Origin: Candidatus Poribacteria bacterium | GTDB lineage: Bacteria > Poribacteria > WGA-4E > WGA-3G | Direction: 5' to 3' | Assembly: GCA_009839745.1 (NCBI GenBank) | Contig: VXPE01000036.1 | Location: 68,763 to 132,762 of the forward strand | Length of the DNA stretch: 64,000 bases | In this document: positions 1-64,000 of the stretch, piece after piece | How positions within the stretch are numbered: position 1 is the first letter of the stretch | Layout: each line of letters starts with the position of its first letter | The notes under the pieces: model-generated | Told to the model about the DNA's origin: nothing | What the model saw: the letters and a program-made list of their open reading frames with translations, nothing else | Database searches by the model: none | Program-made: the position numbers and the translations under genes

Positions 1-240
1 GAATTACTCGCTTATGCCGAAATTCCGGCGCAGGGTGCGTTCTGGGCACGTCTCACGGGTCGCGATGTATTAACTGAAAGTAGGTATGCCCTGCTCTTAT
101 TGCAGGGTATGGATGAACAGCATGCACTCCAACAATACGAACGGAAGTGGAATGGATCCAAAGGTTTTTCACAGAAATTGTTGGATGTGCCGTTGGAAAC
201 ATTGTCTATTTCAGAAGTCTACGATTCCAGAGAGTTGTAG
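1..240 (+). CDS. C-terminal end of an unidentified protein (5' end outside window)
   Basis: An open frame runs from the first base of the window to a TAG at 238-240, giving the last 79 residues of a protein that starts upstream. The piece is hydrophilic with a Leu-rich stretch (residues around 31-36), an acidic/aromatic tail and no recognisable motif. No Shine-Dalgarno plus start combination is visible inside it, so it reads as the end of a longer gene rather than a small gene of its own. The next gene begins 128 bases later with its own ribosome binding site. Function is not recognised. Confidence 0.55.
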   Translation, partial: ELLAYAEIPAQGAFWARLTGRDVLTESRYALLLLQGMDEQHALQQYERKWNGSKGFSQKLLDVPLETLSISEVYDSREL

Positions 241-368
241 ATAGGCGTTATTATAGTATAGTTTAAAGTCGATAATTAAATATCTTATCGAAAGCGTTTG
301 AAGTTAGTTTAGTATTTAATCTCGTGGGCGCGTTCCGAGCGTGCACGATGTAAACAAGGAGAATACGA

Positions 369-3300
369 ATGAACCCAAGGATTTTGGGCATTATTGGTGG
401 TCTCGCCTTAATAGTTGCACTCCTTTCACCTTTTATGATGGGTAGTTCCAAAAAGGTGGAGCAACTCTTCCAATCCGCTGAAGACCTATATGGACAGGCA
501 GATTATGAAGGCGCAATTGGAAAGTATACCGAGGCACTCGAAGAATCAACAAAGCGGGGTGTGAAAACCGAAGTCATTGACAAGGATTTCCCCACCCTCG
601 CCAATTATAAGATCGCGGTTAGCTACTCGCGTCTCGCTGAACAATCAGGCGATGTAAATCACTACGACACTGCGATCGAATACATTGAAAAGGTTGCTCC
701 GACGGCAACCATTCCCAAACATCAAGAGGGGTTAACCTACCTCTGGGGACACATCCTCTATCGGACAGAGCAATTTGAATTGGCGGAACCGAAGTTCACA
801 CAGCTCATTGAGAACTTCCCGAACAGCCTTTTCGTCGAAAACGCTTGGTACGCTATCGGGCAGTTGAACTATAAACTGCAGAACTACGAGGACTCCCGAC
901 AGGCATTTAAAGCGGTTCTTGATGGTTTCCCAAACTCCGATTTTAAAGATGATGCACAGCACCTGATCGCGCAATCGTTCCTCAATGAATCCAACTACGA
1001 GCAAGCGTATCAGGAATTCGATAAAATCGCTACAGAGGAATTCAAGAACTACCCGGATCTGCAAGCCGAAGCGATGTATAAAGCGGCTTATAGCTTGAAC
1101 CAACTCGGTAGAGATGATGAATCGATCGGTCGGTATACGAACTTCATCACGCAGTTCCCGGAAAGCCAATATGTCACGGCGGCATACTTCGATCAAGGTG
1201 CGATTTACGCTCGTCAGAAGGACTATGACAACGCGCGTGTGAACTACGAGTTGGCACTGCAAAACACTGCAGATCGCACACTTCAATCGGAAATTCAGTC
1301 TGCCATCGGACGTACCTATTTCGATCAAGGAGACTATGAAAACGCCATTGTTTCCTATCAGACCCTCCTTGAAGAATACCCGGAGAGCGACTTCATCGCG
1401 GAAGCGAAACTTGGTATTGCCGATAGCCATTTCCGCTTAGAGAATTGGAGTGAGGCAACCTCAGCGTATCAACGTGTTATTAATGAACACGAAGAAGCCA
1501 CCGATTTTATTCCCTACTGCTCCTATCAGATTGGGGAAGCTTACTACAAACTCGGCAGCGATCAAGTAAAGGCTGGGGACGCTGAAACCGGAATGGGAAC
1601 GCTTGAACTCGCGCTCCAATGGTATCAAAAAACGGTTGACGACTATCCGCAGGATCCAGTTGCTCCGCACGCGCTCTACGGCGCAATTTGGGCACTCAAC
1701 GATCTCGGACGCAAAGATGAGTTGGAAACAATCGCCCGCGAGTTTATCGAGAAGAACAAAAACGATAACGAGTTCGATATCCTCGCAGCTGAGGTTCAAC
1801 TCCGTTTCGCCGACATCAAACGGACTGAATTTAAACAGTACATTGAAGCAGCGGAAGAATATGCGAAATTGTGGGATTACCGTCCCCTACCGAAGTTCCA
1901 TCTCGTCAAGTTGATGGGTAAATTCTTTGAAGGACGTTCCTACTACGAAGCTGCCAAACCCGAAGGTTATCAGGAAGGCGATGCAGACGCGAACTTCAAC
2001 GCGGATTACCTTGGGAAGTCTGTTTCGGCGTATCAGGAAGCGATCGCCATGTTTACTGACGATGCCTTCCTCCCAGGGGTCGCCGAGGAACGTTACGATG
2101 ACTTCAGTGAGCGTATTGCTCAAGTGGAAGCGTGTATCATGAACGAAGCACTTTCTCATGAAATGCTTGGTGACTGGACGCAAGCACGCGACCGTTACGC
2201 ATCTATTCCTGAAACGAGTGAATACTACGAACGCGCACTCCTTCTCGTTGCAAACAGTCATGTCAAGGAAGGCGATAAAGAGGGTGCGATTAGTTACTAC
2301 AACAGTATTTTAGACAAGCTTGCCGATGCTGACAACCGTTCGTTGGCAGAGATTAAACTCGCTGACCTGCTTCGTGCAGAGGAACGGTTTGAAGAAGCCG
2401 CCGTTCAGTATCAAGCTGTGGTTGATGGGAATCCGACTGGTGAATACGCAGACGATGCGCTCTACCTCGTCGGACTTTGCTATTACCAAGCCGCTTCTGA
2501 AAATCCGGCACTCTTGGAATCCTCCGAAGCGGCGTTCAAACGGGTAATCGCCGACTATGCCGATAGTCCCAACGCTGTTGAAGCGTATTACGGCTTGGCA
2601 CTCGCCTATCGCGATGCGGCACAGAAACAGGACGATACGGAAAAATGGCCCCTCATCCTGCAACTCGCCGACGAAGCAAACGATAAATATGCATCCAGTG
2701 ACAATGAGCTCGTTCTCAAGACACTCGGACATATCGACTTGATTAAAGCCACTGCTATTGAAAACACCGGTGAAGAGGTCGATGTCGATGCGCTCGTGGC
2801 TTCGCTGAAGCGAATTGTTGATAACACAGGTGCGCCAGAAGAAGCTCGCAGCCGTTCGCAACTGAAGATCGGGCATACTTACTATAGTGCGAAACGCTAT
2901 GATGAAGCACTGGCGGAATATCTCCTCTTTGTGCAAACTTTCCCGAATAGTGAACTCGCACCGAACGCGCAGTATCAAGCAGCAGTCTGTCATTATCAGA
3001 TCGCGCAATCTGCGACGGATGCAGGTAGCAAGCAGTTGAGCCTGCAGAACGCTGTAAGTGCGGCGGAAAAAGTATCAACGCTGACAGAGGATGCGAACAA
3101 CCTCATCAGTGCTAACTACACTGCGGGTTTAGCGTTGCTCGGCCTTGAGGACAACAAAGGTGCTGCAGACGCATTCAAAGCGGTTACAGCATTAGAAGGA
3201 CAGACCGAAGACGAGGCGCGCAAGTCGCTTATTTTCCAAGCACACTCCCGGCTTGCTGAACTCAACGGAACTCTCGGCGACCACGCCGGATCGGTGCAAG

Positions 3301-5081
3301 AGTATCAATACATTATTGAGAACACCGAAGAGGCAGACATGAAGGGACGTTCCTACTTCGCAATGGCATTTGCACAAGAGGAGCAACTGAAAACTTATCA
3401 GGACGCATTGATGAGTTACCAGAACGCCATTGAGTTAGTAGAAGACGATCTCGTTAAAGCGCAATCCTACTATCGGATTGGTCTGATTTACCAAGACCAG
3501 TTGAAACAACCGTCTAAGGCGTTGGAAACCTTCCAAACCCTTATCGGAGAATATAGCGGTTCAGCCAACACAAATGTCGCCTCAATGGTAGCAGACGCTG
3601 GCATTCGTCGTTCAACCCTCTACGTTGAATTGGGACGCTTAGATGAAGCAATCACCGAAGCGGTTGAAGCCCTTGATCGGACGAAAGGGAACCCGAACGC
3701 GAGTGTGGCAGAGAAAGCCGCTGCGCAATATAACCTCGGTTTCCTCTACTCCGACAAAGCGCGTTCCCTCTTCTCCACAGAGGCAGGCACAGACCTGAAA
3801 CCCTACATTGACGCGAGTCGCAACGCCGCAGGGGCATTCTTCGAAGTCGCTTCGATCGCAGCACCGGTTGAAAAGGCGGACAAACAGACGGTCATCCCGT
3901 ATGTTCAGAATTCACTGTTCCAATCCGGTCAGATTTACTATTCTGTCGGTATTGGCGTGAAACTTCCGCAAGACCTCGTCAGTGCGCTGAGCCCGCTCAC
4001 GACGTTCGTGAGTTACGTCGATAAGGGACTCTTCCCGAAATCGGATGCACTCCGTAAGAACACGGAAACCGCACTGAACTATACAGCCGCTTCGAACTTT
4101 GAACTCGGACGGATGCAAGTAGGCATGGACGGAGAGATGTCTGAAAAAGCGGTCAGTTACTTCACTGCCGCTGGTGATGTCTTCCGTGATATGGTGCGTC
4201 GTTATCCGAGTGCTAACGATGCTGCTTTCTGGCAGTATCACGTCGGCGAATCCTACTACGCCGCGCAACAGTTTGAGAAAGCGATTACCGAATACGAGAA
4301 GGTGCGCACTGTGAATAAGACCCACAAGAGTGCTGCTGAATCGTTGTATGCTATCTCAACATGTGCGCAACTTCTCAGTGAAGCCGCTGAAAAGGCGGGC
4401 GATGAGGATGCAAAACAGCGCTGGTATGATCGACTCTTTGAGGCGAACGAAGTTCTCGCCGCTGAGTATCCGAACAGTCAGTACACTGCTGATGCGCTTA
4501 TTAATATTGGCAACAAGTACTACAACGCAGGCTCCGAAACTGAGCTGGAGCAAGCGGAACGGATCCGTCTCTATCAGATGGCGATAGAAAACTATCAGAA
4601 AGCGATCAATACGCCCGGTATCGGTGGGGAGTCAAAATCGACTGCCCAAGGCTATCTCAACGACACTGCGAACGCGCTTGCTTTCTACGAGTATGAAGTC
4701 GCAACGGATCTGCTGAATGAATCGAAACTCGCGAGGGGTGAAGAGCAGAAACCTGCTGTCGAAGCCGCCATTGCTGAGTATCAGAAGATCATTGAAGCAT
4801 ATCCGGGAACCAAGTATGCAGACCTCGGTCTCGTGCAGATTGGTGAGGCATACATGGTGTTAGCCGATAGCGACGATGCGTATTTCAACGATGCGTTGGA
4901 TTACTTCAACCGTTTATGGGCAAAATATGAAACAACGCCGCCTGTAGACACAAAGGTCAACCAGGCACTCACCTATGCAATCAGCCAAGTCCAGACGATT
5001 ATAAGCTACATGCAGTCGAATAATCTGGAAATTCGTGGTGGTGCTGGTGCCGGTGCTGGTGGCGGTGGTGGTGGTGAGTAA
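369..5081 (+). CDS. Giant TPR-repeat protein with N-terminal membrane anchor
   Basis: The 1570-residue product begins with a short basic stretch and one hydrophobic segment (about residues 5-25), which should act as an uncleaved signal anchor or signal peptide, so the repeat region is probably periplasmic. Almost all the rest is tandem helical repeats of TPR/outer-membrane-lipoprotein (BamD/YbgF) type, with recurring features such as Y-x-x-A, 'F-P-N-S' or 'Y-P-x-S' turns and G-x-x-Y-Y. The protein ends in an unusual Gly/Ala tail of about 14 residues. AAGGAG lies just upstream of the ATG at 369. A strong terminator follows at 5135, so the gene appears to be transcribed alone. TPR proteins of this kind scaffold protein complexes; the partner here is unknown. 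Family assignment is secure, function is not. Confidence 0.9.
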   Translation: MNPRILGIIGGLALIVALLSPFMMGSSKKVEQLFQSAEDLYGQADYEGAIGKYTEALEESTKRGVKTEVIDKDFPTLANYKIAVSYSRLAEQSGDVNHYDTAIEYIEKVAPTATIPKHQEGLTYLWGHILYRTEQFELAEPKFTQLIENFPNSLFVENAWYAIGQLNYKLQNYEDSRQAFKAVLDGFPNSDFKDDAQHLIAQSFLNESNYEQAYQEFDKIATEEFKNYPDLQAEAMYKAAYSLNQLGRDDESIGRYTNFITQFPESQYVTAAYFDQGAIYARQKDYDNARVNYELALQNTADRTLQSEIQSAIGRTYFDQGDYENAIVSYQTLLEEYPESDFIAEAKLGIADSHFRLENWSEATSAYQRVINEHEEATDFIPYCSYQIGEAYYKLGSDQVKAGDAETGMGTLELALQWYQKTVDDYPQDPVAPHALYGAIWALNDLGRKDELETIAREFIEKNKNDNEFDILAAEVQLRFADIKRTEFKQYIEAAEEYAKLWDYRPLPKFHLVKLMGKFFEGRSYYEAAKPEGYQEGDADANFNADYLGKSVSAYQEAIAMFTDDAFLPGVAEERYDDFSERIAQVEACIMNEALSHEMLGDWTQARDRYASIPETSEYYERALLLVANSHVKEGDKEGAISYYNSILDKLADADNRSLAEIKLADLLRAEERFEEAAVQYQAVVDGNPTGEYADDALYLVGLCYYQAASENPALLESSEAAFKRVIADYADSPNAVEAYYGLALAYRDAAQKQDDTEKWPLILQLADEANDKYASSDNELVLKTLGHIDLIKATAIENTGEEVDVDALVASLKRIVDNTGAPEEARSRSQLKIGHTYYSAKRYDEALAEYLLFVQTFPNSELAPNAQYQAAVCHYQIAQSATDAGSKQLSLQNAVSAAEKVSTLTEDANNLISANYTAGLALLGLEDNKGAADAFKAVTALEGQTEDEARKSLIFQAHSRLAELNGTLGDHAGSVQEYQYIIENTEEADMKGRSYFAMAFAQEEQLKTYQDALMSYQNAIELVEDDLVKAQSYYRIGLIYQDQLKQPSKALETFQTLIGEYSGSANTNVASMVADAGIRRSTLYVELGRLDEAITEAVEALDRTKGNPNASVAEKAAAQYNLGFLYSDKARSLFSTEAGTDLKPYIDASRNAAGAFFEVASIAAPVEKADKQTVIPYVQNSLFQSGQIYYSVGIGVKLPQDLVSALSPLTTFVSYVDKGLFPKSDALRKNTETALNYTAASNFELGRMQVGMDGEMSEKAVSYFTAAGDVFRDMVRRYPSANDAAFWQYHVGESYYAAQQFEKAITEYEKVRTVNKTHKSAAESLYAISTCAQLLSEAAEKAGDEDAKQRWYDRLFEANEVLAAEYPNSQYTADALINIGNKYYNAGSETELEQAERIRLYQMAIENYQKAINTPGIGGESKSTAQGYLNDTANALAFYEYEVATDLLNESKLARGEEQKPAVEAAIAEYQKIIEAYPGTKYADLGLVQIGEAYMVLADSDDAYFNDALDYFNRLWAKYETTPPVDTKVNQALTYAISQVQTIISYMQSNNLEIRGGAGAGAGGGGGGE

Positions 5082-5134
5082 TCACTACATCCTGTTCCTA
5101 TAGCCTTGCTCGCCTGAGCGGGGCTTCCCTGAAA

Positions 5135-5165
5135 GGAGGGTGCGGCATAGCACCCTCCCCTTTTT
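5135..5165 (+). terminator. Rho-independent terminator after the giant TPR gene
   Basis: A perfect 9-bp inverted repeat (GGAGGGTGC and GCACCCTCC, 5135-5143 with 5150-5158) closes a 6-base loop and is followed by CC and five T residues. It lies 54 bases past the TPR stop codon. Confidence 0.85.
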
Positions 5166-5206
5166 ATGACTTATTCCCCTAATTCTGAGAAATTGCGATT
5201 TAGACG

Positions 5207-6406
5207 ATGTCTAAGGAGCCTGCGAAAACAGTGTATGATGAATTAATAGTGTCACCGCGCGTGCTGCTCGGTCCGGGACCGAGTGAAGCCAATGCGCGGG
5301 TTCTTAAAGCGATGACAACCCCGATGTTGGGGTATTTAGATACCGAATTTGTCCAGGTGATGGATGACACGGTTGGCTTACTCCGCCGAGTCTTTGGCAC
5401 TGAAAATAGGCTGACGCTCCCGGTCTCCGGCACGGGTACCGCCGGAATGGAAGCAGCGCTTGCTAATGTTGTTGAACCCGGTGATGGTGTCGTTGTTGGT
5501 GTCAAAGGGTATTTCGGCGAGCGAATAGCCGATATCGCCGCTCGGTGCGGCGGCGTGGTGACAAGGGTAGAAGCGGAATGGGGTACACATATCCCTGCCG
5601 AAAAAATCGCTGAAGCGGTTGCGAAAGTGTCTACCCCAAAACTGGTTGCGTTGGTACACGGGGAGACCTCTACCGGTATCCTGCAACCCCTGAAAGATGC
5701 CGTTGAGATTGCTCACCAAAGCGGTGCCCTTTTCCTCGCAGACTGTGTGACCAGTCTCGGAGGACAACCTGTAGATATAGATGCTCTCGGTATTGACATT
5801 GCGTATAGTTGTACCCAAAAATGTCTCGCCGGTCCGCCCGGACTCTCACCTATCAGTTTTAGTGATCGTGCCGTTGAGGTCATTCGGAACCGAAAAACAT
5901 CTATCCAGAGTTTCTATCTCGATATGACGCTCCTCGAAAACTATTGGCACGGCGAGCAGCGGAGTTATCATCACACTGTTTCGATATCCCTTATCTATGC
6001 CTTGCGGGAAGCATTGCGTGTTGTCTTGGAAGAGGGGTTGGATGCCCGCTACAAACGGCATGTGCACAATGCCCGCGCACTTCTCGCGGGGGCAAAAGCG
6101 ATCGGTCTGCAACCTGCAGCCGAAGAGGGCTACCGCGCCCCAATGCTCACTACCTTAAGCATTCCTGACGGTATTGACGATGTGACGATTCGGAAACGCC
6201 TCATCTCGGACTACGGCATAGAAATCGGTGCGGGCTTGGGTGTCTTTGCTGGAAAGGCGTGGCGAATTGGGCTGATGGGTGAATCTTCAAACGAACGGAA
6301 TGTTATGCTCGTCCTGAGTGCGTTAGAGAAACTTCTCATTGAGTCGGGACATAACGTGGAGCGTGGTGTAGCTGTTCACGCCGCTGCACAAGTCTATTCG
6401 GGATAA
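5207..6406 (+). CDS. Class V aminotransferase, alanine-glyoxylate / serine-glyoxylate type
   Basis: This is a PLP-dependent fold-type I aminotransferase of the AGXT/serine-pyruvate group, which transfers the amino group of alanine or serine to glyoxylate. The family N-terminal signature L-L-G-P-G-P-S is at residues 20-26, S-G-T-G-T-A-G-M-E-A-A follows near residue 74, and the Schiff-base lysine lies in S-C-T-Q-K-C-L-A-G-P-P-G-L-S. The length of 399 residues is normal. No Shine-Dalgarno precedes the ATG at 5207; an AAGGAG at 5213-5218 sits 12 bases before an in-frame GTG at 5231, which is a possible alternative start. The gene ends tail to tail with guaA, the two stop codons abutting without a spacer. 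The exact amino donor cannot be told from sequence. Confidence 0.88.
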   Translation: MSKEPAKTVYDELIVSPRVLLGPGPSEANARVLKAMTTPMLGYLDTEFVQVMDDTVGLLRRVFGTENRLTLPVSGTGTAGMEAALANVVEPGDGVVVGVKGYFGERIADIAARCGGVVTRVEAEWGTHIPAEKIAEAVAKVSTPKLVALVHGETSTGILQPLKDAVEIAHQSGALFLADCVTSLGGQPVDIDALGIDIAYSCTQKCLAGPPGLSPISFSDRAVEVIRNRKTSIQSFYLDMTLLENYWHGEQRSYHHTVSISLIYALREALRVVLEEGLDARYKRHVHNARALLAGAKAIGLQPAAEEGYRAPMLTTLSIPDGIDDVTIRKRLISDYGIEIGAGLGVFAGKAWRIGLMGESSNERNVMLVLSALEKLLIESGHNVERGVAVHAAAQVYSG

Positions 6407-7984
6407 CTATTCCCATTCAATCGTGCTGGGTGGTTTTGAACTAATATCGTAGACGACACGGTTGATGCCCTGCACTTCATTGATGATACGGTTGGAGATT
6501 TTGGCGAGCACATCGGTCGGTATGCGCGCCCAGTCCGCCGTCATTGCATCACTACTCGTGACGGCGCGGAGTGCGACTGTGTTTTCATACGTCCGCGCGT
6601 CGCCCATCACGCCAACACTTTTGACGGGCAAAAGAACAACCAAAGCCTGCCAAATGTCGTCGTACAACCCCGCTTTCTTGATTTCAGCGATAAAGATAGC
6701 ATCTGCTGAACGGAGCACTTCTAAACGTTCGTGCGTAACCTCGCCCAGAATGCGGACAGCAAGTCCTGGTCCAGGAAATGGGTGTCGCCCAAGGACCTGC
6801 GCTGGCACGTTTAGTTCTGCTCCAACCGCCCGCACCTCGTCCTTGAAAAGCTCCCTGAAAGGTTCAAGCAGTTCAAACGGCATGTCGGATGGAAGCCCGC
6901 CGACATTATGGTGGGTTTTAATTGTAGCGGACGGTCCCTTCACAGAGATACTCTCTATAACGTCGGGATAGAGAGTACCTTGCGCGAGAAATCGGAAGCG
7001 GTGTCCTAATTCTTGCACCGTTGCTTTGAAAGTTTCGATGAACTGTGCCCCAATCACCTTTCGCTTCTTTTCTGGATCCGTCACTCCCGCCAAACCGTTA
7101 AGAAACGGCTCCACCGCGTCAACAATGACGAGAGGAATTCCGAGTTGCTCACAGGTTTTGAGCACTTCAGCGGCTTCGTTTTTCCGGAGGAGACCATTGT
7201 CAACAAATACGGGTACAAGTGCGTCTCCAATCGCCTGATGTAAAAGCGTCGCCAGCACCATTGAATCAATACCTCCGCTAACAGCACATAGGACGCGTTC
7301 ATTTCCGACTCGCTCCTGTATTTGTGTTGTGGCACGGGCGATGAAGGCACGCATTGTCCAAGCGTTACGACATCCACAGATGCGCCGCGTGAAATTCCCC
7401 AAAATCTGATCGGCATCCTCGGTATGTTCAACCTCAGGATGGAATTGCAATCCGTAAAACGCGCGTGCGGGATCCGCCATAGCAGCGATGGGAGCGTTCT
7501 GTGTTTGTGCGATTGTCTGGAATCCAACGGGAGGTGCCTCAATACGATCACCGTGGCTCATCCAAGCAGAAAACCGTGAGGAAAGTCCTGCGAAGAGTGG
7601 ATCGGTGGCGTCAAGCACCTGGAGGGGTGCGTGCCCGTATTCTCGTTGTGTCGCTGGATGGACCTTTCCACCTGCCAACAGGGCCGCCATGAGTTGCATA
7701 CCATAACAGATACCCAATATGGGGGTTTCCAACTCGAAGAGTTTTGGATCAATTTTTGGGGCATCAGCCTCGTAGACGCTTGCGGGTCCGCCGCTGAGAA
7801 TAATTCCCTTTGGGGCAATGGCTTCTATCTGCGAAAGAGGTAGCGTGTGTGGATAAATTTCGCAGTAGATGTTTTGCTCACGGATGCGTCGGGCAATAAG
7901 CTGCGTGTACTGCGACCCGAAATCCAAAATGAGGATAGTCTCTTGCTGTGTGGATGCTGTGTTTGTGTCGTTGGTGTTCGTCAT
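6407..7984 (-). CDS. guaA: GMP synthase (glutamine-hydrolysing)
   Basis: GuaA converts XMP to GMP with ATP and glutamine in cytosolic purine synthesis. The N-terminal class I glutamine amidotransferase domain starts [10 protein letters not shown] and carries the catalytic Cys in G-I-C-Y-G-M-Q and the His/Glu in F-H-P-E-V. The ATP-pyrophosphatase P-loop S-G-G-I-D-S follows, and the C-terminal dimerisation domain ends with the typical [10 protein letters not shown] chose the ATG at 7984 (525 residues); the frame stays open to an ATG at 8092, but that would add 36 residues overlapping the upstream small gene and is unlike other GuaA proteins. The upstream gene stops 13 bases earlier, so co-transcription is likely. 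Confidence 0.96.
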
Positions 7985-7997
7985 AGACTTGCGACTT

Positions 7998-8288
7998 TCA
8001 CTGAAAATAAGGGACGGTTTCGCAATCAATAATGTCCCCTGTCTGCGGCTCGAAAATCGCGCCGTATGCGCCAGGAGGCGCGAAGTCGACATCAGTTGAC
8101 ATAGCCAAACCGGTGTTCGCGTCTTCTAAGTAGTAGCACCCGCAGTGCGGATGTCCCGGCGTATTGATGGACCGCAGATGGTAACAGTGGTTGTGGAACT
8201 GAATTGTATTCCCATAAATGATAATATATCTATCTCCAAACAGGCTCATCGCGACCTGATTGACGAGATAAGGGTCTTTGTGTTGCAC
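7998..8288 (-). CDS. Small His/Cys-containing protein of unknown function
   Basis: This 96-residue frame lies between the OmpA-like gene (its stop is 6 bases upstream) and guaA (ATG 13 bases downstream), which fits a three-gene operon. It has a cluster of possible metal ligands, H-N-H-C-Y-H and later G-H-P-H-C-G-C-Y-Y, and no signal peptide or membrane segment. The first start is a GTG at 8288 without a clear ribosome binding site; an ATG at 8249 (83 residues, keeping all Cys/His residues) is an equally possible start. I do not recognise the family. The alternative that it is a chance frame is weakened by the protein-like composition and the tight spacing. Confidence 0.55.
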
Positions 8289-8294
8289 GAGTTT

Positions 8295-9938
8295 TTAGTT
8301 TGTCTTGACAATTATATCAATTCTACGGTTCTGTTCCTCTTTGTTGGGACCGGCTTCGATAAGAGGCGCGGTTTCTCCCAAGCCTACAGCGGTGAGGCGT
8401 TCTGGGTTGACGCGTTCTTCAACGAGGGACCTCTTGATTGCGTCTGCACGCCCCATACTTACATTTCGATTGACGTTCGCATTTCCCAAGGCACTTGTGT
8501 GTACCTCGATTCGAATCGGATAACTGCTGAAACTATCCCGACGTAAGACTTTTGCGAGTTGCTCAAACGTCGCGAAAAATTCTCTTTGAAGTTGGATGCT
8601 GCCGTGGGCAAACACGTTTCCTCTGATACGGATGAGGACACTATCGCTCTGCTCTATAACGGTAGCTTTAGGGATTCGCTTTGCTGCGTTTAGTAAATCT
8701 GACTTCGCCGATGTTATTCGTTGTGCGTTTGCAACGGCGCGTTCCAGATAATCACCGCCCTCCGCGGAAGCTGCGACAGCCGTCTCATATTCCTTGTCTG
8801 CTAATGCGGTTTTTGCCTTTGTATACGCCGTATTGGCAAGTTCATAGAGTCGTGCTTCTAACTGTGGGACCTGTGTCTTTGCTTGTGCTGCGAGATTTCG
8901 TTTCAGTACATCAACCGCTTGTTGTGCTCCCGCTGCCCGCCGATCTAACTCTCTCTGTGCGCGTTGTCTAAATTCCGCCGCTTCCGAGATTACGACTGTC
9001 TCATCGGCGGTTTGTTGCGCCTGTTGCGCAAATTGTTGTGCTTGCTCGTAGCGATGGGTGGCTAATTCCTGCTTTGCACGTTTCAATTGTGCTGTTGCCT
9101 TTTGGAATTGCTCTGTTGCGTGTTGGTTGGCATTGAGATATTGCGCACGCTGAATGATTACTTCCGCCTTCGTGATTGCGATATGCGCGCTTGTCCTCGC
9201 TACTGCGTCTTCCTCCTGTTTTTCCTGCGCTAACTGGTAAAGGTTGTCGGCGAGTTTCTGTGCATCCGAGATAGCATCCGCTGCTTCAACGAACGCCTCT
9301 TGCTCAATAAGGTTCACTATCGAAGCGATTGATGCTTGGGCACGTTCGTAGCCTGCAGTTGTTTCGATCGCTGGATAGGTGTATTGTGAAACACTAACGA
9401 GTGATTCTACACTTGTGAGCGACAGGCGAAGTTCCGTCTGATGTAGCGATGTTTTTAAATGCGCGAGTTCCGTCGAAAGCTGCTCTGTTTGCAGTTGCCC
9501 CTTGTCTCGAGCGCTCAACGCACGGGCGAGTTGTTCCTCAAGGATCGCCTCACGGATACGGGCGATTTCGAGTTCGTGCTCGTGTGCCTTTATAATTTGT
9601 TGGTATATCTGTTCTCGGAGGGCAACGACTTTTTGTCGAGCGCGATGCTGCCGTGCCTTTGCGCTGGCGATCTGCGCAACCAATTCTGCCTGATACGCAA
9701 ATTCAGCACTTTGGGGGATGTCTCCCTTTTCTCGCGAGTTCCGAGCGAAATTCAGAAGTTTCACTGCCCGCCCGAATTCCTCTGGCACCAGAGGTTCAGC
9801 ATCCAATGCGGCTGCATCATTGATCGCCTGCTGCGCGTCTTGGAATTGTGTCGCAAGTATGACTTCATCGATCTCTGGTGCAGGGCATCCAGATACGATA
9901 AAGCATGTAACCAAAAGTAGCAATCCGTAATATTTCAT
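8295..9938 (-). CDS. OmpA-family peptidoglycan-binding lipoprotein with long helical DUF4398-like region
   Basis: The 547-residue protein starts with a lipoprotein signal (hydrophobic core then V-S-G-C), giving a lipid-modified Cys near residue 18. The next ~400 residues are Ala/Gln/Glu-rich helix, in places heptad-like, with DUF4398-type units built around 'A...A..L..A' and 'A..f..A'. The last ~110 residues are an OmpA C-terminal domain: I-R-I-E-V-H-T, then the N-R-x-x-S-x-x-R-A-D peptidoglycan-binding helix and the closing N-R-R-I-D-I-I-V. It should anchor the outer membrane to the cell wall through a long helical arm. The next gene upstream encodes a shorter lipoprotein with the same kind of DUF4398 region, so the two probably act together. 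Confidence 0.88.
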   Translation of the reverse strand: MKYYGLLLLVTCFIVSGCPAPEIDEVILATQFQDAQQAINDAAALDAEPLVPEEFGRAVKLLNFARNSREKGDIPQSAEFAYQAELVAQIASAKARQHRARQKVVALREQIYQQIIKAHEHELEIARIREAILEEQLARALSARDKGQLQTEQLSTELAHLKTSLHQTELRLSLTSVESLVSVSQYTYPAIETTAGYERAQASIASIVNLIEQEAFVEAADAISDAQKLADNLYQLAQEKQEEDAVARTSAHIAITKAEVIIQRAQYLNANQHATEQFQKATAQLKRAKQELATHRYEQAQQFAQQAQQTADETVVISEAAEFRQRAQRELDRRAAGAQQAVDVLKRNLAAQAKTQVPQLEARLYELANTAYTKAKTALADKEYETAVAASAEGGDYLERAVANAQRITSAKSDLLNAAKRIPKATVIEQSDSVLIRIRGNVFAHGSIQLQREFFATFEQLAKVLRRDSFSSYPIRIEVHTSALGNANVNRNVSMGRADAIKRSLVEERVNPERLTAVGLGETAPLIEAGPNKEEQNRRIDIIVKTN

Positions 9939-9945
9939 CTTTATA

Positions 9946-9970
9946 GTTGTCAGTTGTCAGTTATCGGTTA
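9946..9970. repeat. Dispersed short repeat containing TTGTCAGTTATC
   Basis: This 25-base stretch contains GTTGTCAGTTGTCAGTTATC. Nearly the same sequence recurs on the opposite strand at 44512-44537, again directly in front of a gene (here the OmpA-like gene, there the squalene-cyclase-repeat gene). It looks like an intergenic dispersed repeat; the internal GTTGTCA doubling is visible in both copies. Confidence 0.6.
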
Positions 9971-10018
9971 AGGTCGCATATCCATCGAGTCGTTCTATAG
10001 TTACAACACTTGATTCTC

Positions 10019-10423
10019 TTAGAATTTCTTTAAGGCTTCAAGTTCAGCTTTCATCGCCTCAAGTCTCTGGAGCACCGCGTCGACGTTCTGCTCGGTAAGC
10101 GTGAGCTGCGCTTGTACCTCTTGAACGTTTGCTTCCTCGCGAATTGCGATGGCGATCTCAGTTGCGATTCGCGCGTGAAGATACGAGCGGAGTGCGAGTC
10201 GATATGCCTGCTCTACATCACCAGCATCCATTGCGTTTTCAGCCGTGACGAGCATCTCTTGAGCGGTGCGTAATGGGGTATCGGCAGCCTCCTGTGCCCC
10301 CATCGCGTTGGCAGAAGTCAGAGCGACCTGAGCATTCTCCATCGTTTCGAGGGCGAGTTGCTGTAATTGTCCACCACACCCGAGGACGACTATCAGCGTT
10401 ATGAGCCAGATTGCCCGTTTCAT
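10019..10423 (-). CDS. DUF4398-like lipoprotein
   Basis: The product of 134 residues starts M-K-R-A-I-W-L-I-T-L and has a lipobox V-V-L-G-C at about residue 16, so it should be a lipoprotein. The mature part is an Ala-rich helical hairpin typical of DUF4398 (alternating A-x-x-A-L-x-x-A and 'A-G-D-x-x-x-A-Y-x-L-A') followed by a coiled coil ending L-E-A-L-K-K-F. I place the start at the ATG at 10423; AAGGAAA lies about 10 bases before it, inside a dispersed repeat copy. An upstream start at 10474 would bury the signal peptide. Together with the OmpA-family lipoprotein downstream it probably forms an envelope pair; no enzymatic role is expected. Confidence 0.8.
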   Translation of the reverse strand: MKRAIWLITLIVVLGCGGQLQQLALETMENAQVALTSANAMGAQEAADTPLRTAQEMLVTAENAMDAGDVEQAYRLALRSYLHARIATEIAIAIREEANVQEVQAQLTLTEQNVDAVLQRLEAMKAELEALKKF

Positions 10424-10464
10424 TTTTTTAATTTTCCTTGCGGTTAAACACTGTGGGTTTGAAC
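10424..10464. repeat. Dispersed repeat T(n)AATTTTCCTTGCGGTT...GGGTTTG, copy 1
   Basis: Shares the core AATTTTnCCTTGCGGTT and a downstream GGGTTTG with sites at 16399, 33298, 33335, 49597 and 56336. Here it covers the 5' untranslated region and Shine-Dalgarno of the DUF4398-like gene. Confidence 0.6.
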
Positions 10465-10519
10465 TTTGGGACACCTTTTTTTAATCTGCTCCAAATGTAA
10501 ATGCAGGAGGCTTTGGAGT

Positions 10520-10571
10520 AAAAAAGCCTCGCTTGGGGTGGTGCGGACTGCAACACCCTAAGGCGAGGCTT
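10520..10571 (-). terminator. Rho-independent terminator of the rplU-rpmA transcript
   Basis: Read on the minus strand, AGCCTCGC-TT-GGGTG pairs with CACCC-AA-CGAGGCT across a 12-base loop, followed by six T residues (10525-10520). It lies 32 bases beyond the rpmA stop and separates the ribosomal genes from the lipoprotein block. Confidence 0.85.
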
Positions 10572-10603
10572 CTGGTCGTTGATTCCTGAGACGGGTAAAT
10601 CCG

Positions 10604-10870
10604 CTAAAATTCAGGACGCTCTGTATAGACGCTCACCTTTCGGCGATATTTGTCTTTCCGCTCAAACCATACATATCCATCAATTTTCGAGAAGAGCGTA
10701 TAGTCTCTTCCGACCCCAACGTTGTTTCCGGGGTGGATGTGCGTTCCACGCTGTCGGGTGAGAATGCTCCCTGCGGTGACATAATTTCCGGAAAATCTTT
10801 TGACACCGAGTCGCTTTCCGATACTGTCGCGTCCGTTCCGGGTGCTTCCGCCGCCTTTCTTATGAGCCAT
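10604..10870 (-). CDS. rpmA: 50S ribosomal protein bL27
   Basis: bL27 sits at the peptidyl-transferase centre of the large ribosomal subunit. The 88-residue product starts with the family signature [15 protein letters not shown] and contains G-x-I-L-x-R-Q-R-G-T and the G-x-N-V-G-x-G-R-D-x-T-L-F block. The ATG at 10870 is chosen because it follows GGAGGAAC at the right distance and gives the canonical N-terminus without a cleavable extension. The start overlaps the end of rplU by 11 bases, so the two are translationally coupled. A terminator follows. Confidence 0.97.
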
Positions 10871-11198
10871 CAGATTGTTCCTCCACCGCGCCAATAGCGG
10901 TAATTTTCACGCGTGTAAATGATTGACGATGCCCTAACTTACGTTTGTAACCTTTACGGCGTTTCGATTTGAAGACAACCATCTTTTTCCCGCGTGCCTG
11001 CTGAACCACTTCAGCTGTAACTGAAGTATTGTCAAGATAAGGCGAGCCGGCTTGTAACTGACCCTCATCGTCAGCGACAGCCAAAACGGACGAGAAGGTG
11101 ACACTGTCACCGACCGCTGCATCGAGTTTTTCAACATCAATTAGGCTTCCTACCTCCACCCGATGCTGTTTCCCGCCGCTCGCAAAGACTGCATACAT
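10860..11198 (-). CDS. rplU: 50S ribosomal protein bL21
   Basis: bL21 binds 23S rRNA in the large subunit. The 112-residue product begins [14 protein letters not shown] and carries the basic [16 protein letters not shown] signature of the family. AAGGAG lies 9 bases before the ATG at 11198; an in-frame GTG three codons upstream lies too close to that Shine-Dalgarno to be the start. A consensus promoter (11228-11256) sits directly in front, so rplU-rpmA can be transcribed independently of rng. The order rng-rplU-rpmA is widely conserved. Confidence 0.97.
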
Positions 11199-11227
11199 TT
11201 TTATCACTCCTTTTCAATTCTGATTAA

Positions 11228-11256
11228 ATTATACCCTAAAAACGTATCAATGTCAA
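11228..11256 (-). promoter_or_regulatory. Sigma-70-type promoter for rplU-rpmA
   Basis: On the minus strand TTGACA (11256-11251) and TATAAT (11233-11228) are both perfect consensus hexamers separated by 17 bases, 30 bases ahead of the rplU start codon. Confidence 0.9.
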
Positions 11257-11309
11257 TTCAGATCTGCAATTCGTTATAACGCATACCTTAAAAGGTGCCT
11301 TCGATTGCG

Positions 11310-12890
11310 TTAATTGAGAAAGACCTCTTCACCTTTTCCGACAAAGATTCGGTAATCTTCGAGGTGTAAGTCGGCATCAGGTTCCAGAATGAGATCTAAC
11401 TTTAATGACTTCCTGAGTTCCCGCAATTTATTCGACATCTTCGACTTTATATGCAAGACGACATAGTCATTCGCGGTAACCCGTAATTGGGGCTGCCGCG
11501 TTTGTTTATGCGCCATCTTTATCGCACGTAGCAACTGAATGACAACGGTTTCAACAGATAGAACAGTGCCGTGTCCATCGCAGTAAGGGCACTTCTCCAT
11601 CAGTAGGGTAGAGAGGCTTGGACGGGTGCGCTGGCGTGTCATCTCAACGAGCCCTAAATCTGAGAAATGAAGGATATTTGTGCGGGCCCGGTCCTTTCGG
11701 AGTGCTTCCTGTAGCATTTTAAAGACACGTTTCCGGTGCGCAGCCTCTTCCATATCAATAAAATCAACGACGATAATCCCACCTAAGTCCCGCAATTGAA
11801 TTTGGCGGACGACTTCCTCAACAGCCTCAAGGTTAGCACTGAGAATCGTGTTATCTGGGTCAGACTTTCCAACGAATCGACCGGTGTTGACATCAATCGA
11901 GACCATGGCTTCAGTCTCTTGGATGATAATATGCCCTCCACATTTGAGCCAAATTTTCTCGCTGAGTGCTTCCTTGAGTGCGCGTTCAACCCCGTAAGCA
12001 TCAAAGAGTGTCGAATCTTCCCGATAGAGCGAGACGCGCGCTTTCAGATCAGGCATGACAGAGGAGACGTATTCCATCGTCTCCTGATACCCTGCGTCTG
12101 AATCGATAAGGAATTGCTTGACCTCCTTCGTGAGCATATCCCGGACGATCCTATTGGTAAAACTGAGATCTCTACTGACGAGACTGGGTGCAGATTTTTT
12201 GTCTGCGCGGGTGCATACCTGTTTCCATTGGTCAATAAGGTATCGAATTTCGGCTGCGAACTCGGTTTCGTTCAAACCTTCAGCGGCAGTACGGATGATA
12301 AATCCGCCTTCAACGTCGGCTTTTACTGCCTTTGCCATACTACGAAGTCTGTCTCTTTCAGAAGCAGACTCAATGCGTCGCGATACGCCGATATTCGAGG
12401 AATTGGGCATGTAGACGACATAACGTCCAGGGAGCGTGATGTTACTGGTAACCCGTGCCCCCTTTGTGCCGATAGGCTCCTTGCCGACCTGAACGAGGAG
12501 TTCCTGTTTCTTTGAAATGAGGTCACTTATGAGAAATGGGAACCCGCGTCCACCGCGTGTCTGTTTGGTCTGCTTTCCCTTCAGGTCCAATACTGCGGTG
12601 TTTTTGCTGGATTTTCGGTCTCCGTTGCGTTTCCCATTTGCGTCCTCATCTTCGTCAGCATGCTCATATTTGAGGTCAGAAATATGTAGAAAGGCATGCC
12701 GTTCCAATCCAATATCAACGAATGCTACTTGCATTCCGGGTAGTACGTTCTCAACGCGTCCTTTGTAGAGATTCCCCAATGTTTGCGTTGCTGCTTTCCG
12801 TTCAATGTAAATTTCATTCAGCACTCCCTCCTCAAGTACCGCACAGCGCGTTTCATACTCATCATCAGAAATAAGTATCTCCTTTTCCAT
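11310..12890 (-). CDS. rng: Ribonuclease G/E family endoribonuclease
   Basis: RNase G/E cuts single-stranded RNA in rRNA maturation and mRNA decay. The 526-residue product has the N-terminal S1 domain (G-N-L-Y-K-G-R-V-E-N-V-L-P-G-M-Q-x-A-F-V-D-I-G), interrupted by a charged insert of about 40 residues, then the RNase H-like/DNase I-like catalytic core with Mg-binding aspartates in S-I-D-V-N-T-G and V-V-D-F-I-D-M, and the Zn-link C-P-Y-C-D-G-H-G. The length fits RNase G rather than the longer RNase E; there is no degradosome-type C-terminal extension. AGGAGGT precedes the ATG at 12890. A perfect hairpin lies directly upstream of the Shine-Dalgarno (12905-12925). Confidence 0.94.
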   Translation of the reverse strand: MEKEILISDDEYETRCAVLEEGVLNEIYIERKAATQTLGNLYKGRVENVLPGMQVAFVDIGLERHAFLHISDLKYEHADEDEDANGKRNGDRKSSKNTAVLDLKGKQTKQTRGGRGFPFLISDLISKKQELLVQVGKEPIGTKGARVTSNITLPGRYVVYMPNSSNIGVSRRIESASERDRLRSMAKAVKADVEGGFIIRTAAEGLNETEFAAEIRYLIDQWKQVCTRADKKSAPSLVSRDLSFTNRIVRDMLTKEVKQFLIDSDAGYQETMEYVSSVMPDLKARVSLYREDSTLFDAYGVERALKEALSEKIWLKCGGHIIIQETEAMVSIDVNTGRFVGKSDPDNTILSANLEAVEEVVRQIQLRDLGGIIVVDFIDMEEAAHRKRVFKMLQEALRKDRARTNILHFSDLGLVEMTRQRTRPSLSTLLMEKCPYCDGHGTVLSVETVVIQLLRAIKMAHKQTRQPQLRVTANDYVVLHIKSKMSNKLRELRKSLKLDLILEPDADLHLEDYRIFVGKGEEVFLN

Positions 12891-12904
12891 TAGTACCTCC
12901 TATC

Positions 12905-12925
12905 GTGCCTTTTTTCAAAAGGCAC
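12905..12925 (-). promoter_or_regulatory. Hairpin in the rng 5' leader
   Basis: GTGCCTTTT and AAAAGGCAC form a perfect 9-bp stem with a 3-base loop, ending a few bases before the rng Shine-Dalgarno. No T-tract follows on either strand, so it is not a simple terminator. A leader stem so close to the ribosome binding site could influence translation or be a cleavage target for autoregulation, as is known for E. coli rne; that link is inference. Confidence 0.45.
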
Positions 12926-13105
12926 CTCGGTTAATTGTCGTGTCAAAAATCGGCAGCATTGCAAAAAGCAGCGAGGGCTTCGTAGGGTGTGTCCCACGTT
13001 TCGTTGGTGCGCTGCGAAGCGTATACATTTTCAAATAGGACGCTTCAGTCAAATCAGTGAGTGTGCGGTGTACTATCTATTTCATCTGGACTTGCAAGCT
13101 GCGCT

Positions 13106-14674
13106 TTACAGCCGCGGTGTTAGTGTGACGACAGGCGTTATGAGTTCACCCATCGAGATACCGCCGTGCTGGAACCCTCCTTGAAACTGCCGTTTATACT
13201 TATAAAAATCGTTCGGATAGACGAAATAATAATCGTCTTTCGCGAGAATGTAGTCCTTGCTTGCATTTTCCGCCGGTAGTCGATACTCCTTTGGATTTCG
13301 GAGATACACCGCCTCACGTTCTTCGCATCCCAAGTTAGAGCCGATTTTAAATCGGAGGCTGGTAGTCGTATCACGATTACCGTAAGCGCGGGTTGCCCTG
13401 TTACAGAAGACAGAACCATGATCGCTGGTGAGGACTACAGTTGCGTTTTGTGCTGCAATAATGCGTAAAATATCGAAAAATACCGAATGCGAGAACCATG
13501 AGCGGGCCAAAGCTCGAAAAGCGGATTCATCAGGCGCGAGCTGTTGTAGGACATCGGATTGTGAGCGCTGATGGGTCAAGATATCAATAAAATTGACGAC
13601 CAGTGCTGAGAGGCTCACGCGCGTGTTCGCGGCAACCCGTTTTTTGTAGGTGTTGCCCCCTCGAGTATCAAAAATCTTGAAGTACTGGACCCCGGGCTTC
13701 AGTTTGATACCCCTGCGCTTGAGATGTGCTTCGAGGAGCTGGCGTTCGTAGCGGTTTGTACTTGTGTCCCCATCAGATTCTTCCTGCCAGTATTGTGGAT
13801 AGCGTTCGGCAATCTCTATTGGAAACAAGCCGCTGAAGAGGGCATTTCGTGCGTACATTGTCGCACTCGGTAGGATTGAAAAACTATATTGACGTTCGAT
13901 AGAGAAATAAGGGTACAAAAGTGATTCAACTGCCAACCAATGGTCTAAGCGAAAGCAGTCAACCACAATAAAATAAACAGATTTTCCAGATTGAAGTTGA
14001 GGGATAACATGCTGATCGAGAACATTGACCGATAAGGGGGGTGCGTCAGAACTCCCCGCAACCCAATCAGGATAATGTGTTGCGACAAAGTCAGAGAATT
14101 CGGTATTGCACTCCTTCTTCTGTGCAAGATGTGTTTCCTCTAATCCTCCCTCGGCTAACTTCTCAGACACCAGATCCCATTGTAATAATTTCACATAGAT
14201 ATTGACCCAGTCTTGCCAATTCGGGGACGAGTCCTTCATTGCTCGAATAGCGTTGAAATCAGTGGTGTAGCGACTCGGAATCTGATCTATGACTATCTGC
14301 GGTTGATCAAGGACGCGCTTCAGTGTTGAGACGATCTGGGCTACACCGATCGGTTTTACCAAGAAATCGGTTATCTGCTTGCCGAGAGCGACCTCAACAA
14401 ATTGCTCATCGCTGGATTGGGTGACAAGGATAACAGGGATTTGTGTATTGATGGTGCGAATTGCATCGAGCGTTGCCATTCCATCTTTACCGGGCATCAC
14501 CTGGTCAAGTAGGATAGCACTGTACTGCGTATCACCGCGCGCTAAAAGCGCGATGCCGTCTTCGCCATTTGTCACGGGCGTGACTGCGTAGCCTCGGTCG
14601 CGTAGCACAAGAATATGCGGTTGCAACGCTTCTATTTCATCATCAATCCATAAGATTTGGTGTGTTTGTGACAT
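13106..14674 (-). CDS. porX: PorX-like response regulator with PglZ (alkaline-phosphatase-fold) domain
   Basis: Residues 1-125 form a receiver domain with acidic pocket D11-D12-E13, phospho-acceptor Asp57 (I-L-L-D-Q-V-M-P-G-K-D-G), the switch Thr in L-V-T-Q-S and Lys in F-L-V-K-P-I. The C-terminal part is a PglZ domain of the alkaline phosphatase superfamily: V-V-D-C-F-R-L-D-H-W, I-L-P-S-A-T-M-Y-A-R-N-A-L-F-S-G, L-T-S-D-H-G-S and H-G-G-I-S-M-G-E. This architecture and length (522) match PorX, which in Bacteroidetes controls the type IX secretion system and hydrolyses oligonucleotides. The motif here reads P-S-A-T where, from memory, Bacteroidetes proteins have P-T-A-T. The sensor kinase gene lies just upstream on the same strand. 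No T9SS structural gene is in the window, so the regulated process is unknown. Confidence 0.85.
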   Translation of the reverse strand: MSQTHQILWIDDEIEALQPHILVLRDRGYAVTPVTNGEDGIALLARGDTQYSAILLDQVMPGKDGMATLDAIRTINTQIPVILVTQSSDEQFVEVALGKQITDFLVKPIGVAQIVSTLKRVLDQPQIVIDQIPSRYTTDFNAIRAMKDSSPNWQDWVNIYVKLLQWDLVSEKLAEGGLEETHLAQKKECNTEFSDFVATHYPDWVAGSSDAPPLSVNVLDQHVIPQLQSGKSVYFIVVDCFRLDHWLAVESLLYPYFSIERQYSFSILPSATMYARNALFSGLFPIEIAERYPQYWQEESDGDTSTNRYERQLLEAHLKRRGIKLKPGVQYFKIFDTRGGNTYKKRVAANTRVSLSALVVNFIDILTHQRSQSDVLQQLAPDESAFRALARSWFSHSVFFDILRIIAAQNATVVLTSDHGSVFCNRATRAYGNRDTTTSLRFKIGSNLGCEEREAVYLRNPKEYRLPAENASKDYILAKDDYYFVYPNDFYKYKRQFQGGFQHGGISMGELITPVVTLTPRL

Positions 14675-14802
14675 ACGTAAGTTTTCAAAATCTGCTCAGG
14701 TGCGGTCCGGTGCCCAATTAATGAGAGTGAACGTTTTCACCTCGACGGCAGTAGGGAAAATGCACAGGCAATCATTTTGCCTATACCGTCCGTTAATACG
14801 GG

Positions 14803-16293
14803 TTACGCGACTGGCAGTCGAATTTCAAAAGTTGTTCCGTCAGGATTCGTTTTAACCATGCGGATGCTTCCGTGATGGTACTCACGGATGATCCGTTGGA
14901 CGACTGTTAATCCGAGTCCCCATCCGTGTGCCTTAGTAGACATCCCGGGTTCAAAGATCTTTCGCTGATTTTCGCGGGTAATTCCACTTCCATTGTCCGC
15001 ATATTGGATAACAATATCGCCGCGTCGTTTATCATGCCTTGGTTCAATCTGGATCCATCCATCTGTCTTGTCCATTGCATCCAACGAATTACGAATTAAG
15101 TTTTCAAATACCCAGTGCAGTAATTGCGCGTTTGCGAGTATAGGCGGTATTTTATGCAATTTCAATCGGATTTCAACGCGTCGACTAATATGTGGCAGCC
15201 GTTTTTCAAAATATGCTCGGACTTCTTCAAATACTTCATCCATATTCACTTCGGTAAGAGGGGGCTGCGTGCCAATCATACCGAAGCGCGCTGTTGTTTT
15301 CTGCAAACGCTCCAGATCGTTCCTCATGCTTTCGGAGAGTTCAACGAGTGTTGGATCCTCTTTCTCCTTACCGCGTTCATGCAGAAGTTCTGTCCACGCC
15401 AACAGCGACGAGATAGGTGTTCCGAGTTGATGTGCGGTCTCTTTGGCTAAGCCTCCCCAAATTGCCGAGTGTTCATAAGACTTTATCCGTTGGTAGACGA
15501 GGAAACAAACAGTTCCAAATGCTAACAGGACCACCGGTGCAATGAGAGGCACGATTAATCCATAGTATGGCTTACTCTCGTAATAAAAGTAGCCCTTGTG
15601 CCATTGGGGCGTCGTTTCAATCACAGAGGATGCTGGTGCATTCTCAATAAAAATTTTCGCTCGTTCCTGTTCCTCCGCAGTTGCCTGATCCGCAGTAATA
15701 ACATCGCCCCATATCTGCCATTTCTGAGGTGTGCCAGTGGTATCAGTTATCACAAAAGGCAGATGTACCATTTCACTGGGTGCGGCATCGCCGTAGTAAA
15801 TATACCCCTTTAACTTCCTGTCTTCAAGGAGCATGTGTATTTCACGGGGTAGATGCTTTTTTTTCATGCGCGCTAATGTTGACTGTAGTAAAGCGCGCTC
15901 ATCTTGTGTTAACGAGATATCCTCACTTTGGTTTACCTTGATATCCAAACTGTCGATCTTTGCGTCTAATTGTAGGTCAACGCCTCGTGTAATTAAGACG
16001 TTTTCCTGTGCATCGGTGATGATAAACGAGAATGTGCGCGCTCTGTCCTCAGCGAATGACTTTTTGACGATCGTAATTAATTTCTGTTGCAATCCTCGGT
16101 TTTCCACGCCGGGGAGTTCCGCTGCGAGATCAGCGAAAAGGTCTATTTGGGCTTCTATATCCGTGTTCAGTCGAGAAATCTGTTGGGTATAATGGAAGAA
16201 CCCAAATATCAGTGTGCCTAATCCGACGATGAAGTAAACGAGTATTAAACGGGTGGTCGTATACCCAGGGATAATTCGACGATTCAACCGCAA
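14803..16293 (-). CDS. Membrane sensor histidine kinase paired with the PorX-like regulator
   Basis: The 496-residue kinase has a first membrane helix at about residues 14-33, a periplasmic sensor region of about 210 residues, a second membrane helix near residues 247-268, then a kinase core: H-box G-L-A-K-E-T-A-H-Q-L-G-T-P-I-S-S-L, N-box N-L-I-R-N-S-L-D-A-M, G1 D-N-G-S-G-I and G2 G-W-G-L-G-L. The start is a TTG at 16293 preceded 7 bases upstream by GGGAGGAA. The PorX-like gene follows 128 bases downstream, which suggests a cognate pair, as PorY-PorX. The periplasmic ligand is unknown. Confidence 0.88.
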   Translation of the reverse strand: MRLNRRIIPGYTTTRLILVYFIVGLGTLIFGFFHYTQQISRLNTDIEAQIDLFADLAAELPGVENRGLQQKLITIVKKSFAEDRARTFSFIITDAQENVLITRGVDLQLDAKIDSLDIKVNQSEDISLTQDERALLQSTLARMKKKHLPREIHMLLEDRKLKGYIYYGDAAPSEMVHLPFVITDTTGTPQKWQIWGDVITADQATAEEQERAKIFIENAPASSVIETTPQWHKGYFYYESKPYYGLIVPLIAPVVLLAFGTVCFLVYQRIKSYEHSAIWGGLAKETAHQLGTPISSLLAWTELLHERGKEKEDPTLVELSESMRNDLERLQKTTARFGMIGTQPPLTEVNMDEVFEEVRAYFEKRLPHISRRVEIRLKLHKIPPILANAQLLHWVFENLIRNSLDAMDKTDGWIQIEPRHDKRRGDIVIQYADNGSGITRENQRKIFEPGMSTKAHGWGLGLTVVQRIIREYHHGSIRMVKTNPDGTTFEIRLPVA

Positions 16294-16398
16294 CTTCGTA
16301 TTCCTCCCTACACATCGGACACAACCTATTTGCCTATTGATTGTCTACCTCTAATTATGGTATCACTTTTGAAAGGAAATTGCAAGTCTATTTTGATT

Positions 16399-16437
16399 CT
16401 TTAATTATTTCTTGCGGTTACACAACGGGCGTTTGGG
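16399..16437. repeat. Dispersed repeat TTTAATTATTTCTTGCGGTTAC...GGGCGTTTGGG, copy 2
   Basis: A diverged copy of the AATTTTnCCTTGCGGTT family in the 288-base gap between the divergent kinase and HAD genes. Nothing else recognisable was seen in that gap. Confidence 0.45.
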
Positions 16438-16581
16438 CTTCAATGTGGTTTTCTTATACCTGAAGAAATCCACATTCTCTCTTGATTTTTTCGACTAAAT
16501 CGGGTAAAATGGAATTATGCTTTGTAATATGAGTCGCTTCTACCGTGAACTGGAAACACAAATTAGAAATGGAAACAATTG

Positions 16582-17310
16582 ATGCTTAAGGCTATTACAT
16601 TCGATTTTTGGCAAACCCTTTATGCAGATTCCGATATCAATTGGCGAGAGCGTCAGGCGATACGTGTCAAGCACTGTCATACGTATCTTGGCAGCCGCGA
16701 CTATACTTGCACATTGGATGACGTGGAATTCGGACTTGAAGAGGCATACAATTTGGTGGCATCTCTATGGCATCAACATAAGGGGATCTCAGTGAAGCGG
16801 TGCATGCATCGATTTGCTGAGGTACTTCACCTTCAACTGGAGGAGGAAGACTTTGACCAGTTAATTGCGTGTCTTGGCGCAGCTTTCTTGGAAGCCCCGC
16901 CGATTATGATGCCACACGTCAAATCGGTCATTTCTCGGTTGAGTGAAAGCTATCCACTTGGAATCATATCAGATTCGGCACTAACGCCCGGCAGTTTTGC
17001 TCGAAAACTGATGGCGCGTGACGGCATCTTACAATATTTTACAGCTTTCACATTCTCCGACGAAACGGACTATACAAAACCTCAAGTGGTGCAATTCCAT
17101 TCAACGTTAGCACAACTGAACGCTGAACCCGCGACAGCGGTGCACGTCGGCGATATTTTCCGAACGGATATTGTCGGCGCGAAAAATGCGGGGATGAAAG
17201 CGATTCGTTTCGCAGGCTTCAATAAAGGAGAAGGAGACGACACGCTGAGCGATGCTGTTGTCGACGACTATCGGAAATTAGAGACCGTTATCACTGAGTT
17301 GTCAAAATAG
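16582..17310 (+). CDS. HAD-superfamily hydrolase (subfamily IA-like)
   Basis: HAD enzymes mostly act as phosphatases on small metabolites in the cytosol. Motif I is I-T-F-D-F-W-Q-T-L: the nucleophilic Asp is present, but the usual second Asp (general acid) is replaced by Trp, which is seen in some non-canonical HAD branches. Motif II Ser is in I-I-S-D-S, motif III Lys in Y-T-K-P-Q, motif IV in H-V-G-D-I-F-R-T-D-I-x-G-A. A helical cap lies between motifs I and II. The ATG at 16582 is preferred over a TTG directly in front of it. Substrate cannot be inferred. The TIGR01777 gene follows 18 bases downstream, probably in one operon. Confidence 0.85.
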   Translation: MLKAITFDFWQTLYADSDINWRERQAIRVKHCHTYLGSRDYTCTLDDVEFGLEEAYNLVASLWHQHKGISVKRCMHRFAEVLHLQLEEEDFDQLIACLGAAFLEAPPIMMPHVKSVISRLSESYPLGIISDSALTPGSFARKLMARDGILQYFTAFTFSDETDYTKPQVVQFHSTLAQLNAEPATAVHVGDIFRTDIVGAKNAGMKAIRFAGFNKGEGDDTLSDAVVDDYRKLETVITELSK

Positions 17311-17328
17311 GAAACGCAAGGAGAAAAA

Positions 17329-18237
17329 ATGGCAAATGTATTGGTCTCCGGGGGTACCGGATTCATTGGGAGCCGAGTCTGCACTGCCCTCCACGAGCGG
17401 GGGGATACCGTGCATGTATTATCTCGCAACCCGACACGCGCAGAAACGAAATTGAAGTCCGCAAGAGCGGTTTATGGTTGGAATCCTGAAACCGAAAAAC
17501 TTCCTTCAGAAGCTACATCAGATGTGAAAGCGGTTGTTCATCTGGCTGGTGAAACCATCGCCGGTAGATGGAACGCCGAAAAAAAACGACGGATCCGGGA
17601 TAGCCGAATTCTCTCGACCCGAAACCTCGTTGAATCGTTTGATGGGTTGCCCACAAAACCCGATGTGCTTGTCTGTGCTTCCGCAATCGGATACTATGGT
17701 GATAGTGGCGATGAGCATTTTACGGAGGCATCACCCGCCGGGACCGACTTTCTCGCCAAAGTCTGTCAAGAATGGGAGACAGAGGCACAAAAAGCGAATG
17801 CGTTTGGGATTCGGGTGGTCATGGTCCGTATTGGACTTGTGCTTGGATTAGGCGGTGGATTGTTAACACAGGTTCTCCCACCTTTTAAAATGGGAATCGG
17901 TGGCATACTTGGCAGCGGTCGGCAATGGATGTCTTGGATTCATGTCGACGATGTGGTTGGTATTGTGACACACGCTTTAGAGAATGAAGAGATTCGTGGT
18001 CCTTTGAATGCAACAGCACCTGCTCCTGTCAGAAATGTGGAATTCACAAAGACGCTCGGTACTGTGTTACGGCGACCCACCCTGTTTCCTGTCCCGACGT
18101 TCGGCTTGCGGTTGATGATGGGTGAATTTGCAGACTTCGTTGTGTTGAGCCAGAACGTGCTTCCAGAGAAAACGGAAGTCAGCGGCTACGAATTTCACCA
18201 CCGAACGCTTGAATCCGCATTGAGAGACCTGCTATAA
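17329..18237 (+). CDS. TIGR01777/YfcH-type NAD(P)-binding epimerase-like protein
   Basis: The 302-residue protein is an extended SDR. The Rossmann motif G-G-T-G-F-I-G-S is at residues 8-15, H-L-A-G-E-x-I follows near residue 71, R-W-x-x-x-x-K-x-x-I-x-x-S-R is a family signature, and the catalytic-type tyrosine is in A-I-G-Y-Y-G. The C-terminal domain has the W-I-H-V-D-D-V motif. Members are similar to plant/cyanobacterial cell-division protein Sep1/SulA-like and human SDR39U1, with no settled reaction. AAGGAG stands 6 bases before the ATG. The gene sits between the HAD and aminotransferase genes on the same strand with short gaps, so an operon is likely. Confidence 0.9.
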   Translation: MANVLVSGGTGFIGSRVCTALHERGDTVHVLSRNPTRAETKLKSARAVYGWNPETEKLPSEATSDVKAVVHLAGETIAGRWNAEKKRRIRDSRILSTRNLVESFDGLPTKPDVLVCASAIGYYGDSGDEHFTEASPAGTDFLAKVCQEWETEAQKANAFGIRVVMVRIGLVLGLGGGLLTQVLPPFKMGIGGILGSGRQWMSWIHVDDVVGIVTHALENEEIRGPLNATAPAPVRNVEFTKTLGTVLRRPTLFPVPTFGLRLMMGEFADFVVLSQNVLPEKTEVSGYEFHHRTLESALRDLL

Positions 18238-18259
18238 ACGCGCAGAATTCCAACGAAAT

Positions 18260-19630
18260 ATGAAGATCCAAGACGTTCTACTTTCTGATTACGGAAAAGT
18301 CTCAAGTATACCCTCCCCTGTTAATCAGCTGATGACCGATTTTGCTGTCGGTTTTCGAGACGGACGCGACATCAATCTCGGTGTCGGATACGTCAATGAA
18401 CGGACGATTCCGCATCAGCAGATTCAACACGCCTGCGAAGCAGTTCTCGCACACCCTAAAAAATACCGCGCATCCCTCAATTACGGCGGGGCACAAGGTT
18501 CGCCGAATCTGATTGCGTCACTCAGAAGGTTTCACATTGAGAATCGGATCGGTGGCATCACTGAACAGACCTTAAACAGTCGGGAGATTGTTATCGGTGC
18601 AAACGGGGCAACGAGTTTGTTAGAGAGCATCACCCACCTACTTCCTGCCGGTATCGTGCTGACCGCGGACCCGATGTATTATATCTACTGCAATGATTTG
18701 GAGAGGAAAGGTTTTAGCGTTCTCGCGATACCTGAAGATAACGAAGGACTTGATGCTGAACGTTTGAGGACCAAACTAACGGGGCTCGGCACTGAAAAAG
18801 AGGCTATCCGTTTTTTTTATGTTGTAACGGTTAACAATCCGACCTGCACAATTCTATCCAACGACCGTAAGAGAGAGCTCGTTGATATTGTTACTCGACT
18901 TTCATACGAAGTCGGACGAAAAATCCCTATTTTTTTTGACAACGCTTACAGCGACCTCGTGCATGACAGTGCGATTGAACCTTTGGTGTCTGCGCTCTGC
19001 TACGATACACTCGGTATTGTCTATGAAATTGGCACTCTGTCAAAAATCCTTGCTCCTGGGTTACGTATCGGTTACCTCATCGGTCCGAAAGGTCCATTGC
19101 TCGACAGCGTTATCCAACGCACAAGTGACATTGGGTTCAGTGCTCCGCTCATCAATCAAGAAATCGCAAGCTACCTGCTTGACCACGGTATTGAAGCACA
19201 AATCCAAAAAGTTAATAAAGGGTACCACCAGAAGGCAAAACAGGTCAAAGCATGGATAGCAGAATTACTGAGTGATAACGTTCAGGAGTGCAGGGGTGGG
19301 AGTGCTGGCTTCTACTACTACTTGACGCTATCGAGTGTCACAACAGATATGACCTCTGATTTTTTCAAGTTTTTGACGCGAACAACTCAACGAGAAGCGG
19401 TCGATGGACCGCCGGTTTCCCAACATCCAAAAGTAATTTACATTCCGGGTGAACACTGTGTCCATTCAGCTGGCGACATGGTCGAGGTCGGGAAACGACA
19501 ATTCCGTATATCCTACGGATTTGAGGAACTCCCGCAGATTCACGCGGCGTTGACACACATGAAATCTGCGATAGTCTATAGCCATGAAAATTCGTTGGAC
19601 TACCAACGCACCTCACAGAATTCCTCGTAA
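18260..19630 (+). CDS. PLP-dependent aminotransferase class I/II
   Basis: This 456-residue enzyme has the fold-type I aminotransferase pattern: Y-G-G-A-Q-G-S-P-x-L near residue 75, G-A-N-G-A-T-S-L-L, N-N-P-T for the substrate/PLP Asn, F-F-D-N-A-Y-S-D for the PLP-pyridine Asp and Tyr, and the Schiff-base Lys in G-T-L-S-K-I-L-A-P-G-L-R-I-G. An Arg for the substrate carboxylate lies near the end in R-Q-F-R-I-S-Y-G. The substrate is not evident. It starts 22 bases after the epimerase-like gene. Its last 31 bases overlap the minus-strand moeB/thiF gene tail to tail. Confidence 0.87.
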   Translation: MKIQDVLLSDYGKVSSIPSPVNQLMTDFAVGFRDGRDINLGVGYVNERTIPHQQIQHACEAVLAHPKKYRASLNYGGAQGSPNLIASLRRFHIENRIGGITEQTLNSREIVIGANGATSLLESITHLLPAGIVLTADPMYYIYCNDLERKGFSVLAIPEDNEGLDAERLRTKLTGLGTEKEAIRFFYVVTVNNPTCTILSNDRKRELVDIVTRLSYEVGRKIPIFFDNAYSDLVHDSAIEPLVSALCYDTLGIVYEIGTLSKILAPGLRIGYLIGPKGPLLDSVIQRTSDIGFSAPLINQEIASYLLDHGIEAQIQKVNKGYHQKAKQVKAWIAELLSDNVQECRGGSAGFYYYLTLSSVTTDMTSDFFKFLTRTTQREAVDGPPVSQHPKVIYIPGEHCVHSAGDMVEVGKRQFRISYGFEELPQIHAALTHMKSAIVYSHENSLDYQRTSQNSS

Positions 19631-20406
19631 TCCATCAATTCATGGATGGTGGGATTTTCACCACACATCGGGCAATCGCAATTTTGGCGGAGTTTTAGTT
19701 TGTTGAAATCCATGGATAACGCGTCGAAAAGCAGAAGGCTCCCGATGAGCGATTCACCGATGTTCAGCAGGACTTTAAGTGCTTCAACGGCTTGGATTGT
19801 GCCGATAATGCCGGGTAACACACCAAAGACCCCGGCTTCTTGGCAGCTCGGTGCCATCCCTGGAGGTGGCGGTTCGGGAAAGATACATCGATAACACGGT
19901 CCTTTGCCCGGGTAAAGGACGGTAACCTGTCCTTCAAACTGGGAAATGCTGCCGTGCACAATCGGCTTGCCAAGCATAACACATGCGTCGTTGATGAGAT
20001 AGCGGGTCGGGAAGTTGTCGCACCCATCAACAATGAGGTCATACTGCTCTAATATCTCAAAAGCGTTTTCTGAAGTGATACGCTCGTTGTAGGGGATCAC
20101 CTTGACATCTGGGTTCATCTCTGCGATAGTGGCTTCTGCGGATTTCGTCTTCAAAACGCCGATGTCGCTGATGCCGTGCAATATTTGACGTTGCAAATTA
20201 CTGAGATCAACGGCATCGTCGTCAACGATGCCAAGCGTGCCGACCCCTGCCGCTGCAAGGTACATTCCAATAGGGGAACCGAGTCCGCCTGCCCCGATGA
20301 GTAGCACTTTCGATTCAAGCAACCGCGTCTGCCCCATCCCACCGACTTCGTTGAGAATAATATGTCGGCTGTAGCGTTCAATCTGTTCGTTGCTGAAGTT
20401 AAACAT
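19600..20406 (-). CDS. moeB: MoeB/ThiF-family sulfur-carrier adenylyltransferase
   Basis: E1-like enzyme that adenylates the C-terminal Gly-Gly of a small sulfur carrier (MoaD, ThiS or CysO). The 268-residue product starts F-S-N-E-Q-I-E-R-Y-S-R-H-I-I-L and has the ATP motif G-A-G-G-L-G-S-P, D-D-D-x-V-D-L-S-N-L-Q-R-Q, the zinc pairs C-Y-R-C and C-P-M-C, and the active-site Cys in P-S-C-Q-E-A-G-V-F-G-V-L-P-G. There is no C-terminal rhodanese domain. I start it at the ATG at 20406, one base after the upstream gene's stop, not at 20529, which would overlap that gene. Which carrier it serves cannot be decided; moeB and thiF are equally defensible names. Confidence 0.9.
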   Translation of the reverse strand: MFNFSNEQIERYSRHIILNEVGGMGQTRLLESKVLLIGAGGLGSPIGMYLAAAGVGTLGIVDDDAVDLSNLQRQILHGISDIGVLKTKSAEATIAEMNPDVKVIPYNERITSENAFEILEQYDLIVDGCDNFPTRYLINDACVMLGKPIVHGSISQFEGQVTVLYPGKGPCYRCIFPEPPPPGMAPSCQEAGVFGVLPGIIGTIQAVEALKVLLNIGESLIGSLLLFDALSMDFNKLKLRQNCDCPMCGENPTIHELMDYEEFCEVRW

Positions 20407-20407
20407 C

Positions 20408-20986
20408 TTAGGCTCCCAGATTAGAGAGGAGTTCTGAAATCGGTTTATCGGAATTCGCCGAGACTCGCAAAGCGAACCGTTCGCGTGCGTCTTCGGAAGT
20501 GCGTTCCACCGTGAAATCGTCACCGCCATACATCTGTTGTAGGACAGGTGTTAGGTCTGCCTCAACGGACGTTGCTGTTTCGGATGTATTCGGTGCGATA
20601 TGCCGATTGTTTATCATAAACAGGAGATTTGCGCCGTCGAAATGCACCGCGTTTTCCAATTCCGCTGCTGCTTCAAGTTGCTCACATTTGGAGAGCACTT
20701 CTGCAAGTGCTTGGCGAATTTTGTCAGCATTGTCGCCTTCGACTGCATGTTTCCGGTTATAGAGGAATCCGTCCTCATGGTAAGCACTGTCGATGCTATA
20801 GTTGGCTTGCTTCAAAATCAACAGTACACCCGGTCCTGCATCAACGTGCGAATAGTCGGCGTAGTTCAAATAATCTTCTGAATCCGCCTCCTCCATCCAA
20901 CGGTTGAAGACCTTGATGAAGTTGGTATGGTTGATTTTGCTATCTTCGGTTGTAAAAACCTTAATGTTAATCTGTTGTAGATCCAT
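20408..20986 (-). CDS. Conserved protein of unknown function coupled to moeB/thiF
   Basis: The 192-residue acidic protein has no signal peptide. It carries F-I-K-V-F-N-R-W-M-E, then D-Y-S-H-V and G-P-G-V-L-L-I-L near residues 45-58, and Y-S-I-D; from memory a similar string (F-I-P-V-F-H-R-W-I, G-P-G-V) occurs in cyanobacterial hypothetical proteins. Its stop is separated from the moeB ATG by one base, so the two are almost certainly translated together and may work together in sulfur transfer. This functional link is inference; no domain of known activity is recognised. Confidence 0.75.
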   Translation of the reverse strand: MDLQQINIKVFTTEDSKINHTNFIKVFNRWMEEADSEDYLNYADYSHVDAGPGVLLILKQANYSIDSAYHEDGFLYNRKHAVEGDNADKIRQALAEVLSKCEQLEAAAELENAVHFDGANLLFMINNRHIAPNTSETATSVEADLTPVLQQMYGGDDFTVERTSEDARERFALRVSANSDKPISELLSNLGA

Positions 20987-21127
20987 TCTGGTAAAAAATT
21001 TCCTATAAACATAACGCCCAGATGGGCTTTTCTTGTAAGAGCAGGGTTCACCTGCGATATTTTAATTACCAGCACACTATTCCTGAATCTCAGCACTGAT
21101 ATTCTGATGTTAAAAGCAACATTGCTT

Positions 21128-21334
21128 TTACTCTACTTTCTTACAGGTCTCAATTTGACGTATTTCTTTCAAAAATGTTTCCTTATCAAACGTTTCCATC
21201 CATTTATGCCGTTCGATAGAATAATCACCTTTTCCATCTTTGTGTTGAAATATTTTTTCTAAAAGCGCGTGAACATCCGGATTTCGACGACGGAGTTCTG
21301 CCATCTCATCTTCAAGCAGAGTTTGTATGTTCAT
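21128..21334 (-). CDS. Small charged protein downstream of the PIN gene
   Basis: The 68-residue product is highly charged and helical (E-D-E-M-A-E-L-R-R-R, then D-K-E-T-F-L-K-E-I-R-Q). The ATG at 21334 follows GAGGAG, which lies in the last codons of the PIN reading frame, so the gene overlaps the 3' end of the PIN gene by 24 bases. Its size, charge and coupling fit a toxin-antitoxin partner, although antitoxins usually precede their PIN toxin. The family is not recognised. Confidence 0.6.
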   Translation of the reverse strand: MNIQTLLEDEMAELRRRNPDVHALLEKIFQHKDGKGDYSIERHKWMETFDKETFLKEIRQIETCKKVE

Positions 21335-21795
21335 CTTTACTAATCTCCTCTAACCATGTATAAGGATTTTCAACACGGACACGAAGTTGTAAATGAAAGC
21401 GTTTTGCCCTTCTGAGCATCCGATCATCGGTTGTTAGGAGAATCCGCCTGACCACTTTCGGCAGAAGCGATATGCAAAGCATCCAGCCACTTAAATCCCA
21501 ATAATTCTAATTGGGTTCCGCGTGCTGTTTCCGCTACGCCAATTGTGACATTTTGGTTTGCGAGATCCAACAAGACTTTCATTTCAGTATGTAACGTTTT
21601 ATTGGGAGTCCTGCTGATCTCATTGATTAGCACCGTGCTGGTAAGCCACTGCCATTGTGTTGTGAAGAATCGGGCAAGAATTATCTTAACAGCTCCAGTT
21701 TCCTGGCAAATCCTCGCTTGGGTCTGATCGTTGAAAAGACGATTCAAGCAACATGTATCAAGATAGATTTTCCAATTCTGAAGAAGGGGCTGCAC
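21311..21795 (-). pseudogene. PIN-domain toxin-like gene, frameshifted
   Basis: The first frame starts at a GTG (21795) and encodes I-Y-L-D-T-C-C-L-N-R-L-F with the first catalytic Asp of a VapC-like PIN ribonuclease, and the later block W-L-D-A-L-H-I-A-S-A-E-S-G-Q-A-D with the second conserved acid. It then hits a stop at about 21424. In another frame, starting at about 21450, the sequence continues the family exactly as expected: L-L-T-T-D-D-R-M-L-R-R-A and E-N-P-Y-T-W-L-E-E-I, ending with TGA at 21311. A change of one inserted or two lost bases near 21450 therefore splits the gene. It could be an inactivating mutation or a sequencing error. No antitoxin gene lies immediately upstream. Confidence 0.75.
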
Positions 21796-21879
21796 ACACT
21801 CACTCTATCGGATGGGTCTGTTATTGTTGAGTTTACTATCGTTACGCGCTTACTATCTGCTCCATGGCAGTAACGGCTT

Positions 21880-21908
21880 GTAGGGATGAGTTTGAAACCC
21901 ACCCCTAC
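21880..21908. repeat. REP-like palindrome GTAGGG...CCCTAC
   Basis: GTAGGG-TG-GTTT pairs with AAAC-CA-CCCTAC almost perfectly. Related palindromes with GTAGG ends or a GGGTT/AACCC core lie at 26971-27001, 27827-27852 and 31606-31620, all between genes. Confidence 0.5.
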
Positions 21909-21929
21909 CAGATAGAAAAATATTATACC

Positions 21930-24374
21930 CTACTCACCCTTCCGAACGGTGAGACGGTAGTGCTGTCCAACCTTCTTGGTGTCAACAATCTCATGCCCAT
22001 CGTTGGTGAGGCTCTTCGGGACGTTCTCAATCGGTTCGCCATCGTCGATGGTGACTTCGAGAAGCTGACCGAGGTCCATCGTTTCCAACCGAATCTTTGC
22101 TTGGACGTAGTTGAACGGACAGGCAACACCCTTCAGATCGAGGCTATCCACGATTTCTTCAACCGGCTTCGTTTCCTTGACAACCCTTGGTTTCCGGGCA
22201 GGTCGTTTACGACGGCGTTTACGACGGCTCTCTTCCTCTTCCTCTTGCTTGATGCGCATACGGTTATAGACGTTATGCGATTCTTCAACGAAGAGTGTAG
22301 CTTCTTCAACGCGGCGGTGTGACAATTCGTGGTCAAACGTAGAAGCATCTTCCTCTGTTGCTTTGAAGATATGCGCGCCGTAACCGGGGAAGAAGTTACC
22401 GGGTTCAAAGAAGTGGGTGCGGAATTCGTTGACGGTGGTCGCGTCGTCAATATATTGCAAGCCTACCGTCGTCAAGAGTCCATCTGCAGCTCTGATCATC
22501 GCGTTAAAAGCCAATTCTGCGGAATCTTGAAATACACCCTTTTCCAAGTCCAAACCGGATTCATAGATAAGCCGATCTGCCTCTTCCAGCTTCATGGAGA
22601 CGAGTGCGACGACCTCTCCTGCACACTCACCAACACCTGTTTTGAGTTGGTAATCTTTCGTGTCGCCGGTGTCTACATAGAACTCTGGTGCTTCCTCATA
22701 AGATGGAATCTTATCGTACTTGGATAAGATTTGCTTGATCTCCGCCTTACCGAGTCGTGCGACGTAATCGGTGAAGGATTCTTCCTCATTTCGTTCCGCC
22801 GTATACTTACCGGTCAACTCCTCAATGAACGTCGGAATATATTTGCCGTGGATTTTACCAGTGGCAAGTCCATAAGAACTGGCGTTTTCCACCATGTGTC
22901 CACCAAGCAGCACCTGATAGTAAGGTGCAATATGCGCGCCCATCCGGCGCGAGGAACCGAAGAAACCAATATTCGCGATATGATGCTGTCCACAGGAGTT
23001 AGGGCATCCGCTAATCTTAATCCGAAAGTCTTTAATTTCATTCTGCACACCGGTTTCAATGAAATAGTTTCGCAGGTGCGCTGCCAGACCCCGTGAAGAA
23101 GAAACACCGAGTTTGCAGGAGTCAGTACCCGGGCAAGCGGTAATATCAACCATGGATTCCGCACCTGGGTCCCCGAGACCGATCGCCTTCAGTTCGCGAT
23201 AGAGCGCGGGGAGATCTGTCATTGTCACCCAACGGAGAACGATGTTCTGTTCGACTGTGGCACGGATAGTGTCTTTCACATATTTCCGAGAAATATCTGC
23301 CAAAGCACGCGTCTGATCTGCAGTAATATCGCCCAGAGGCAACGTAATCGTCACAAAAGCATAACCGGGTTGACTCTGTAACCGCACGTTGGATTGATAC
23401 CACTGTTCAAACCCGTCAGGTCTCGAAGCACCATTGAGCTGCGTCGGTGCCTTGAGCGGACTTTCGTTGTAAGCGTCGAGATTGTCCAGATATGCTGTCC
23501 ATTCCGGATCGTGGCGTAGTGTAGCCCGATCGTCAAGTACCTGTGTACGGAATTCCTCAATGCCGTATTTGGCGATCACAAACTTTAGACGCGCCTTATT
23601 CCGATTCCGGCGTTCCCCTAAACGGGTGAAGACTCTGCAAATCGATTGTGAAATCGGGAGCAGTTCTTCTGCGGAGACGAAATCATCAAACACTTTCGCT
23701 TGATGTGGTACTGCACCGAGTCCACCGCCAACATAAAGTTTAAAGCCGCGCTTGACCTCGCCATCCACCTCTTTAACGGCGGCAACTGCCCCGATGTCGT
23801 GCATGTTTGCCAAACCACAGGCGTGTTCTTCACATCCAGAAAACGCGATTTTGAACTTACGACCAAAATCTTGGGCATCTGGGTGTCCCAAAAGGAATGC
23901 AGACAACGCCTTAGAATAGGGCGTTATGTCAAACGTCTCATCTTGGCAGACCCCGCTGAGGGGGCATGCTGTGACGTTTCTCACGACATTACCACACGCC
24001 TCCTTTGTTGTGATGTCCACGCTCGCGAGACGGCGCATCAACTCGGGGGTGTTGTTGATGTCTACATAATGGTATTGGACATCTTGACGTGTCGTAATGT
24101 GAATGATGTTGTCCGAGAATTCTTCGGCTACATCTGCTAACATTTCAAGTTGTACGGCTGTGAGTCCGCCGAACGGAATTTTAACACGGATCATCTGCGA
24201 TCTATCATCGCGCTGCCCGTAAACCCCATGCCGAAGTCTAAATTCGGTAAAGAGCGTCTCTTCGACTTGGCCGGCTTGAACCCGACCGAGTTGAATTTCA
24301 TAAATTTCAATTTCGCGGGCAACATCAGACGGGATTGCCGACGTATCATAGGCCCCCGCGTATTCAGTAGCCAT
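21930..24374 (-). CDS. Sulfite/nitrite reductase haemoprotein fused to a TusA-like domain
   Basis: Residues 1-560 are a ferredoxin-type sulfite/nitrite reductase with two ferredoxin-like halves: L-R-H-G-V-Y-G-Q-R...Q-M-I-R-V-K-I-P near residue 48, and the sirohaem/4Fe-4S cysteines in T-A-C-P-G-T-D-S-C and S-G-C-P-N-S-C-G-Q-H-H. An earlier half-site N-V-T-A-C-P-L-S-G-V-C is degenerate. A helical segment with G-E-C-A-G-E-V-V follows (about 590-680, HEPN-like in shape), then a Lys/Arg/Glu-rich linker, and finally a TusA/SirA-type domain (about 742-814) with L-D-L-K-G-V-A-C-P-F, whose Cys is the persulfide-type residue, although the usual C-P-x-P is C-P-F-N. The fusion suggests direct handling of the reduced sulfur. 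AAGGAG precedes the ATG; a good promoter lies at 24500-24528. Confidence 0.88.
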   Translation of the reverse strand: MATEYAGAYDTSAIPSDVAREIEIYEIQLGRVQAGQVEETLFTEFRLRHGVYGQRDDRSQMIRVKIPFGGLTAVQLEMLADVAEEFSDNIIHITTRQDVQYHYVDINNTPELMRRLASVDITTKEACGNVVRNVTACPLSGVCQDETFDITPYSKALSAFLLGHPDAQDFGRKFKIAFSGCEEHACGLANMHDIGAVAAVKEVDGEVKRGFKLYVGGGLGAVPHQAKVFDDFVSAEELLPISQSICRVFTRLGERRNRNKARLKFVIAKYGIEEFRTQVLDDRATLRHDPEWTAYLDNLDAYNESPLKAPTQLNGASRPDGFEQWYQSNVRLQSQPGYAFVTITLPLGDITADQTRALADISRKYVKDTIRATVEQNIVLRWVTMTDLPALYRELKAIGLGDPGAESMVDITACPGTDSCKLGVSSSRGLAAHLRNYFIETGVQNEIKDFRIKISGCPNSCGQHHIANIGFFGSSRRMGAHIAPYYQVLLGGHMVENASSYGLATGKIHGKYIPTFIEELTGKYTAERNEEESFTDYVARLGKAEIKQILSKYDKIPSYEEAPEFYVDTGDTKDYQLKTGVGECAGEVVALVSMKLEEADRLIYESGLDLEKGVFQDSAELAFNAMIRAADGLLTTVGLQYIDDATTVNEFRTHFFEPGNFFPGYGAHIFKATEEDASTFDHELSHRRVEEATLFVEESHNVYNRMRIKQEEEEESRRKRRRKRPARKPRVVKETKPVEEIVDSLDLKGVACPFNYVQAKIRLETMDLGQLLEVTIDDGEPIENVPKSLTNDGHEIVDTKKVGQHYRLTVRKGE

Positions 24375-24499
24375 TCTAAACTCCTTATTGACCTCAGATT
24401 CTTAGTGTGCGTTGATTAATGTCCGATTGTTTTCTATTTAGCCGAAGGTTACGCGCCGATTTGCATGGTATCCAGCCATTAGAAATCCTTAAAGAGTAT

Positions 24500-24528
24500 A
24501 GTATACCGTAAAATGCAATAAAAATCAA
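24500..24528 (-). promoter_or_regulatory. Promoter for the sulfite reductase gene
   Basis: On the minus strand TTGATT (24528-24523) and TATACT (24505-24500) are separated by 17 bases, about 125 bases ahead of the start codon at 24374. Confidence 0.6.
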
Positions 24529-24543
24529 GGATAATCTTCTGTT

Positions 24544-25638
24544 CTAAGTTTCTGGTGCGTCTCCCCAATCCGGAATTGGAAGTAATTCTCCGTCTCGCAA
24601 AGCAGATTCATGTGCAACAAACCCGGGTGCACAATATCGAACCGCCTCCCAAACGTTGACGCGTGGCAATCGTTGACGATTGACGGAATCCACGAATTCG
24701 TGTACGATATAGGCGTGTGAACCGCCATGTCCGCCGAGATCCGCAGCGAGTGTATCCGGAAGATCTTCGTGCGATCTTGAAGGCTCGACGATTTCTCTCC
24801 CGTGTTTGTCTGCCCAAACGCATCCCGCGAGACTTTGTTCGTAACTCCCCTCTGTCCCATAAATACCACTGACGCGTTCAGATCCGGGGTGTCCAACCCG
24901 CCGGAACTCACAGATTTGCATTGTTGCTCCGTTGTTCATTGTGAAAAGTCCGACTTCGTTGGAGTAGGGATTTTTGTGAATGGTGTCCGTTCGAAACCAA
25001 TCGTCGTTCGGATAGATATATCCCTGTGCGGAAACCGATGTTGCGTGCGCTTTCATTACGGAGATAGGAAAACAGGTTGAGTGGGTTGGATAATACATCG
25101 GGATACCGCCCATTTTATCGCGTCCCCACTGCGCTCCCCACCGATTTTTCGCCACATCGTAGAGCCCGTGGTCCATGTCATGAAAATACTCGGCACGGCA
25201 ATGAACGAACTCCCCGAACGCCCCCTCCGCTGCTTTCTGACGACAGAAGGCGGTTTCTGGACGGAAATAACTCGTCTCCCCGTTCATGTATATCATTCCG
25301 GTTCGCGCAACGGTTCTGACAAGTGCCTCACATTCATCTAAAGATGCCGCAGCAGGGACAGCGGTATAGACATGCTTTCCGGATTCCATGGCTTGAATTG
25401 CCTGCGGGGCGTGCATCCAGTGCTGCGTGATGATCACGAGCGCATCTAAATCCGATCTGCAGATGTCATCAAGACTTGAATAGGTTTCAGAAATTTCAAA
25501 CTGCTTTGCATATTTCGTCAACCGGTCTTCGCGCAAATCGCAGAGCGCGAGACGATGTACATCTGGATGGGACTTATACGATTGGATAAACGCCGGTCCG
25601 AACATGCCTAAGCCTACCATCCCGACACTGATACTCAT
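24544..25638 (-). CDS. Gfo/Idh/MocA-family oxidoreductase
   Basis: NAD(P)-dependent dehydrogenase of the glucose-fructose oxidoreductase/inositol dehydrogenase family. The Rossmann motif is V-G-M-V-G-L-G-M-F-G at residues 5-14, followed by the family pattern 'A-L-V-I-I-T...H...A-I-Q-A-M-E-S-G-K-H-V-Y-T-A-V-P-A-A'. The usual E-K-P after K-H-V is replaced by A-V-P, so the conserved Lys is missing, as in some sugar-modifying relatives; this may mean an altered or lost activity. The C-terminal domain contains D-K-M-G-G-I-P and Y-P-T-H. Divergently transcribed from a second family member across a 250-base gap. Substrate unknown. Confidence 0.88.
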   Translation of the reverse strand: MSISVGMVGLGMFGPAFIQSYKSHPDVHRLALCDLREDRLTKYAKQFEISETYSSLDDICRSDLDALVIITQHWMHAPQAIQAMESGKHVYTAVPAAASLDECEALVRTVARTGMIYMNGETSYFRPETAFCRQKAAEGAFGEFVHCRAEYFHDMDHGLYDVAKNRWGAQWGRDKMGGIPMYYPTHSTCFPISVMKAHATSVSAQGYIYPNDDWFRTDTIHKNPYSNEVGLFTMNNGATMQICEFRRVGHPGSERVSGIYGTEGSYEQSLAGCVWADKHGREIVEPSRSHEDLPDTLAADLGGHGGSHAYIVHEFVDSVNRQRLPRVNVWEAVRYCAPGFVAHESALRDGELLPIPDWGDAPET

Positions 25639-25757
25639 CTGTCGTTTCCTCCTTCGAGCGATAGCGTGTTCCTACGGAGATTGAGGTGCGTTGATTCTCT
25701 TATGAAGAAGATAGCACGTAACGGAATTGCTGTCAAGTATATTTTTGGAGATATTTG

Positions 25758-25785
25758 TTGACAAAAGCACGAATAATCTTATAAT
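25758..25785 (+). promoter_or_regulatory. Promoter for the Gfo/Idh/MocA-isomerase operon
   Basis: TTGACA (25758-25763) and TATAAT (25780-25785) are both perfect hexamers with a 16-base spacer, about 100 bases before the ATG at 25889. Confidence 0.8.
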
Positions 25786-25888
25786 AAATGCTAAAGTCGC
25801 TGTGGGGTGTTACGGGCAAGCATAAATTTAAACTGCACGTCTTCCCTATAGACGAAATCAATTTCATCATTGGAAGGATTAACTACAA

Positions 25889-26968
25889 ATGGCATTAAAA
25901 GTTGGCGTTGTTGGCATGAGTGGAATTGGCAATAATCATGCGAACTGTCACGCAAATGACGACTTAGCGGAACTGGTTGCGGTGTGCGATATCGCGAAAG
26001 AGCGGGCAGACAGTGCGGCGGAACGTTTCGGTGTAAAGGCATACTATAGCGTAGCGGATATGATTGATGGCGAACCCGACTTGGATATCGTCGATGTCGG
26101 CACCGGTGGATACGAGAACGGTAGTTGGCACTATGAACCAACAATGGAGGCTCTCGATAAGGGAAAACACGTACTCGTTGAGAAACCGCTCTCTAACGAT
26201 ATCGGACAGGCGCGAGAGATGGTAGCGAAAGCCACGAAAGAGGACCTCTATCTCGGCTGTAACCTGAACCATAATTTCACGCCGCCTGCGGAGCAAGCGA
26301 AGAAATATATTGAGGATGGACACATCGGGGAACAGATTTACTGTCTTCACAAAATGGGATTTCCCGGCGGTGAGTTTGGCTATAGTTACTCGAAAGCCCC
26401 GCGGTCAGACGGCTTTCCCTATTTCCACGTGAAAGCCTTTCTGGCGCACCCCTTCAGTGTGATGCGTCATTTCTGTGGCGATATAACCCACGTCCAAGCC
26501 TTCATGAATCGTCCACATTTTAGACGCGGTGCTGGAGATGTGATGGTCTCCATTAACAGCATACATCTCCGTTTTGAAAATGGGTGTATCGGCTACCTAT
26601 TGAGCCATCGTGGCGATGCTACATTCGGTCTCGGCGGTTGGTGGAGTGTCGAACTCGCAGGCACACGTGGCACCTTCTGCATCGAAAACTGCATCGAAAA
26701 AGTGACGTATTGGCCCTCCCCGGGTGCTCCCGATTTCTCTGACGAACCTATTGTCACAGAGTCCGGCATCAATGACTTCGCTCAAACCTTTCCACTGAGA
26801 ATTCATGCTTTTTTAGAAGATGTCACGAATGGTGTACCGAAAGAGCAGTTACGCGCCTCGGGTAGAGACGCGCTCGCGACACTTGAGTATACGTGGGCGG
26901 CGATAGAGTCTTATGAAGAAGGCGGTATTGTGGTACGTCCACATCCACTTCCGCCGTTAAAAGGGTAA
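25889..26968 (+). CDS. Gfo/Idh/MocA-family oxidoreductase
   Basis: The 359-residue enzyme has V-G-V-V-G-M-S-G-I-G-N near the N-terminus (NAD(P) binding), A-V-C-D-I for the cofactor ribose acid, and an intact G-K-H-V-L-V-E-K-P-L motif whose Lys is typical of active family members. The C-terminal half has the extended-sheet dimerisation domain. GGAAGGA precedes the ATG. It is followed 50 bases later by a sugar isomerase/epimerase gene, a pairing common in inositol- or keto-sugar pathways, so oxidation and isomerisation of the same sugar is a reasonable inference. The substrate cannot be named. Confidence 0.9.
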   Translation: MALKVGVVGMSGIGNNHANCHANDDLAELVAVCDIAKERADSAAERFGVKAYYSVADMIDGEPDLDIVDVGTGGYENGSWHYEPTMEALDKGKHVLVEKPLSNDIGQAREMVAKATKEDLYLGCNLNHNFTPPAEQAKKYIEDGHIGEQIYCLHKMGFPGGEFGYSYSKAPRSDGFPYFHVKAFLAHPFSVMRHFCGDITHVQAFMNRPHFRRGAGDVMVSINSIHLRFENGCIGYLLSHRGDATFGLGGWWSVELAGTRGTFCIENCIEKVTYWPSPGAPDFSDEPIVTESGINDFAQTFPLRIHAFLEDVTNGVPKEQLRASGRDALATLEYTWAAIESYEEGGIVVRPHPLPPLKG

Positions 26969-26970
26969 TT

Positions 26971-27001
26971 GTAGGGAGAGCAACGCAATATCCATCCCTA
27001 C
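26971..27001. repeat. REP-like inverted repeat GTAGGGA...TCCCTAC
   Basis: GTAGGGA at 26971 pairs with TCCCTAC at 26995-27001 across 17 bases, in the gap between the oxidoreductase and the isomerase gene. Confidence 0.35.
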
Positions 27002-27017
27002 AGAAGGAGAATTACAT

Positions 27018-27815
27018 TTGAAATTAGGAGCAAATTCGGTACTCTTTGGCGGTTACGATATGGAGACCGCCTTTAAACACATAGCGATGGCTGGTTACGA
27101 TGGCATTGAACTTTCAGCAATTGATGGAATGAGCCAACATCTCGTCCTCGCGAACTGGAAAGAACTCGCTGACGACATCAAACGATTCGCGAAAGCGTAT
27201 GAACTCGACCTCTTGGCGATGGAACAGCCCTCACGCGATCCAGAACGCATGGAACAGGCATTCCAAGCCGCGGCTGAGATAGGTGTCCCGATTATTAACT
27301 GCGGTCCCGGTGGCACGTCAGACGATGAATCTGCCTGGCCCGAGGTTGTCGATTCATTGGGCAGCCTCTCCGAACGTGCGGAACACTACGGTGTGACGCT
27401 CTGCGTCAAGGCACATGTGGGCGCGAGCATCTATAATACGCCAACGACCCTCCGCATCATGAAAGAGATTTCGTCCCCGGCGTTTGGAATTGATATGGAT
27501 CCGTCCCATATTCATCGTGCGGATGAAAATCCTGTGGAAGCGATTGCTGCGGTGATCTCGCGCGTCAAACACGTGCATATTCGGGATTGTAAGGGGACCC
27601 AACGGGGACCCGGTGATCCTGAGTTGCAGGCAAACGGACGCGGGGACATCGACCTCGTCGGCTATATCCATGTTTTACACGAAAACGGTTATACCGGTCC
27701 GTTGAACCTTGAAGTCATCGGTGCAAAAGAATATAGTTTAGAACAGTGTTGCACGATTGGGGCAGAATCGCGCGGACACATGCAGGCGTGTTTGCAAGCG
27801 TGTGGTGCCCGTTAA
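27018..27815 (+). CDS. Sugar phosphate isomerase/epimerase (xylose isomerase-like TIM barrel)
   Basis: AP-endonuclease-2-fold TIM barrel of 265 residues. The hallmarks are G-Y-D-G-I-E-L-S near residue 30, N-C-G-P-G-G for strand 4, C-V-K-A-H-V-G in place of the metal-binding 'E.H', G-I-D-M-D-P-S-H-I with metal-ligand Asp/His, V-K-H-V-H-I-R-D-C-K, and L-N-L-E-V-I-G with the last acidic ligand. The start is a TTG at 27018 with AAGGAG 8 bases upstream; no better ATG is available. The gene follows a Gfo/Idh/MocA dehydrogenase. Specific substrate unknown. Confidence 0.87.
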   Translation: MKLGANSVLFGGYDMETAFKHIAMAGYDGIELSAIDGMSQHLVLANWKELADDIKRFAKAYELDLLAMEQPSRDPERMEQAFQAAAEIGVPIINCGPGGTSDDESAWPEVVDSLGSLSERAEHYGVTLCVKAHVGASIYNTPTTLRIMKEISSPAFGIDMDPSHIHRADENPVEAIAAVISRVKHVHIRDCKGTQRGPGDPELQANGRGDIDLVGYIHVLHENGYTGPLNLEVIGAKEYSLEQCCTIGAESRGHMQACLQACGAR

Positions 27816-27826
27816 TCTATAAATTG

Positions 27827-27852
27827 AGTAGGCGGGTTAAAACCTGCCTACT
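27827..27852. repeat. REP-like palindrome AGTAGGCGGGTT...AACCTGCCTACT
   Basis: A nearly perfect 11-bp stem between the isomerase and TPR lipoprotein genes, of the same kind as those at 21880 and 26971. There is no T-run, so it is not a clear terminator. Confidence 0.5.
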
Positions 27853-27899
27853 TGTGGAAATGCCTTACGCCATCTAAAATAGAACGGAGGAGAAGCGCG

Positions 27900-28550
27900 A
27901 TGAAGGATAAGTGCCTGTTGACTGTGTTTCTGGTATGCCTCGTCTGTCTTTCCGCCAGCTGTGCCTCAGAGAAAACTTCTGAAAAAGCCATAGACTATAA
28001 CAGACAGGGGTTAGCAGCGGCAAAGCGCGGTGAATATCAAGAGGCAATTGAGATGTATAGTGCTGCTATTCTCCTGGATCCCGATTACGCAGAAGCCTAC
28101 AACAATCGGGGTGTGGCAAAAAAAAGGCTCGGTAGATTCGAGTCAGCAATTGCTGACTATGACACTGCGATACGCTTGGATCCCAGTTTAGGGACTCCTT
28201 ACAACAATCGTGGGATCATAATGAAAAATCTCGGTGATTATGAAGCAGCAATCGTCGATTATGACACCGCCATCCGCCTGAGACCGGATTACGTAAATGC
28301 CTATTACAACCGCGGGATCGCAAAGGCACAACTCGATCAATACGATGCTGCGATCACGGACTATGATGCCGCGATCCAGTTCAAACCTGACTATACCAAA
28401 GCCTACTTTCGTCGAGGATTGGCAAAAAGATCCCTCAACAAGCCTACAGCGGCAAAACAGGATTTTCAAACCGCCTTAGAACTCGCAACACAGGCGGGTA
28501 ACATAGAACTGAAAGGCACTATCGAAAACTTGCTACTCCGACTGAAATAG
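27900..28550 (+). CDS. TPR lipoprotein
   Basis: The 216-residue product starts M-K-D-K-C-L-L-T-V-F, with a lipobox L-S-A-S-C at about residue 20. Five TPR units follow (34-residue spacing, A-E-A-Y-N-N-R-G-V-A-K, A-I-A-D-Y-D-T-A-I-R-L). The start is the ATG at 27900 because CGGAGGAG lies 7 bases ahead; an upstream in-frame ATG at 27852 would bury the signal. The repeats resemble those of the larger TPR protein at 30039. It should be a periplasmic adaptor; partners unknown. Confidence 0.87.
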   Translation: MKDKCLLTVFLVCLVCLSASCASEKTSEKAIDYNRQGLAAAKRGEYQEAIEMYSAAILLDPDYAEAYNNRGVAKKRLGRFESAIADYDTAIRLDPSLGTPYNNRGIIMKNLGDYEAAIVDYDTAIRLRPDYVNAYYNRGIAKAQLDQYDAAITDYDAAIQFKPDYTKAYFRRGLAKRSLNKPTAAKQDFQTALELATQAGNIELKGTIENLLLRLK

Positions 28551-28586
28551 TGCGTTCGGAGCCGCGATGCGAACCGAATTGTCTTT

Positions 28587-29381
28587 CTACTGAAGTCGGA
28601 TCTCTGATAACGGAATCCCGCTGTTAAACATCTGTATCGGCGGAATTTCCTCCTTCACTTCTGTTAATCCACATAACCAGTTCCATGTCAATTCACCCCT
28701 GCGGCGATCGCGGTAGGATTCCACCTCGGTGACGTAGGGATGTCTTCCGTGATGTTGATAAGGCGGAATCTCATCGGAATCCCGTGCCCAATCCCGTTTG
28801 GGTATTGCGGTGCGGAAGTAGGAAAACTTAATCATTCCGCGTCTATCGGCATTGAGTTTTGGACCCGCCTTATGCCAGATGCCGTAGCGTGTCATTGCGA
28901 CGGTGCCTGCGGGAACGGTGAGAGAGAGTTGTCCGAGGATGTCCCCGTAATGTGCGATCGCTTCCCTATCCACAAGCCGATGGTGGGAGCCGGGCAATAT
29001 CATCGTCGGTCCATCTTCGATTTTCACCTCTTTCGGATAATAGTAGCACTGGAGATGTGTGATACCGTATCCGTATTCGGTGAGTCCATCGGAATGCCAC
29101 GTTTGCCCACGGTGGGGTGCTTCAAAGAGATGATGATGTGCGCTCGTCGGCACGAGAAAATTCTCGCCCAACAGTGAACGGACAGCACCGGCGACTTCCG
29201 GGTGTAGCAATACATTCCGGCGAAATTCGTCTGTAAGAACGAAATCACTGAGATGCCCACCCTCTATGGTATCACACGTCTTATTGAAATTCGGATCAAT
29301 GACGCTCTCTAAAGTGATATAGCCGTTGTGGATAAACTGTATGACTTGATAGTCATTTAGCGTAGGTTTAACGTCAATCAT
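28587..29381 (-). CDS. Phytanoyl-CoA dioxygenase (PhyH) family protein
   Basis: Fe(II)/2-oxoglutarate-dependent oxygenase of the PhyH family. The jelly-roll iron ligands appear as W-H-S-D-G (His and Asp) and G-I-W-H-K-A-G (second His). A conserved Arg for 2-oxoglutarate is probably in N-A-D-R-R-G-M. The N-terminal segment has the typical G-Y-I-T-L-E-S-V-I-D. The length of 264 is usual. Such enzymes hydroxylate very varied small molecules; the substrate here is not inferable. The gene upstream on the same strand ends 12 bases before the start, so the two form a small operon. Confidence 0.88.
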   Translation of the reverse strand: MIDVKPTLNDYQVIQFIHNGYITLESVIDPNFNKTCDTIEGGHLSDFVLTDEFRRNVLLHPEVAGAVRSLLGENFLVPTSAHHHLFEAPHRGQTWHSDGLTEYGYGITHLQCYYYPKEVKIEDGPTMILPGSHHRLVDREAIAHYGDILGQLSLTVPAGTVAMTRYGIWHKAGPKLNADRRGMIKFSYFRTAIPKRDWARDSDEIPPYQHHGRHPYVTEVESYRDRRRGELTWNWLCGLTEVKEEIPPIQMFNSGIPLSEIRLQ

Positions 29382-29393
29382 CGTGCGCTTCCT

Positions 29394-29771
29394 TTATACA
29401 AGTTTTTCTAAAACGAACTCATACGTCAGATAGGCGTTGTCGACATCCGTAAAGTTGTAGAGTTCAGGGCGCGGGAATTGAACAATTCTCCATCCATCGT
29501 TAACCGCATCAAGCACAGATGCATAGGGGGCATCTTGCGAGGGGAGGACTGGTTCATCCGGCGCGGTTGGGTCGTACAGTGCCCACCCACCCAACGGTGA
29601 GCGTAAGTTCGTTGATTTAGAATAGAGATAGAGGATGAGTTGTTTCTCAGAATTCAAGGCGGCGGTTACAGCGCGCAGATCCGTTTCGGTCAACTCACCT
29701 GCCTTCAGTTTTTCAATAGAATTGTCGAGCCATTCTTTTATCGCTGGTTTCACACGAACTTCTCCCTTCAT
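29394..29771 (-). CDS. Hypothetical protein co-transcribed with the PhyH gene
   Basis: The 125-residue soluble protein has the composition of a real gene: K-E-W-L-D-N-S-I-E-K-L, L-T-E-T-D-L-R-A-V-T-A-A-L-N, and a C-terminal part with G-W-R-I-V-Q-F-P-R-P-E-L-Y-N. I place the start at the ATG at 29771; the longer frame (29786) adds only a short hydrophobic stretch. It stops 12 bases before the PhyH start. No family is recognised and no function is assigned. Confidence 0.7.
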   Translation of the reverse strand: MKGEVRVKPAIKEWLDNSIEKLKAGELTETDLRAVTAALNSEKQLILYLYSKSTNLRSPLGGWALYDPTAPDEPVLPSQDAPYASVLDAVNDGWRIVQFPRPELYNFTDVDNAYLTYEFVLEKLV

Positions 29772-29818
29772 TACAATTATCATCATTGTAGCATTAAAAC
29801 AAAAAATATGATATAATA

Positions 29819-29970
29819 ACCCAAGTTGCTACTTACACGATTTTAGAAGTGCAATCCCCGTTTTTCAGTGAAGATTCTTCAGGATTTGAGCAATTTCGTA
29901 GCGTAAACTTTCAGTTTGCGCGTGGCTATGCACAATCTAAAAGATTATGCTACAAACTGGCAACTCACGT
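29819..29970 (-). mobile_element. MITE-like element, copy A (152 bp)
   Basis: The ends ACCCAAGTTGC and GCAACT-CACGT are imperfect inverted repeats. The element is exactly as long as copy B at 37081-37232, and its reverse complement matches copy B closely over the first 70 bases (AGTTGCCAGTTTGTAGCATAA, GTGCATA, TACGCTAC). TATAATA stands directly outside both ends, as a 7-base target-site duplication. No protein is encoded, so it must be moved by a transposase elsewhere. It lies 68 bases before a TPR gene. Confidence 0.75.
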
Positions 29971-30038
29971 TATAATAGTTGAAAAATCGATAGCAACAAA
30001 TGGACCCACTCATTTTTCTTGAAAAGAAAGGTTATATT

Positions 30039-31457
30039 ATGGCTAAGAAAAGCCGAAAAAAAAGGAAAAGACGGTTAAATAAGTCTCCAGCATCCTATAA
30101 CACCACAGGACTTTCCAAAGCCTCGCAAGGGTACTATATAGAAGCAATTGCAAATTATGACAGAGCGATCCAGCTCAAGCCAGATTACGCCGAAGCATAT
30201 TATAATCGCGGTATGTCAAATATTGCGTTAGCGGAATATGATGATGCCATTGAAGACTTCGATCAAGTTATTGAGTTAAATCCAGAGAACGCGAATGCCT
30301 ACCTACAGCGAGGCTATTCAAAAAACATGATCCATGAAGAAGAAGCCGCTATAGAGGACTGTGATACGGCTATCCGACTGAAACCGGACTTCGCAGAAGC
30401 CTACAATATTCGAGGCGAGGCACACGGTGATTTAGAGAACTATGCAGCCGCTATTGAAGACCTTGAGGAAGCGATACGTCTCCGACCAAATTACGCCGAG
30501 GCATACTATAATCGCGGCTTTGTAAACGGCGACATGGCGGACTATGAAGCCGCTATCGCTGACTTTGAAACGGTGATACGCTTAGATCCTATGAATGACG
30601 ATGCCTATGACATGCGTGAAGCCGCCATGAGAGCATTACAACACGCAGACGCACCCGTCGTCATAGGTCCACATCCCACAAATCCATTAGCCTCTGGTGA
30701 TACCCCTGTTGATCTTGAAGAACTTATGCAGCTTGACGAGGAAGAAATAGAAGAATATGAAGCCGCCGTTGAAGCCGCGAATAAGGCGATACGTTCAAAC
30801 CCCGAAAACACCGAAGCATACTACGATCGTGCTGTCGCGCAAAACAACCTCGCCAACTTTGAGGATGCTCTTAAGGACTGCGACGAAGCGATACGCCAAA
30901 AACCAGAATTCGCTGCGGCTTATGGTGTGAGAGGCTTCGCTAAGGATAAACTTGAACAAACCGAAGCTGCTATCGCAGACTATGACGAGGCCATTCGACT
31001 GAAACCTGACTATGCTGAGGCATATTTCAATCGAGGCCTCATAAAGGCTCAACTTGAGCAATACAGTGATGCTATTGCTGATTACGATGAAGCCATTCGA
31101 CTTGAACCGGAGACCGGGATATTCTATTTTACTCGAGGGCTGATAACTGCCACGCTTGCCGGAGAACCTGACAAGGATAACGTTGAAATCTATGAAACTA
31201 TTATCGCTGATTACGATGAAGCCATTCGATTTGAACCAGACTTCATGCCAGCGCATTTCGGTCGGATTGCAACGAACACTATGCTTGGCAGAAAGGATGC
31301 CGCTCAGGCAGCCACTGAAGAGATGCTCCAACTTGAAAATCCTTTGGCAGAGACAGTCAATATGGCAAATGCAGCGGATATATTCGATATGGAAGACATG
31401 GAAGATATAGATACAGATCTTATAGAGATTATAAATACCGAAGAAGAAGAGGAATAG
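30039..31457 (+). CDS. TPR-repeat protein with basic N-terminus and acidic C-terminus
   Basis: The 472-residue protein starts M-A-K-K-S-R-K-K-R-K-R-R, without a signal peptide, so it is probably cytoplasmic or nucleic-acid-associated. Two blocks of 34-residue TPRs (about residues 25-205 and 245-410) are separated by an acidic linker. Repeats are near-identical at protein level (A-I-x-D-Y-D-E-A-I-R-L-K-P-D-Y-A-E-A-Y), and their DNA is repetitive as well. The last 45 residues are strongly acidic. The ATG at 30039 has AAAGG upstream; an in-frame ATG at 30000 lacks a Shine-Dalgarno. Function unknown. Confidence 0.85.
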   Translation: MAKKSRKKRKRRLNKSPASYNTTGLSKASQGYYIEAIANYDRAIQLKPDYAEAYYNRGMSNIALAEYDDAIEDFDQVIELNPENANAYLQRGYSKNMIHEEEAAIEDCDTAIRLKPDFAEAYNIRGEAHGDLENYAAAIEDLEEAIRLRPNYAEAYYNRGFVNGDMADYEAAIADFETVIRLDPMNDDAYDMREAAMRALQHADAPVVIGPHPTNPLASGDTPVDLEELMQLDEEEIEEYEAAVEAANKAIRSNPENTEAYYDRAVAQNNLANFEDALKDCDEAIRQKPEFAAAYGVRGFAKDKLEQTEAAIADYDEAIRLKPDYAEAYFNRGLIKAQLEQYSDAIADYDEAIRLEPETGIFYFTRGLITATLAGEPDKDNVEIYETIIADYDEAIRFEPDFMPAHFGRIATNTMLGRKDAAQAATEEMLQLENPLAETVNMANAADIFDMEDMEDIDTDLIEIINTEEEEE

Positions 31458-31605
31458 TCAATATTCTAATCTCAGAGGAAATGCGTAAGTCCTAAAGAAT
31501 TATACCAAAAAATGTCTATTTTTGTCATATTTTTTTACAAAGAAAAACGCGATTTATGCTATACTACCGTAAGCTAATCTGCTTAGAAAATTTGAAGCCT
31601 CAATC

Positions 31606-31620
31606 GGGGTTAGAAACCCC
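31606..31620. repeat. REP-like palindrome GGGGTTAGAAACCCC
   Basis: Perfect 6-bp stem with 3-base loop in the 241-base gap before the SDR gene; the following TCCTACAAGAGG resembles the ends of the other REP-like sites. Confidence 0.35.
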
Positions 31621-31698
31621 TCCTACAAGAGGACTGGGGAAAAAAGGAGGCAAATTGGAACACATATACACCAAAGATATTAAAGGAAAGGATTCATA

Positions 31699-32538
31699 AT
31701 GAGACTGGAAGGAAAAGTTGCGATTGTCGCGGGTGCCGCCTGGGGTGGTATTGGGGCGGCGACTGCTTATAGGTTTGCTTGCGAAGGCGCGAAAGTGGTT
31801 GTCAACACACGCCGACGCAAGGAAAAACTTGATGAAACTGTTCATCGTATTCAAGAAGCGGGTGGACAGGCAATCGCCGTCATGGGTGACATCGCAGATG
31901 AAAAGACGTGGCAGACACTTGTCGAAACTGCCTTGTCAAACTATGGAAAAATAACAACGCTTGTCCATAACGCTGCACATTCCTACACCAAAAAAGCGAT
32001 TGAATTTACAACCGAAGAATGGAACGAAAGCCTTGGCGTGACACTCGGCGGACCGTGGCTCGGTGCGAAGTATTGCATTCCTGAAATGATTCGTAATGGT
32101 GGCGGCACCTTGGTTTTCATCTCCACGGTTAACGCTACGATTACAAACCCAGGGTTTGGGCTTTACGGTGCCGGAAAAGGGGGTTTGAATGCATTGACGC
32201 GAAGTATTGCACTTGATTACGGCAGGGAAGGTATCCGCGCGAACGCCATCGCTCCAGGACAGATCGTCGGCGAAAGAGGCGAAGTTTCTCTCGCTGAGGA
32301 TTCCCTCGAAGAACGAGCCTCTCGCGATTGTTATCCGGTTGGTCGCTACGGAAAACCCGAAGATATTGCGAATGCTGCGCTTTTCTTGGCATCCGATGAG
32401 GCGGATTTTGTTACTGGAATCGTCTTGACTGCCGATGGTGGTTTGACGCTTCAGTCTCCAGAGGCACTCGTGCGTCCCTCCTTCCGTCTTCGCTGGAGAG
32501 ATGATATTCTTGTCCCACAATCCAAAAAGGATGTATAG
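31699..32538 (+). CDS. Short-chain dehydrogenase/reductase (SDR)
   Basis: Classical SDR of 279 residues. The cofactor motif is A-A-W-G-G-I-G-A-A-T, a variant of T-G-x-x-x-G-I-G; a basic R-R-R after strand 2 suggests NADP(H). N-A-A-H stands in place of N-N-A-G, the catalytic Ser is in F-I-S-T-V-N, and the catalytic pair is Y-G-A-G-K. The end has the family D-G-G-L motif plus a 28-residue extension. AAAGGA precedes the ATG. Substrate unknown. Confidence 0.9.
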   Translation: MRLEGKVAIVAGAAWGGIGAATAYRFACEGAKVVVNTRRRKEKLDETVHRIQEAGGQAIAVMGDIADEKTWQTLVETALSNYGKITTLVHNAAHSYTKKAIEFTTEEWNESLGVTLGGPWLGAKYCIPEMIRNGGGTLVFISTVNATITNPGFGLYGAGKGGLNALTRSIALDYGREGIRANAIAPGQIVGERGEVSLAEDSLEERASRDCYPVGRYGKPEDIANAALFLASDEADFVTGIVLTADGGLTLQSPEALVRPSFRLRWRDDILVPQSKKDV

Positions 32539-32600
32539 GGCAAATTTTCGTTCTATAGGAACAGACATCCGTGTCTATTCTATTTTTAGGAGATTAAAAA

Positions 32601-33302
32601 ATGTGTGGACGATTTACACTCGCAAGCGATGCTGAAGCATTGAATCAAATTTTTTTCGATTTTGCGGAACCCATGAATTTGTCCCCGCGCTACAATATCT
32701 CACCGACACAAGATGTGGCTGTTATTGCAAATACACCGACTGATACGGAAGAACGTCCAGACCCTGGACAGGTGGAATTCTTTCATTGGGGACTTATTCC
32801 GTCTTGGGCGAAAGACCCGAAGATCGGAAATCGGATGATCAATGCCCGTTCGGAGACCCTGTCGGAAAAACCCTCCTTCCGGAATGCCTACAAACGCAGG
32901 CGATGTCTTATTTTGGCGGACGGCTACTATGAATGGAAACGGATTCCGGGTGACAGGCTTAAACAACCGGTGTATATCCGTCTCAAATCGCAGAAGCCGT
33001 TCGCACTGGCGGGGTTATGGGAGGTATGGCAGGCGGATGGGATGGATGAAACGCTCCGTTCTTGCACTATCATTACATGTCCACCGAACGCATCTTTGGA
33101 GAAAATTCACCATAGAATGCCTGTAATTCTGCCGCAAGATGCTTATGCGGCGTGGCTTGCACCGAACCAACAATCGGAAACCGACACACTTCAACAGATC
33201 CTTGTCCCGTATCTCGATGAAGAGATGGAGGCGTATCCGGTGTCAAGGTTCGTCAATCGTCCTACGAACGATTCACCGGAATGTATCGCCCCCTTTTCTT
33301 AA
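32601..33302 (+). CDS. yedK: SRAP-family abasic-site DNA-protein crosslink protein (YedK/HMCES)
   Basis: SRAP proteins trap abasic sites in single-stranded DNA through a thiazolidine link to Cys2. The product starts M-C-G-R-F with that Cys exposed after Met removal. The other conserved residues are present: N in M-I-N-A-R-S-E-T, E in G-Y-Y-E-W-K and H in I-H-H-R-M-P-V-I-L. R-Y-N-I-S-P-T-Q and W-G-L-I-P-S-W-A-K also match. The length of 233 is normal. AGGAG lies 8 bases before the ATG. It stands alone among unrelated genes, as is common for this repair gene. Confidence 0.95.
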   Translation: MCGRFTLASDAEALNQIFFDFAEPMNLSPRYNISPTQDVAVIANTPTDTEERPDPGQVEFFHWGLIPSWAKDPKIGNRMINARSETLSEKPSFRNAYKRRRCLILADGYYEWKRIPGDRLKQPVYIRLKSQKPFALAGLWEVWQADGMDETLRSCTIITCPPNASLEKIHHRMPVILPQDAYAAWLAPNQQSETDTLQQILVPYLDEEMEAYPVSRFVNRPTNDSPECIAPFS

Positions 33303-33373
33303 TTTTTCCTTGGGTTCGGTCAGGTGCATTTAGATTTTTAATTTTTCCCTGCGGTTCGGTGAAGTGGGTTTGA
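33298..33373. repeat. Dispersed repeat AATTTTnCCTTGCGGTTCGGT, two tandem copies (3a, 3b)
   Basis: Two adjacent copies, AATTTTTCCTTGGGTTCGGT at 33301 and AATTTTTCCCTGCGGTTCGGT at about 33340, the second followed by GAAGTGGGTTTG. They occupy the gap between the SRAP and E1 alpha genes. Confidence 0.6.
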
Positions 33374-33472
33374 TAAACGAAGTGCCTCTCCGTAACTCTT
33401 CAGAAACACCCAAGCAAAAACACCTCCATTTCATTGCGGACTACAAATACTCTAAAAAGAAGGAAAGGAATT

Positions 33473-34459
33473 ATGTCAAAACCGAGTAAAGATCAGATGC
33501 TGTATATGTATCGTAAGATGTTAGAGATTCGTCAATTTGAAGAAGCCGCTGGCACGCTTTACCAGAGTGGTCAACTTCCGGGTTTCTTGCATCTTTACAT
33601 CGGCGAAGAAGCCACAGCCGTAGGGGTTTGCGTTCACTTGCAAGACGCTGATTATATTACGAGTACACACCGCGGTCATGGGCATCTCATTGCAAAAGGC
33701 GGCAAACGCGACCGGATGATGGCGGAGTTGTTCGCACGAACGACCGGTTATTGTAAAGGTAAGGGCGGTTCGATGCATATCGCCGATAAGGAGACCGGCA
33801 TTCTGGGTGCTAACGGCGTTGTCGGGGCAGGTATTCCGCTTGCGGCGGGTGCAGGGCTCTCGGCTAAACTTCGTGGAACACAGCAGGTCGCAGTGTCCTT
33901 CTTTGGTGATGGCGCGACGAACCAAGGCGTATTCCATGAAACGCTCAACCTCGCTGCCGTCTGGGAATTACCTGTCATCTTTGTGTGTGAAAACAACCGA
34001 TTCGGTATGGGAACGCCACAACGAGAGCATCAGCGGGTAGAAGATATTGCGGCTGTCCGTGCGCCTGCCTACGATATGCCGGGCATCACTGTTGATGGGA
34101 ACGATGTTCTCAAGGTTTACGCTGCAGCGGACGAAGCCGTCACACGTGCCCGTGAAGGGGGTGGACCGACGCTCCTCAACTGCGATACTTACAGATTCCG
34201 GGGACACCACATCGGTGATCCAGGGACATCTTACCGCGACCGCGAGGAAGTGCAAGAACAAGAACGCCAGCGCGATCCGATTCGGAGACTCGCCGCGGTT
34301 CTCATCGAAGAAGAGGGGATGACGCAAGATGCACTCTCGACACTTGAGACGGAACTCGCAAACGAACTTGAGGCAGCACTTGAATTCGCCAAGAATAGCC
34401 CAGAACCTCTTCCAGAAGACGCTTTGAACGATCTTTATGCCGGTTCTATTCAGCCGTAA
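33473..34459 (+). CDS. Thiamine-diphosphate dehydrogenase E1 component, alpha subunit (pyruvate/acetoin type)
   Basis: The 328-residue product is the alpha subunit of a 2-oxoacid or acetoin dehydrogenase E1, which decarboxylates the substrate on ThDP. The ThDP/Mg motif is F-F-G-D-G-A-T-N-Q-G ... C-E-N-N, H-R-G-H-G-H and G-K-G-G-S-M-H are the usual active-site segments, and the phospho-loop type Y-R-F-R-G-H-H-I-G-D-P appears near the end. The ATG at 33473 follows AGGAAAGGA; the extra 13 residues of the longer frame are not family-like. No beta subunit, E2 or E3 gene is adjacent. A terminator follows at 34507, so the gene is monocistronic. Confidence 0.88.
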   Translation: MSKPSKDQMLYMYRKMLEIRQFEEAAGTLYQSGQLPGFLHLYIGEEATAVGVCVHLQDADYITSTHRGHGHLIAKGGKRDRMMAELFARTTGYCKGKGGSMHIADKETGILGANGVVGAGIPLAAGAGLSAKLRGTQQVAVSFFGDGATNQGVFHETLNLAAVWELPVIFVCENNRFGMGTPQREHQRVEDIAAVRAPAYDMPGITVDGNDVLKVYAAADEAVTRAREGGGPTLLNCDTYRFRGHHIGDPGTSYRDREEVQEQERQRDPIRRLAAVLIEEEGMTQDALSTLETELANELEAALEFAKNSPEPLPEDALNDLYAGSIQP

Positions 34460-34506
34460 TTATCGTCAAGCCTATCATAATAGTTAAAAAAGGATTCACA
34501 TCTATC

Positions 34507-34534
34507 GGCGAGGTTTGTAACCTCGCCTTTTTTT
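34507..34534 (+). terminator. Rho-independent terminator after the E1 alpha gene
   Basis: GGCGAGGTT and AACCTCGCC form a perfect 9-bp stem with loop TGT, followed by seven T residues. Confidence 0.9.
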
Positions 34535-34553
34535 ACCCAAATTTAAAGTACTT

Positions 34554-36485
34554 ATGAGAGAAGACGAACGCCCGAAATCGCACGGTGTTACATGGAAGTC
34601 TATCGCCATTACGCTCGTGCTGATTCCGTTTAATTTCTATTGGATCATCGCGGGTGAAGTCGGACTTGTAGGTTATGCGCTGAATACCTATGCCGTGCCG
34701 TTTTACAATGTTGTCTTCGTGGTGTTTGCTTTCACGCTTCTCAATCTTGCAGTTCACCGTCGCTTATTCACAGATGCGGAGCTCCTCACGATATACATCC
34801 TGCTCAGCACGGCGTGCGCTTTTCCCTCCATTACGCTGATGACGATTCTCGTCACGACCGTCGGGCACGCCTTCCATTTCGCAACCCCCGAAAATGAATG
34901 GAAACACCTCTTCTATGATTACCTTCCGAGATGGCTTCTCGTCGATGATCCAAAGGCATTGACAGGCTATTATACAGGGGAATCGAGTCTCTCTACCGTA
35001 GACCTAATCGGTGTATGGATAGTGCCAACCTTATCTTGGGCAGGTTTCATGACGGTCCTGGTCCTCGTGATGTTGTGTATCAACGTTATCTTGCGGAAGC
35101 AGTGGGTGGAACGCGAACGACTCGCCTATCCGATCACGCAGATCGCGTTTCATGTCACCCATAGCACGAAATCGCTGTTTTCGCACCGCATCACATGGCT
35201 TGGCTTCGGAATTGCGGCATCTATAGCGATTCTCAATGGCTTTAGTTTTCTGTATCCGACGCTTCCTACCTTACCCATTAAGCGGATTGGTGGTTGGCGC
35301 GGGTTTGGACACCTGTTCACAGAAAAGCCGTGGAACGCTATCGGTGGCATCAGTATGTCCTATTATCCTTTCGTTATCGGACTTGGGTTGCTGATGCCGC
35401 TTGACCTATCGTTCTCCAGTTGGTTCTTCTTTATCTTCTACAAGGCGCAATTAGTCTTAGCAAGTGCCGCTGGCTTGTCCAGTCTGCCCGGGTTCCCCTA
35501 TATTGATAGGCAATGCTTTGGTGCTGCCATCGGGATTTTCATCTCTGTCGTAGTCCTGAACGGACGGCACTTTCGCGACGTTTTCCGTATCGCACGTCAT
35601 CGCACAGGCGAGGATGCTAACGAACCGATTTCCTATAGGCTCGCGCTCTGGGGTATTGTTGCCGGACTCGCAATACTCTTTATCTTTTCCAAGCGGATCG
35701 GCATGTCCTTCTGGCTGATTCCGCTGTTTTTTGCAATCTATTTTATCATCGTCTTGGTGCTCACACGGATGCGGGCGGAGCAGGGATTTCCCGTGCATGC
35801 GATGGAGAATATGCCGAATCATCATATCCTCGTTGACGGATTCGGCACACGACTACTCGGCACGAATAACCTCGTTGCTTTGACGCTCTACCGTTGGTTT
35901 AATCGGAGCTACACGAGCAATCCGATGCCGCACCAATTAGAGGGCTTCAAACTCTCGGAACGCTCTGGAATCGCACCGAGGCGACTGTTCTTCGCGCTGT
36001 TAGGTGTGTCAGGGTTCGCTGCGGTAATGGTGTTCGGCGTTATCCTCTATATTTTTTATACCTACGGTGCTTTGAACATGAGCGGTGGCAGCGGTTGGGC
36101 AACCGGTTTCGGTGGACGCGTCTTCAACGGACTCCAGCGTTGGATTTATTACCCGACTGAACCGAATCTCTATGCGACTGGCGGTATCGTGTTTGGATTA
36201 CTCTTTTCGACGCTCTTGATGTTTATGCGGGCACGTTTTTTCTGGTGGCCCTTCCATCCGATCGGGTTTGTCGTCTCTAGCGATTGGGGTATGCGGTATT
36301 TGTGGAGTTGTATGCTGGTGAGTTCGATTATTAAGTGGAGTGTCTTGAAGATTGGCGGTCCGCGGGCATCGCAGCAGCTGGTGATGTTCGCGATTGGGTT
36401 GATGTTGGGTGATTTCACCGTGGGTGGTATCTGGAGTCTTGTGAGTGTTGTGACGCAACAGCCGATGTATAATTTTTGGCCGTAG
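34554..36485 (+). CDS. Polytopic membrane protein, DUF6785/OPT-like
   Basis: The 643-residue protein has about 12-14 hydrophobic helices spread over its whole length and no signal peptide. The cytoplasmic-looking segments contain W-V-E-R-E-R-L-A-Y-P, R-M-R-A-E-Q-G-F-P and S-D-W-G-M-R-Y-L-W-S. This pattern matches the large DUF6785/DUF6784 proteins that are abundant in sponge-associated and planctomycete-type bacteria and are distantly like oligopeptide transporters (recognition from memory). A transport role is likely but the substrate is unknown. No strong Shine-Dalgarno is visible before the ATG. A new promoter starts directly behind it. Confidence 0.75.
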   Translation: MREDERPKSHGVTWKSIAITLVLIPFNFYWIIAGEVGLVGYALNTYAVPFYNVVFVVFAFTLLNLAVHRRLFTDAELLTIYILLSTACAFPSITLMTILVTTVGHAFHFATPENEWKHLFYDYLPRWLLVDDPKALTGYYTGESSLSTVDLIGVWIVPTLSWAGFMTVLVLVMLCINVILRKQWVERERLAYPITQIAFHVTHSTKSLFSHRITWLGFGIAASIAILNGFSFLYPTLPTLPIKRIGGWRGFGHLFTEKPWNAIGGISMSYYPFVIGLGLLMPLDLSFSSWFFFIFYKAQLVLASAAGLSSLPGFPYIDRQCFGAAIGIFISVVVLNGRHFRDVFRIARHRTGEDANEPISYRLALWGIVAGLAILFIFSKRIGMSFWLIPLFFAIYFIIVLVLTRMRAEQGFPVHAMENMPNHHILVDGFGTRLLGTNNLVALTLYRWFNRSYTSNPMPHQLEGFKLSERSGIAPRRLFFALLGVSGFAAVMVFGVILYIFYTYGALNMSGGSGWATGFGGRVFNGLQRWIYYPTEPNLYATGGIVFGLLFSTLLMFMRARFFWWPFHPIGFVVSSDWGMRYLWSCMLVSSIIKWSVLKIGGPRASQQLVMFAIGLMLGDFTVGGIWSLVSVVTQQPMYNFWP

Positions 36486-36492
36486 AGATAAT

Positions 36493-36521
36493 TTGAGAAA
36501 TTGTTAGAGATATGCTACAAT
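36493..36521 (+). promoter_or_regulatory. Promoter for the two small conserved genes
   Basis: TTGAGA (36493-36498) and TACAAT (36516-36521) with a 17-base spacer, 28 bases before the ATG at 36550. Confidence 0.6.
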
Positions 36522-36549
36522 TCAGTATCAATTGGGAAGATATACTGGA

Positions 36550-36786
36550 ATGGATTTTGAAATTATTGGAGAAATCACGCAAATTGAAACAATTAGTCGC
36601 GGCAGTGGTATCCGAAACCACGCTCGGCTACAACGTCAGTATGGTCAAGGTAAATGGCGTAAGCTAAAGGGAGTAGCATACGTCCAATTGGTTGATGGTT
36701 CAGTCCGTCTTGCTGAAGTTCATTGGTATCAAGCTGACAACATCGGCAAGAGAGAATTTAAGATTAAACTCCCATTTCCTGATTAA
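36550..36786 (+). CDS. Small conserved basic protein (first gene of a two-gene pair)
   Basis: The 78-residue product begins M-D-F-E-I-I-G-E-I-T-Q-I-E-T-I and has R-L-Q-R-Q-Y-G-Q-G-K-W-R-K-L-K-G and a C-terminal H-W-Y-Q-A-D-N-I-G-K-R-E-F-K-I-K. From memory, very similar short proteins with Y-G-x-G-x-W-R-K-L-K-G and H-W-Y-E-A-x-G-I-G-x-x-E-x-K-I-K occur in cyanobacteria, next to a partner like the following gene. The pair may be a toxin-antitoxin-like or DNA-related module, but this is a guess. The start at 36550 avoids six extra residues without a ribosome binding site. Confidence 0.7.
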   Translation: MDFEIIGEITQIETISRGSGIRNHARLQRQYGQGKWRKLKGVAYVQLVDGSVRLAEVHWYQADNIGKREFKIKLPFPD

Positions 36787-36788
36787 AG

Positions 36789-37064
36789 ATGAACAAAAAA
36801 GAGAATCAATTTCCGCAATTCGGTCGGTGCCTTAATAATGAAGGATATGCTGCCTCTCTTGAAGTAGGGGAAATATATCGTGTGATTCAGGATGACGAAG
36901 CAGCATCTCACGGATATATCCGCGTCATAGACGAAAGCGGCGAAGACTACGCCTACACAGCTAACCGTTTTCACTTAATTCAGCAACCTGCCCCTGTCGA
37001 AAGGCTCAGATCCATCCCAAACAACACTTCGATCCCAGACAACACTATCTATCTTACCTTGTGA
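36789..37064 (+). CDS. Small conserved acidic protein (second gene of the pair)
   Basis: The 91-residue product starts 2 bases after the preceding stop. It contains L-N-N-E-G-Y-A-A-S-L-E-V-G-E-I-Y-R-V-I and I-R-V-I-D-E-S-G-E-D-Y-A-Y, a small beta-rich domain that, from memory, accompanies the preceding family in cyanobacteria. The opposite charge of the two partners (basic first, acidic second) is compatible with a complex. A MITE-like element lies 16 bases after the stop codon. Confidence 0.72.
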   Translation: MNKKENQFPQFGRCLNNEGYAASLEVGEIYRVIQDDEAASHGYIRVIDESGEDYAYTANRFHLIQQPAPVERLRSIPNNTSIPDNTIYLTL

Positions 37065-37080
37065 TTTCTTATTATTGTTA

Positions 37081-37232
37081 ACCCAAGTTGCCAGTTTGTA
37101 GCATAACCTGTTAGGGTGTGCATATCAGGACGCAGACTAACAGTCTACGCTACAAAACACCGCAGATAATGAACTGTTTTTACCCAAAAACACGACCTGA
37201 ATGCTCAAAACCCTGTAACTAGCAAGTTGGGT
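37081..37232 (+). mobile_element. MITE-like element, copy B (152 bp) with 8-bp target duplication
   Basis: The ends ACCCAAGTTGC and GCAAGTTGGGT are inverted repeats with one mismatch. TATTGTTA stands directly outside both ends (37073-37080 and 37233-37240), a perfect 8-bp target-site duplication. Inside, GTTTGTAGC-x(6)-CTGTTAG pairs with CTAACAG-x(4)-GCTACAAAAC, so the element can fold into a long hairpin. Its reverse complement is copy A (29819-29970), which has the same length. No protein is encoded. Confidence 0.85.
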
Positions 37233-37369
37233 TATTGTTATCACTATTTTCATCTGCCTTTTCTTGATTAAAAGTAACCCTAATTTCACAGTCCCTGACC
37301 TGTGTGTCTCCCTTATCGGTTGGTGGGTCCCATATCATTATAATTATCGGCATTATATACCTCTTACTT

Positions 37370-37708
37370 TTAGGGTATTTTACAAGGATCCGGCAGATGA
37401 ATATTCACAGACTCGTTACCTATCTGTTTTTTTTCATCATTAGGATTAGGTTCCCTTACAGGTCTAATTTGAAGTCTATCTGCTTCCCCTGGACCAACGT
37501 CATTTACAGCCCTTATTTCAATGGTAATTTCTACATCGTTAGGCAATAACGCAACAAATCTTGTGTCAGTGCCATTCAAATCTATCCACTCCGAATATCC
37601 TCCATCGTGAATAGCCAAACGCACTTGATATTTATCTATCTTAGAACCACCATCATTGGCAGGTGCATCCCAAGCTATTGTATACGGTATTAGAGTCATT
37701 GTAGGCAT
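37370..37708 (-). CDS. Single fibronectin type III domain protein
   Basis: The 112-residue product reads as one Fn3 domain: I-A-W-D-A-P-A-N-D-G-G-S-K-I-D-K-Y-Q-V-R in strands A-C and V-E-I-T-I-E-I-R-A-V-N-D-V-G-P-G in strands F-G, followed by a polar tail. There is no signal peptide. AGGGA lies 8 bases before the ATG at 37708, and a consensus promoter is upstream at 37774-37802, which supports a real gene rather than a fragment. Such a lone Fn3 unit may bind a surface or be secreted by an unusual route; its role is unknown. Confidence 0.65.
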   Translation of the reverse strand: MPTMTLIPYTIAWDAPANDGGSKIDKYQVRLAIHDGGYSEWIDLNGTDTRFVALLPNDVEITIEIRAVNDVGPGEADRLQIRPVREPNPNDEKKQIGNESVNIHLPDPCKIP

Positions 37709-37773
37709 TATATTTTCCCTATACATCAAAATAAGGAGAACGCCGCGAGCAGCACTATCCAGTTTGTATTTGG

Positions 37774-37802
37774 ATTATACCATCAAATGGGTGTGTTGTC
37801 AA
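37774..37802 (-). promoter_or_regulatory. Promoter for the Fn3 gene
   Basis: On the minus strand TTGACA (37802-37797) and TATAAT (37779-37774), perfect hexamers with a 17-base spacer, about 65 bases before the start codon. Confidence 0.85.
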
Positions 37803-37944
37803 TTAAATTAGCATTGCTTTAATGGAGCAGTGAAGTGTTTCGGTATGATTTTTATACGCAATACGCAGCTCTGGATTCGAGATTTTTGTAAAAAGACTGA
37901 AGATATTGTAGCACTCTCACACGCCATTTTCAAACGAAATTTTC

Positions 37945-37973
37945 TTGACAATCACCTATCCATAAGTTATTAT
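37945..37973 (+). promoter_or_regulatory. Promoter for the restriction-modification gene
   Basis: TTGACA (37945-37950) and TATTAT (37968-37973) with a 17-base spacer, about 100 bases before the ATG at 38077. Confidence 0.75.
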
Positions 37974-38076
37974 GTAGGATAAATACAGCGGTAGAGTATT
38001 CAAACGTTTCGGAAACTCCGCCAGATAAAATTACGACTCTGGTCGGGAACTCAAAATATGGGAAATAGTTAGTATA

Positions 38077-41000
38077 ATGAAAGAAAAACTTATAAAAATC
38101 GGGTTTTTAGAGCCCAAAAGTAATTTTTTTGTCATTGAAATTGGTGGTTACCAAATTTCCATCATATACAATTTAGGAAAGCCAGAAAATTCCAAAATTG
38201 ACTACGGATCGAAAATTAAGGTTTGGCAAAAGACCACTTCAAATCTGACTAAAGATGAAAATTTGGTTGTTCTCGAATGTGTAGTCAGGCTTTTACAAAA
38301 AGGCTATAGACCTGAATCCATTGAATTGGAGAGGACATGGAGATCCGGTCATGGCACAAGTGGACGCCTTGATATCTTCATTAAGGATGGAGAACCAGAT
38401 GTCTTCGCGATGATCGAGTGCAAAACATGGGGTGAGGAGTATGAAAAGGAACGAAACAATCTTCTTGAAGATGGAGGTCAACTTTTCACTTATCTCGTTC
38501 AGGAACGGTCTACTAAGTTTCTTATCCTCTACACGTCTTTAATCTCAGAGAAAGTTGAGTGTCAATCCGAATGTATTGATTTAACAACTGTAAAAGGTAG
38601 CAACAATGAGGAGCTGCATAAATCGTGGAACAAAACATTCGTAACTGGCGGTATATTTGAGGCTGAAGCATCGTCTTACAACATTCAGCGTGTTGAACTC
38701 AAAAAATCAGATCTCAAAGAATTGGATGAAAACAGCGGGAAAGGACTATTCCATAGTTTTGCTGAGATTCTCAGGCGACATGCGATCTCGGACAAGTCCA
38801 ATGCTTTTAATAAAATTTTCAACCTGTTTGTTTGCAAAATTTATGATGAGGATACTCACCACCTTAACGAGATACTGGATTTTCAATGGAAGCCAAATGA
38901 TAATTATGAATCCCTTATCAAACGGCTTTCATACCTTTACCAGCATGGAATTAGGGACTATCTTGGAATGTCTGTAGAAGAGGAATATTTTTCTCCTTAT
39001 TCTGAATTCGCGTTTATGGATATTTATAACAAACAGTCTTATACCGCTAATTTTACCATCATCCGAGAGATTGTTGAATTACTACAGAGATACCAAATTA
39101 AGTACACTCAGAAACACCAATTTCTTGGTGATTTTTTTGAGGATTTACTAAACTCTGGAATTAAGCAAGAAGCAGGGCAATTTTTTACCCCTACTCCGCT
39201 GGCAAGATTTTTTATACGTGCAATTCCAATAAAACAATTGGTTGAAAAGGCAATAGACAGCAAATATCAGGAGATTATTCCGTATGTGATTGATTTTGCA
39301 TGTGGAGCTGGACATTTTCTAACTGAGTCCATAGATGAAATTGAAGGAGTTCTAAAACAAGTAGATTACAGGCATTTAATCGGGCGAGCACAGAAGCATT
39401 TTCTAGCAATACGAGATAATTTCTATTGGGCTAAAGATTATATTTATGGCATTGAAAAAGATTATCGTCTCGCTAAAACCACAAAAATAGCACTTTTCTT
39501 GAATGGCGATGGTGATGCCATAATCGCGAATGCCGACGGTCTTGGTTCTTTCCAGAGAGAACCAAATTTTCAGGGACAATTGAAGAAAGAGCAGCCGGGA
39601 CAGCTATTAGGGAACTTTGATATACTTGTTTCTAATCCTCCATTTTCAATCTCAGGCTTCAAAAAGGATTTGCAAAATGAGAAGGACTTCGCACTCGCTG
39701 AGAAGGTAACTTCCAAAAGCTCTGAAATAGAATGCTTATTTTTAGAGCGAGCATTTCAACTTTTAAAGGATGATGGTTATTTAGGGATTATACTCCCCTT
39801 GAGCATTTTGAACAATGAAAGCAGTGTTTATATTAGTACTCGTAGAATATTGTTTTTGTGCTTTGAAGTTGTCGCTGTTGTGGAATTACGTGATAAGACC
39901 TTCAAACCTACTAACACTACGACAACAGCACTTTTTGCCCAAAAGCGAAATATGGGGACAATTACCAACTCTATTAAAGCACTCAGAAATCTAAGCCAAA
40001 TAAAGGCAAATGAGGAACTAGCAGACATTTCTTTAAAAACACAAATTCCGGCTGAACACATCCAAGAATCCATTACGAATGACGCTTCCATACTTGAAAC
40101 TATGACATCCGAATTCACTACAAATGGATTGTTAAAGATTTCAAGTTTAACCTATAGGGTACTTCTCCAGATGGTTGAACAAAATAGGAACGTCTATCTA
40201 GGATACGCAGGAGAGAAAAAAGACCAAGAAAATTTTCTAGGATATAGATTTTCAAAGTCTAGAGGACAGGAGGACATTGACATTCTCAAGACAGGCTCCG
40301 GAGAAATAGCGACAAAATTATTTAGTTTACAAGGCGAAGAAGATAAAAGTAAAATAGATTACTACATTCGGAATGCTTTTCTTGGTAAAGAACCAGAAAT
40401 TGACGAATCTATTGCTTCAAATCTCACGCGAGTGACTCTTTTGGAGGCAATTAGCAAATCAGCAACTCTGGTTATGGATAATCCATCTAAATTCTTTTCC
40501 TCGCGTCATCTTTCTGTAAAATCAAATTCACCCTTCGGTGATTTTATTGATAACTATGAGCAATTAGAAATTTCTCTATCCAGGTTGAGAAAAAGTGGTG
40601 ATTTATTCTACACTACAGGACTGACCTATAGTAAGCAATCTGAAGAAGTTCCTTATCAAACTCAGAATCGCGTTCTTACCGCAAGCAATCTATCGCTTGA
40701 AAAAGCGAGGATTGACTTAAACGAAAAACTCTTATATCTTAGAGACGAATTTACAATGCCAGGTGAGTTACTGCCTCGCTCAGGAGATATTATCATTTCC
40801 AACGCTAGTGGAAGCCTAAAACACTTAGGTAAAGTAGTATGGGTTGACGAAAATTTGGATGGTTATGTTGTTGGCGGATTTCTTGGAATCTTTAGGTTTC
40901 TTGATAACACGCTTGCAAAAGCAGTGTTTTATAGACTTCTTTCAGAGAAATTCCGAGCATTTGTTGCGGGGCTTAAAGGTCAAAATATAAACAACCTTGA

Positions 41001-41127
41001 TATTGACAAAATAGATGATTTTGGTCTCACAGTTCCTCGGCCCCTTGATGAGTTTGTCAAAGACGCTTTAAAGCGAGAAAAAGAATTAGAAAAGATAAAC
41101 AAGACGCTAACGCAAATTAAAAATTAA
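38077..41127 (+). CDS. Single-chain restriction-modification protein: nuclease, N6-adenine methylase and specificity domain
   Basis: The 1016-residue protein joins three parts of a restriction system. Residues about 60-200 form an HsdR_N-like PD-(D/E)xK nuclease (G-R-L-D-I-F-I, then I-E-C-K-T-W-G). Residues about 340-640 are an HsdM-type methylase: F-L-G-D-F-F-E-D-L-L, G-Q-F-F-T-P-T-P-L-A, AdoMet motif D-F-A-C-G-A-G-H-F and catalytic S-N-P-P-F. The last ~150 residues look like one type I S target-recognition unit (G-D-I-I-I-S-N-A-S-G, Q-N-I-N-N-L-D-I-D). This is a type IIG/BcgI-like or 'type I in one chain' arrangement. The gene is visibly more A+T-rich than its neighbours, which suggests transfer. 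All three motif sets look intact. Confidence 0.87.
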   Translation: MKEKLIKIGFLEPKSNFFVIEIGGYQISIIYNLGKPENSKIDYGSKIKVWQKTTSNLTKDENLVVLECVVRLLQKGYRPESIELERTWRSGHGTSGRLDIFIKDGEPDVFAMIECKTWGEEYEKERNNLLEDGGQLFTYLVQERSTKFLILYTSLISEKVECQSECIDLTTVKGSNNEELHKSWNKTFVTGGIFEAEASSYNIQRVELKKSDLKELDENSGKGLFHSFAEILRRHAISDKSNAFNKIFNLFVCKIYDEDTHHLNEILDFQWKPNDNYESLIKRLSYLYQHGIRDYLGMSVEEEYFSPYSEFAFMDIYNKQSYTANFTIIREIVELLQRYQIKYTQKHQFLGDFFEDLLNSGIKQEAGQFFTPTPLARFFIRAIPIKQLVEKAIDSKYQEIIPYVIDFACGAGHFLTESIDEIEGVLKQVDYRHLIGRAQKHFLAIRDNFYWAKDYIYGIEKDYRLAKTTKIALFLNGDGDAIIANADGLGSFQREPNFQGQLKKEQPGQLLGNFDILVSNPPFSISGFKKDLQNEKDFALAEKVTSKSSEIECLFLERAFQLLKDDGYLGIILPLSILNNESSVYISTRRILFLCFEVVAVVELRDKTFKPTNTTTTALFAQKRNMGTITNSIKALRNLSQIKANEELADISLKTQIPAEHIQESITNDASILETMTSEFTTNGLLKISSLTYRVLLQMVEQNRNVYLGYAGEKKDQENFLGYRFSKSRGQEDIDILKTGSGEIATKLFSLQGEEDKSKIDYYIRNAFLGKEPEIDESIASNLTRVTLLEAISKSATLVMDNPSKFFSSRHLSVKSNSPFGDFIDNYEQLEISLSRLRKSGDLFYTTGLTYSKQSEEVPYQTQNRVLTASNLSLEKARIDLNEKLLYLRDEFTMPGELLPRSGDIIISNASGSLKHLGKVVWVDENLDGYVVGGFLGIFRFLDNTLAKAVFYRLLSEKFRAFVAGLKGQNINNLDIDKIDDFGLTVPRPLDEFVKDALKREKELEKINKTLTQIKN

Positions 41128-41158
41128 ACGCCACACTTATATCTGGCTGATCATTTGA

Positions 41159-41189
41159 GGGAAGTGATGAAAAAGACTGTCCCTTTTTT
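41159..41189 (+). terminator. Probable terminator after the restriction-modification gene
   Basis: GGGAAGT (41159-41165) pairs with ACT-TCCC (41176-41183, one bulged G), followed by six T residues. Confidence 0.55.
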
Positions 41190-41190
41190 G

Positions 41191-41219
41191 TTGCACGCCA
41201 GACCGTTTCATGCTATCCT
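41191..41219 (+). promoter_or_regulatory. Promoter for the nucleotidyltransferase-HEPN/VWA operon
   Basis: TTGCAC (41191-41196) and TATCCT (41214-41219) with a 17-base spacer, 22 bases before the ATG at 41241. Confidence 0.55.
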
Positions 41220-41240
41220 ATTCTCTAAGGAGATAGTGGT

Positions 41241-42140
41241 ATGCATCACCCCACAGATACCCATCGCACAGCGAAAGATTTATCGCCTGAAGAGTTAGCG
41301 GAATACAGCCGGCGGCTCGATCAGCATCTTCAAAATCGGAAGGTGGATGAGGCATTGCTGCATCGGGCATGGCACACCGTGCACCGGATTGCGTCAATGC
41401 TTTATGAAGACTTTGAGGCAACACAGGTTGCCGTTTTCGGTTCGCTTGCTGAACCAGAGGCGTTCTCGAAATGGTCGGATCTTGATATTGCTGTTTGGGG
41501 AATTCCCAATGACAAATATTTTCGGGCATCATCAATAGCATCGGACATCAGCGGATTGTTTAAGGTTGACTTAGTCGATTTTGAAAGTTGTAAAGGGCTG
41601 TTTCGCGAGAGAATTCAGAGTCAACTAATTCTTATTCAAAAAGGAGAAACCTACGAAGTGGACAGAAGTGAACTCATCCAACGTATCTCCGACGAACGCA
41701 GTAAAATAGAAGGAACTCTAAAAAAGATTGAGGAAAGATTAGAAAAAATAAAAAAAGCCCCTGTTGAATACAGAGAAGAGATAGAAACGACAATTGCCAA
41801 AAATCTCGTTGACTGCTACAGAGGAATGGAAAACATTTTTAGACGAATTGCCCTTGACGTTGACTTACGCATACCTGACGGAAGTAGATGGCATAAAGAA
41901 TTACTAACGCAGATGACAGAACCGCAAGCGGAACGGAGACCACCTGTGATTTCCCAAGAAACTTTTGAGATTTTGGAGGAACTTTTAGAATTTCGCCATG
42001 TCTTCAATAACATCTATGGAGAAGAACTGGTTTACGAAAGAACAGAGAAAAACGCAAGACAGATTGACAAATTGTTTGGCAATCTTTCCAGAGAACTGGA
42101 TACGTTCATCGCTTATTTAGAGAAAAATGAAAATGACTGA
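41241..42140 (+). CDS. Nucleotidyltransferase-HEPN fusion (MntA-HepT-like in one chain)
   Basis: Residues about 45-140 are a minimal nucleotidyltransferase: V-A-V-F-G-S-L-A-E, then W-S-D-L-D-I-A-V with the two metal Asp residues and V-D-L-V-D-F-E with the third. Residues about 145-299 are all-helical and HepT/HEPN-like: N-L-V-D-C-Y-R-G-M-E-N-I-F-R-R-I, R-W-H-K-E-L-L, and the likely catalytic E-F-R-H-V-F-N-N-I-Y-G. In known MNT-HEPN modules these are two genes, the nucleotidyltransferase adenylating and silencing the HEPN RNase. Here they are one uninterrupted 299-residue frame. AAGGAG precedes the ATG. The next gene overlaps the stop codon. Confidence 0.82.
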   Translation: MHHPTDTHRTAKDLSPEELAEYSRRLDQHLQNRKVDEALLHRAWHTVHRIASMLYEDFEATQVAVFGSLAEPEAFSKWSDLDIAVWGIPNDKYFRASSIASDISGLFKVDLVDFESCKGLFRERIQSQLILIQKGETYEVDRSELIQRISDERSKIEGTLKKIEERLEKIKKAPVEYREEIETTIAKNLVDCYRGMENIFRRIALDVDLRIPDGSRWHKELLTQMTEPQAERRPPVISQETFEILEELLEFRHVFNNIYGEELVYERTEKNARQIDKLFGNLSRELDTFIAYLEKNEND

Positions 42141-43290
42141 ACAGACCCTACTCCAACAAATCACGGACTTCTGTCGCTTGCTCCGACAGATGGGCATCAA
42201 TGTGACGACGACCAACCAACTGAGTTGGTGTGAGAGCGTTCAACTGATCGACATCGGTGAGCGGGAGGTGTTTTATCATACAGCACGGACGAACCTTATC
42301 GCTGGAGAATCCGATCGGGAGACGTTTGATACTGCTTTCAATCTGTTTTGGCGATATCCACGTCCTGAGTTTCAAGCGGTGGAGATGGAGGAGCAGACCC
42401 CTGAACCCTCTGCGCTCCAAGATCTCTCCGATGCAGGCGATGAGCAGGACATCGTGGAGCAGTGGTTGGATACCGAAGCAGAGGAGAGTGAGGAAGGAGA
42501 GGAAGACGATCCGGTCGCTTATAGTGCCGAGGATCTCCTGAGTCGGAAAGATTTTAGCGAGTTCACAAAAGAAGATATGGAGCAAGCCCGAGAGATCGTC
42601 GCGAAACTGGCGGCAGTGTTGGCGACAAAACTCAGTCGCCGAAAGGTTGTCGGTAAAAAGGGGAAAATAATTGATTTCCGACGCAGTTGGCGACAAAGTC
42701 TCGTTCATGGCGGCGAACCGCTTGAATTGATCCGGAAACAGCAGAAGATTAAGAAAACGAAGATTCTACTTCTCTGTGATGTAAGCGGTTCGATGGATTG
42801 TTACGCCAAGTTTCTTATCCAATTCATCTACGGGATGCAGCAGGAGTTGAGAGAAGTGGATGTCGCAGTCTTTAGCACACATCTGACAGACATCACTGGA
42901 CTCCTCCGACGGAAAGGATTAGCGGAGGGTTTGAACGAGGTCTCGAATGTTGTGCCGGACTGGTCAGGCGGAACGAAGATTGGGGAAAGTCTGCTGGAGT
43001 TCTATCGACAATTTGCGCCGTCTTTCTCGGCATACCGTTCAGTCGTTATCCTCATCAGCGATGGCTGGGATCGCGGCGATGTAGATGTGTTGCGCCGTTC
43101 TATGGAGATGATCCATCGGCATGCTTACCGGTTAATCTGGCTCAATCCGTTACTCGGTAGCGACGGTTATCAGCCGATTTGTCGAGGTATCCGCACAGCA
43201 TTGCCATACGTGGATTATTTCCTTCCAGCACACAATTTGGAGAGCTTGGCACAATTGACAAGGATATTGATTCCGCTCTGGGCACGATGA
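42133..43290 (+). CDS. VWA-domain protein, CoxE/YehP-like
   Basis: The 385-residue cytosolic protein has an acidic middle (E-E-S-E-E-G-E-E-D-D) and a C-terminal von Willebrand factor A domain with a complete MIDAS: D-V-S-G-S-M-D, a conserved Thr in S-G-G-T-K-I-G and I-S-D-G-W-D. CoxE-like VWA proteins usually work with a MoxR-type AAA+ ATPase, which is not found nearby. The ATG at 42133 overlaps the end of the nucleotidyltransferase-HEPN gene by 8 bases (an in-frame ATG at 42127 is also possible), so translation is coupled. This points to a shared role, perhaps in defence or stress control. Confidence 0.85.
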   Translation: MTEQTLLQQITDFCRLLRQMGINVTTTNQLSWCESVQLIDIGEREVFYHTARTNLIAGESDRETFDTAFNLFWRYPRPEFQAVEMEEQTPEPSALQDLSDAGDEQDIVEQWLDTEAEESEEGEEDDPVAYSAEDLLSRKDFSEFTKEDMEQAREIVAKLAAVLATKLSRRKVVGKKGKIIDFRRSWRQSLVHGGEPLELIRKQQKIKKTKILLLCDVSGSMDCYAKFLIQFIYGMQQELREVDVAVFSTHLTDITGLLRRKGLAEGLNEVSNVVPDWSGGTKIGESLLEFYRQFAPSFSAYRSVVILISDGWDRGDVDVLRRSMEMIHRHAYRLIWLNPLLGSDGYQPICRGIRTALPYVDYFLPAHNLESLAQLTRILIPLWAR

Positions 43291-43333
43291 AGGGTACCTA
43301 TAAATTTAAAAAATAAGATAAGGAATTTTAACT

Positions 43334-44458
43334 ATGCAAGTTCAGGCGGCGGTGATGCTCCAACCGGGGCAGATAGAAATCCGAGAATTTGAGAAACCGT
43401 CACCCGCAGATGACGCACTCCTCTTACAAGTGGACAGAGTCGGCATTTGTGGCAGTGATAAACACATGTATCTTGGGCATACTGCCCTACAATTTCCTGT
43501 CATTCCGGGACATGAAGTCGTTGGCACGGTTGCTGAGATCGGTAAAAATGCGAATCAGGTTATGAACGTGATGGGGGGTCCCATCAAAGCCGGTGATCGT
43601 GTGACTGTGGTGCCTGGTTCAAAGAACTGTGGCAGATGTTACTACTGCTTGCATGTTCCGGGTCGTCCGACATTGTGTACTGGACGCACTATTTATGGAT
43701 TTAGCAATAGCGAAACACCACCGTATCTGAATGGCGAATTCGCCGAGTATACCTATATTCACGGCAATTCTTGGGTGTATAAAATGCCGGAAAGCGTCCC
43801 GGAGGAGATTCGCGTGTTGACCGAGCCGGTAGCAGTTGCGACACGTGCCGTTGAACGGGCGTGTGCCCCCGGTTTACCACAAGTCGGAGATGGATACAGC
43901 ATCGGGAATCGGGTTGCGGTTCTCGGATGTGGACCGATCGGTCTCCTCGTCATCGCTGTGTTAAGAGATAGCGGTGCTGGCACCATCATCGCTACTGACC
44001 TCGTTGAGAGTCGATTGGATATGGCGAAACAGATGGGTGCGGATGTAGTCATCAATGTCGGAGATACAACACCTGAAGAACGGGTCGAACAGATTCAGGA
44101 CCTCACAAACGGTGTCGGCGCAGACATCGCCATTGAATGTGCAGGTATACCCGCGGTTTTCTCCGAGGCATTGGACGTCGTGCGACGCGGCGGAAAGGTC
44201 ATCGAAGTTGGACATTACACCGATTCGGGAGATATACGGGTCCGCCCCCATCAGATTTGCAACAAAGATTTAGACGTTTGCGGTGTATGGGCATATCCGC
44301 AGATTCAGTTCCAAACGGCGTTGGATTTCCTTCAGATAACGCGCGCCCCACTGCATGAATTGATAACGCATCACCTACCGTTGCACCAATTGGAAAAAGG
44401 TATTGACATGCTCGGGCAAGAAGGGGTTTACAAAGTTGTAATTGAACCGCAGTTGTAA
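43334..44458 (+). CDS. Zinc-dependent alcohol/polyol dehydrogenase (MDR family)
   Basis: The 374-residue enzyme has G-I-C-G-S-D (catalytic Zn ligand Cys), G-H-E-V-V-G-T-V (His/Glu), the structural-zinc lobe N-C-G-R-C-Y-Y-C-(x7)-C with four Cys, and the Rossmann motif V-L-G-C-G-P-I-G-L-L. An acidic residue after strand 2 (A-T-D-L-V) suggests NAD. It resembles threonine and sorbitol dehydrogenases. A short insert (about residues 73-83) follows G-T-V-A-E-I-G. The substrate cannot be named. It follows the VWA gene by 43 bases but is unlikely to be functionally linked. Confidence 0.9.
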   Translation: MQVQAAVMLQPGQIEIREFEKPSPADDALLLQVDRVGICGSDKHMYLGHTALQFPVIPGHEVVGTVAEIGKNANQVMNVMGGPIKAGDRVTVVPGSKNCGRCYYCLHVPGRPTLCTGRTIYGFSNSETPPYLNGEFAEYTYIHGNSWVYKMPESVPEEIRVLTEPVAVATRAVERACAPGLPQVGDGYSIGNRVAVLGCGPIGLLVIAVLRDSGAGTIIATDLVESRLDMAKQMGADVVINVGDTTPEERVEQIQDLTNGVGADIAIECAGIPAVFSEALDVVRRGGKVIEVGHYTDSGDIRVRPHQICNKDLDVCGVWAYPQIQFQTALDFLQITRAPLHELITHHLPLHQLEKGIDMLGQEGVYKVVIEPQL

Positions 44459-44511
44459 TAGCAAAACAGTTGTCAGTAACAAGAGGTTTTGGTTATATCA
44501 GATATCTCTTT

Positions 44512-44537
44512 TAACTGATAACTGACAACCGACAACC
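44512..44537. repeat. Dispersed short repeat GATAACTGACAACCGACAAC
   Basis: Reverse complement of the repeat at 9946-9970 with two differences. A second half, CAGTTGTCAGTAAC at 44467, lies 45 bases away in inverted orientation, so the whole gap (44467-44537) can fold into a hairpin. Confidence 0.6.
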
Positions 44538-44545
44538 ATTAAAAA

Positions 44546-45544
44546 ATGAAACACTACAGAAACCTGCTCATCTTGATTTGTTGTTGTCTGTCGTTGAACT
44601 ATTTTTGGGGCATTAAAGACGGATCTGCCGCGGATAGCGATAGTCCCCTTTCCGATGAACTGTTAGTAGAGGGACCGCCTCTCTTCAAGACCATAGAGGA
44701 TGCGAAAACCTACATCGCGCAGCATCAGAATAAAGACGGCGGCTGGCCCCTCATCCCTGGTGAAGATAGCAATGTGGAGAGTACCGCGTTCGCGGTTTGG
44801 GCATTGATCGATGCGGGATGGGGCACTGGATCACAGGTCATCCGAACCGGGGTGCAGTACCTCAGAAATATGCAGTTGGATAATGGGGGTTGGAACAACA
44901 ACACCGCACATACGACGTTCGCGCTTATCGCCTTAGCAGCGGCAGAGACCGATCCTGAAGTCCGTTTTAATGGGCTCCGCTGGTTAAAAAAAGCGCAGAA
45001 CCGCAGTGGGGCATGGGGAAAAAAAGAACGGAGTCCTGACAACGTTCTTTACACTGCCGCTGTATTAGCTGGACTGCGGGAACTTGGCTTTAAACAAAAC
45101 TTTGAACCGATCTCTAAAGGCGCAGATTGGCTGGCGGAAGGCATTAATTTCGATGGCGGCTGGGCATTAGAACGTGGGGGCAGGTCTGACGTTTTCATAA
45201 CATCCTGGGTGGTTCAAGGCTTAGAAACTGTTTACGATATCGATGTCCAAATTGCCTGGTTGAAGCAGTTCCAGAACAGTGATGGTGGATTCGGGAGATA
45301 TAAGAACAGTCGAAGCGATCCAGAAATCACAGCGATTGCGGTTATGGCACTCGCTGCTGGAAACGATCCCCTCAACACGCGTCGGGTGGCTATCAACTAT
45401 TTAACAAATGTGCGGCAGGCGGATGGCAGTTTCGTCAGCAATACACCGATGGAACTGTCGGAACCGACTGCCAATTTACAGTCAACCTGTTTCGTTCTTA
45501 TCGCTATCCATGCCAAGACACCAGATGAACTTAACTTACAGTGA
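44546..45544 (+). CDS. Secreted squalene-cyclase/prenyltransferase-repeat protein
   Basis: The 332-residue product has a signal peptide (hydrophobic core about residues 6-22, cleavage after G-S-A-A). The mature part is an alpha/alpha toroid made of repeats with QW-like motifs: Q-N-K-D-G-G-W, Q-L-D-N-G-G-W, Q-N-R-S-G-A-W, F-D-G-G-W, Q-N-S-D-G-G-F and R-Q-A-D-G-S-F. There is no clear D-x-D-D-T-A cyclase motif, so it is probably not a terpene cyclase but a binding or surface protein of the same fold. It converges with the minus-strand VWA gene 34 bases away. Confidence 0.82.
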   Translation: MKHYRNLLILICCCLSLNYFWGIKDGSAADSDSPLSDELLVEGPPLFKTIEDAKTYIAQHQNKDGGWPLIPGEDSNVESTAFAVWALIDAGWGTGSQVIRTGVQYLRNMQLDNGGWNNNTAHTTFALIALAAAETDPEVRFNGLRWLKKAQNRSGAWGKKERSPDNVLYTAAVLAGLRELGFKQNFEPISKGADWLAEGINFDGGWALERGGRSDVFITSWVVQGLETVYDIDVQIAWLKQFQNSDGGFGRYKNSRSDPEITAIAVMALAAGNDPLNTRRVAINYLTNVRQADGSFVSNTPMELSEPTANLQSTCFVLIAIHAKTPDELNLQ

Positions 45545-45578
45545 GCGATAAATCACTATGGGCGGAGAGACAGCGCGC

Positions 45579-47009
45579 TTACCTCCGCTCATCAGCCCCA
45601 ATGCCCTGCCTTGCCAATGCCCCCGGCATAATATAGTGTTCACCTTTGGTTACCTGAGCGACCTGCCGTTGGAAATTATCTCCGATGGAGTTGCTTCGCA
45701 TGGAGGTAACCCCGCCGATGACGTAAACCCGAGCAAACGCACCTCGACATACTGAAATTGCTTTGCCTGCGGTATATCCTTTTTCTGCTCGTTTGCTTGT
45801 TGGTTCATCAGTGACGATGATGAGGACGAGATCACGCCCTTCTTCGGTGCGAAGTTTTGGCACGCCTTCAATAACAGCATCCAATAGATGCTCATCGCCA
45901 TTTTTTGGGAGGCGAAATAGTGATTTTACTTGCTCAGGTTCCAATGGCGGTTTGGTCACAACAATCGTGCTTTCCCCGCCGCCGACTGCCGCCCAAAACC
46001 GGATAATCCCAAATCGGTAATCTAATCCGGCTGTGTTGAACACGGAAACCATGAGATCCAAACCATCACATGCCGGATCCGTCTTGGTTTGCATACTCAG
46101 ACTGTAATCGAAAACGAACACAACGTCCACTTTACCGGGGTTACTCGCAACCAGATTCTCGGCAATCCGTTTAAACAAGCCATCGATCCTGAGGAGGGCT
46201 TTGTCTGCGATTGTCCCACCGCTCCGAATGCGCTGTCCGTCCATCCGTCGTTGTTTTGAATCAATTGGGTACCACATACCGTTGGTTTCATCCGTAAGTT
46301 CCGCTTGAACCCTTTCGCTCATACCGATACAGTTGAGTTGGACCCCATTTCTGCGACACAGGTCGATAATCTGTTGGCTAATTTTACTTTTCGCCTTCGC
46401 TTCTGTCCATGAAGTGCGTAGCCGAGCGTTGGTCACCACAACGAACTGTGTTATTGCGTCTTCTCGGAACTCTAACTCGTTCAAGCCTTTTACCACAGCG
46501 TCGAGTCCATACCCAGATTCAATGTTGTTTCCGGATTCGACTCGCATATCCCGGAATGCATTTTCAATATTGAGATAGTCGAATGTCCATTGATGGAAAT
46601 TGACGCGTGGTTCTTCGTATACGGAATGAAAATTCACCAACGCGAATCTGTAGTCCATCGTTTTCGTCTCTATAACGGTGAGCATGTCAACGAACCTCTT
46701 TTCAAGGTCGGCGAGATGTCCCAACATCTGTCTGCTACCGTCAACGACGAATACGACATCCACACTCGGGTTTTGAGCGTGCTGCGTTGCGCGTTTTGCG
46801 ATGTCCTTGAGGCTTGCGCCTATATCTGCTTTGAGCACATCTTTTTCTTTTTTCGCCCCCGGATCTACCAGAATCCTGTGTTTCCGTCGAGGCGGACGAA
46901 TCTGTGCCGATGCTTGCAATGTGCATAGCAACAGCCCCACTACAAGCAAGCAGCATATCCAGCCTTTTTGGTGCTGCTTGGAAACTAAACCTTGCTTAAC
47001 AAAAGTCAT
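45579..47009 (-). CDS. Secreted protein with two VWA domains
   Basis: A signal peptide (residues about 17-36, cleavage after A-S-A) is followed by two von Willebrand factor A domains. The first starts V-D-V-V-F-V-V-D-G-S-R-Q-M, the second V-D-V-V-F-V-F-D-Y-S-L-S-M; both have a near-complete MIDAS, the second being the canonical D-x-S-x-S. The C-terminus includes I-V-T-D-E-P and A-R-V-Y-V-I-G-G. CGGAG precedes the ATG. The gene starts 11 bases after the stop of the haem-porin gene, so both are probably transcribed together. A role in protein-protein contacts or metal-dependent adhesion in the envelope is likely. Confidence 0.85.
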   Translation of the reverse strand: MTFVKQGLVSKQHQKGWICCLLVVGLLLCTLQASAQIRPPRRKHRILVDPGAKKEKDVLKADIGASLKDIAKRATQHAQNPSVDVVFVVDGSRQMLGHLADLEKRFVDMLTVIETKTMDYRFALVNFHSVYEEPRVNFHQWTFDYLNIENAFRDMRVESGNNIESGYGLDAVVKGLNELEFREDAITQFVVVTNARLRTSWTEAKAKSKISQQIIDLCRRNGVQLNCIGMSERVQAELTDETNGMWYPIDSKQRRMDGQRIRSGGTIADKALLRIDGLFKRIAENLVASNPGKVDVVFVFDYSLSMQTKTDPACDGLDLMVSVFNTAGLDYRFGIIRFWAAVGGGESTIVVTKPPLEPEQVKSLFRLPKNGDEHLLDAVIEGVPKLRTEEGRDLVLIIVTDEPTSKRAEKGYTAGKAISVCRGAFARVYVIGGVTSMRSNSIGDNFQRQVAQVTKGEHYIMPGALARQGIGADERR

Positions 47010-47020
47010 ACGATCTCCGA

Positions 47021-48550
47021 TTAAAATTCAAGTAGAAGCTGCGGCACAATTGTCGCACTGCGTCCGGGTTTTCCGATGTTGTTCATTTGGTAAACAATCC
47101 GTGCCAATGCACCTTCTGTAAAATGCCACGTCAAAGCTCCACCGAGTGTTGTCCAAGTTTGGGCATCATCCGTCCGGTTGAAATTGAATGTTCTATACTT
47201 CTCGATGTCTGGGTTCCATACATCATATTTTAACCGAACATCCACGGTTTCTGTCAAGGGAATTTCTGCGTGTAGATAATAACCCTCCACCGCCCTCGTG
47301 CGATTGCTTGACGTTATCGGTGTTTCAGCGTATTTCGAGAGATGCATGTCTATTCCGCGTACCCATTCAGCAGCGAGATCAAATCGCCAAATCTTGAAAC
47401 TCGTTACGAGCCCAACTCTGCGTTTGTAGAATAAGGTGGACGGATCCACATCACCGTTATTCGGATTGAAAGGATAACTATTGCCATCGAAATAGGAGCC
47501 CCCAAGCCAGATCCTCTTACCTAAGAGCGACAGCGTTCCATTGACATGTAGAAATATAGGTGGACTGTTGTTTTGGATGGGTTTCAAAACACCGCCACCA
47601 CTGCCGTGTGGACCAATTCGGATACCAGACGTTACAGTACCATCCGTAACGGTACGGAGCGAATCCGGTCCATCTGCGAGTGATAACACGTAAGCAACGG
47701 GTCCAACATATCCATTCAACTGTAGCCCGCGATCAGAAATGAAACCGATATTTTTTCGGACTAAATTATACAACGGATTTGCGGCAGCATCCGACTTTGT
47801 ATCAATGCCGAAAGTGTGTCGAAAGCGTCCCACTTTCAAAGACGCACCCTTCGGTAAAACTGGAAGCCCTGTGAGAATGGCGTAGACAAACCCATGGTCA
47901 TCTGCGACCTGTGTGCCAAGAGGAGAGGTTGTCAGGAGTTGCTCCCCTAAGATCCCCACATGGTCGCCTATATTTGTTGTCAGGACGAACTCTGCGACGT
48001 GGATGAGTGTCGTACCCGTCCCCCAATTGTTTCTATCAGGCAGTAAATCGCTTCCGGGAGTGATTCGCCGAATATCCAATGCGCCACCAAAGACGAGATT
48101 CCCGAACGCGTCGTTAAAAAATCCAGAAGTATCTGTTTCTTGGGTTTCATCTGTCTCGTCAAAACTAAATATATTTTCATCATCTTCCATGAGTGCATCA
48201 TCTGTTTCGGCGTTTTCTTTTAGAGGCTCGACATTTTCAGGTGTACTCGCTGGGTCACCAGGATAGGACCGGGCAATGATCTCAGCGATGTTACTAAATC
48301 CATCTTTATCGGAATCTTCCTGCGCGATTCTGATGAACGTTGACGGATTCATCCCATTATGTAAAAACGCTCTGCCGTAAGGATTCGGCGCATCGCCGCC
48401 TTTCCTTGACGCATGGCAGACATTACATCCACTCGCCCATCTATATTCGCCACGGAACATCTTGTAAAAGGCAGGTAGTGCAAACGCGGAATTCTCAGCG
48501 ATCAAGGCACAAAAAAGGACTGTTAAGCAGAAAAGTAAAATTTTACGCAT
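47021..48550 (-). CDS. Outer-membrane porin with N-terminal c-type haem domain
   Basis: After a signal peptide (cut near residue 24, A-F-A) comes one haem-binding motif, C-N-V-C-H, in the context G-R-A-F-L-H-N-G (likely distal part), then an EF-hand/thrombospondin-3-like calcium loop D-S-D-K-D-G-F-S-N-I, an acidic linker, and about 360 residues of amphipathic beta strands ending in L-L-L-E-F, the aromatic last residue expected of an outer-membrane barrel. A haem domain fused to a barrel would place a redox centre at the outer membrane. It is followed by the VWA gene and preceded by an FMN-binding protein gene, which supports an electron-transfer role. The partner and the acceptor are unknown. 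Confidence 0.82.
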   Translation of the reverse strand: MRKILLFCLTVLFCALIAENSAFALPAFYKMFRGEYRWASGCNVCHASRKGGDAPNPYGRAFLHNGMNPSTFIRIAQEDSDKDGFSNIAEIIARSYPGDPASTPENVEPLKENAETDDALMEDDENIFSFDETDETQETDTSGFFNDAFGNLVFGGALDIRRITPGSDLLPDRNNWGTGTTLIHVAEFVLTTNIGDHVGILGEQLLTTSPLGTQVADDHGFVYAILTGLPVLPKGASLKVGRFRHTFGIDTKSDAAANPLYNLVRKNIGFISDRGLQLNGYVGPVAYVLSLADGPDSLRTVTDGTVTSGIRIGPHGSGGGVLKPIQNNSPPIFLHVNGTLSLLGKRIWLGGSYFDGNSYPFNPNNGDVDPSTLFYKRRVGLVTSFKIWRFDLAAEWVRGIDMHLSKYAETPITSSNRTRAVEGYYLHAEIPLTETVDVRLKYDVWNPDIEKYRTFNFNRTDDAQTWTTLGGALTWHFTEGALARIVYQMNNIGKPGRSATIVPQLLLEF

Positions 48551-48607
48551 GATAAATTCCCTCTAAAAGGGGATGTAGGACGGAATCGCCGGACAAACCA
48601 CCCTCAG

Positions 48608-49585
48608 TTAATATGTATCCAAGTCAATCTCTTCCTCGCTAAACCGGAGGTGTGCCTGATTGACTAAAGTAACAATGGTATCCCATTGCTCACGCGTTTC
48701 GTCAGAGATACCTTCTTTTTCAAGTGATTCAGCGAATTTAAGGAGATTTTCGCTAAATGTGTCTTGCAAGTAGCGATACTCCTCGGTTTGATCTGCGTTT
48801 TTGGGTGGCTCGAAATTGGAGATCCCCTTCGCATATTTAGCAAGTCGTTTCGCCGCTGCAATGGCTTTCTCCTTGCTCTCTTTTTCATCAAAGTAGTCAA
48901 CGACAACAAAATAGTCATCTATCATCAACGCCATAAGAGTTTTCAAGTCTTCTGCTTCGGGCATCTCTTCCTCTGGTGCCTCAGGCATGGGCACTTTTGC
49001 AACATCAGGTTTCGGTTTCCGTTTCAGGAAGAGCGTATAACTCATTACCAACGTTTTTTTCGGAATCAGAGCAACGGCGTTTGAAGCAGCTTCATGCCCG
49101 TCAGCAGCCTCAACATCTTCCCCAACTTTGAAAGCGTTGTCTATGCCCATACCAACGAATTGCTTGAGAAATTCATCTCCGACAATTGCGTCTGATTCTT
49201 TGTGTTCATAGACTGCCACTTTTACAACTTTTCCCTTCATGTCAAGTCCGACTGCTCCCTCAATAACACCCAGCGGTCCTTTGGCATCAGCGAAAAACAC
49301 CAAACCCATAGGCTTCTTTTTCTCACTGATTGGAATATAGAAGATCGGTTTCTGGTCTTCCGCCCGCAGTTTAGCCCCAAGTTCCTTTTCAATGGCGGCT
49401 ATTTTGTCTGGGGTTAGTACAGCATTGCGCTGGACGAATTTCTTCGCTTCTGGGAAGATAGCCGCTAATTTTTGACCGGGCCACTCGGTTTCATGGGCAT
49501 TCCCAAGTAGCGGCAGGCTTGCCATAAAAAAAACGAGTACCCATAGGATGCCTTTATGAGGTTGGCAATAGGTTTGGGAAAACAT
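48608..49585 (-). CDS. Exported FMN-binding-domain protein
   Basis: The 325-residue product has a signal peptide (hydrophobic core about residues 13-28, cleavage after G-N-A). Residues about 45-190 match the FMN_bind domain of RnfG/NqrC/NosR type: L-A-A-I-F-P-E-A, G-V-I-E-G-A-V-G-L-D-M-K-G-K-V-V-K-V, F-L-K-Q-F-V-G-M and G-H-E-A-A-S-N-A-V. In this family flavin is attached covalently to Thr or Ser in a related motif; here Ser is the candidate. The C-terminal third is a helical bundle, possibly for docking. Being exported, and next to a haem porin, it is likely to pass electrons in the periplasm. Confidence 0.82.
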   Translation of the reverse strand: MFSQTYCQPHKGILWVLVFFMASLPLLGNAHETEWPGQKLAAIFPEAKKFVQRNAVLTPDKIAAIEKELGAKLRAEDQKPIFYIPISEKKKPMGLVFFADAKGPLGVIEGAVGLDMKGKVVKVAVYEHKESDAIVGDEFLKQFVGMGIDNAFKVGEDVEAADGHEAASNAVALIPKKTLVMSYTLFLKRKPKPDVAKVPMPEAPEEEMPEAEDLKTLMALMIDDYFVVVDYFDEKESKEKAIAAAKRLAKYAKGISNFEPPKNADQTEEYRYLQDTFSENLLKFAESLEKEGISDETREQWDTIVTLVNQAHLRFSEEEIDLDTY

Positions 49586-49596
49586 ATGTAATCTCC

Positions 49597-49631
49597 TTTT
49601 TTAATTTTACCTTGCGGCGTAATTGAACGGA
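49597..49631. repeat. Dispersed repeat TTTTTTAATTTTACCTTGCGG, copy 4
   Basis: Copy of the AATTTTnCCTTGCGGTT family immediately upstream of the FMN-binding gene; it sits at the ribosome binding site region, as copy 1 does. Confidence 0.6.
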
Positions 49632-49749
49632 TTCGATATTTGAAGTGCTATCCGCTTGGGTCGCCTGCGTATTTTTGCGATGTAATACATTGTCCCGCAA
49701 GTCCACACGTTGTCCTCGGATGCCACACGCGCATCCGTTCTGGCGCTAC

Positions 49750-49777
49750 GGATTTAGTCTCTCGCCAGACTAAATCC
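49750..49777. promoter_or_regulatory. Perfect 11-bp inverted repeat GGATTTAGTCT...AGACTAAATCC
   Basis: The two 11-base arms are separated by 6 bases, and a third half-site ACTAAATCCG follows at 49791. The site lies between the stop of the His-rich gene and the FMN-binding gene. It could be an operator or a hairpin at the end of the upstream transcript; there is no T-tract. In the rest of this 285-base gap only repeat copy 4 was recognised. Confidence 0.45.
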
Positions 49778-49870
49778 AGTCTATTCCCATACTAAATCCG
49801 GTATTTCTGCGTATTGTTGCAGGCTTCCTATGAAACTGATCTTAATTCTGGAAAATTGTCCCGCGCCGCT

Positions 49871-50911
49871 TTACTTTTCAACTTCGACCATGAAACTGGA
49901 CCATAGAATTTGATCGGCATGCTTCAACTGTCCGAAGATCTGATAAATTCCAACTTCAGGGAACGTTGTCATTAGCATCACAGTGGGACCAAATTTCTCC
50001 GGTGTGATGCCATCATGTTGATGATGCCCAGTCATAGCGGACTTTTTCATTTCGTGTCCGGCGTGTGGATCTTTCATCATTTTGCGGGTATCCTCAGTCC
50101 CAGGAACTGTTCCGTGCGTATGCACAACACCATCTAAGCGCGTGCTAACAATAGCGAAATGCATGGGTGCGTCCAGAAATGGAACGAGGTCGGTAAGTGG
50201 TTCTCCATCGCGCGAAAAATGGTAAGTAATGTGTACCATCTCGCCGGCTTTAATCCGTTCGGGTGCCTCTATTTTTGCGTAATATGTAGATGAACCCTTT
50301 TTATCCATCAGAGAAACGGCTTTCGTATACCGATCGCCGCCTTCGTCAGCATAACCGAAAACGACTTTTTCACGGCGGAAATCCTCTGTCATGTTAGCCA
50401 ATTTCTCCTCGCCTACGACATCTACATATACGTATTTCGCGAATTCGGCCCCCATTGTCATCACATCAACAGCGAGAATGTATCTTCCTGCCGCAGGAAA
50501 TGTGAAGTGAACCGTATACCGTCCCTTTAATTCAGCCATGATGTCGCGAGATTCAAAATCTTCAGGGTGAATATGCCCAATACTCTGTAGATTCTCGCTG
50601 ACGACGAGCACATGCAGCACACGAGCGTGATGCACCAAAAGATCGCTAACGGGTTCATCTTTCGCATCGGTGAGATGGAAGGTCAGCACTGCAGACCTTT
50701 CCGCTTGAACGGTTTGCGGTTCCGTATGAAGTGCGACATTGAGAGATGCGGTGTTATGCATTTCATGAGCGTCGTGCGTCTGATGTTCTTGTGTATAACC
50801 TACCTGAACAAAAAACAGCATACCGACCCCTATCGCCATTGTGCAATACAGATAGGCACCCTTCGTCATAGGACGAAAAATCGAAGAAAACGTAAAATTC
50901 TGGGATTGCAT
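49871..50911 (-). CDS. Exported His-rich protein with two metal-binding-type beta domains
   Basis: After a signal segment (about residues 18-40) the mature N-terminus is His-rich (H-Q-T-H-D-A-H-E-M-H). Two related beta-sandwich units follow: the first with V-L-H-V-L-V-V-S-E-N-L-Q-S-I-G-H-I-H-P-E, the second with P-M-H-F-A-I-V-S-T-R-L-D-G-V-V-H-T-H-G. Between and after them are more His/Met segments (H-A-G-H-E-M-K, H-H-Q-H-D-G). From memory, this H-x-H-P-E type domain is common next to copper-resistance genes, so copper or another soft metal is the probable ligand. ACGGAGGAAC precedes the ATG; the upstream barrel gene ends 18 bases earlier. Confidence 0.78.
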   Translation of the reverse strand: MQSQNFTFSSIFRPMTKGAYLYCTMAIGVGMLFFVQVGYTQEHQTHDAHEMHNTASLNVALHTEPQTVQAERSAVLTFHLTDAKDEPVSDLLVHHARVLHVLVVSENLQSIGHIHPEDFESRDIMAELKGRYTVHFTFPAAGRYILAVDVMTMGAEFAKYVYVDVVGEEKLANMTEDFRREKVVFGYADEGGDRYTKAVSLMDKKGSSTYYAKIEAPERIKAGEMVHITYHFSRDGEPLTDLVPFLDAPMHFAIVSTRLDGVVHTHGTVPGTEDTRKMMKDPHAGHEMKKSAMTGHHQHDGITPEKFGPTVMLMTTFPEVGIYQIFGQLKHADQILWSSFMVEVEK

Positions 50912-50929
50912 CGTTGTTCCTCCGTAAAA

Positions 50930-51979
50930 TTAAAATGAATAGGTCGTGGCTAAAGAGACCAAATTTCCAAATTCAATTGCGTCGCCGCCATCGTAAAGCG
51001 TTTCTTGCGTCAGTGGAAACATGAAATTCGCAGACACGGAGATGCCGTTTAGCGTTACCACGGACATCCCCAGCGCTGCCATGGTATAATGCAGTCCGGT
51101 GTTGATGTCACGCTCCCCAGCCCACGCGGCAGAGGATTGATAAAATCCGAGATAGTTCGCGTTAAATGAAAACCAATCGGAAAGGCGATACATAAAGCCA
51201 GCTGTGTAAGTTAACTCTACTGAACCTCGATACGTCTTGCTGTTCTCATAGAACGGAAACGTTCCGCGTGTAGAAGCCATAATCGTCAGACCTCGGTAGA
51301 GCGGTAAACTGTATTGCAAGTTGGCAATTGGGTTGAAGGTACCGGTCCCGAACTGGATATGGAGATGTTCAATGCCCGCATCTCCGAGTTTCCAAGGATC
51401 TTCCTCGGTTTTGCCAACCGGAAGTGTGCTGCCCAACCGCGCAAACAGTAGGTCATCCGTTCTAAAGAGTCCGCGGATTTTATAACCCAAAAACAGATCT
51501 GAATCCGTAAGTCCGGCGTAGGTTTCATCTCTATGATGGATATCCCGACTCCGCAAGATCGCTTCCCTATCTTCAGGACTTACTGGATCAATCCACTCAA
51601 TACTTGCGTCCTGGTTCTTGACTGCATACGGAATGTTTGCTTGTAGCGTCCACTGATCGTTCAGCAAGTACTGGACTCCAACATCCATTCGGTAAGTGCT
51701 CAACCCTACATGGTGTCTATGTAAAGGGGTATCAACTACTTTTCCTGTTGGTGAAAGTCCCCTTGATTCAAGATGTCCACCCTGTGCGTCAGGGGACACT
51801 AACATATTGATATTTACTCGAAACTGATCTATCTCTTGTGAAGCCAAACTGACTTCATTCATCAGACCGCTGGGCGGTAAGACGGGATTACTTCAAGCGG
51901 GACAACTTTCTTGTGCGAACCCGAAAGAGATAAATACCGAAGTGAACAACAGCGTGCATAAAAACAGACGGATTTTCAT
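50930..51979 (-). CDS. Outer-membrane barrel protein with in-frame UGA (candidate selenoprotein)
   Basis: Read from the ATG at 51979, the frame encodes a signal peptide (M-K-I-R-L-F-L-C... cleaved after F-G-F-A at residue 22), then Q-E-S-C-P-A, a TGA at codon 29 (51895-51893), and S-N-P-V-L-P-P-S-G-L, running without a frame change into a 310-residue beta barrel that ends in T-T-Y-S-F. The ATG at 51862 after the TGA has no Shine-Dalgarno and would give an outer-membrane protein without a signal peptide. So the TGA is either decoded (C-x-x-Sec), a nonsense mutation or a sequence error. A 25-base hairpin starts 8 bases after the TGA. The barrel resembles MetA-like transporter barrels. It shares an operon with the His-rich gene. 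Confidence 0.75.
51860..51884 (-). promoter_or_regulatory. Hairpin directly after the in-frame UGA (possible SECIS)
   Basis: On the minus strand CGTC-TT-ACCGC (51884-51874) pairs with GCGGT-CT-GATG (51870-51860): nine base pairs, including one G-U, around a 2x2 internal loop and a CCA apical loop. It starts 8 bases after the TGA, within the distance known for bacterial SECIS elements. The apical loop lacks the G expected from the E. coli model, which weakens the case. Confidence 0.4.
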
Positions 51980-52161
51980 AATTTTAATTTTCTCTCTATG
52001 AAAAATAGTGTAACGCGGCGAGACATGAAACCTCGCGCCACAGGTTTATTAACAAGTTCTTCTGGCAAACCTTTATAAAAAGGAAGCCCAAGAAAACGCT
52101 ATGAAAAAAGTAATGGGATTAAGGAATAGAGGCGTGCTTAAGCGTCTTTTGTGGAACTCAC

Positions 52162-52602
52162 TTAGCACTGGGTAAACGGAGGACCCCTATGGGATAGAGG
52201 GTGGTCAGGGAAAAACGTGGAGGTTAAAGGCACGGGGGAATTTTTGAATGATTCCCACGGTGTAACAGGTAAAGTTACTGAGATAGGAAGAATTGAGACG
52301 AGAGACTGCTCAAGCGACTCACGGGATTCATGCGGGTTGTATCTATCGTCTGGAAAAACAAGTTCTAAATCTTTTGAGCAGCACGGATCACCGCTCTCTG
52401 ATGGAGCATCGGCATCACCCGCTGTGTCTGTTTTGGTGATTTGGCAGCAGGTTGATTGAGTATTGGTATCTCCACTCAGGACTTCCGGAAGCACGGTGTG
52501 ACAGGATTTTTGCTCTAAAGTCGCACATAGAAACGGACACACCGAATAGATATACAAGAGTCCTACGAGTAGAATGAGAGTGTGCCGATGTTTTGCTAAC
52601 AC
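52162..52602 (-). CDS. Secreted Cys-rich protein
   Basis: The 146-residue product begins at a GTG (52602) with GGAG 11 bases ahead. A signal-type hydrophobic segment (about residues 8-21) is followed by C-P-F-L-C, S-C-H, T-C-C and D-P-C-C-S, i.e. eight cysteines in the first 75 residues, then a polar tail with S-H-R-G-P-P-F at the end. The paired cysteines suggest metal binding or disulfides in the periplasm. It is the first gene of the minus-strand redox/metal locus and has its own promoter (52663-52692). The family is not recognised. Confidence 0.7.
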   Translation of the reverse strand: MLAKHRHTLILLVGLLYIYSVCPFLCATLEQKSCHTVLPEVLSGDTNTQSTCCQITKTDTAGDADAPSESGDPCCSKDLELVFPDDRYNPHESRESLEQSLVSILPISVTLPVTPWESFKNSPVPLTSTFFPDHPLSHRGPPFTQC

Positions 52603-52662
52603 TGTTCAAATAACTCCGCTGTTTTCGTCAGAAAGTGGAAATCGAATAAAATCCTTTAGGAT

Positions 52663-52692
52663 ATTATACACCAAAATCTAAAAAAGTTGCAA
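52663..52692 (-). promoter_or_regulatory. Promoter at the head of the redox/metal locus
   Basis: On the minus strand TTGCAA (52692-52687) and TATAAT (52668-52663) with an 18-base spacer, about 60 bases before the GTG at 52602. Confidence 0.65.
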
Positions 52693-52809
52693 AAAAAATC
52701 TGAATCGCGGATTGACGCGGATTTTTAGGGACTTCTGTGTATCAAGTGCCGTTTTTGAGTATCGCGTCTCGTATCCGCTGATGCCTATGGAGTCCTCAAA
52801 AAAAATTTG

Positions 52810-52838
52810 TGACAAAAATTTTCTTTTTTGCTATAATA
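52810..52838 (+). promoter_or_regulatory. Strong promoter in front of the structured non-coding region
   Basis: GTGACA (52810-52815) and a perfect TATAAT (52833-52838) with a 17-base spacer; transcription should begin near 52845, exactly where the stem-loop series starts. Confidence 0.75.
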
Positions 52839-52844
52839 TATTTG

Positions 52845-53070
52845 ACGTGAACGCAAGGCTTTGAAAGCATCTTTGCTAATAAAGAGTTGTTCACGTTAGG
52901 GCAGCTGCCTAATTCATTAGGCGCGCCGGAGATACCGCAAATATCTCCGACGCTTTAGCACTGCCATAGTACTGGTATGACAGCGCTGGTTTCTATTATA
53001 TCACAACATACCCTTTGCATGTGAGATTAATGGAAACCAGCACCCTATAGGGAAGGTGGTTTCCGAATAC
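52845..53070 (+). ncRNA. Candidate structured non-coding RNA or leader
   Basis: In the 584 bases between 52603 and 53186 there is no gene, but from 52845 on nearly every base can pair. ACGTGAAC and GTTCACGT close a first domain (about 52846-52905). GGCAG and CTGCC enclose two perfect hairpins, GCCTAAT-TC-ATTAGGC and CGGAGATA-x(7)-TATCTCCG. GCTGGTTTC (52985) pairs with GAAACCAGC (53033), and the latter can instead pair with GGTGGTTTCC (53055). It does not show the conserved boxes of tmRNA, RNase P, SRP or 6S RNA. It could be a free RNA or a leader of the following, now broken, methyltransferase gene. Confidence 0.5.
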
Positions 53071-53186
53071 CTTTCTATTCCCTCTCGACGCGCCTCTCCG
53101 CGCGCTCACCCCTATAGTCCTGTCATTTTCTTATATTTAGAGAAAAGGGTATGCCTTTCTCTCATGTTGCAGCCTGCCAGAGGACT

Positions 53187-54300
53187 ATGAACATTCGATT
53201 TGCACCCAACACGCTCTATTACGGCGATTGCCTTGATATTATGGCGGACTTTGAGGACAGGTGTATCGACCTGATCTGCCTTGACCCGCCGTTCAACTCC
53301 AACGAGAAATACAACAAAGTTTTCAAGGATTAGCGAACGTCTCGGCTACCCTACCCAAAAGCCGCTCACACTTTACGAACGCATCATCAAAGCCTCATCT
53401 AATCCCGGCGATCTCGTGCTGGACCTGTTCGCGGGGTGTGGCACGACGATAGAAGCTGCCGCGAAAAACGGAAGGGATGTGATCGGTATAGACATCCTCC
53501 CCTTCGCACTCCGTTTGATAAACCGCTACCGCCTCGCACCCAACGGTATAACGCAGCTTCCAAGCCAAGGTGTGCCTGTTGATATGGACACTGCCCGTCA
53601 GCTCGCCAGAACTGCTCCATTCAAGTTCCAAGACTGGACGATCTCACTCATAGACGGCTTGGCATCCAACCCACAAAAAGTTGGCGATGATGGGATTGAC
53701 GGGTTCGGGGTGTTCTTTAACACACCAGATAACATGGAGCGCAAAGCGATTCTCGTTCAAGTGACAGGTGCCGCCGGTTCGCAGGCGGAGTGCAAGATAT
53801 TACCGCTCCCCATCCTACGAGCACGAGCAAGAGCACAGTTGAAAAGTTATATGAGTGCTACAAACACGCGGTATGGGGTGCTCGCTGTTGGCACGGATCC
53901 CCGGCATTGGGAGTTCTGCGAGAATAAATACAACAATTGGTTTGCTGAAATCAATAGGGAAAATTTTGAATGGGGCATTGAGAATTGGGAACCTGTATCG
54001 GCAGCGGCTTTAACCACAGACGCACAAGCAAAGCATAGAACTTCGCACTGGTGGAAACGGACTGCCCTGTTTTTAGGTGTTTTGTTTGTTGTTAGCTTCG
54101 CGTCACTTTTGTTGCTGTGGCCGGATCCGCCAGAGCCAATTGTTTATATCACGCGGACAGGCAAAAAATATCATACCTACGCTTGCGAGTTCTTGGTGGA
54201 GCGCGGTGTGGAAAAATTTGCGATTTATTTCGATGAAGCCGAAAAGAATTATGACCCTTGTGGGATTTGCAACCCGCATAGAACAGCAAAGTCCAGGTAA
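53187..54300 (+). pseudogene. DNA methyltransferase remnant with internal deletion, C-terminal membrane and Cys-rich part
   Basis: The first frame (53187-53333) holds the N-terminus of a beta-class N4/N6 methylase: Y-Y-G-D-C-L-D-I-M and catalytic L-D-P-P-F-N-S-N, then stops at TAG. From about 53331 another frame gives the distal part of the same family: Y-P-T-Q-K-P-L-T-L-Y-E-R-I-I and the AdoMet motif L-D-L-F-A-G-C-G-T-T. The central target-recognition part is missing, so the gene cannot encode a working enzyme. The tail (to 54300) is unusual: a membrane helix near residues 261-281 of that frame and a small domain with Y-H-T-Y-A-C-E-F and C-G-I-C-N-P like Ada/ComEC-type zinc units. Whether this C-terminal product is still made is unclear. 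Confidence 0.75.
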
Positions 54301-54347
54301 AAATTCAGAGATGGTTCGTGATCGGGTCTACGTTTTTTTAATTTCTC

Positions 54348-54376
54348 TTGAAAAAAAGCCCAAAAACCGCTATACT
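54348..54376 (+). promoter_or_regulatory. Promoter for msrP
   Basis: TTGAAA (54348-54353) and TATACT (54371-54376) with a 17-base spacer, about 60 bases before the ATG. Confidence 0.7.
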
Positions 54377-54436
54377 ATCTATATCCCGTATCCTGAAAAA
54401 ACCTGTAACAAATTCTCAGACACGGAGGAAAATATT

Positions 54437-55396
54437 ATGGCGTATATTAAAATTCCGAAGGGATGGGAGATCCCTGAAAATCAAGCGACATCTGAGTCGG
54501 ATTATACGAATCGCAGAAAATTCATCAAAGACTTGGGGATAGCAGGCGCGGGTGCGTTGCTCTTTTCGAGTTCAAATGCGTGCGCCCAGAATAAAGGGGT
54601 CGAAAAGCAGTTAGAACCTTTCCGTGCGCAAAAACTTGATGCTGAAAATAATGCGAACTTCACTGTAACTCGACAAATAACCGATGAAATTATTGCTGCT
54701 ACTTACAACAATTACTATGAATTTACCAATAGAAAAGACATTGTTTGGAAGAAGGTGGATAAATTCAGAACACGCCCTTGGGAAGTTGAAATATCGGGAT
54801 TGGTCGAAAAGCCGATGACCCTGGATGTGGACGATTTAATCAAGCAGATGCCGCTTGAAGAGCGTATCTACCGATTCCGGTGTGTTGAAGCCTGGGCGAT
54901 GGTGGTGCCTTGGATCGGCTTTCCAATGAAAGCACTGCTTGACAAAGTTCAACCGAAGGCTGAAGCCAAATACGTTCGGATGCTCACATTTTTGGATGCC
55001 GACATGGCACCGGAACAAAATGATCTCCGTATGCCGTGGCCCTACTTTGAAGGATTAACGCTCGCCGAGGCAATGAACGATTTGACGCTACTCACTGTCG
55101 GCATCTATGGGCATATCATGCCGCCGCAGCACGGTGCACCCATTCGGCTGATCGTGCCTTGGAAATATGGATTTAAAAGTATCAAATCCATTGTGAGTAT
55201 TGAGTTGACTGATCAGAAGCCGCGGACTTTTTGGAATACGCTCGCCCCGAGGGAATATGACTTTGACGCAAATGTCAACCCCAATGTGCCGCATCCTCGC
55301 TGGTCGCAAGCCCGCGAACGGATGATTGGCACGAACGAAAGACACCCAACGAAGATTTACAATGGCTATGGCAGTTATGTCGCGCACCTCTATTAA
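54437..55396 (+). CDS. msrP: Periplasmic methionine-sulfoxide reductase catalytic subunit (molybdopterin)
   Basis: MsrP (YedY) repairs oxidised methionine in periplasmic proteins with a molybdenum cofactor. The 319-residue product has a Tat signal N-R-R-K-F-I-K-D followed by a hydrophobic stretch and S-N-A-C-A. The molybdenum-ligating Cys is in R-F-R-C-V-E-A-W-A-M-V-V-P-W. The family blocks D-A-E-N-N-A-N-F-T, Y-Y-E-F and P-P-Q-H-G-A-P-I-R-L-I-V-P-W-K-Y-G are present. The ATG at 54437 follows CGGAGGAAA; the longer open frame upstream has no family similarity. The membrane partner msrQ is not seen nearby, so electrons come from elsewhere or a distant gene. Confidence 0.93.
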   Translation: MAYIKIPKGWEIPENQATSESDYTNRRKFIKDLGIAGAGALLFSSSNACAQNKGVEKQLEPFRAQKLDAENNANFTVTRQITDEIIAATYNNYYEFTNRKDIVWKKVDKFRTRPWEVEISGLVEKPMTLDVDDLIKQMPLEERIYRFRCVEAWAMVVPWIGFPMKALLDKVQPKAEAKYVRMLTFLDADMAPEQNDLRMPWPYFEGLTLAEAMNDLTLLTVGIYGHIMPPQHGAPIRLIVPWKYGFKSIKSIVSIELTDQKPRTFWNTLAPREYDFDANVNPNVPHPRWSQARERMIGTNERHPTKIYNGYGSYVAHLY

Positions 55397-56330
55397 GGCA
55401 CGTTTTTCAAAACGGCTGAAGACAAAGCAGGTTGTTTTTATCTTATTGCTGGTTCCTATGCTTTCGTTCGCTGCTACGTGGCAATCCGTGGAGAGTTCGC
55501 ACTTCCGAGTCTACTACCAAAAGGGGACAGCGGATCCAGTGTCAATTCTTCAGGTTGCGGAGGATTTTTACGCTGAATTGCCGCAGTTGACCAGCCGCAT
55601 GGCACCGGGAATGATTGACATCTGGGTCTGCGACACACAAAAGGAGTTTCAAAATTCGGTTCACGCGCCGATTCAGGATTGGGCGGTTGGATGCGCCTTT
55701 CCATTGAGTCGGCGTATCGTTATCCAAAACCCGAAGCATATTGCCCTTGCGAAGTTACAGTTGGTGCAAGTTTTGCGTCACGAGATTGCACATGTTCTTT
55801 TCGGACAGTGTACCCGCAGAGCCGTCAAGGAAATCCCACTCTGGTTCATAGAAGGTATCGCAATTTATTTCGCTGAGGAGTGGGTGCCGAGTCGCCACGA
55901 AACATTGCTAAAACATATTTTTTCAAAATCTATTATACCGCTTCAAGAACTGGAGCGGGGTTTTCCACGAACGCAAGCCGGGGCGGATTTGGCGTATGCT
56001 GAAAGTCAGGATACCGTCCGTTGGTTGGTCGAAGTCAAAGGGCGGGATGTGCTGTTTTCGCTCATCGAGGAACTCCACGCTGGCAGCAATTTTAACACTG
56101 CTTTTGAAACTGTCGTTGGATGGGATCTTGCCACTTATGATATGCTTTGGCGTGAATCGTTGACGGAACGTTATCACTGGGCATCTCTGTTTTCTAATTC
56201 CTATGTCCTGTGGGGGGGGTTCGGTGGACTTGGCCTTATCGGTTATCTCGTCTGCTGGCATCGGAGACGCCGGCACTTGAATAGACTCGCGCAGCAAGAA
56301 GACACCATAGACCCATTCTTTAGATTTTAA
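55377..56330 (+). CDS. Membrane-anchored zinc peptidase-like protein (peptidase MA family)
   Basis: The 317-residue product overlaps the end of msrP by 20 bases. It has an N-terminal signal or anchor (hydrophobic core V-V-F-I-L-L-L-V-P-M-L), then a metallopeptidase domain with H-E-I-A-H (HExxH) and, about 25 residues on, W-F-I-E-G-I-A-I-Y with the third-ligand Glu, matching the peptidase MA (DUF2268/M61-like) pattern. A C-terminal membrane helix (Y-V-L-W-G-G-F-G-G-L-G-L-I-G) is followed by a basic tail. I chose the ATG at 55377; starts at 55362 or 55326 are possible. Substrate unknown. Confidence 0.8.
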   Translation: MSRTSIKARFSKRLKTKQVVFILLLVPMLSFAATWQSVESSHFRVYYQKGTADPVSILQVAEDFYAELPQLTSRMAPGMIDIWVCDTQKEFQNSVHAPIQDWAVGCAFPLSRRIVIQNPKHIALAKLQLVQVLRHEIAHVLFGQCTRRAVKEIPLWFIEGIAIYFAEEWVPSRHETLLKHIFSKSIIPLQELERGFPRTQAGADLAYAESQDTVRWLVEVKGRDVLFSLIEELHAGSNFNTAFETVVGWDLATYDMLWRESLTERYHWASLFSNSYVLWGGFGGLGLIGYLVCWHRRRRHLNRLAQQEDTIDPFFRF

Positions 56331-56335
56331 TTTTA

Positions 56336-56375
56336 CTTTTTAATTTTACCTTGCGGTTCGGTCGGGCGGGTTTGG
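56336..56375. repeat. Dispersed repeat TTTTTAATTTTACCTTGCGG..., copy 5
   Basis: The fullest match to the family, AATTTTACCTTGCGGTTCGGT followed by CGGGCGGGTTTGG, filling the gap between the peptidase and phosphoesterase genes. Confidence 0.65.
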
Positions 56376-56395
56376 AGATTACGGACTATGCTATT

Positions 56396-57394
56396 ATGAA
56401 CATTTCACTTATTGCCCTCACACTCTGCTTTATCTGTTTCACTTCCGTTGCGACCGCTCAACCCAAACGCCTCGCGCAGTATCCTAACCAACTGACGCGC
56501 GATGGACACATCGTTGTTCTCCCGGATCACGGCACTCTCTATATTGTTTCCGATCTACATGCGCATTGGGACGATTTTAACCAATGGCTCCAACTCACGA
56601 GACTGGTGGAACGCATTCAAGCGGATGAAGATGTTTACGGATTGATACTCGGTGATGCGGTTGATTATAAGCCCGATGAACCGAGACACCCCCCGTATGG
56701 GGATACACTTATCATTGACCGGGTTATGGAACTCCATAGACAACTCGGCGATAAGGGTAAAAGGATTATCTATCTTCGAGGAAATCACGAATTCGCTGCT
56801 GCAGATGCTTACGCAATGCTCAAAAGACAAGGGATGACAGTAGAGAATCGGAAACATTTTATTCGCACTTTATACGAAAGTCCTCTCGGCACCTACTATG
56901 AGCAGTTCAATTTTATCGAAAGAATGACGGACGCACACTACGAATTTCTGATGAATCTCCCGACGGTGGTCGTCGGCAAAAACGGCTTCGTTGGTATCCA
57001 TGCGGGTCCCGCGCGTTTTGTCACAAACCTTGCTGATCTGATAAATCCGAACCCCAAAACCCTTGAGGAACTCCTTTGGCATCGTCCAGAGATTACTTAT
57101 AGTGGTGGATACACCTTGACGCACATTAAAAATTTCCTTGAAGCCATCCATGGGAATATCCTTGTTGTCGGGCACACCCCGATCCACTATTTTCCAAGGC
57201 GGAATGTCAGAGATGGTATCGCGACGTTCGGTGAAAGCCAACTCATTTTTTCCACAGGCTACAGCGGTCGACCCGGAATTCCTGCGTATATTGAAATTGA
57301 TTTAGCAGAGACGTATCCGTCTGTAGATGTGCTGAAGTTAGGTAAAAATATCCATCACCTCTATAGCGGCACCCGAAAGCCAAAATCTGACTGA
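56396..57394 (+). CDS. Exported metallophosphoesterase (PPP/calcineurin-like)
   Basis: The 332-residue product starts M-N-I-S-L-I-A-L-T-L with a signal peptide cut after V-A-T-A. The dimetal motifs are in order: V-S-D-L-H-A-H-W (motif I), L-G-D-A-V-D (II), R-G-N-H-E-F (III), G-I-H-A-G-P and V-G-H-T-P-I (IV/V). It thus resembles PPP-family Ser/Thr or bis(5'-nucleosyl) phosphatases, but is exported to the periplasm. The ATG at 56396 gives the signal at the N-terminus; the longer frame does not. Substrate not inferable. Confidence 0.88.
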   Translation: MNISLIALTLCFICFTSVATAQPKRLAQYPNQLTRDGHIVVLPDHGTLYIVSDLHAHWDDFNQWLQLTRLVERIQADEDVYGLILGDAVDYKPDEPRHPPYGDTLIIDRVMELHRQLGDKGKRIIYLRGNHEFAAADAYAMLKRQGMTVENRKHFIRTLYESPLGTYYEQFNFIERMTDAHYEFLMNLPTVVVGKNGFVGIHAGPARFVTNLADLINPNPKTLEELLWHRPEITYSGGYTLTHIKNFLEAIHGNILVVGHTPIHYFPRRNVRDGIATFGESQLIFSTGYSGRPGIPAYIEIDLAETYPSVDVLKLGKNIHHLYSGTRKPKSD

Positions 57395-57424
57395 ACGGAT
57401 ATTTTCGTCAGAAAGACACTCACC

Positions 57425-58321
57425 ATGCGACCACTCCTTTATATCATGATTCCAGTGTTGATCCTTACGATTATTCTCGCCGCCCGTTTTGTAACATGGG
57501 ATGCAATAAAGGGTGCAAACCCACAGGCGCAAGCAGAGGTGCGGGAGGGGACAGCATCGTTGCGGACCTGGAAGATTCCACACGCAATAGCGGCGTTCAC
57601 ACGCGCTATTGAGACGGAACCTAAATATGCTGAAGCTTACGTGAAACGCGGACTGGCATATTATCGTGCGGGACAGTATAAAGCAGCCATCTCGGATTAC
57701 ACCCGAACGTTAGACCTGAATCGGTATCACGCCGATGCGTTCGCAAGTCGTGGCGATGCGTATCGAGCGTTAGGCGACATGCAACAGGCTATTACAGATT
57801 ACTCAGCCTCACTAAAAAAAAGGTGGAACGCCCGTGTTATGCAAAGGCGGGCACATACCTATTTTGAACAGGGAACTATTGCGGGCGCGTTCGCCGACTA
57901 CAACACTGTCATTAAACGGCAACCGAGTGCAGCGGCTTACTACGCCCGTGGTAATGCCTATCTACGGCTTTCCACCGAAAGTGACGAAGATCGTTTAAGA
58001 CTCGCCTTGGCAGATTTGAATCAGGCTATCGGTTTGGAACAGCGTTTCTCGGGTGCGTATATCCATCGAGCGCAGGTGCATGCCCGCTTGGGAGAACAGG
58101 TATCGGCAAACGCTGATTATAGGAACGCTGTAGACCTTTTCACCGAAACAATTCGCACATGGCAGGGTGAACCGAACGCGCTGACACAAGTTTACCTCTG
58201 GCGTGCCTTCGCGCACCAAAAATTAGGCGAAGTCGATAAGGCAGAGATAGATGTCCAAGAAACGTATGAACGCATTTTTAGTTTTTTCTTGAAAAAAGTA
58301 AGAAATTGTGATATACTATAA
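57425..58321 (+). CDS. TPR-repeat protein with N-terminal membrane anchor
   Basis: The 298-residue product has one N-terminal hydrophobic helix (about residues 4-22) and about six TPR units (Y-A-E-A-Y-V-K-R-G-L-A-Y-Y-R-A-G-Q-Y-K-A-A-I). It starts 30 bases after the phosphoesterase gene. Its last 33 bases carry the promoter of the downstream BMC genes. The anchor suggests it faces the periplasm. Its role is unknown, and a link to the microcompartment is not supported by location in the cell. Confidence 0.83.
   Translation: MRPLLYIMIPVLILTIILAARFVTWDAIKGANPQAQAEVREGTASLRTWKIPHAIAAFTRAIETEPKYAEAYVKRGLAYYRAGQYKAAISDYTRTLDLNRYHADAFASRGDAYRALGDMQQAITDYSASLKKRWNARVMQRRAHTYFEQGTIAGAFADYNTVIKRQPSAAAYYARGNAYLRLSTESDEDRLRLALADLNQAIGLEQRFSGAYIHRAQVHARLGEQVSANADYRNAVDLFTETIRTWQGEPNALTQVYLWRAFAHQKLGEVDKAEIDVQETYERIFSFFLKKVRNCDIL
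58289..58317 (+). promoter_or_regulatory. Promoter of the BMC mini-cluster
   Basis: TTGAAA (58289-58294) and TATACT (58312-58317) with a 17-base spacer, inside the last codons of the TPR gene. Confidence 0.65.
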
Positions 58322-58372
58322 GGGTGGAGTCAGGGTGAAATTTTAGCATTCTGCCTGATCTTCCCTTTTTTT
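58322..58372 (+). terminator. Terminator or attenuator in the BMC leader
   Basis: GGG-x-GG-x-GTCAGG (58322-58334) pairs with CCTGAT-x-TT-CCC (58354-58365), followed by seven T residues. It starts just behind the promoter at 58289, so RNA made from that promoter would fold it at once. It may end the TPR transcript, regulate the BMC genes, or both. Confidence 0.5.
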
Positions 58373-58477
58373 GCCCGCGGATTCGCGATCAGAAAATAAC
58401 TGCGACTGTCCGACTCACACGTTGAAACTTGATTTTATTCTTGAATTAATTTCCAATAGGAGGCGATTAGAATTAAT

Positions 58478-58753
58478 ATGACCGGAGAGGCATTGGGTTT
58501 AGTTGAAACGAGAGGCTTAGTTGGGAGCATTGAAGCTGCCGATGCTATGGTGAAAGCGGCAAATGTTCATCTTATTGGTTATCAGCAAATTGGTGCTGGC
58601 TACGTGACTGTCATGGTTCGTGGTGATGTTGGTGCTGTGAAAGCTGCAACGGATGTTGGGGCCGAGGCTGCGGCGCGCGTCGGTGAAGTAGTTTCAGTTC
58701 ATGTGATTCCACGACCGCACGCTGAAGTCGAAACTATGTTGCCAAAATCTTAA
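58478..58753 (+). CDS. Bacterial microcompartment shell protein, hexameric BMC-H
   Basis: Ninety-one residues, one BMC domain (Pfam 00936 type), like PduA/EutM/CcmK. The family pattern is clear: [12 protein letters not shown][12 protein letters not shown], the pore segment [19 protein letters not shown] and the end V-H-V-I-P-R-P-H. Such hexamers tile the facets of the shell and let substrates pass through the central pore. AGGAGG lies 14 bases before the ATG, which is longer than usual. PduL and a flavoprotein follow on the same strand. No pentamer (BMC-P) gene is in the window. Confidence 0.96.
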
Positions 58754-58832
58754 ATTTGGGAGTTCGCGGATTCATTGGACGTGCCTTGTTCTATGGCGTT
58801 CAGTATATCCTAACCAAGAAGGCAGAACATAG

Positions 58833-59546
58833 ATGCCAGACCGTGCCCTTGTTGAGTTGATTACCCAGCGTGTTGTTAATAGACTCACGACAGACCAAGC
58901 CTGTAGCGGTTGCGCTTTGCGGACCTGCGATGCAGGCAACCGTGCTTGTGATGTCGTCGCACAACAGCAGCAAATTCCGGTTGGCGTTTCAGCACGACAT
59001 GCCCATGTAACGCAGGAGCATCTTGAGATTCTATACGGTGCTGGACACCAACTGACTGTCTACGCTCCCCTCTATCAACCCGAAGCTTTCGCCGCCAATG
59101 AGACGCTAACGATCGTTGGGAAACGGATGCGTGCTATTGAAGCGGTTCGGATTCTTGGTCCCGTGCGAGATTACTCCCAAGTTGAAGTTGCTCAAACGGA
59201 AGCAATCCGGCTCGGATTAAATCCGCCTATTCGAGACTCAGGGGACCTTGCCGGTGCCGATCCGATTACCCTCATTGGTCCCGCAGGAAGCATTTATTTG
59301 GAGGAAGGGGCAATTTGTGCGACGCGGCACATCCATATGACCCCCGGAGATGCGAACGCACTCGGGATTCACGAGAACGACCTTTTAAAAGTGCATTTCC
59401 GTGGCGAGCGTGCGCTAACCTTTGAAAACGTCCGTCCCAAAATTCATGAAGATTATGTACTTCAGATGCACTTAGATACCGACGATGCCAATGCAGCAGG
59501 TTTAAAAGGCGGTGAACCCGTTGAAATCGTGCGCGATGTCGGTTGA
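58833..59546 (+). CDS. pduL: PduL-type phosphate propanoyltransferase with Cys-rich N-terminus
   Basis: PduL makes acyl phosphate from acyl-CoA inside microcompartments and so recycles CoA. The 237-residue product has both duplicated zinc-binding motifs, S-A-R-H-A-H-V and T-R-H-I-H-M, and the family segment G-P-V-R-D-Y-S-Q-V-E-V. Residues 1-18 form an amphipathic helix like an encapsulation peptide. Unusually, C24-x2-C27-x4-C32-x6-C39 follow directly, which could bind a metal or Fe-S cluster. It lies 79 bases after the shell gene and 32 before the flavoprotein gene. Confidence 0.93.
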   Translation: MPDRALVELITQRVVNRLTTDQACSGCALRTCDAGNRACDVVAQQQQIPVGVSARHAHVTQEHLEILYGAGHQLTVYAPLYQPEAFAANETLTIVGKRMRAIEAVRILGPVRDYSQVEVAQTEAIRLGLNPPIRDSGDLAGADPITLIGPAGSIYLEEGAICATRHIHMTPGDANALGIHENDLLKVHFRGERALTFENVRPKIHEDYVLQMHLDTDDANAAGLKGGEPVEIVRDVG

Positions 59547-59578
59547 GGCGTATAGAATTCCCAATATTTTGAGGCAGT

Positions 59579-60325
59579 ATGAATCAGGAGCTGATTGACC
59601 AGATTCGGAGAATTGTGGAGAGGGTCCTGCAAGAGCAAACATCAGGCTCTACGCAAACCACACACGAAAAACGACTGCTCGCTATTTTTAGCGCAACACA
59701 GCTTGCGTTGGATGAACCCATCCAGCAACTTCAGACGTGCCAACAACATGGATGGGAAATTACAATAATTCTGTCCGATCTTGCAACCAAAGTTGCAAAC
59801 CTCGAACCGATTTATGCCGCATTTGGTGAAGATAACGTTTTGCAAGAGAATGCTCTCAGCGATATAATAACTTTTGCGGAAACGTATCCACAAATTGTGC
59901 TCCCTGTCTTCTCATATCCGATGGCTGCGAAACTTGCGTTAAGGTTAGTGGACACGCCGTGTACCTATCTGGTGTTTGAAGCCCTCTCTAAGGGGAAAAA
60001 GGTTATCGCAGCCGCTGACGCACTTCATCAGAATGAAGTTTCCGTAAAAATAGGTACTATTTTCAGTAGACTTGAAGACGATTATGTAAACGCTTTGTCC
60101 GAATTAGGCGTTCAATTGGTACCAACGACCCAAATCGCCGAGTCGGTCGTAGAGAGCGTGAGTGGTTCGCGTGTTGCTGTGGAAAAAACTTTAATTAGCG
60201 CAACGACTATTTTAAATCTGGATGCGAATGTGCGAGAATTAGTTTATTCAAACCCAGCGATTATCACACCACTTGCCCGTGAGCAGGCGAAAAAAAGAGG
60301 TATTGAACTGATACCTAAAAATTGA
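59579..60325 (+). CDS. BMC-associated flavoprotein with encapsulation-type N-terminus
   Basis: The 248-residue protein starts with an amphipathic helix (residues 3-19, E-L-I-D-Q-I-R-R-I-V-E-R-V-L-Q) and a Ser/Thr linker, the usual signal for loading into a microcompartment. The rest resembles the flavoprotein (PF02441-like) family often found in BMC loci: L-L-A-I-F-S-A-T-Q near residue 32, V-L-P-V-F-S-Y-P-M-A-A-K-L-A in the middle and I-I-T-P-L-A-R-E-Q-A-K-K near the end. The reaction is not established in such loci. It is the last gene of the cluster. Confidence 0.8.
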   Translation: MNQELIDQIRRIVERVLQEQTSGSTQTTHEKRLLAIFSATQLALDEPIQQLQTCQQHGWEITIILSDLATKVANLEPIYAAFGEDNVLQENALSDIITFAETYPQIVLPVFSYPMAAKLALRLVDTPCTYLVFEALSKGKKVIAAADALHQNEVSVKIGTIFSRLEDDYVNALSELGVQLVPTTQIAESVVESVSGSRVAVEKTLISATTILNLDANVRELVYSNPAIITPLAREQAKKRGIELIPKN

Positions 60326-60343
60326 GAAGACGTTGATTAACGC

Positions 60344-60372
60344 TTGACAATTCTTAAGGAAAATTGTATCAT
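60344..60372 (+). promoter_or_regulatory. Promoter for the SR-rich secreted protein
   Basis: TTGACA (60344-60349) and TATCAT (60367-60372) with a 17-base spacer, about 125 bases before the ATG. Confidence 0.75.
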
Positions 60373-60494
60373 TTTTATGACAATTTGATTAAGATCGCCT
60401 AACTTTAGATACTCACGCGTCACCGCACTCGGTGGGTAGTAGAAGCCTATTGACAATGCCAAATCAAGGACATGAACATAGGAGGAGGATTCTC

Positions 60495-62117
60495 ATGAAG
60501 ACCCGTATTTCTATTTTAAGCGCAGTCTGCCTCATCAGTTGCTTTGCAATTGCTGGGTTGTTAGTGCCTGCCGTTGCGGATTACGATTATTACGCGGATC
60601 GATTGAGTCGAGAGCACCGCGTTGCAAATGATGTCGATGAATGGATAGAACGTGGGAATGCAACAATTACTGCGAGTCCGCGTTTTGAAGATGGCGTTCG
60701 ACTCACGGCTTGGGCAAACGCTGCCGAGAACGCAAATAATTATGAATTCGCGATCGCCAGTGCGGTATACCTCTTTGAAATCCCAACAGGGACACAGTAT
60801 ATTGAAATTTTGGTGCGGTATCGAGGGGAACCCCATCGCCTGGAGATTGAAGACTACGAAGAACCGATCGCCGGACGCGTTTGGATTCGTAATATCCAAC
60901 GCGAGGCGACGCGTCGCGGCTATCATGACGAGAATGCTAAAGAGACACGCTACGGGGACACCTTCGTCCTACGCGCAAAAAATCGTTCTGAATTAATTAA
61001 GATTCCTGCGGCGGGTCACGTCAAAAATGGCTGGATGGAACTGCATATCGTCGCAGAGGGTGGCGAACAGGTTGACGTAGAGCATCTTGAAGTATCTACG
61101 TATCGGAGACAACCGAAGGTTAAAGTGATTCAGCGGTATACACCGACCTATCGTTGGCGTCCGTGGCACCGTTACACCTACCTCTATTTTTACGATGGTC
61201 CCATCTATTACGCGACGGACTACGACTACTATCTCCGATGGAGCTATCCGATCTACGATCACCACTATCTCTCAATCCGTTCGTATTATGGTGGGTATCT
61301 TGGACGTTACCGTAGGTATCATTCAGGTGCGTACTACCGCGGTTATTCACCGTATTATGGTTCTTACCATGGTCACTATGGTCGCTATCGTGGAACACCG
61401 AAGGTCTATCAGCGACGGACGCGTTTAAATCGGTGGAGTGCAGAGCATGAAACAGCGCGTCGGCAGTACAGTCGTAGCCGATTGACTGCGACCAGTCGTC
61501 AAGGTGAGCGGACAACAGTTAGGAGAAACATCCGCACCACGCTTGAAAACCATCGGAGGCAGACACCCGCGACAACGGAACGGATGGCGCGCCAATCAAT
61601 TATTTTGGAGAAACAGCGCTCGCGTGCCTCTGCCCCAACACTCCAGCGGAGCAGTGTCCGGCGAAGCACATACTCTGGTGCACTTAGCAAGCAGCGACGT
61701 TATACGGGTGGAACAGCACAGGGTGTGAGCAGCTATAGAAGTTCCGTAGAGAGGCAGCGAACGACACCGCTTTATAGACGTTCGACCTCTTCTTCAACCC
61801 GGTCATTCTCATCTGGGACGAGTAATGATTCGCGTTCAAAGTATAGGAGTTCAACGTCAAGTTCAAGTTCGACGCGCTCACGTTCAAGTGTAAGCCGTTC
61901 AACTGAGAGGTCTCGTATCAGTCGTTCAAGTTCGACATCAAGTTCGAGTTCGACGCGCTCACGTTCAAGTGTAAGCCGTTCATCTTCTTCTTCCACAAAG
62001 TCTCGGACCCGCCCGACAACATCAAGTTCGAGCTCATCGCGTAGTAGCTCCAGCAATAGAAATGATGACGATGACAACCGGAGTCGGACAACGGAACGGA
62101 CGAAACGGAGACGTTAA
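60495..62117 (+). CDS. Secreted protein with Tyr-rich segment and Ser/Arg-rich tail
   Basis: The 540-residue product starts M-K-T-R-I-S-I-L with a signal peptide (cut after A-V-A). Residues about 30-190 form a folded beta-rich domain. Then come a Tyr/Gly/Arg-rich part (Y-Y-G-G-Y-L-G-R-Y, about 215-300) and a low-complexity tail of some 180 residues dominated by Ser and Arg (S-S-S-T-R-S-R-S-S-V-S-R-S), like eukaryotic SR domains, ending T-K-R-R-R. A DNA unit containing GACGCGCTCACGTTCAAGTG is repeated exactly in the tail (61871 and 61951). AGGAGGA precedes the ATG at 60495. Its role could be matrix or surface assembly; this is a guess. Confidence 0.82.
   Translation: MKTRISILSAVCLISCFAIAGLLVPAVADYDYYADRLSREHRVANDVDEWIERGNATITASPRFEDGVRLTAWANAAENANNYEFAIASAVYLFEIPTGTQYIEILVRYRGEPHRLEIEDYEEPIAGRVWIRNIQREATRRGYHDENAKETRYGDTFVLRAKNRSELIKIPAAGHVKNGWMELHIVAEGGEQVDVEHLEVSTYRRQPKVKVIQRYTPTYRWRPWHRYTYLYFYDGPIYYATDYDYYLRWSYPIYDHHYLSIRSYYGGYLGRYRRYHSGAYYRGYSPYYGSYHGHYGRYRGTPKVYQRRTRLNRWSAEHETARRQYSRSRLTATSRQGERTTVRRNIRTTLENHRRQTPATTERMARQSIILEKQRSRASAPTLQRSSVRRSTYSGALSKQRRYTGGTAQGVSSYRSSVERQRTTPLYRRSTSSSTRSFSSGTSNDSRSKYRSSTSSSSSTRSRSSVSRSTERSRISRSSSTSSSSSTRSRSSVSRSSSSSTKSRTRPTTSSSSSSRSSSSNRNDDDDNRSRTTERTKRRR
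61866..61983. repeat. Direct repeat coding for the Ser/Arg tail
   Basis: About 36 bases containing TTCGACGCGCTCACGTTCAAG and GTGTAAGCCGTTCA occur twice, 80 bases apart, in the same reading frame. Such repeats can expand or contract by slippage. Confidence 0.7.
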
Positions 62118-62182
62118 TACGTTTATTAGAGGTATCACAGGCTTTGCGCGGCTTTTTAGGTGCGTAAAGCCTTCATATTCAG

Positions 62183-62746
62183 ATGCGATTTTTGCTAATT
62201 ACATCCCTACTGTTGTTGAGCCTCCACGCCAGTTTCGCACAGGAAGCTGAAAACGGTTCATACACCGAACAACAATCCCCTGAAGTGGTGGAAGAGGAGG
62301 AACTCGTTTCACCGATTGGGGCTATGATACGCTCTGCCATACTCCCGGGATGGGGACAATTTTATAGCCGTGGTTACATCCGCGGTAGCCTCACTGTTCT
62401 TGGAATAAGCGGTTCTGTTGTCGGTGCCTTGTTGGCGCAGCAATCCTTTATGAATCGTTACAATGCCTACGCCGAGTACGCCAGTTTGTACCCTAATGAC
62501 GATCAAGGTGTGTTTGCGAAGTATGAATTTGCGAATCAACGTTACAAACTGCGGACGTTTTTTATGTATACGGGTATCGGTATCTGGGTTTACAGTCTTA
62601 TCGATTCTTATGTTGGTGCCAATTTTTACAATGCGACTACATTAATTCAATCTATTGAGCAGGATGCACAGGATATTGAAAAATTGGGGATTGAGGTCGG
62701 GGCAACCCCATCACGTCTTTATTTGGGTATTGTTAAAACCTTTTAA
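62183..62746 (+). CDS. DUF5683-family membrane protein with signal peptide
   Basis: The 187-residue product starts M-R-F-L-L-I-T-S-L-L-L-L with a signal peptide cut after S-F-A. A motif typical of DUF5683 follows: S-A-I-L-P-G-W-G-Q-F-Y-S-R-G-Y-I-R-G-S-L, then two hydrophobic helices (about residues 72-90 and 127-146), the second ending S-L-I-D-S-Y-V-G-A. Members are small membrane proteins of unknown function in many Gram-negative phyla. It lies 65 bases after the SR-rich gene and 21 before the next lipoprotein gene. Confidence 0.82.
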   Translation: MRFLLITSLLLLSLHASFAQEAENGSYTEQQSPEVVEEEELVSPIGAMIRSAILPGWGQFYSRGYIRGSLTVLGISGSVVGALLAQQSFMNRYNAYAEYASLYPNDDQGVFAKYEFANQRYKLRTFFMYTGIGIWVYSLIDSYVGANFYNATTLIQSIEQDAQDIEKLGIEVGATPSRLYLGIVKTF

Positions 62747-62767
62747 AATTAAGGAGGGTACTTAACT

Positions 62768-63328
62768 ATGTTCAGGATTTTTGCCAAAGGGATTGGCGTA
62801 CTCATCTTACTCATAGGTTTTATGGGGTGTGGGGACGCTGACAAGGTCGGTCAGGTGCCGCCTGAAGAACTCCTTCAAATCAATAAAATCTTAGATCAAT
62901 GGCGGCAAGGTTACGAAACGGAAGATGTCAACTCTTACATTACCACTTTTTGGGAAGAGGGTTTCCTGTATGTCTCTGATATGGGAACAGACGGGGACAA
63001 AACAGATGATTTAGAGTTTGATGACATTCGACAGGAACGGGATGCCGCGACTCGGGTCTTTGAGAAGTTTCAGGATATTGAGATAGAACTCTCTGTTCCA
63101 CCAGAGATTACTATGAATCAGGATGGCAACCAAGCGGAAGTCCGGAATCACTATAGAATCCAACTTTTCATATCCGATGGTCATTCGCTTGAGGGTGGAT
63201 TTAGTGGTGTATATGCTGAAGGTGATAACCTTTTTATCTTTGAAAAGCGAAACAATGAATGGCGTATAGTTGAATGGCATGACGAAGCCTTTAACGAAGA
63301 AGAAATTCGTATTGCCAACAATCTATAG
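62768..63328 (+). CDS. Lipoprotein with NTF2-like (SnoaL-type) domain
   Basis: The 186-residue product has a lipoprotein signal (hydrophobic core, then F-M-G-C at residues 18-21). The mature part looks like a cone-shaped NTF2-like domain: L-D-Q-W-R-Q-G-Y-E-T-E-D-V-N-S-Y-I-T-T-F near the start and V-Y-A-E-G-D-N-L-F-I-F-E-K-R-N-N-E-W-R-I-V at the end. AAGGAGGG precedes the ATG. NTF2-like domains bind or convert small molecules, but no catalytic residues can be picked here. Confidence 0.82.
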   Translation: MFRIFAKGIGVLILLIGFMGCGDADKVGQVPPEELLQINKILDQWRQGYETEDVNSYITTFWEEGFLYVSDMGTDGDKTDDLEFDDIRQERDAATRVFEKFQDIEIELSVPPEITMNQDGNQAEVRNHYRIQLFISDGHSLEGGFSGVYAEGDNLFIFEKRNNEWRIVEWHDEAFNEEEIRIANNL

Positions 63329-63387
63329 GTTTGAGAATAGGAGGGGCAATTTCCAGCCCAAACCTTGGGCAGGGATACCGCAGGTTC

Positions 63388-64000
63388 ATGCCGCAGCAGG
63401 AGGAACATCTCCGAGATTATCTTCACCTCATTCGAAAGCATGATTTCACACTTTGTCTGAGCGTCTTGTTGGTATTAGGAACCGCCCTGATTGTTTCACT
63501 CCGTTTGCCTAAAACGTATGCCGCCTCCACTTTAATGTTACTTGTCCAACCCAATACAACGTCCGCCTTGCCTTCAACGAATCTGTTTCAAAGCGTCCTC
63601 TCTGGCGGTGTTGATCGGCGGGAAATGGAGACAATCAGTGCTCGATTTTCCACAGAATCAATGCTAAAAACGGCAATCGAAAACCTGGAAGAGAATGGCG
63701 ATGTTGAAGGGGCTTCTCTCCTTCCGCCGGTAGGTAAACTCAAACGGATGCTGCAGGCGCAGCTGAATCCGGACTCCGACTATATCAATCTTTCGATTGC
63801 TTTGACCGAGGCGGAGGGTGGGGAACGCAATGCTGCGCTCCTTGTTAACCAACTCGTAGAGGACATGAAAACATTGAGGCGTGGAGATGAAGAAACAAAA
63901 CTTAAAAGACGGATGGAATTTCTTGAAAGTAAACGACGAGAAATTCAGATCGAAATCGAGAAAGATTTAGACGTTCTCCTCCGATTTGCTCGCCAGAATG
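63388..64000 (+). CDS. Wzz/chain-length-determinant-type protein, N-terminal part (cut by window end)
   Basis: The open frame from the ATG at 63388 runs 204 codons to the window edge. It starts with a polar segment containing H-L-R-D-Y-L-H-L-I-R-K-H, followed by a membrane helix (about residues 25-44) and P-K-T-Y-A-A-S-T-L-M-L-L-V-Q-P, the pattern of polysaccharide co-polymerases (Wzz/GumC/ExoP). A long helical part follows (L-V-N-Q-L-V-E-D-M, E-S-K-R-R-E-I-Q-I-E-I-E-K). These inner-membrane proteins set the chain length of exported polysaccharide. An exopolysaccharide locus probably continues beyond the window. Confidence 0.82.
   Translation, partial: MPQQEEHLRDYLHLIRKHDFTLCLSVLLVLGTALIVSLRLPKTYAASTLMLLVQPNTTSALPSTNLFQSVLSGGVDRREMETISARFSTESMLKTAIENLEENGDVEGASLLPPVGKLKRMLQAQLNPDSDYINLSIALTEAEGGERNAALLVNQLVEDMKTLRRGDEETKLKRRMEFLESKRREIQIEIEKDLDVLLRFARQN

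Follow-up and report, generated by a model that had tools for sequence, protein, structure and literature searches.

The locus and its in-frame UGA codon

The window, that is, the whole 64,000-nucleotide stretch of DNA analyzed here, belongs to a 5.04-Mb MAG of Candidatus Poribacteria, a sponge-associated bacterium. Its minus strand carries a gene, hereafter the family-A gene, with the following features:

50930–51979, minus strand: predicted family-A selenoprotein gene encoding a signal peptide, a C-P-A-U motif and a 12-strand outer-membrane barrel (349 residues with the UGA read through)
51914–51979, minus strand: N-terminal hydrophobic segment, the putative signal peptide, as judged from the alignment and a modelled helix at residues 2–17
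51902–51904, minus strand: Cys codon 26 (TGT), the partner of the predicted Sec; UGA in the paralogous family and, independently, Cys again in one distant copy
51893–51895, minus strand: in-frame UGA, codon 29, very probably read as selenocysteine, at the second position of C-x-x-U; all 36 genus orthologues that span it have TGA, and the double-UGA paralogues have UGA at the matching position

The frame starting at the ATG at 51979 opens with MKIRLFLCTLLFTSVFISFGFAQESCPA and then meets the TGA at 51895–51893, beyond which the same frame reads SNPVLPPSGLMNEVSLASQEIDQF... and remains open to the end of the 349-residue product. Along this frame, a hydrophobic N-terminal segment is followed by Q-E-S-C-P-A, the TGA, S-N-P-V-L-P-P and the barrel region, which extends to 50930; the signal peptide would be cleaved after A22. 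This confirmed the claim of an earlier sequence-only reading that the frame passes TGA codon 29 into a complete barrel, which is predicted to have 12 strands. The table 11 ORF list of the window contains only the 310-aa remainder starting at the ATG at 51862, and a table-11 gene caller would truncate such genes in the same way, dropping both the signal peptide and the motif.

Conservation of the UGA codon and a paralogous family with two UGAs

Homologues were searched in 85 genomes. Each of the 36 genus orthologues covering codon 29 contained exactly one in-frame TGA (a 37th, which starts at a contig end past codon 29, was left out of this count), and codon 29 was TGA in all 31 distinct sequences. 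Because the same codon is found in many independently assembled genomes, a base error is untenable, and the possibility of a sequencing error at the UGA was rejected.

The same genome encodes a paralogous family, family B (G000:C20:45479-46516), which shares 55% identity with family A. Its motif reads Q-E-S-U-G-A-U-S-N-P, with TGA at both motif positions (U-x-x-U). Among 79 near-full-length family-B copies, which come from four families of the order, 77 contained exactly two in-frame TGAs; one of the remaining two had three TGAs and the other, in genome G026, had Cys at the first site and hence only one TGA. The positions of the family-B TGAs were checked in 32 distinct sequences and in eight more distant copies. 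Alignment columns 26 and 29 were occupied exclusively by Cys or Sec: position 29 was UGA in every copy read, position 26 was Cys or UGA, and other residues were absent from both positions in the sequences read. When the motif was left out of tree building, the resulting tree implied two or more exchanges between Cys and Sec at position 26. No Cys/Cys homologue was found in the genomes of the phylum, by tblastn on plasmids or by a profile scan of viral contigs.

Several individual copies deserve mention. The G026 genome carries both the C-x-x-U copy (L123, C-S-A-U) and a two-TGA copy (G026:C18:34251-35255), a pair that offers a natural comparison of Cys with Sec at one position. A third in-frame TGA was seen in the family-B copies L076 (residue 61) and G054:C5:4403-5479; that of L076 falls where relatives have Trp (MMRW) and may reflect an erroneous base or an early lesion. 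Other family-B copies are broken or in fragments (L132 in G019:C20; L131, G047:C1:1198170-1198792; and L133, G028:C2:632593-633145); in L131 and L132 the two TGAs and the hairpin are still present.

Coding constraint around the UGA

The two flanks of the UGA are under strong purifying selection. Family A had a dN/dS of 0.0 in the six codons preceding the UGA, 0.116 in the twelve codons following it and 0.114 over the remainder of the gene; the corresponding values for family B were 0.022, 0.122 and 0.092. If the UGA were a true stop, the locus would encode a conserved 28-aa leader peptide, and either the barrel would be produced by re-initiation at the ATG at 51862 or the gene would be decaying. 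This ATG starts 30 nt past the UGA, and the hairpins described below could serve as attenuator or translational-coupling structures. However, the residues between the UGA and the ATG at 51862 are themselves under purifying selection (dN/dS of 0.12), and family B has no Met at this place (GGIGEVSL), with SNPxIP equally conserved. In addition, the two UGAs of family B stand 9 nt from each other, and a barrel started at 51862 would be an outer-membrane protein without an export signal. We therefore consider termination at codon 29 highly improbable. A decaying gene or pseudogene was rejected on the basis of the dN/dS of about 0.1 over the whole gene.

Selenocysteine machinery and the genetic code

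The sequence-only reading had proposed a search for selA, selB, selC and selD, and all four were found in the genome: selA (600 bits), selB (346 bits), a tRNA-Sec gene directly behind selB (detected by ARAGORN and by the Rfam model, 78 bits) and selD (360 bits). The selD gene itself carries a UGA in its K-C-A-G-U-A-S-K loop, and fdhA (751 bits) carries one in its U-H-A-P motif, showing that UGA occupies the Sec site of two classical selenoproteins in this genome. Across the phylum, tRNA-Sec was detected in 73 of the 85 genomes. It was missing from 8 of the 67 barrel-bearing genomes, five of which have selA; incomplete assemblies account for most, not demonstrably all, of these eight absences. 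Genomes devoid of the barrel also carry tRNA-Sec, so that the co-occurrence of the two is not strict, does not count as proof here, and the barrel is not the sole Sec client. SelA and SelB were reported to be enriched in the genomes of sponge symbionts of several phyla, with the client left unnamed (PMC5649159); the family described here would be a concrete, conserved Sec client in Poribacteria.

Stop codons are known to be reassigned in some uncultured bacterial lineages, and the UGA could in principle specify another amino acid in this lineage, or be read through without selenium. We regard this as extremely improbable. UGA is the normal terminator of the barrel gene in 10 of 63 homologues, indicating that the internal UGA is special. 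Moreover, the internal TGAs align with Cys or with one another, and the genome combines a complete Sec pathway with UGA at the known Sec positions of selD and fdhA.

Two RNA hairpins downstream of the UGA

Two hairpins lie within the coding sequence after the UGA:

51860–51884, minus strand: hairpin 1, 8 nt past the UGA, with 4+5 bp split by an internal loop; it contains the nearest alternative ATG (51862)
51840–51856, minus strand: hairpin 2, the best SECIS candidate, GAAGUCA-GUU-UGGCUUC, 7 bp (8 with a flanking U-A), whose apical loop lies 43 nt beyond the UGA

The sequence-only reading had described a 9-bp hairpin starting 8 nt after the TGA. This structure exists as hairpin 1, but it is not the best SECIS candidate, which is hairpin 2 instead; the much more conserved hairpin 2 had been missed, as had the double-UGA paralogue.

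The consensus GAAGUCA-GUU-UG(G/A)CUUC of hairpin 2 was present in both families and in the distant copies, with one doubtful case (L125). Among some 342 eight-codon windows, the one with the least synonymous variation was that of hairpin 2, at the same codons in both families; dS was 0.00 on hairpin 2 versus 0.82 over the remainder in family A, and 0.07 versus 1.93 in family B. Pairing was maintained in 98.7% of 224 cells, with three pairs changed on both sides. With L125 left out of the alignment, the covariation score was reached by 0 of 500 shuffles, which ignore relatedness, and pairing dropped to 56% or less when the register was slid. In three distant copies, EVGSTS replaces EVSLTS and the stem is kept intact by a paired exchange of A-U for G-C. 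Hairpin 2 was also more stable than protein-preserving shuffles. Its loop was GUU in 56 of 63 sequences, GGU in four, GUC in two and GUG in one, on a 7-bp stem; since only loops with G and then U or G were sought, the G itself reflects that choice, whereas the uniform register and stem do not.

In the published bSECIS model, the apical loop lies 16–37 nt from the UGA and has a G followed by G or U, and the folding energy is −7.5 kcal/mol or lower. Hairpin 2 conforms to the bacterial SECIS rules for loop and stem. Its mean folding energy, when it was folded alone, was −7.3 kcal/mol in family A, −7.5 kcal/mol in family B and −8.0 kcal/mol in the distant copies (about −19 kcal/mol for both hairpins together in the window). 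The spacing from UGA to loop was 43 nt (in most sequences) or 40 nt in family A, 40 or 46 nt in family B, 40 nt in seven distant copies and 34 nt in the single most distant one. Since the spacing lies outside the 16–37-nt range in nearly all sequences, we refer to hairpin 2 as SECIS-like. In fdhA and selD of this genome, candidate loops read by eye lie about 16–18 nt from the UGA.

Hairpin 1, 8 nt after the UGA, stands at the canonical distance, and it too was more stable than synonymous, protein-preserving shuffles, clearly in family A (z of −2.9) and less so in family B (z of −1.6). Sec could thus be inserted with hairpin 1 as the SECIS element, leaving hairpin 2 with another role such as SelB-independent pausing. 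We consider this unlikely, because hairpin 1 has a different sequence and register in each of the two families and its apical loop (CCA in the window) is missing the G required in the first two positions, whereas hairpin 2 combines an invariant G in the loop with near-zero synonymous change and compensatory changes. Hairpin 2 is therefore probably the main SECIS element. Tandem hairpins with a distant and strongly constrained loop make the spacing rules for SECIS elements directly testable.

The earlier proposal that the UGA at 51893–51895 is decoded as Sec is thus supported by selA, selB, selC and selD, by the conservation of the UGA, by the coding constraint around it and by a constrained SECIS-like hairpin. 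From this combination of open frame, conservation, machinery and RNA structure, all read from genome sequences, we infer that Sec is incorporated: codon 29 is very probably read as selenocysteine, and the family-A gene very probably encodes a selenoprotein.

Predicted barrel, motif segment and histidines

Two structure models (mean pLDDT of 72 and 77) predicted a barrel with roughly 12 strands. Among solved structures, the best matches were FapF and the COG4313 channel 4rl8, with E values down to 4e-13 and TM scores of 0.5–0.7. The C/U-x-x-U segment precedes strand 1 and its pLDDT was mostly below 50. In the COG4313 structure, N-terminal residues fold into the lumen (PMC4493636); by analogy, the motif segment would lie at the periplasmic mouth or inside the barrel lumen. 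Seven histidines (69, 87, 89, 148, 149, 205 and 207) were invariant in all aligned members, and the models suggest that they lie in the upper halves of strands 1 and 2 and in loops 2 and 3, on the extracellular side. Neither a thioredoxin-like domain nor any other enzyme domain was found in the product, which consists of the signal peptide, a short segment and the barrel.

No family in Pfam, NCBIfam or the PDB sequences scored above the cut-off. PF13557, a Pfam model for channels of this type, gave hits in 7 of 24 members, with a best E value of 0.0012, and left the window protein unmatched; we do not count the family among its members. The phylum also contains a separate family of His-rich outer-membrane barrels (L126, L127, L128, L129 and L137) with a conserved N-terminus, RPDSHAPI-VMG-H, and about 23–35% identity over part of the barrel. 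The C/U-x-x-U motif is absent from these five proteins, one scanned member having no Pfam match, and they are therefore uninformative on the Sec site.

Neighboring genes

The family-A gene is flanked by two genes on the same strand:

52162–52602, minus strand: Cys-rich probable exported protein (146 aa), encoded upstream of family A here and, as a conserved neighbor, in 9/9 further genus loci examined
49871–50911, minus strand: YtkA-like protein, directly downstream of family A; beside family A in only 2/9 other loci (one locus ends just after the barrel gene)

The Cys-rich protein had no Pfam or NCBIfam match; it is a probable functional partner of family A. The downstream YtkA-like, FMN_bind-like and CxxCH-bearing genes accompany family A in only two of the nine further loci, and full conservation of a downstream YtkA-type operon was accordingly rejected. 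The metal/redox character that the sequence-only reading had assigned to the locus finds some weak support in the Cys-rich exported, YtkA-like, FMN_bind-like and CxxCH-bearing neighbors. Family B usually lies behind an aldo/keto reductase gene and often ahead of genes for an OppA/NikA-type binding protein and a permease. These neighbors point to the transport of a metal, a peptide or a metal complex.

Other genes of the window are listed for completeness. The minus-strand gene at 47021–48550 encodes a protein of 509 residues whose N-terminal part bears a CNVCH heme-binding motif; it probably has a signal peptide and likely forms a barrel, and it gave only partial matches, to the diheme GEGP family NF041762 and to Temptin_C. 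An oxidoreductase gene with a molybdopterin-binding domain (PF00174) is located at 54077–55396 on the plus strand, divergent from the barrel locus, and is found near family A in several relatives. Microcompartment genes at 58478–60325 (plus strand) encode a EutM-like shell protein, a PduL-type phosphate propanoyltransferase and a weakly matching eut-type protein.

A possible mechanism

We propose that the SelA/SelB/tRNA-Sec/SelD system of the genome decodes UGA codon 29, after the signal peptide, as Sec. Hairpin 2 would most likely recruit SelB, and hairpin 1, folded in between, may shorten the 43-nt gap and bring hairpin 2 nearer to the UGA. The product would be a channel in the outer membrane, with 12 strands, a structure of the COG4313/FapF type and an N-terminal C-x-x-U site (U-x-x-U in the paralogue). 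The Cys/Sec pair may form a reversible redox site or a soft-metal site and in this way control or feed passage through the channel, and the seven invariant histidines, modelled in the extracellular half, may act together with it.

The C-x-x-U or U-x-x-U site might instead be that of a thiol-disulfide-type oxidoreductase, which would work in periplasmic electron transfer or in the removal of peroxide, while the barrel would be no more than a membrane anchor. For most known Sec motifs shaped in this way, a redox role is assumed (PMC13188914), and FMN_bind-like and CxxCH-bearing genes lie beside family A and an aldo/keto reductase gene beside family B. On the other hand, the product has no recognizable enzyme domain, the FMN_bind and CxxCH neighbors of family A are inconstant, and the binding protein and permease often linked to family B fit transport better. 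An oxidoreductase is a reading to be taken seriously, although we do not favor it. For a channel-associated redox or soft-metal Cys/Sec site, we see an even chance. The complete scheme is more doubtful and is offered tentatively: a selenol-thiol or diselenide N-terminal gate, operated by redox state or metal, would act with an extracellular His cluster to move a soft metal or a metal-ligand complex, and its synthesis would depend on a tandem-hairpin SECIS whose SelB-binding hairpin lies about 43 nt from the UGA.

Comparison with known systems

Compared with the bSECIS elements of Escherichia coli fdhF and fdnG, hairpin 2 is alike in its stem of 7–8 bp and its small apical loop starting with G-U or G-G, and unlike in its distance from the UGA (40–46 nt rather than 16–37 nt, in nearly all sequences) and in the presence of another hairpin in between. 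In predicted structure, the new family most resembles the COG4313 channels (Pput2725, SphA and TcpY) and FapF, from which it differs by a sequence identity of only 10–14%, by the additional C/U-x-x-U motif and by the seven invariant histidines.

A 2026 catalogue lists 119 families of prokaryotic selenoproteins, two of which are outer-membrane barrels, of the MtrB type and the TonB-receptor type (PMC13188914); the new barrel family is absent from it. In the open-licence literature, we found no paper joining Poribacteria with the word selenoprotein, and a description elsewhere is possible. The GSU2204/MtrB-PioB-type barrel (NF041027; PMC13188914, Table 1) is likewise an outer-membrane barrel predicted to contain Sec, but it belongs to a different protein family, for which the catalogue gives one Sec and no Sec motif. 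The TonB-dependent receptor of the FCYXU type (NF049945; PMC13188914, from the deep-Sep study PMC12013277) shares with family A an outer-membrane barrel with C-x-x-U, but represents a different and larger barrel family, reported in Desulfosarcina. Of 24 new-family members, none matched NF041027 or NF049945 at E values up to 0.1. Like family B, the UxxU selenoproteins (MerA-related metal-binding NF041115, Prx-like and FmdB-like; PMC13188914) have two Sec three residues apart; they belong to other protein families, and the new family has no NCBIfam match. On sequence evidence, the predicted one- or two-Sec site recurs across the whole Poribacteria order, in a family absent from the catalogues searched. 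To an outer membrane represented by just two predicted barrel selenoproteins in the 2026 catalogue, it would add a well-supported family with one or two Sec, in a fold without any redox domain.
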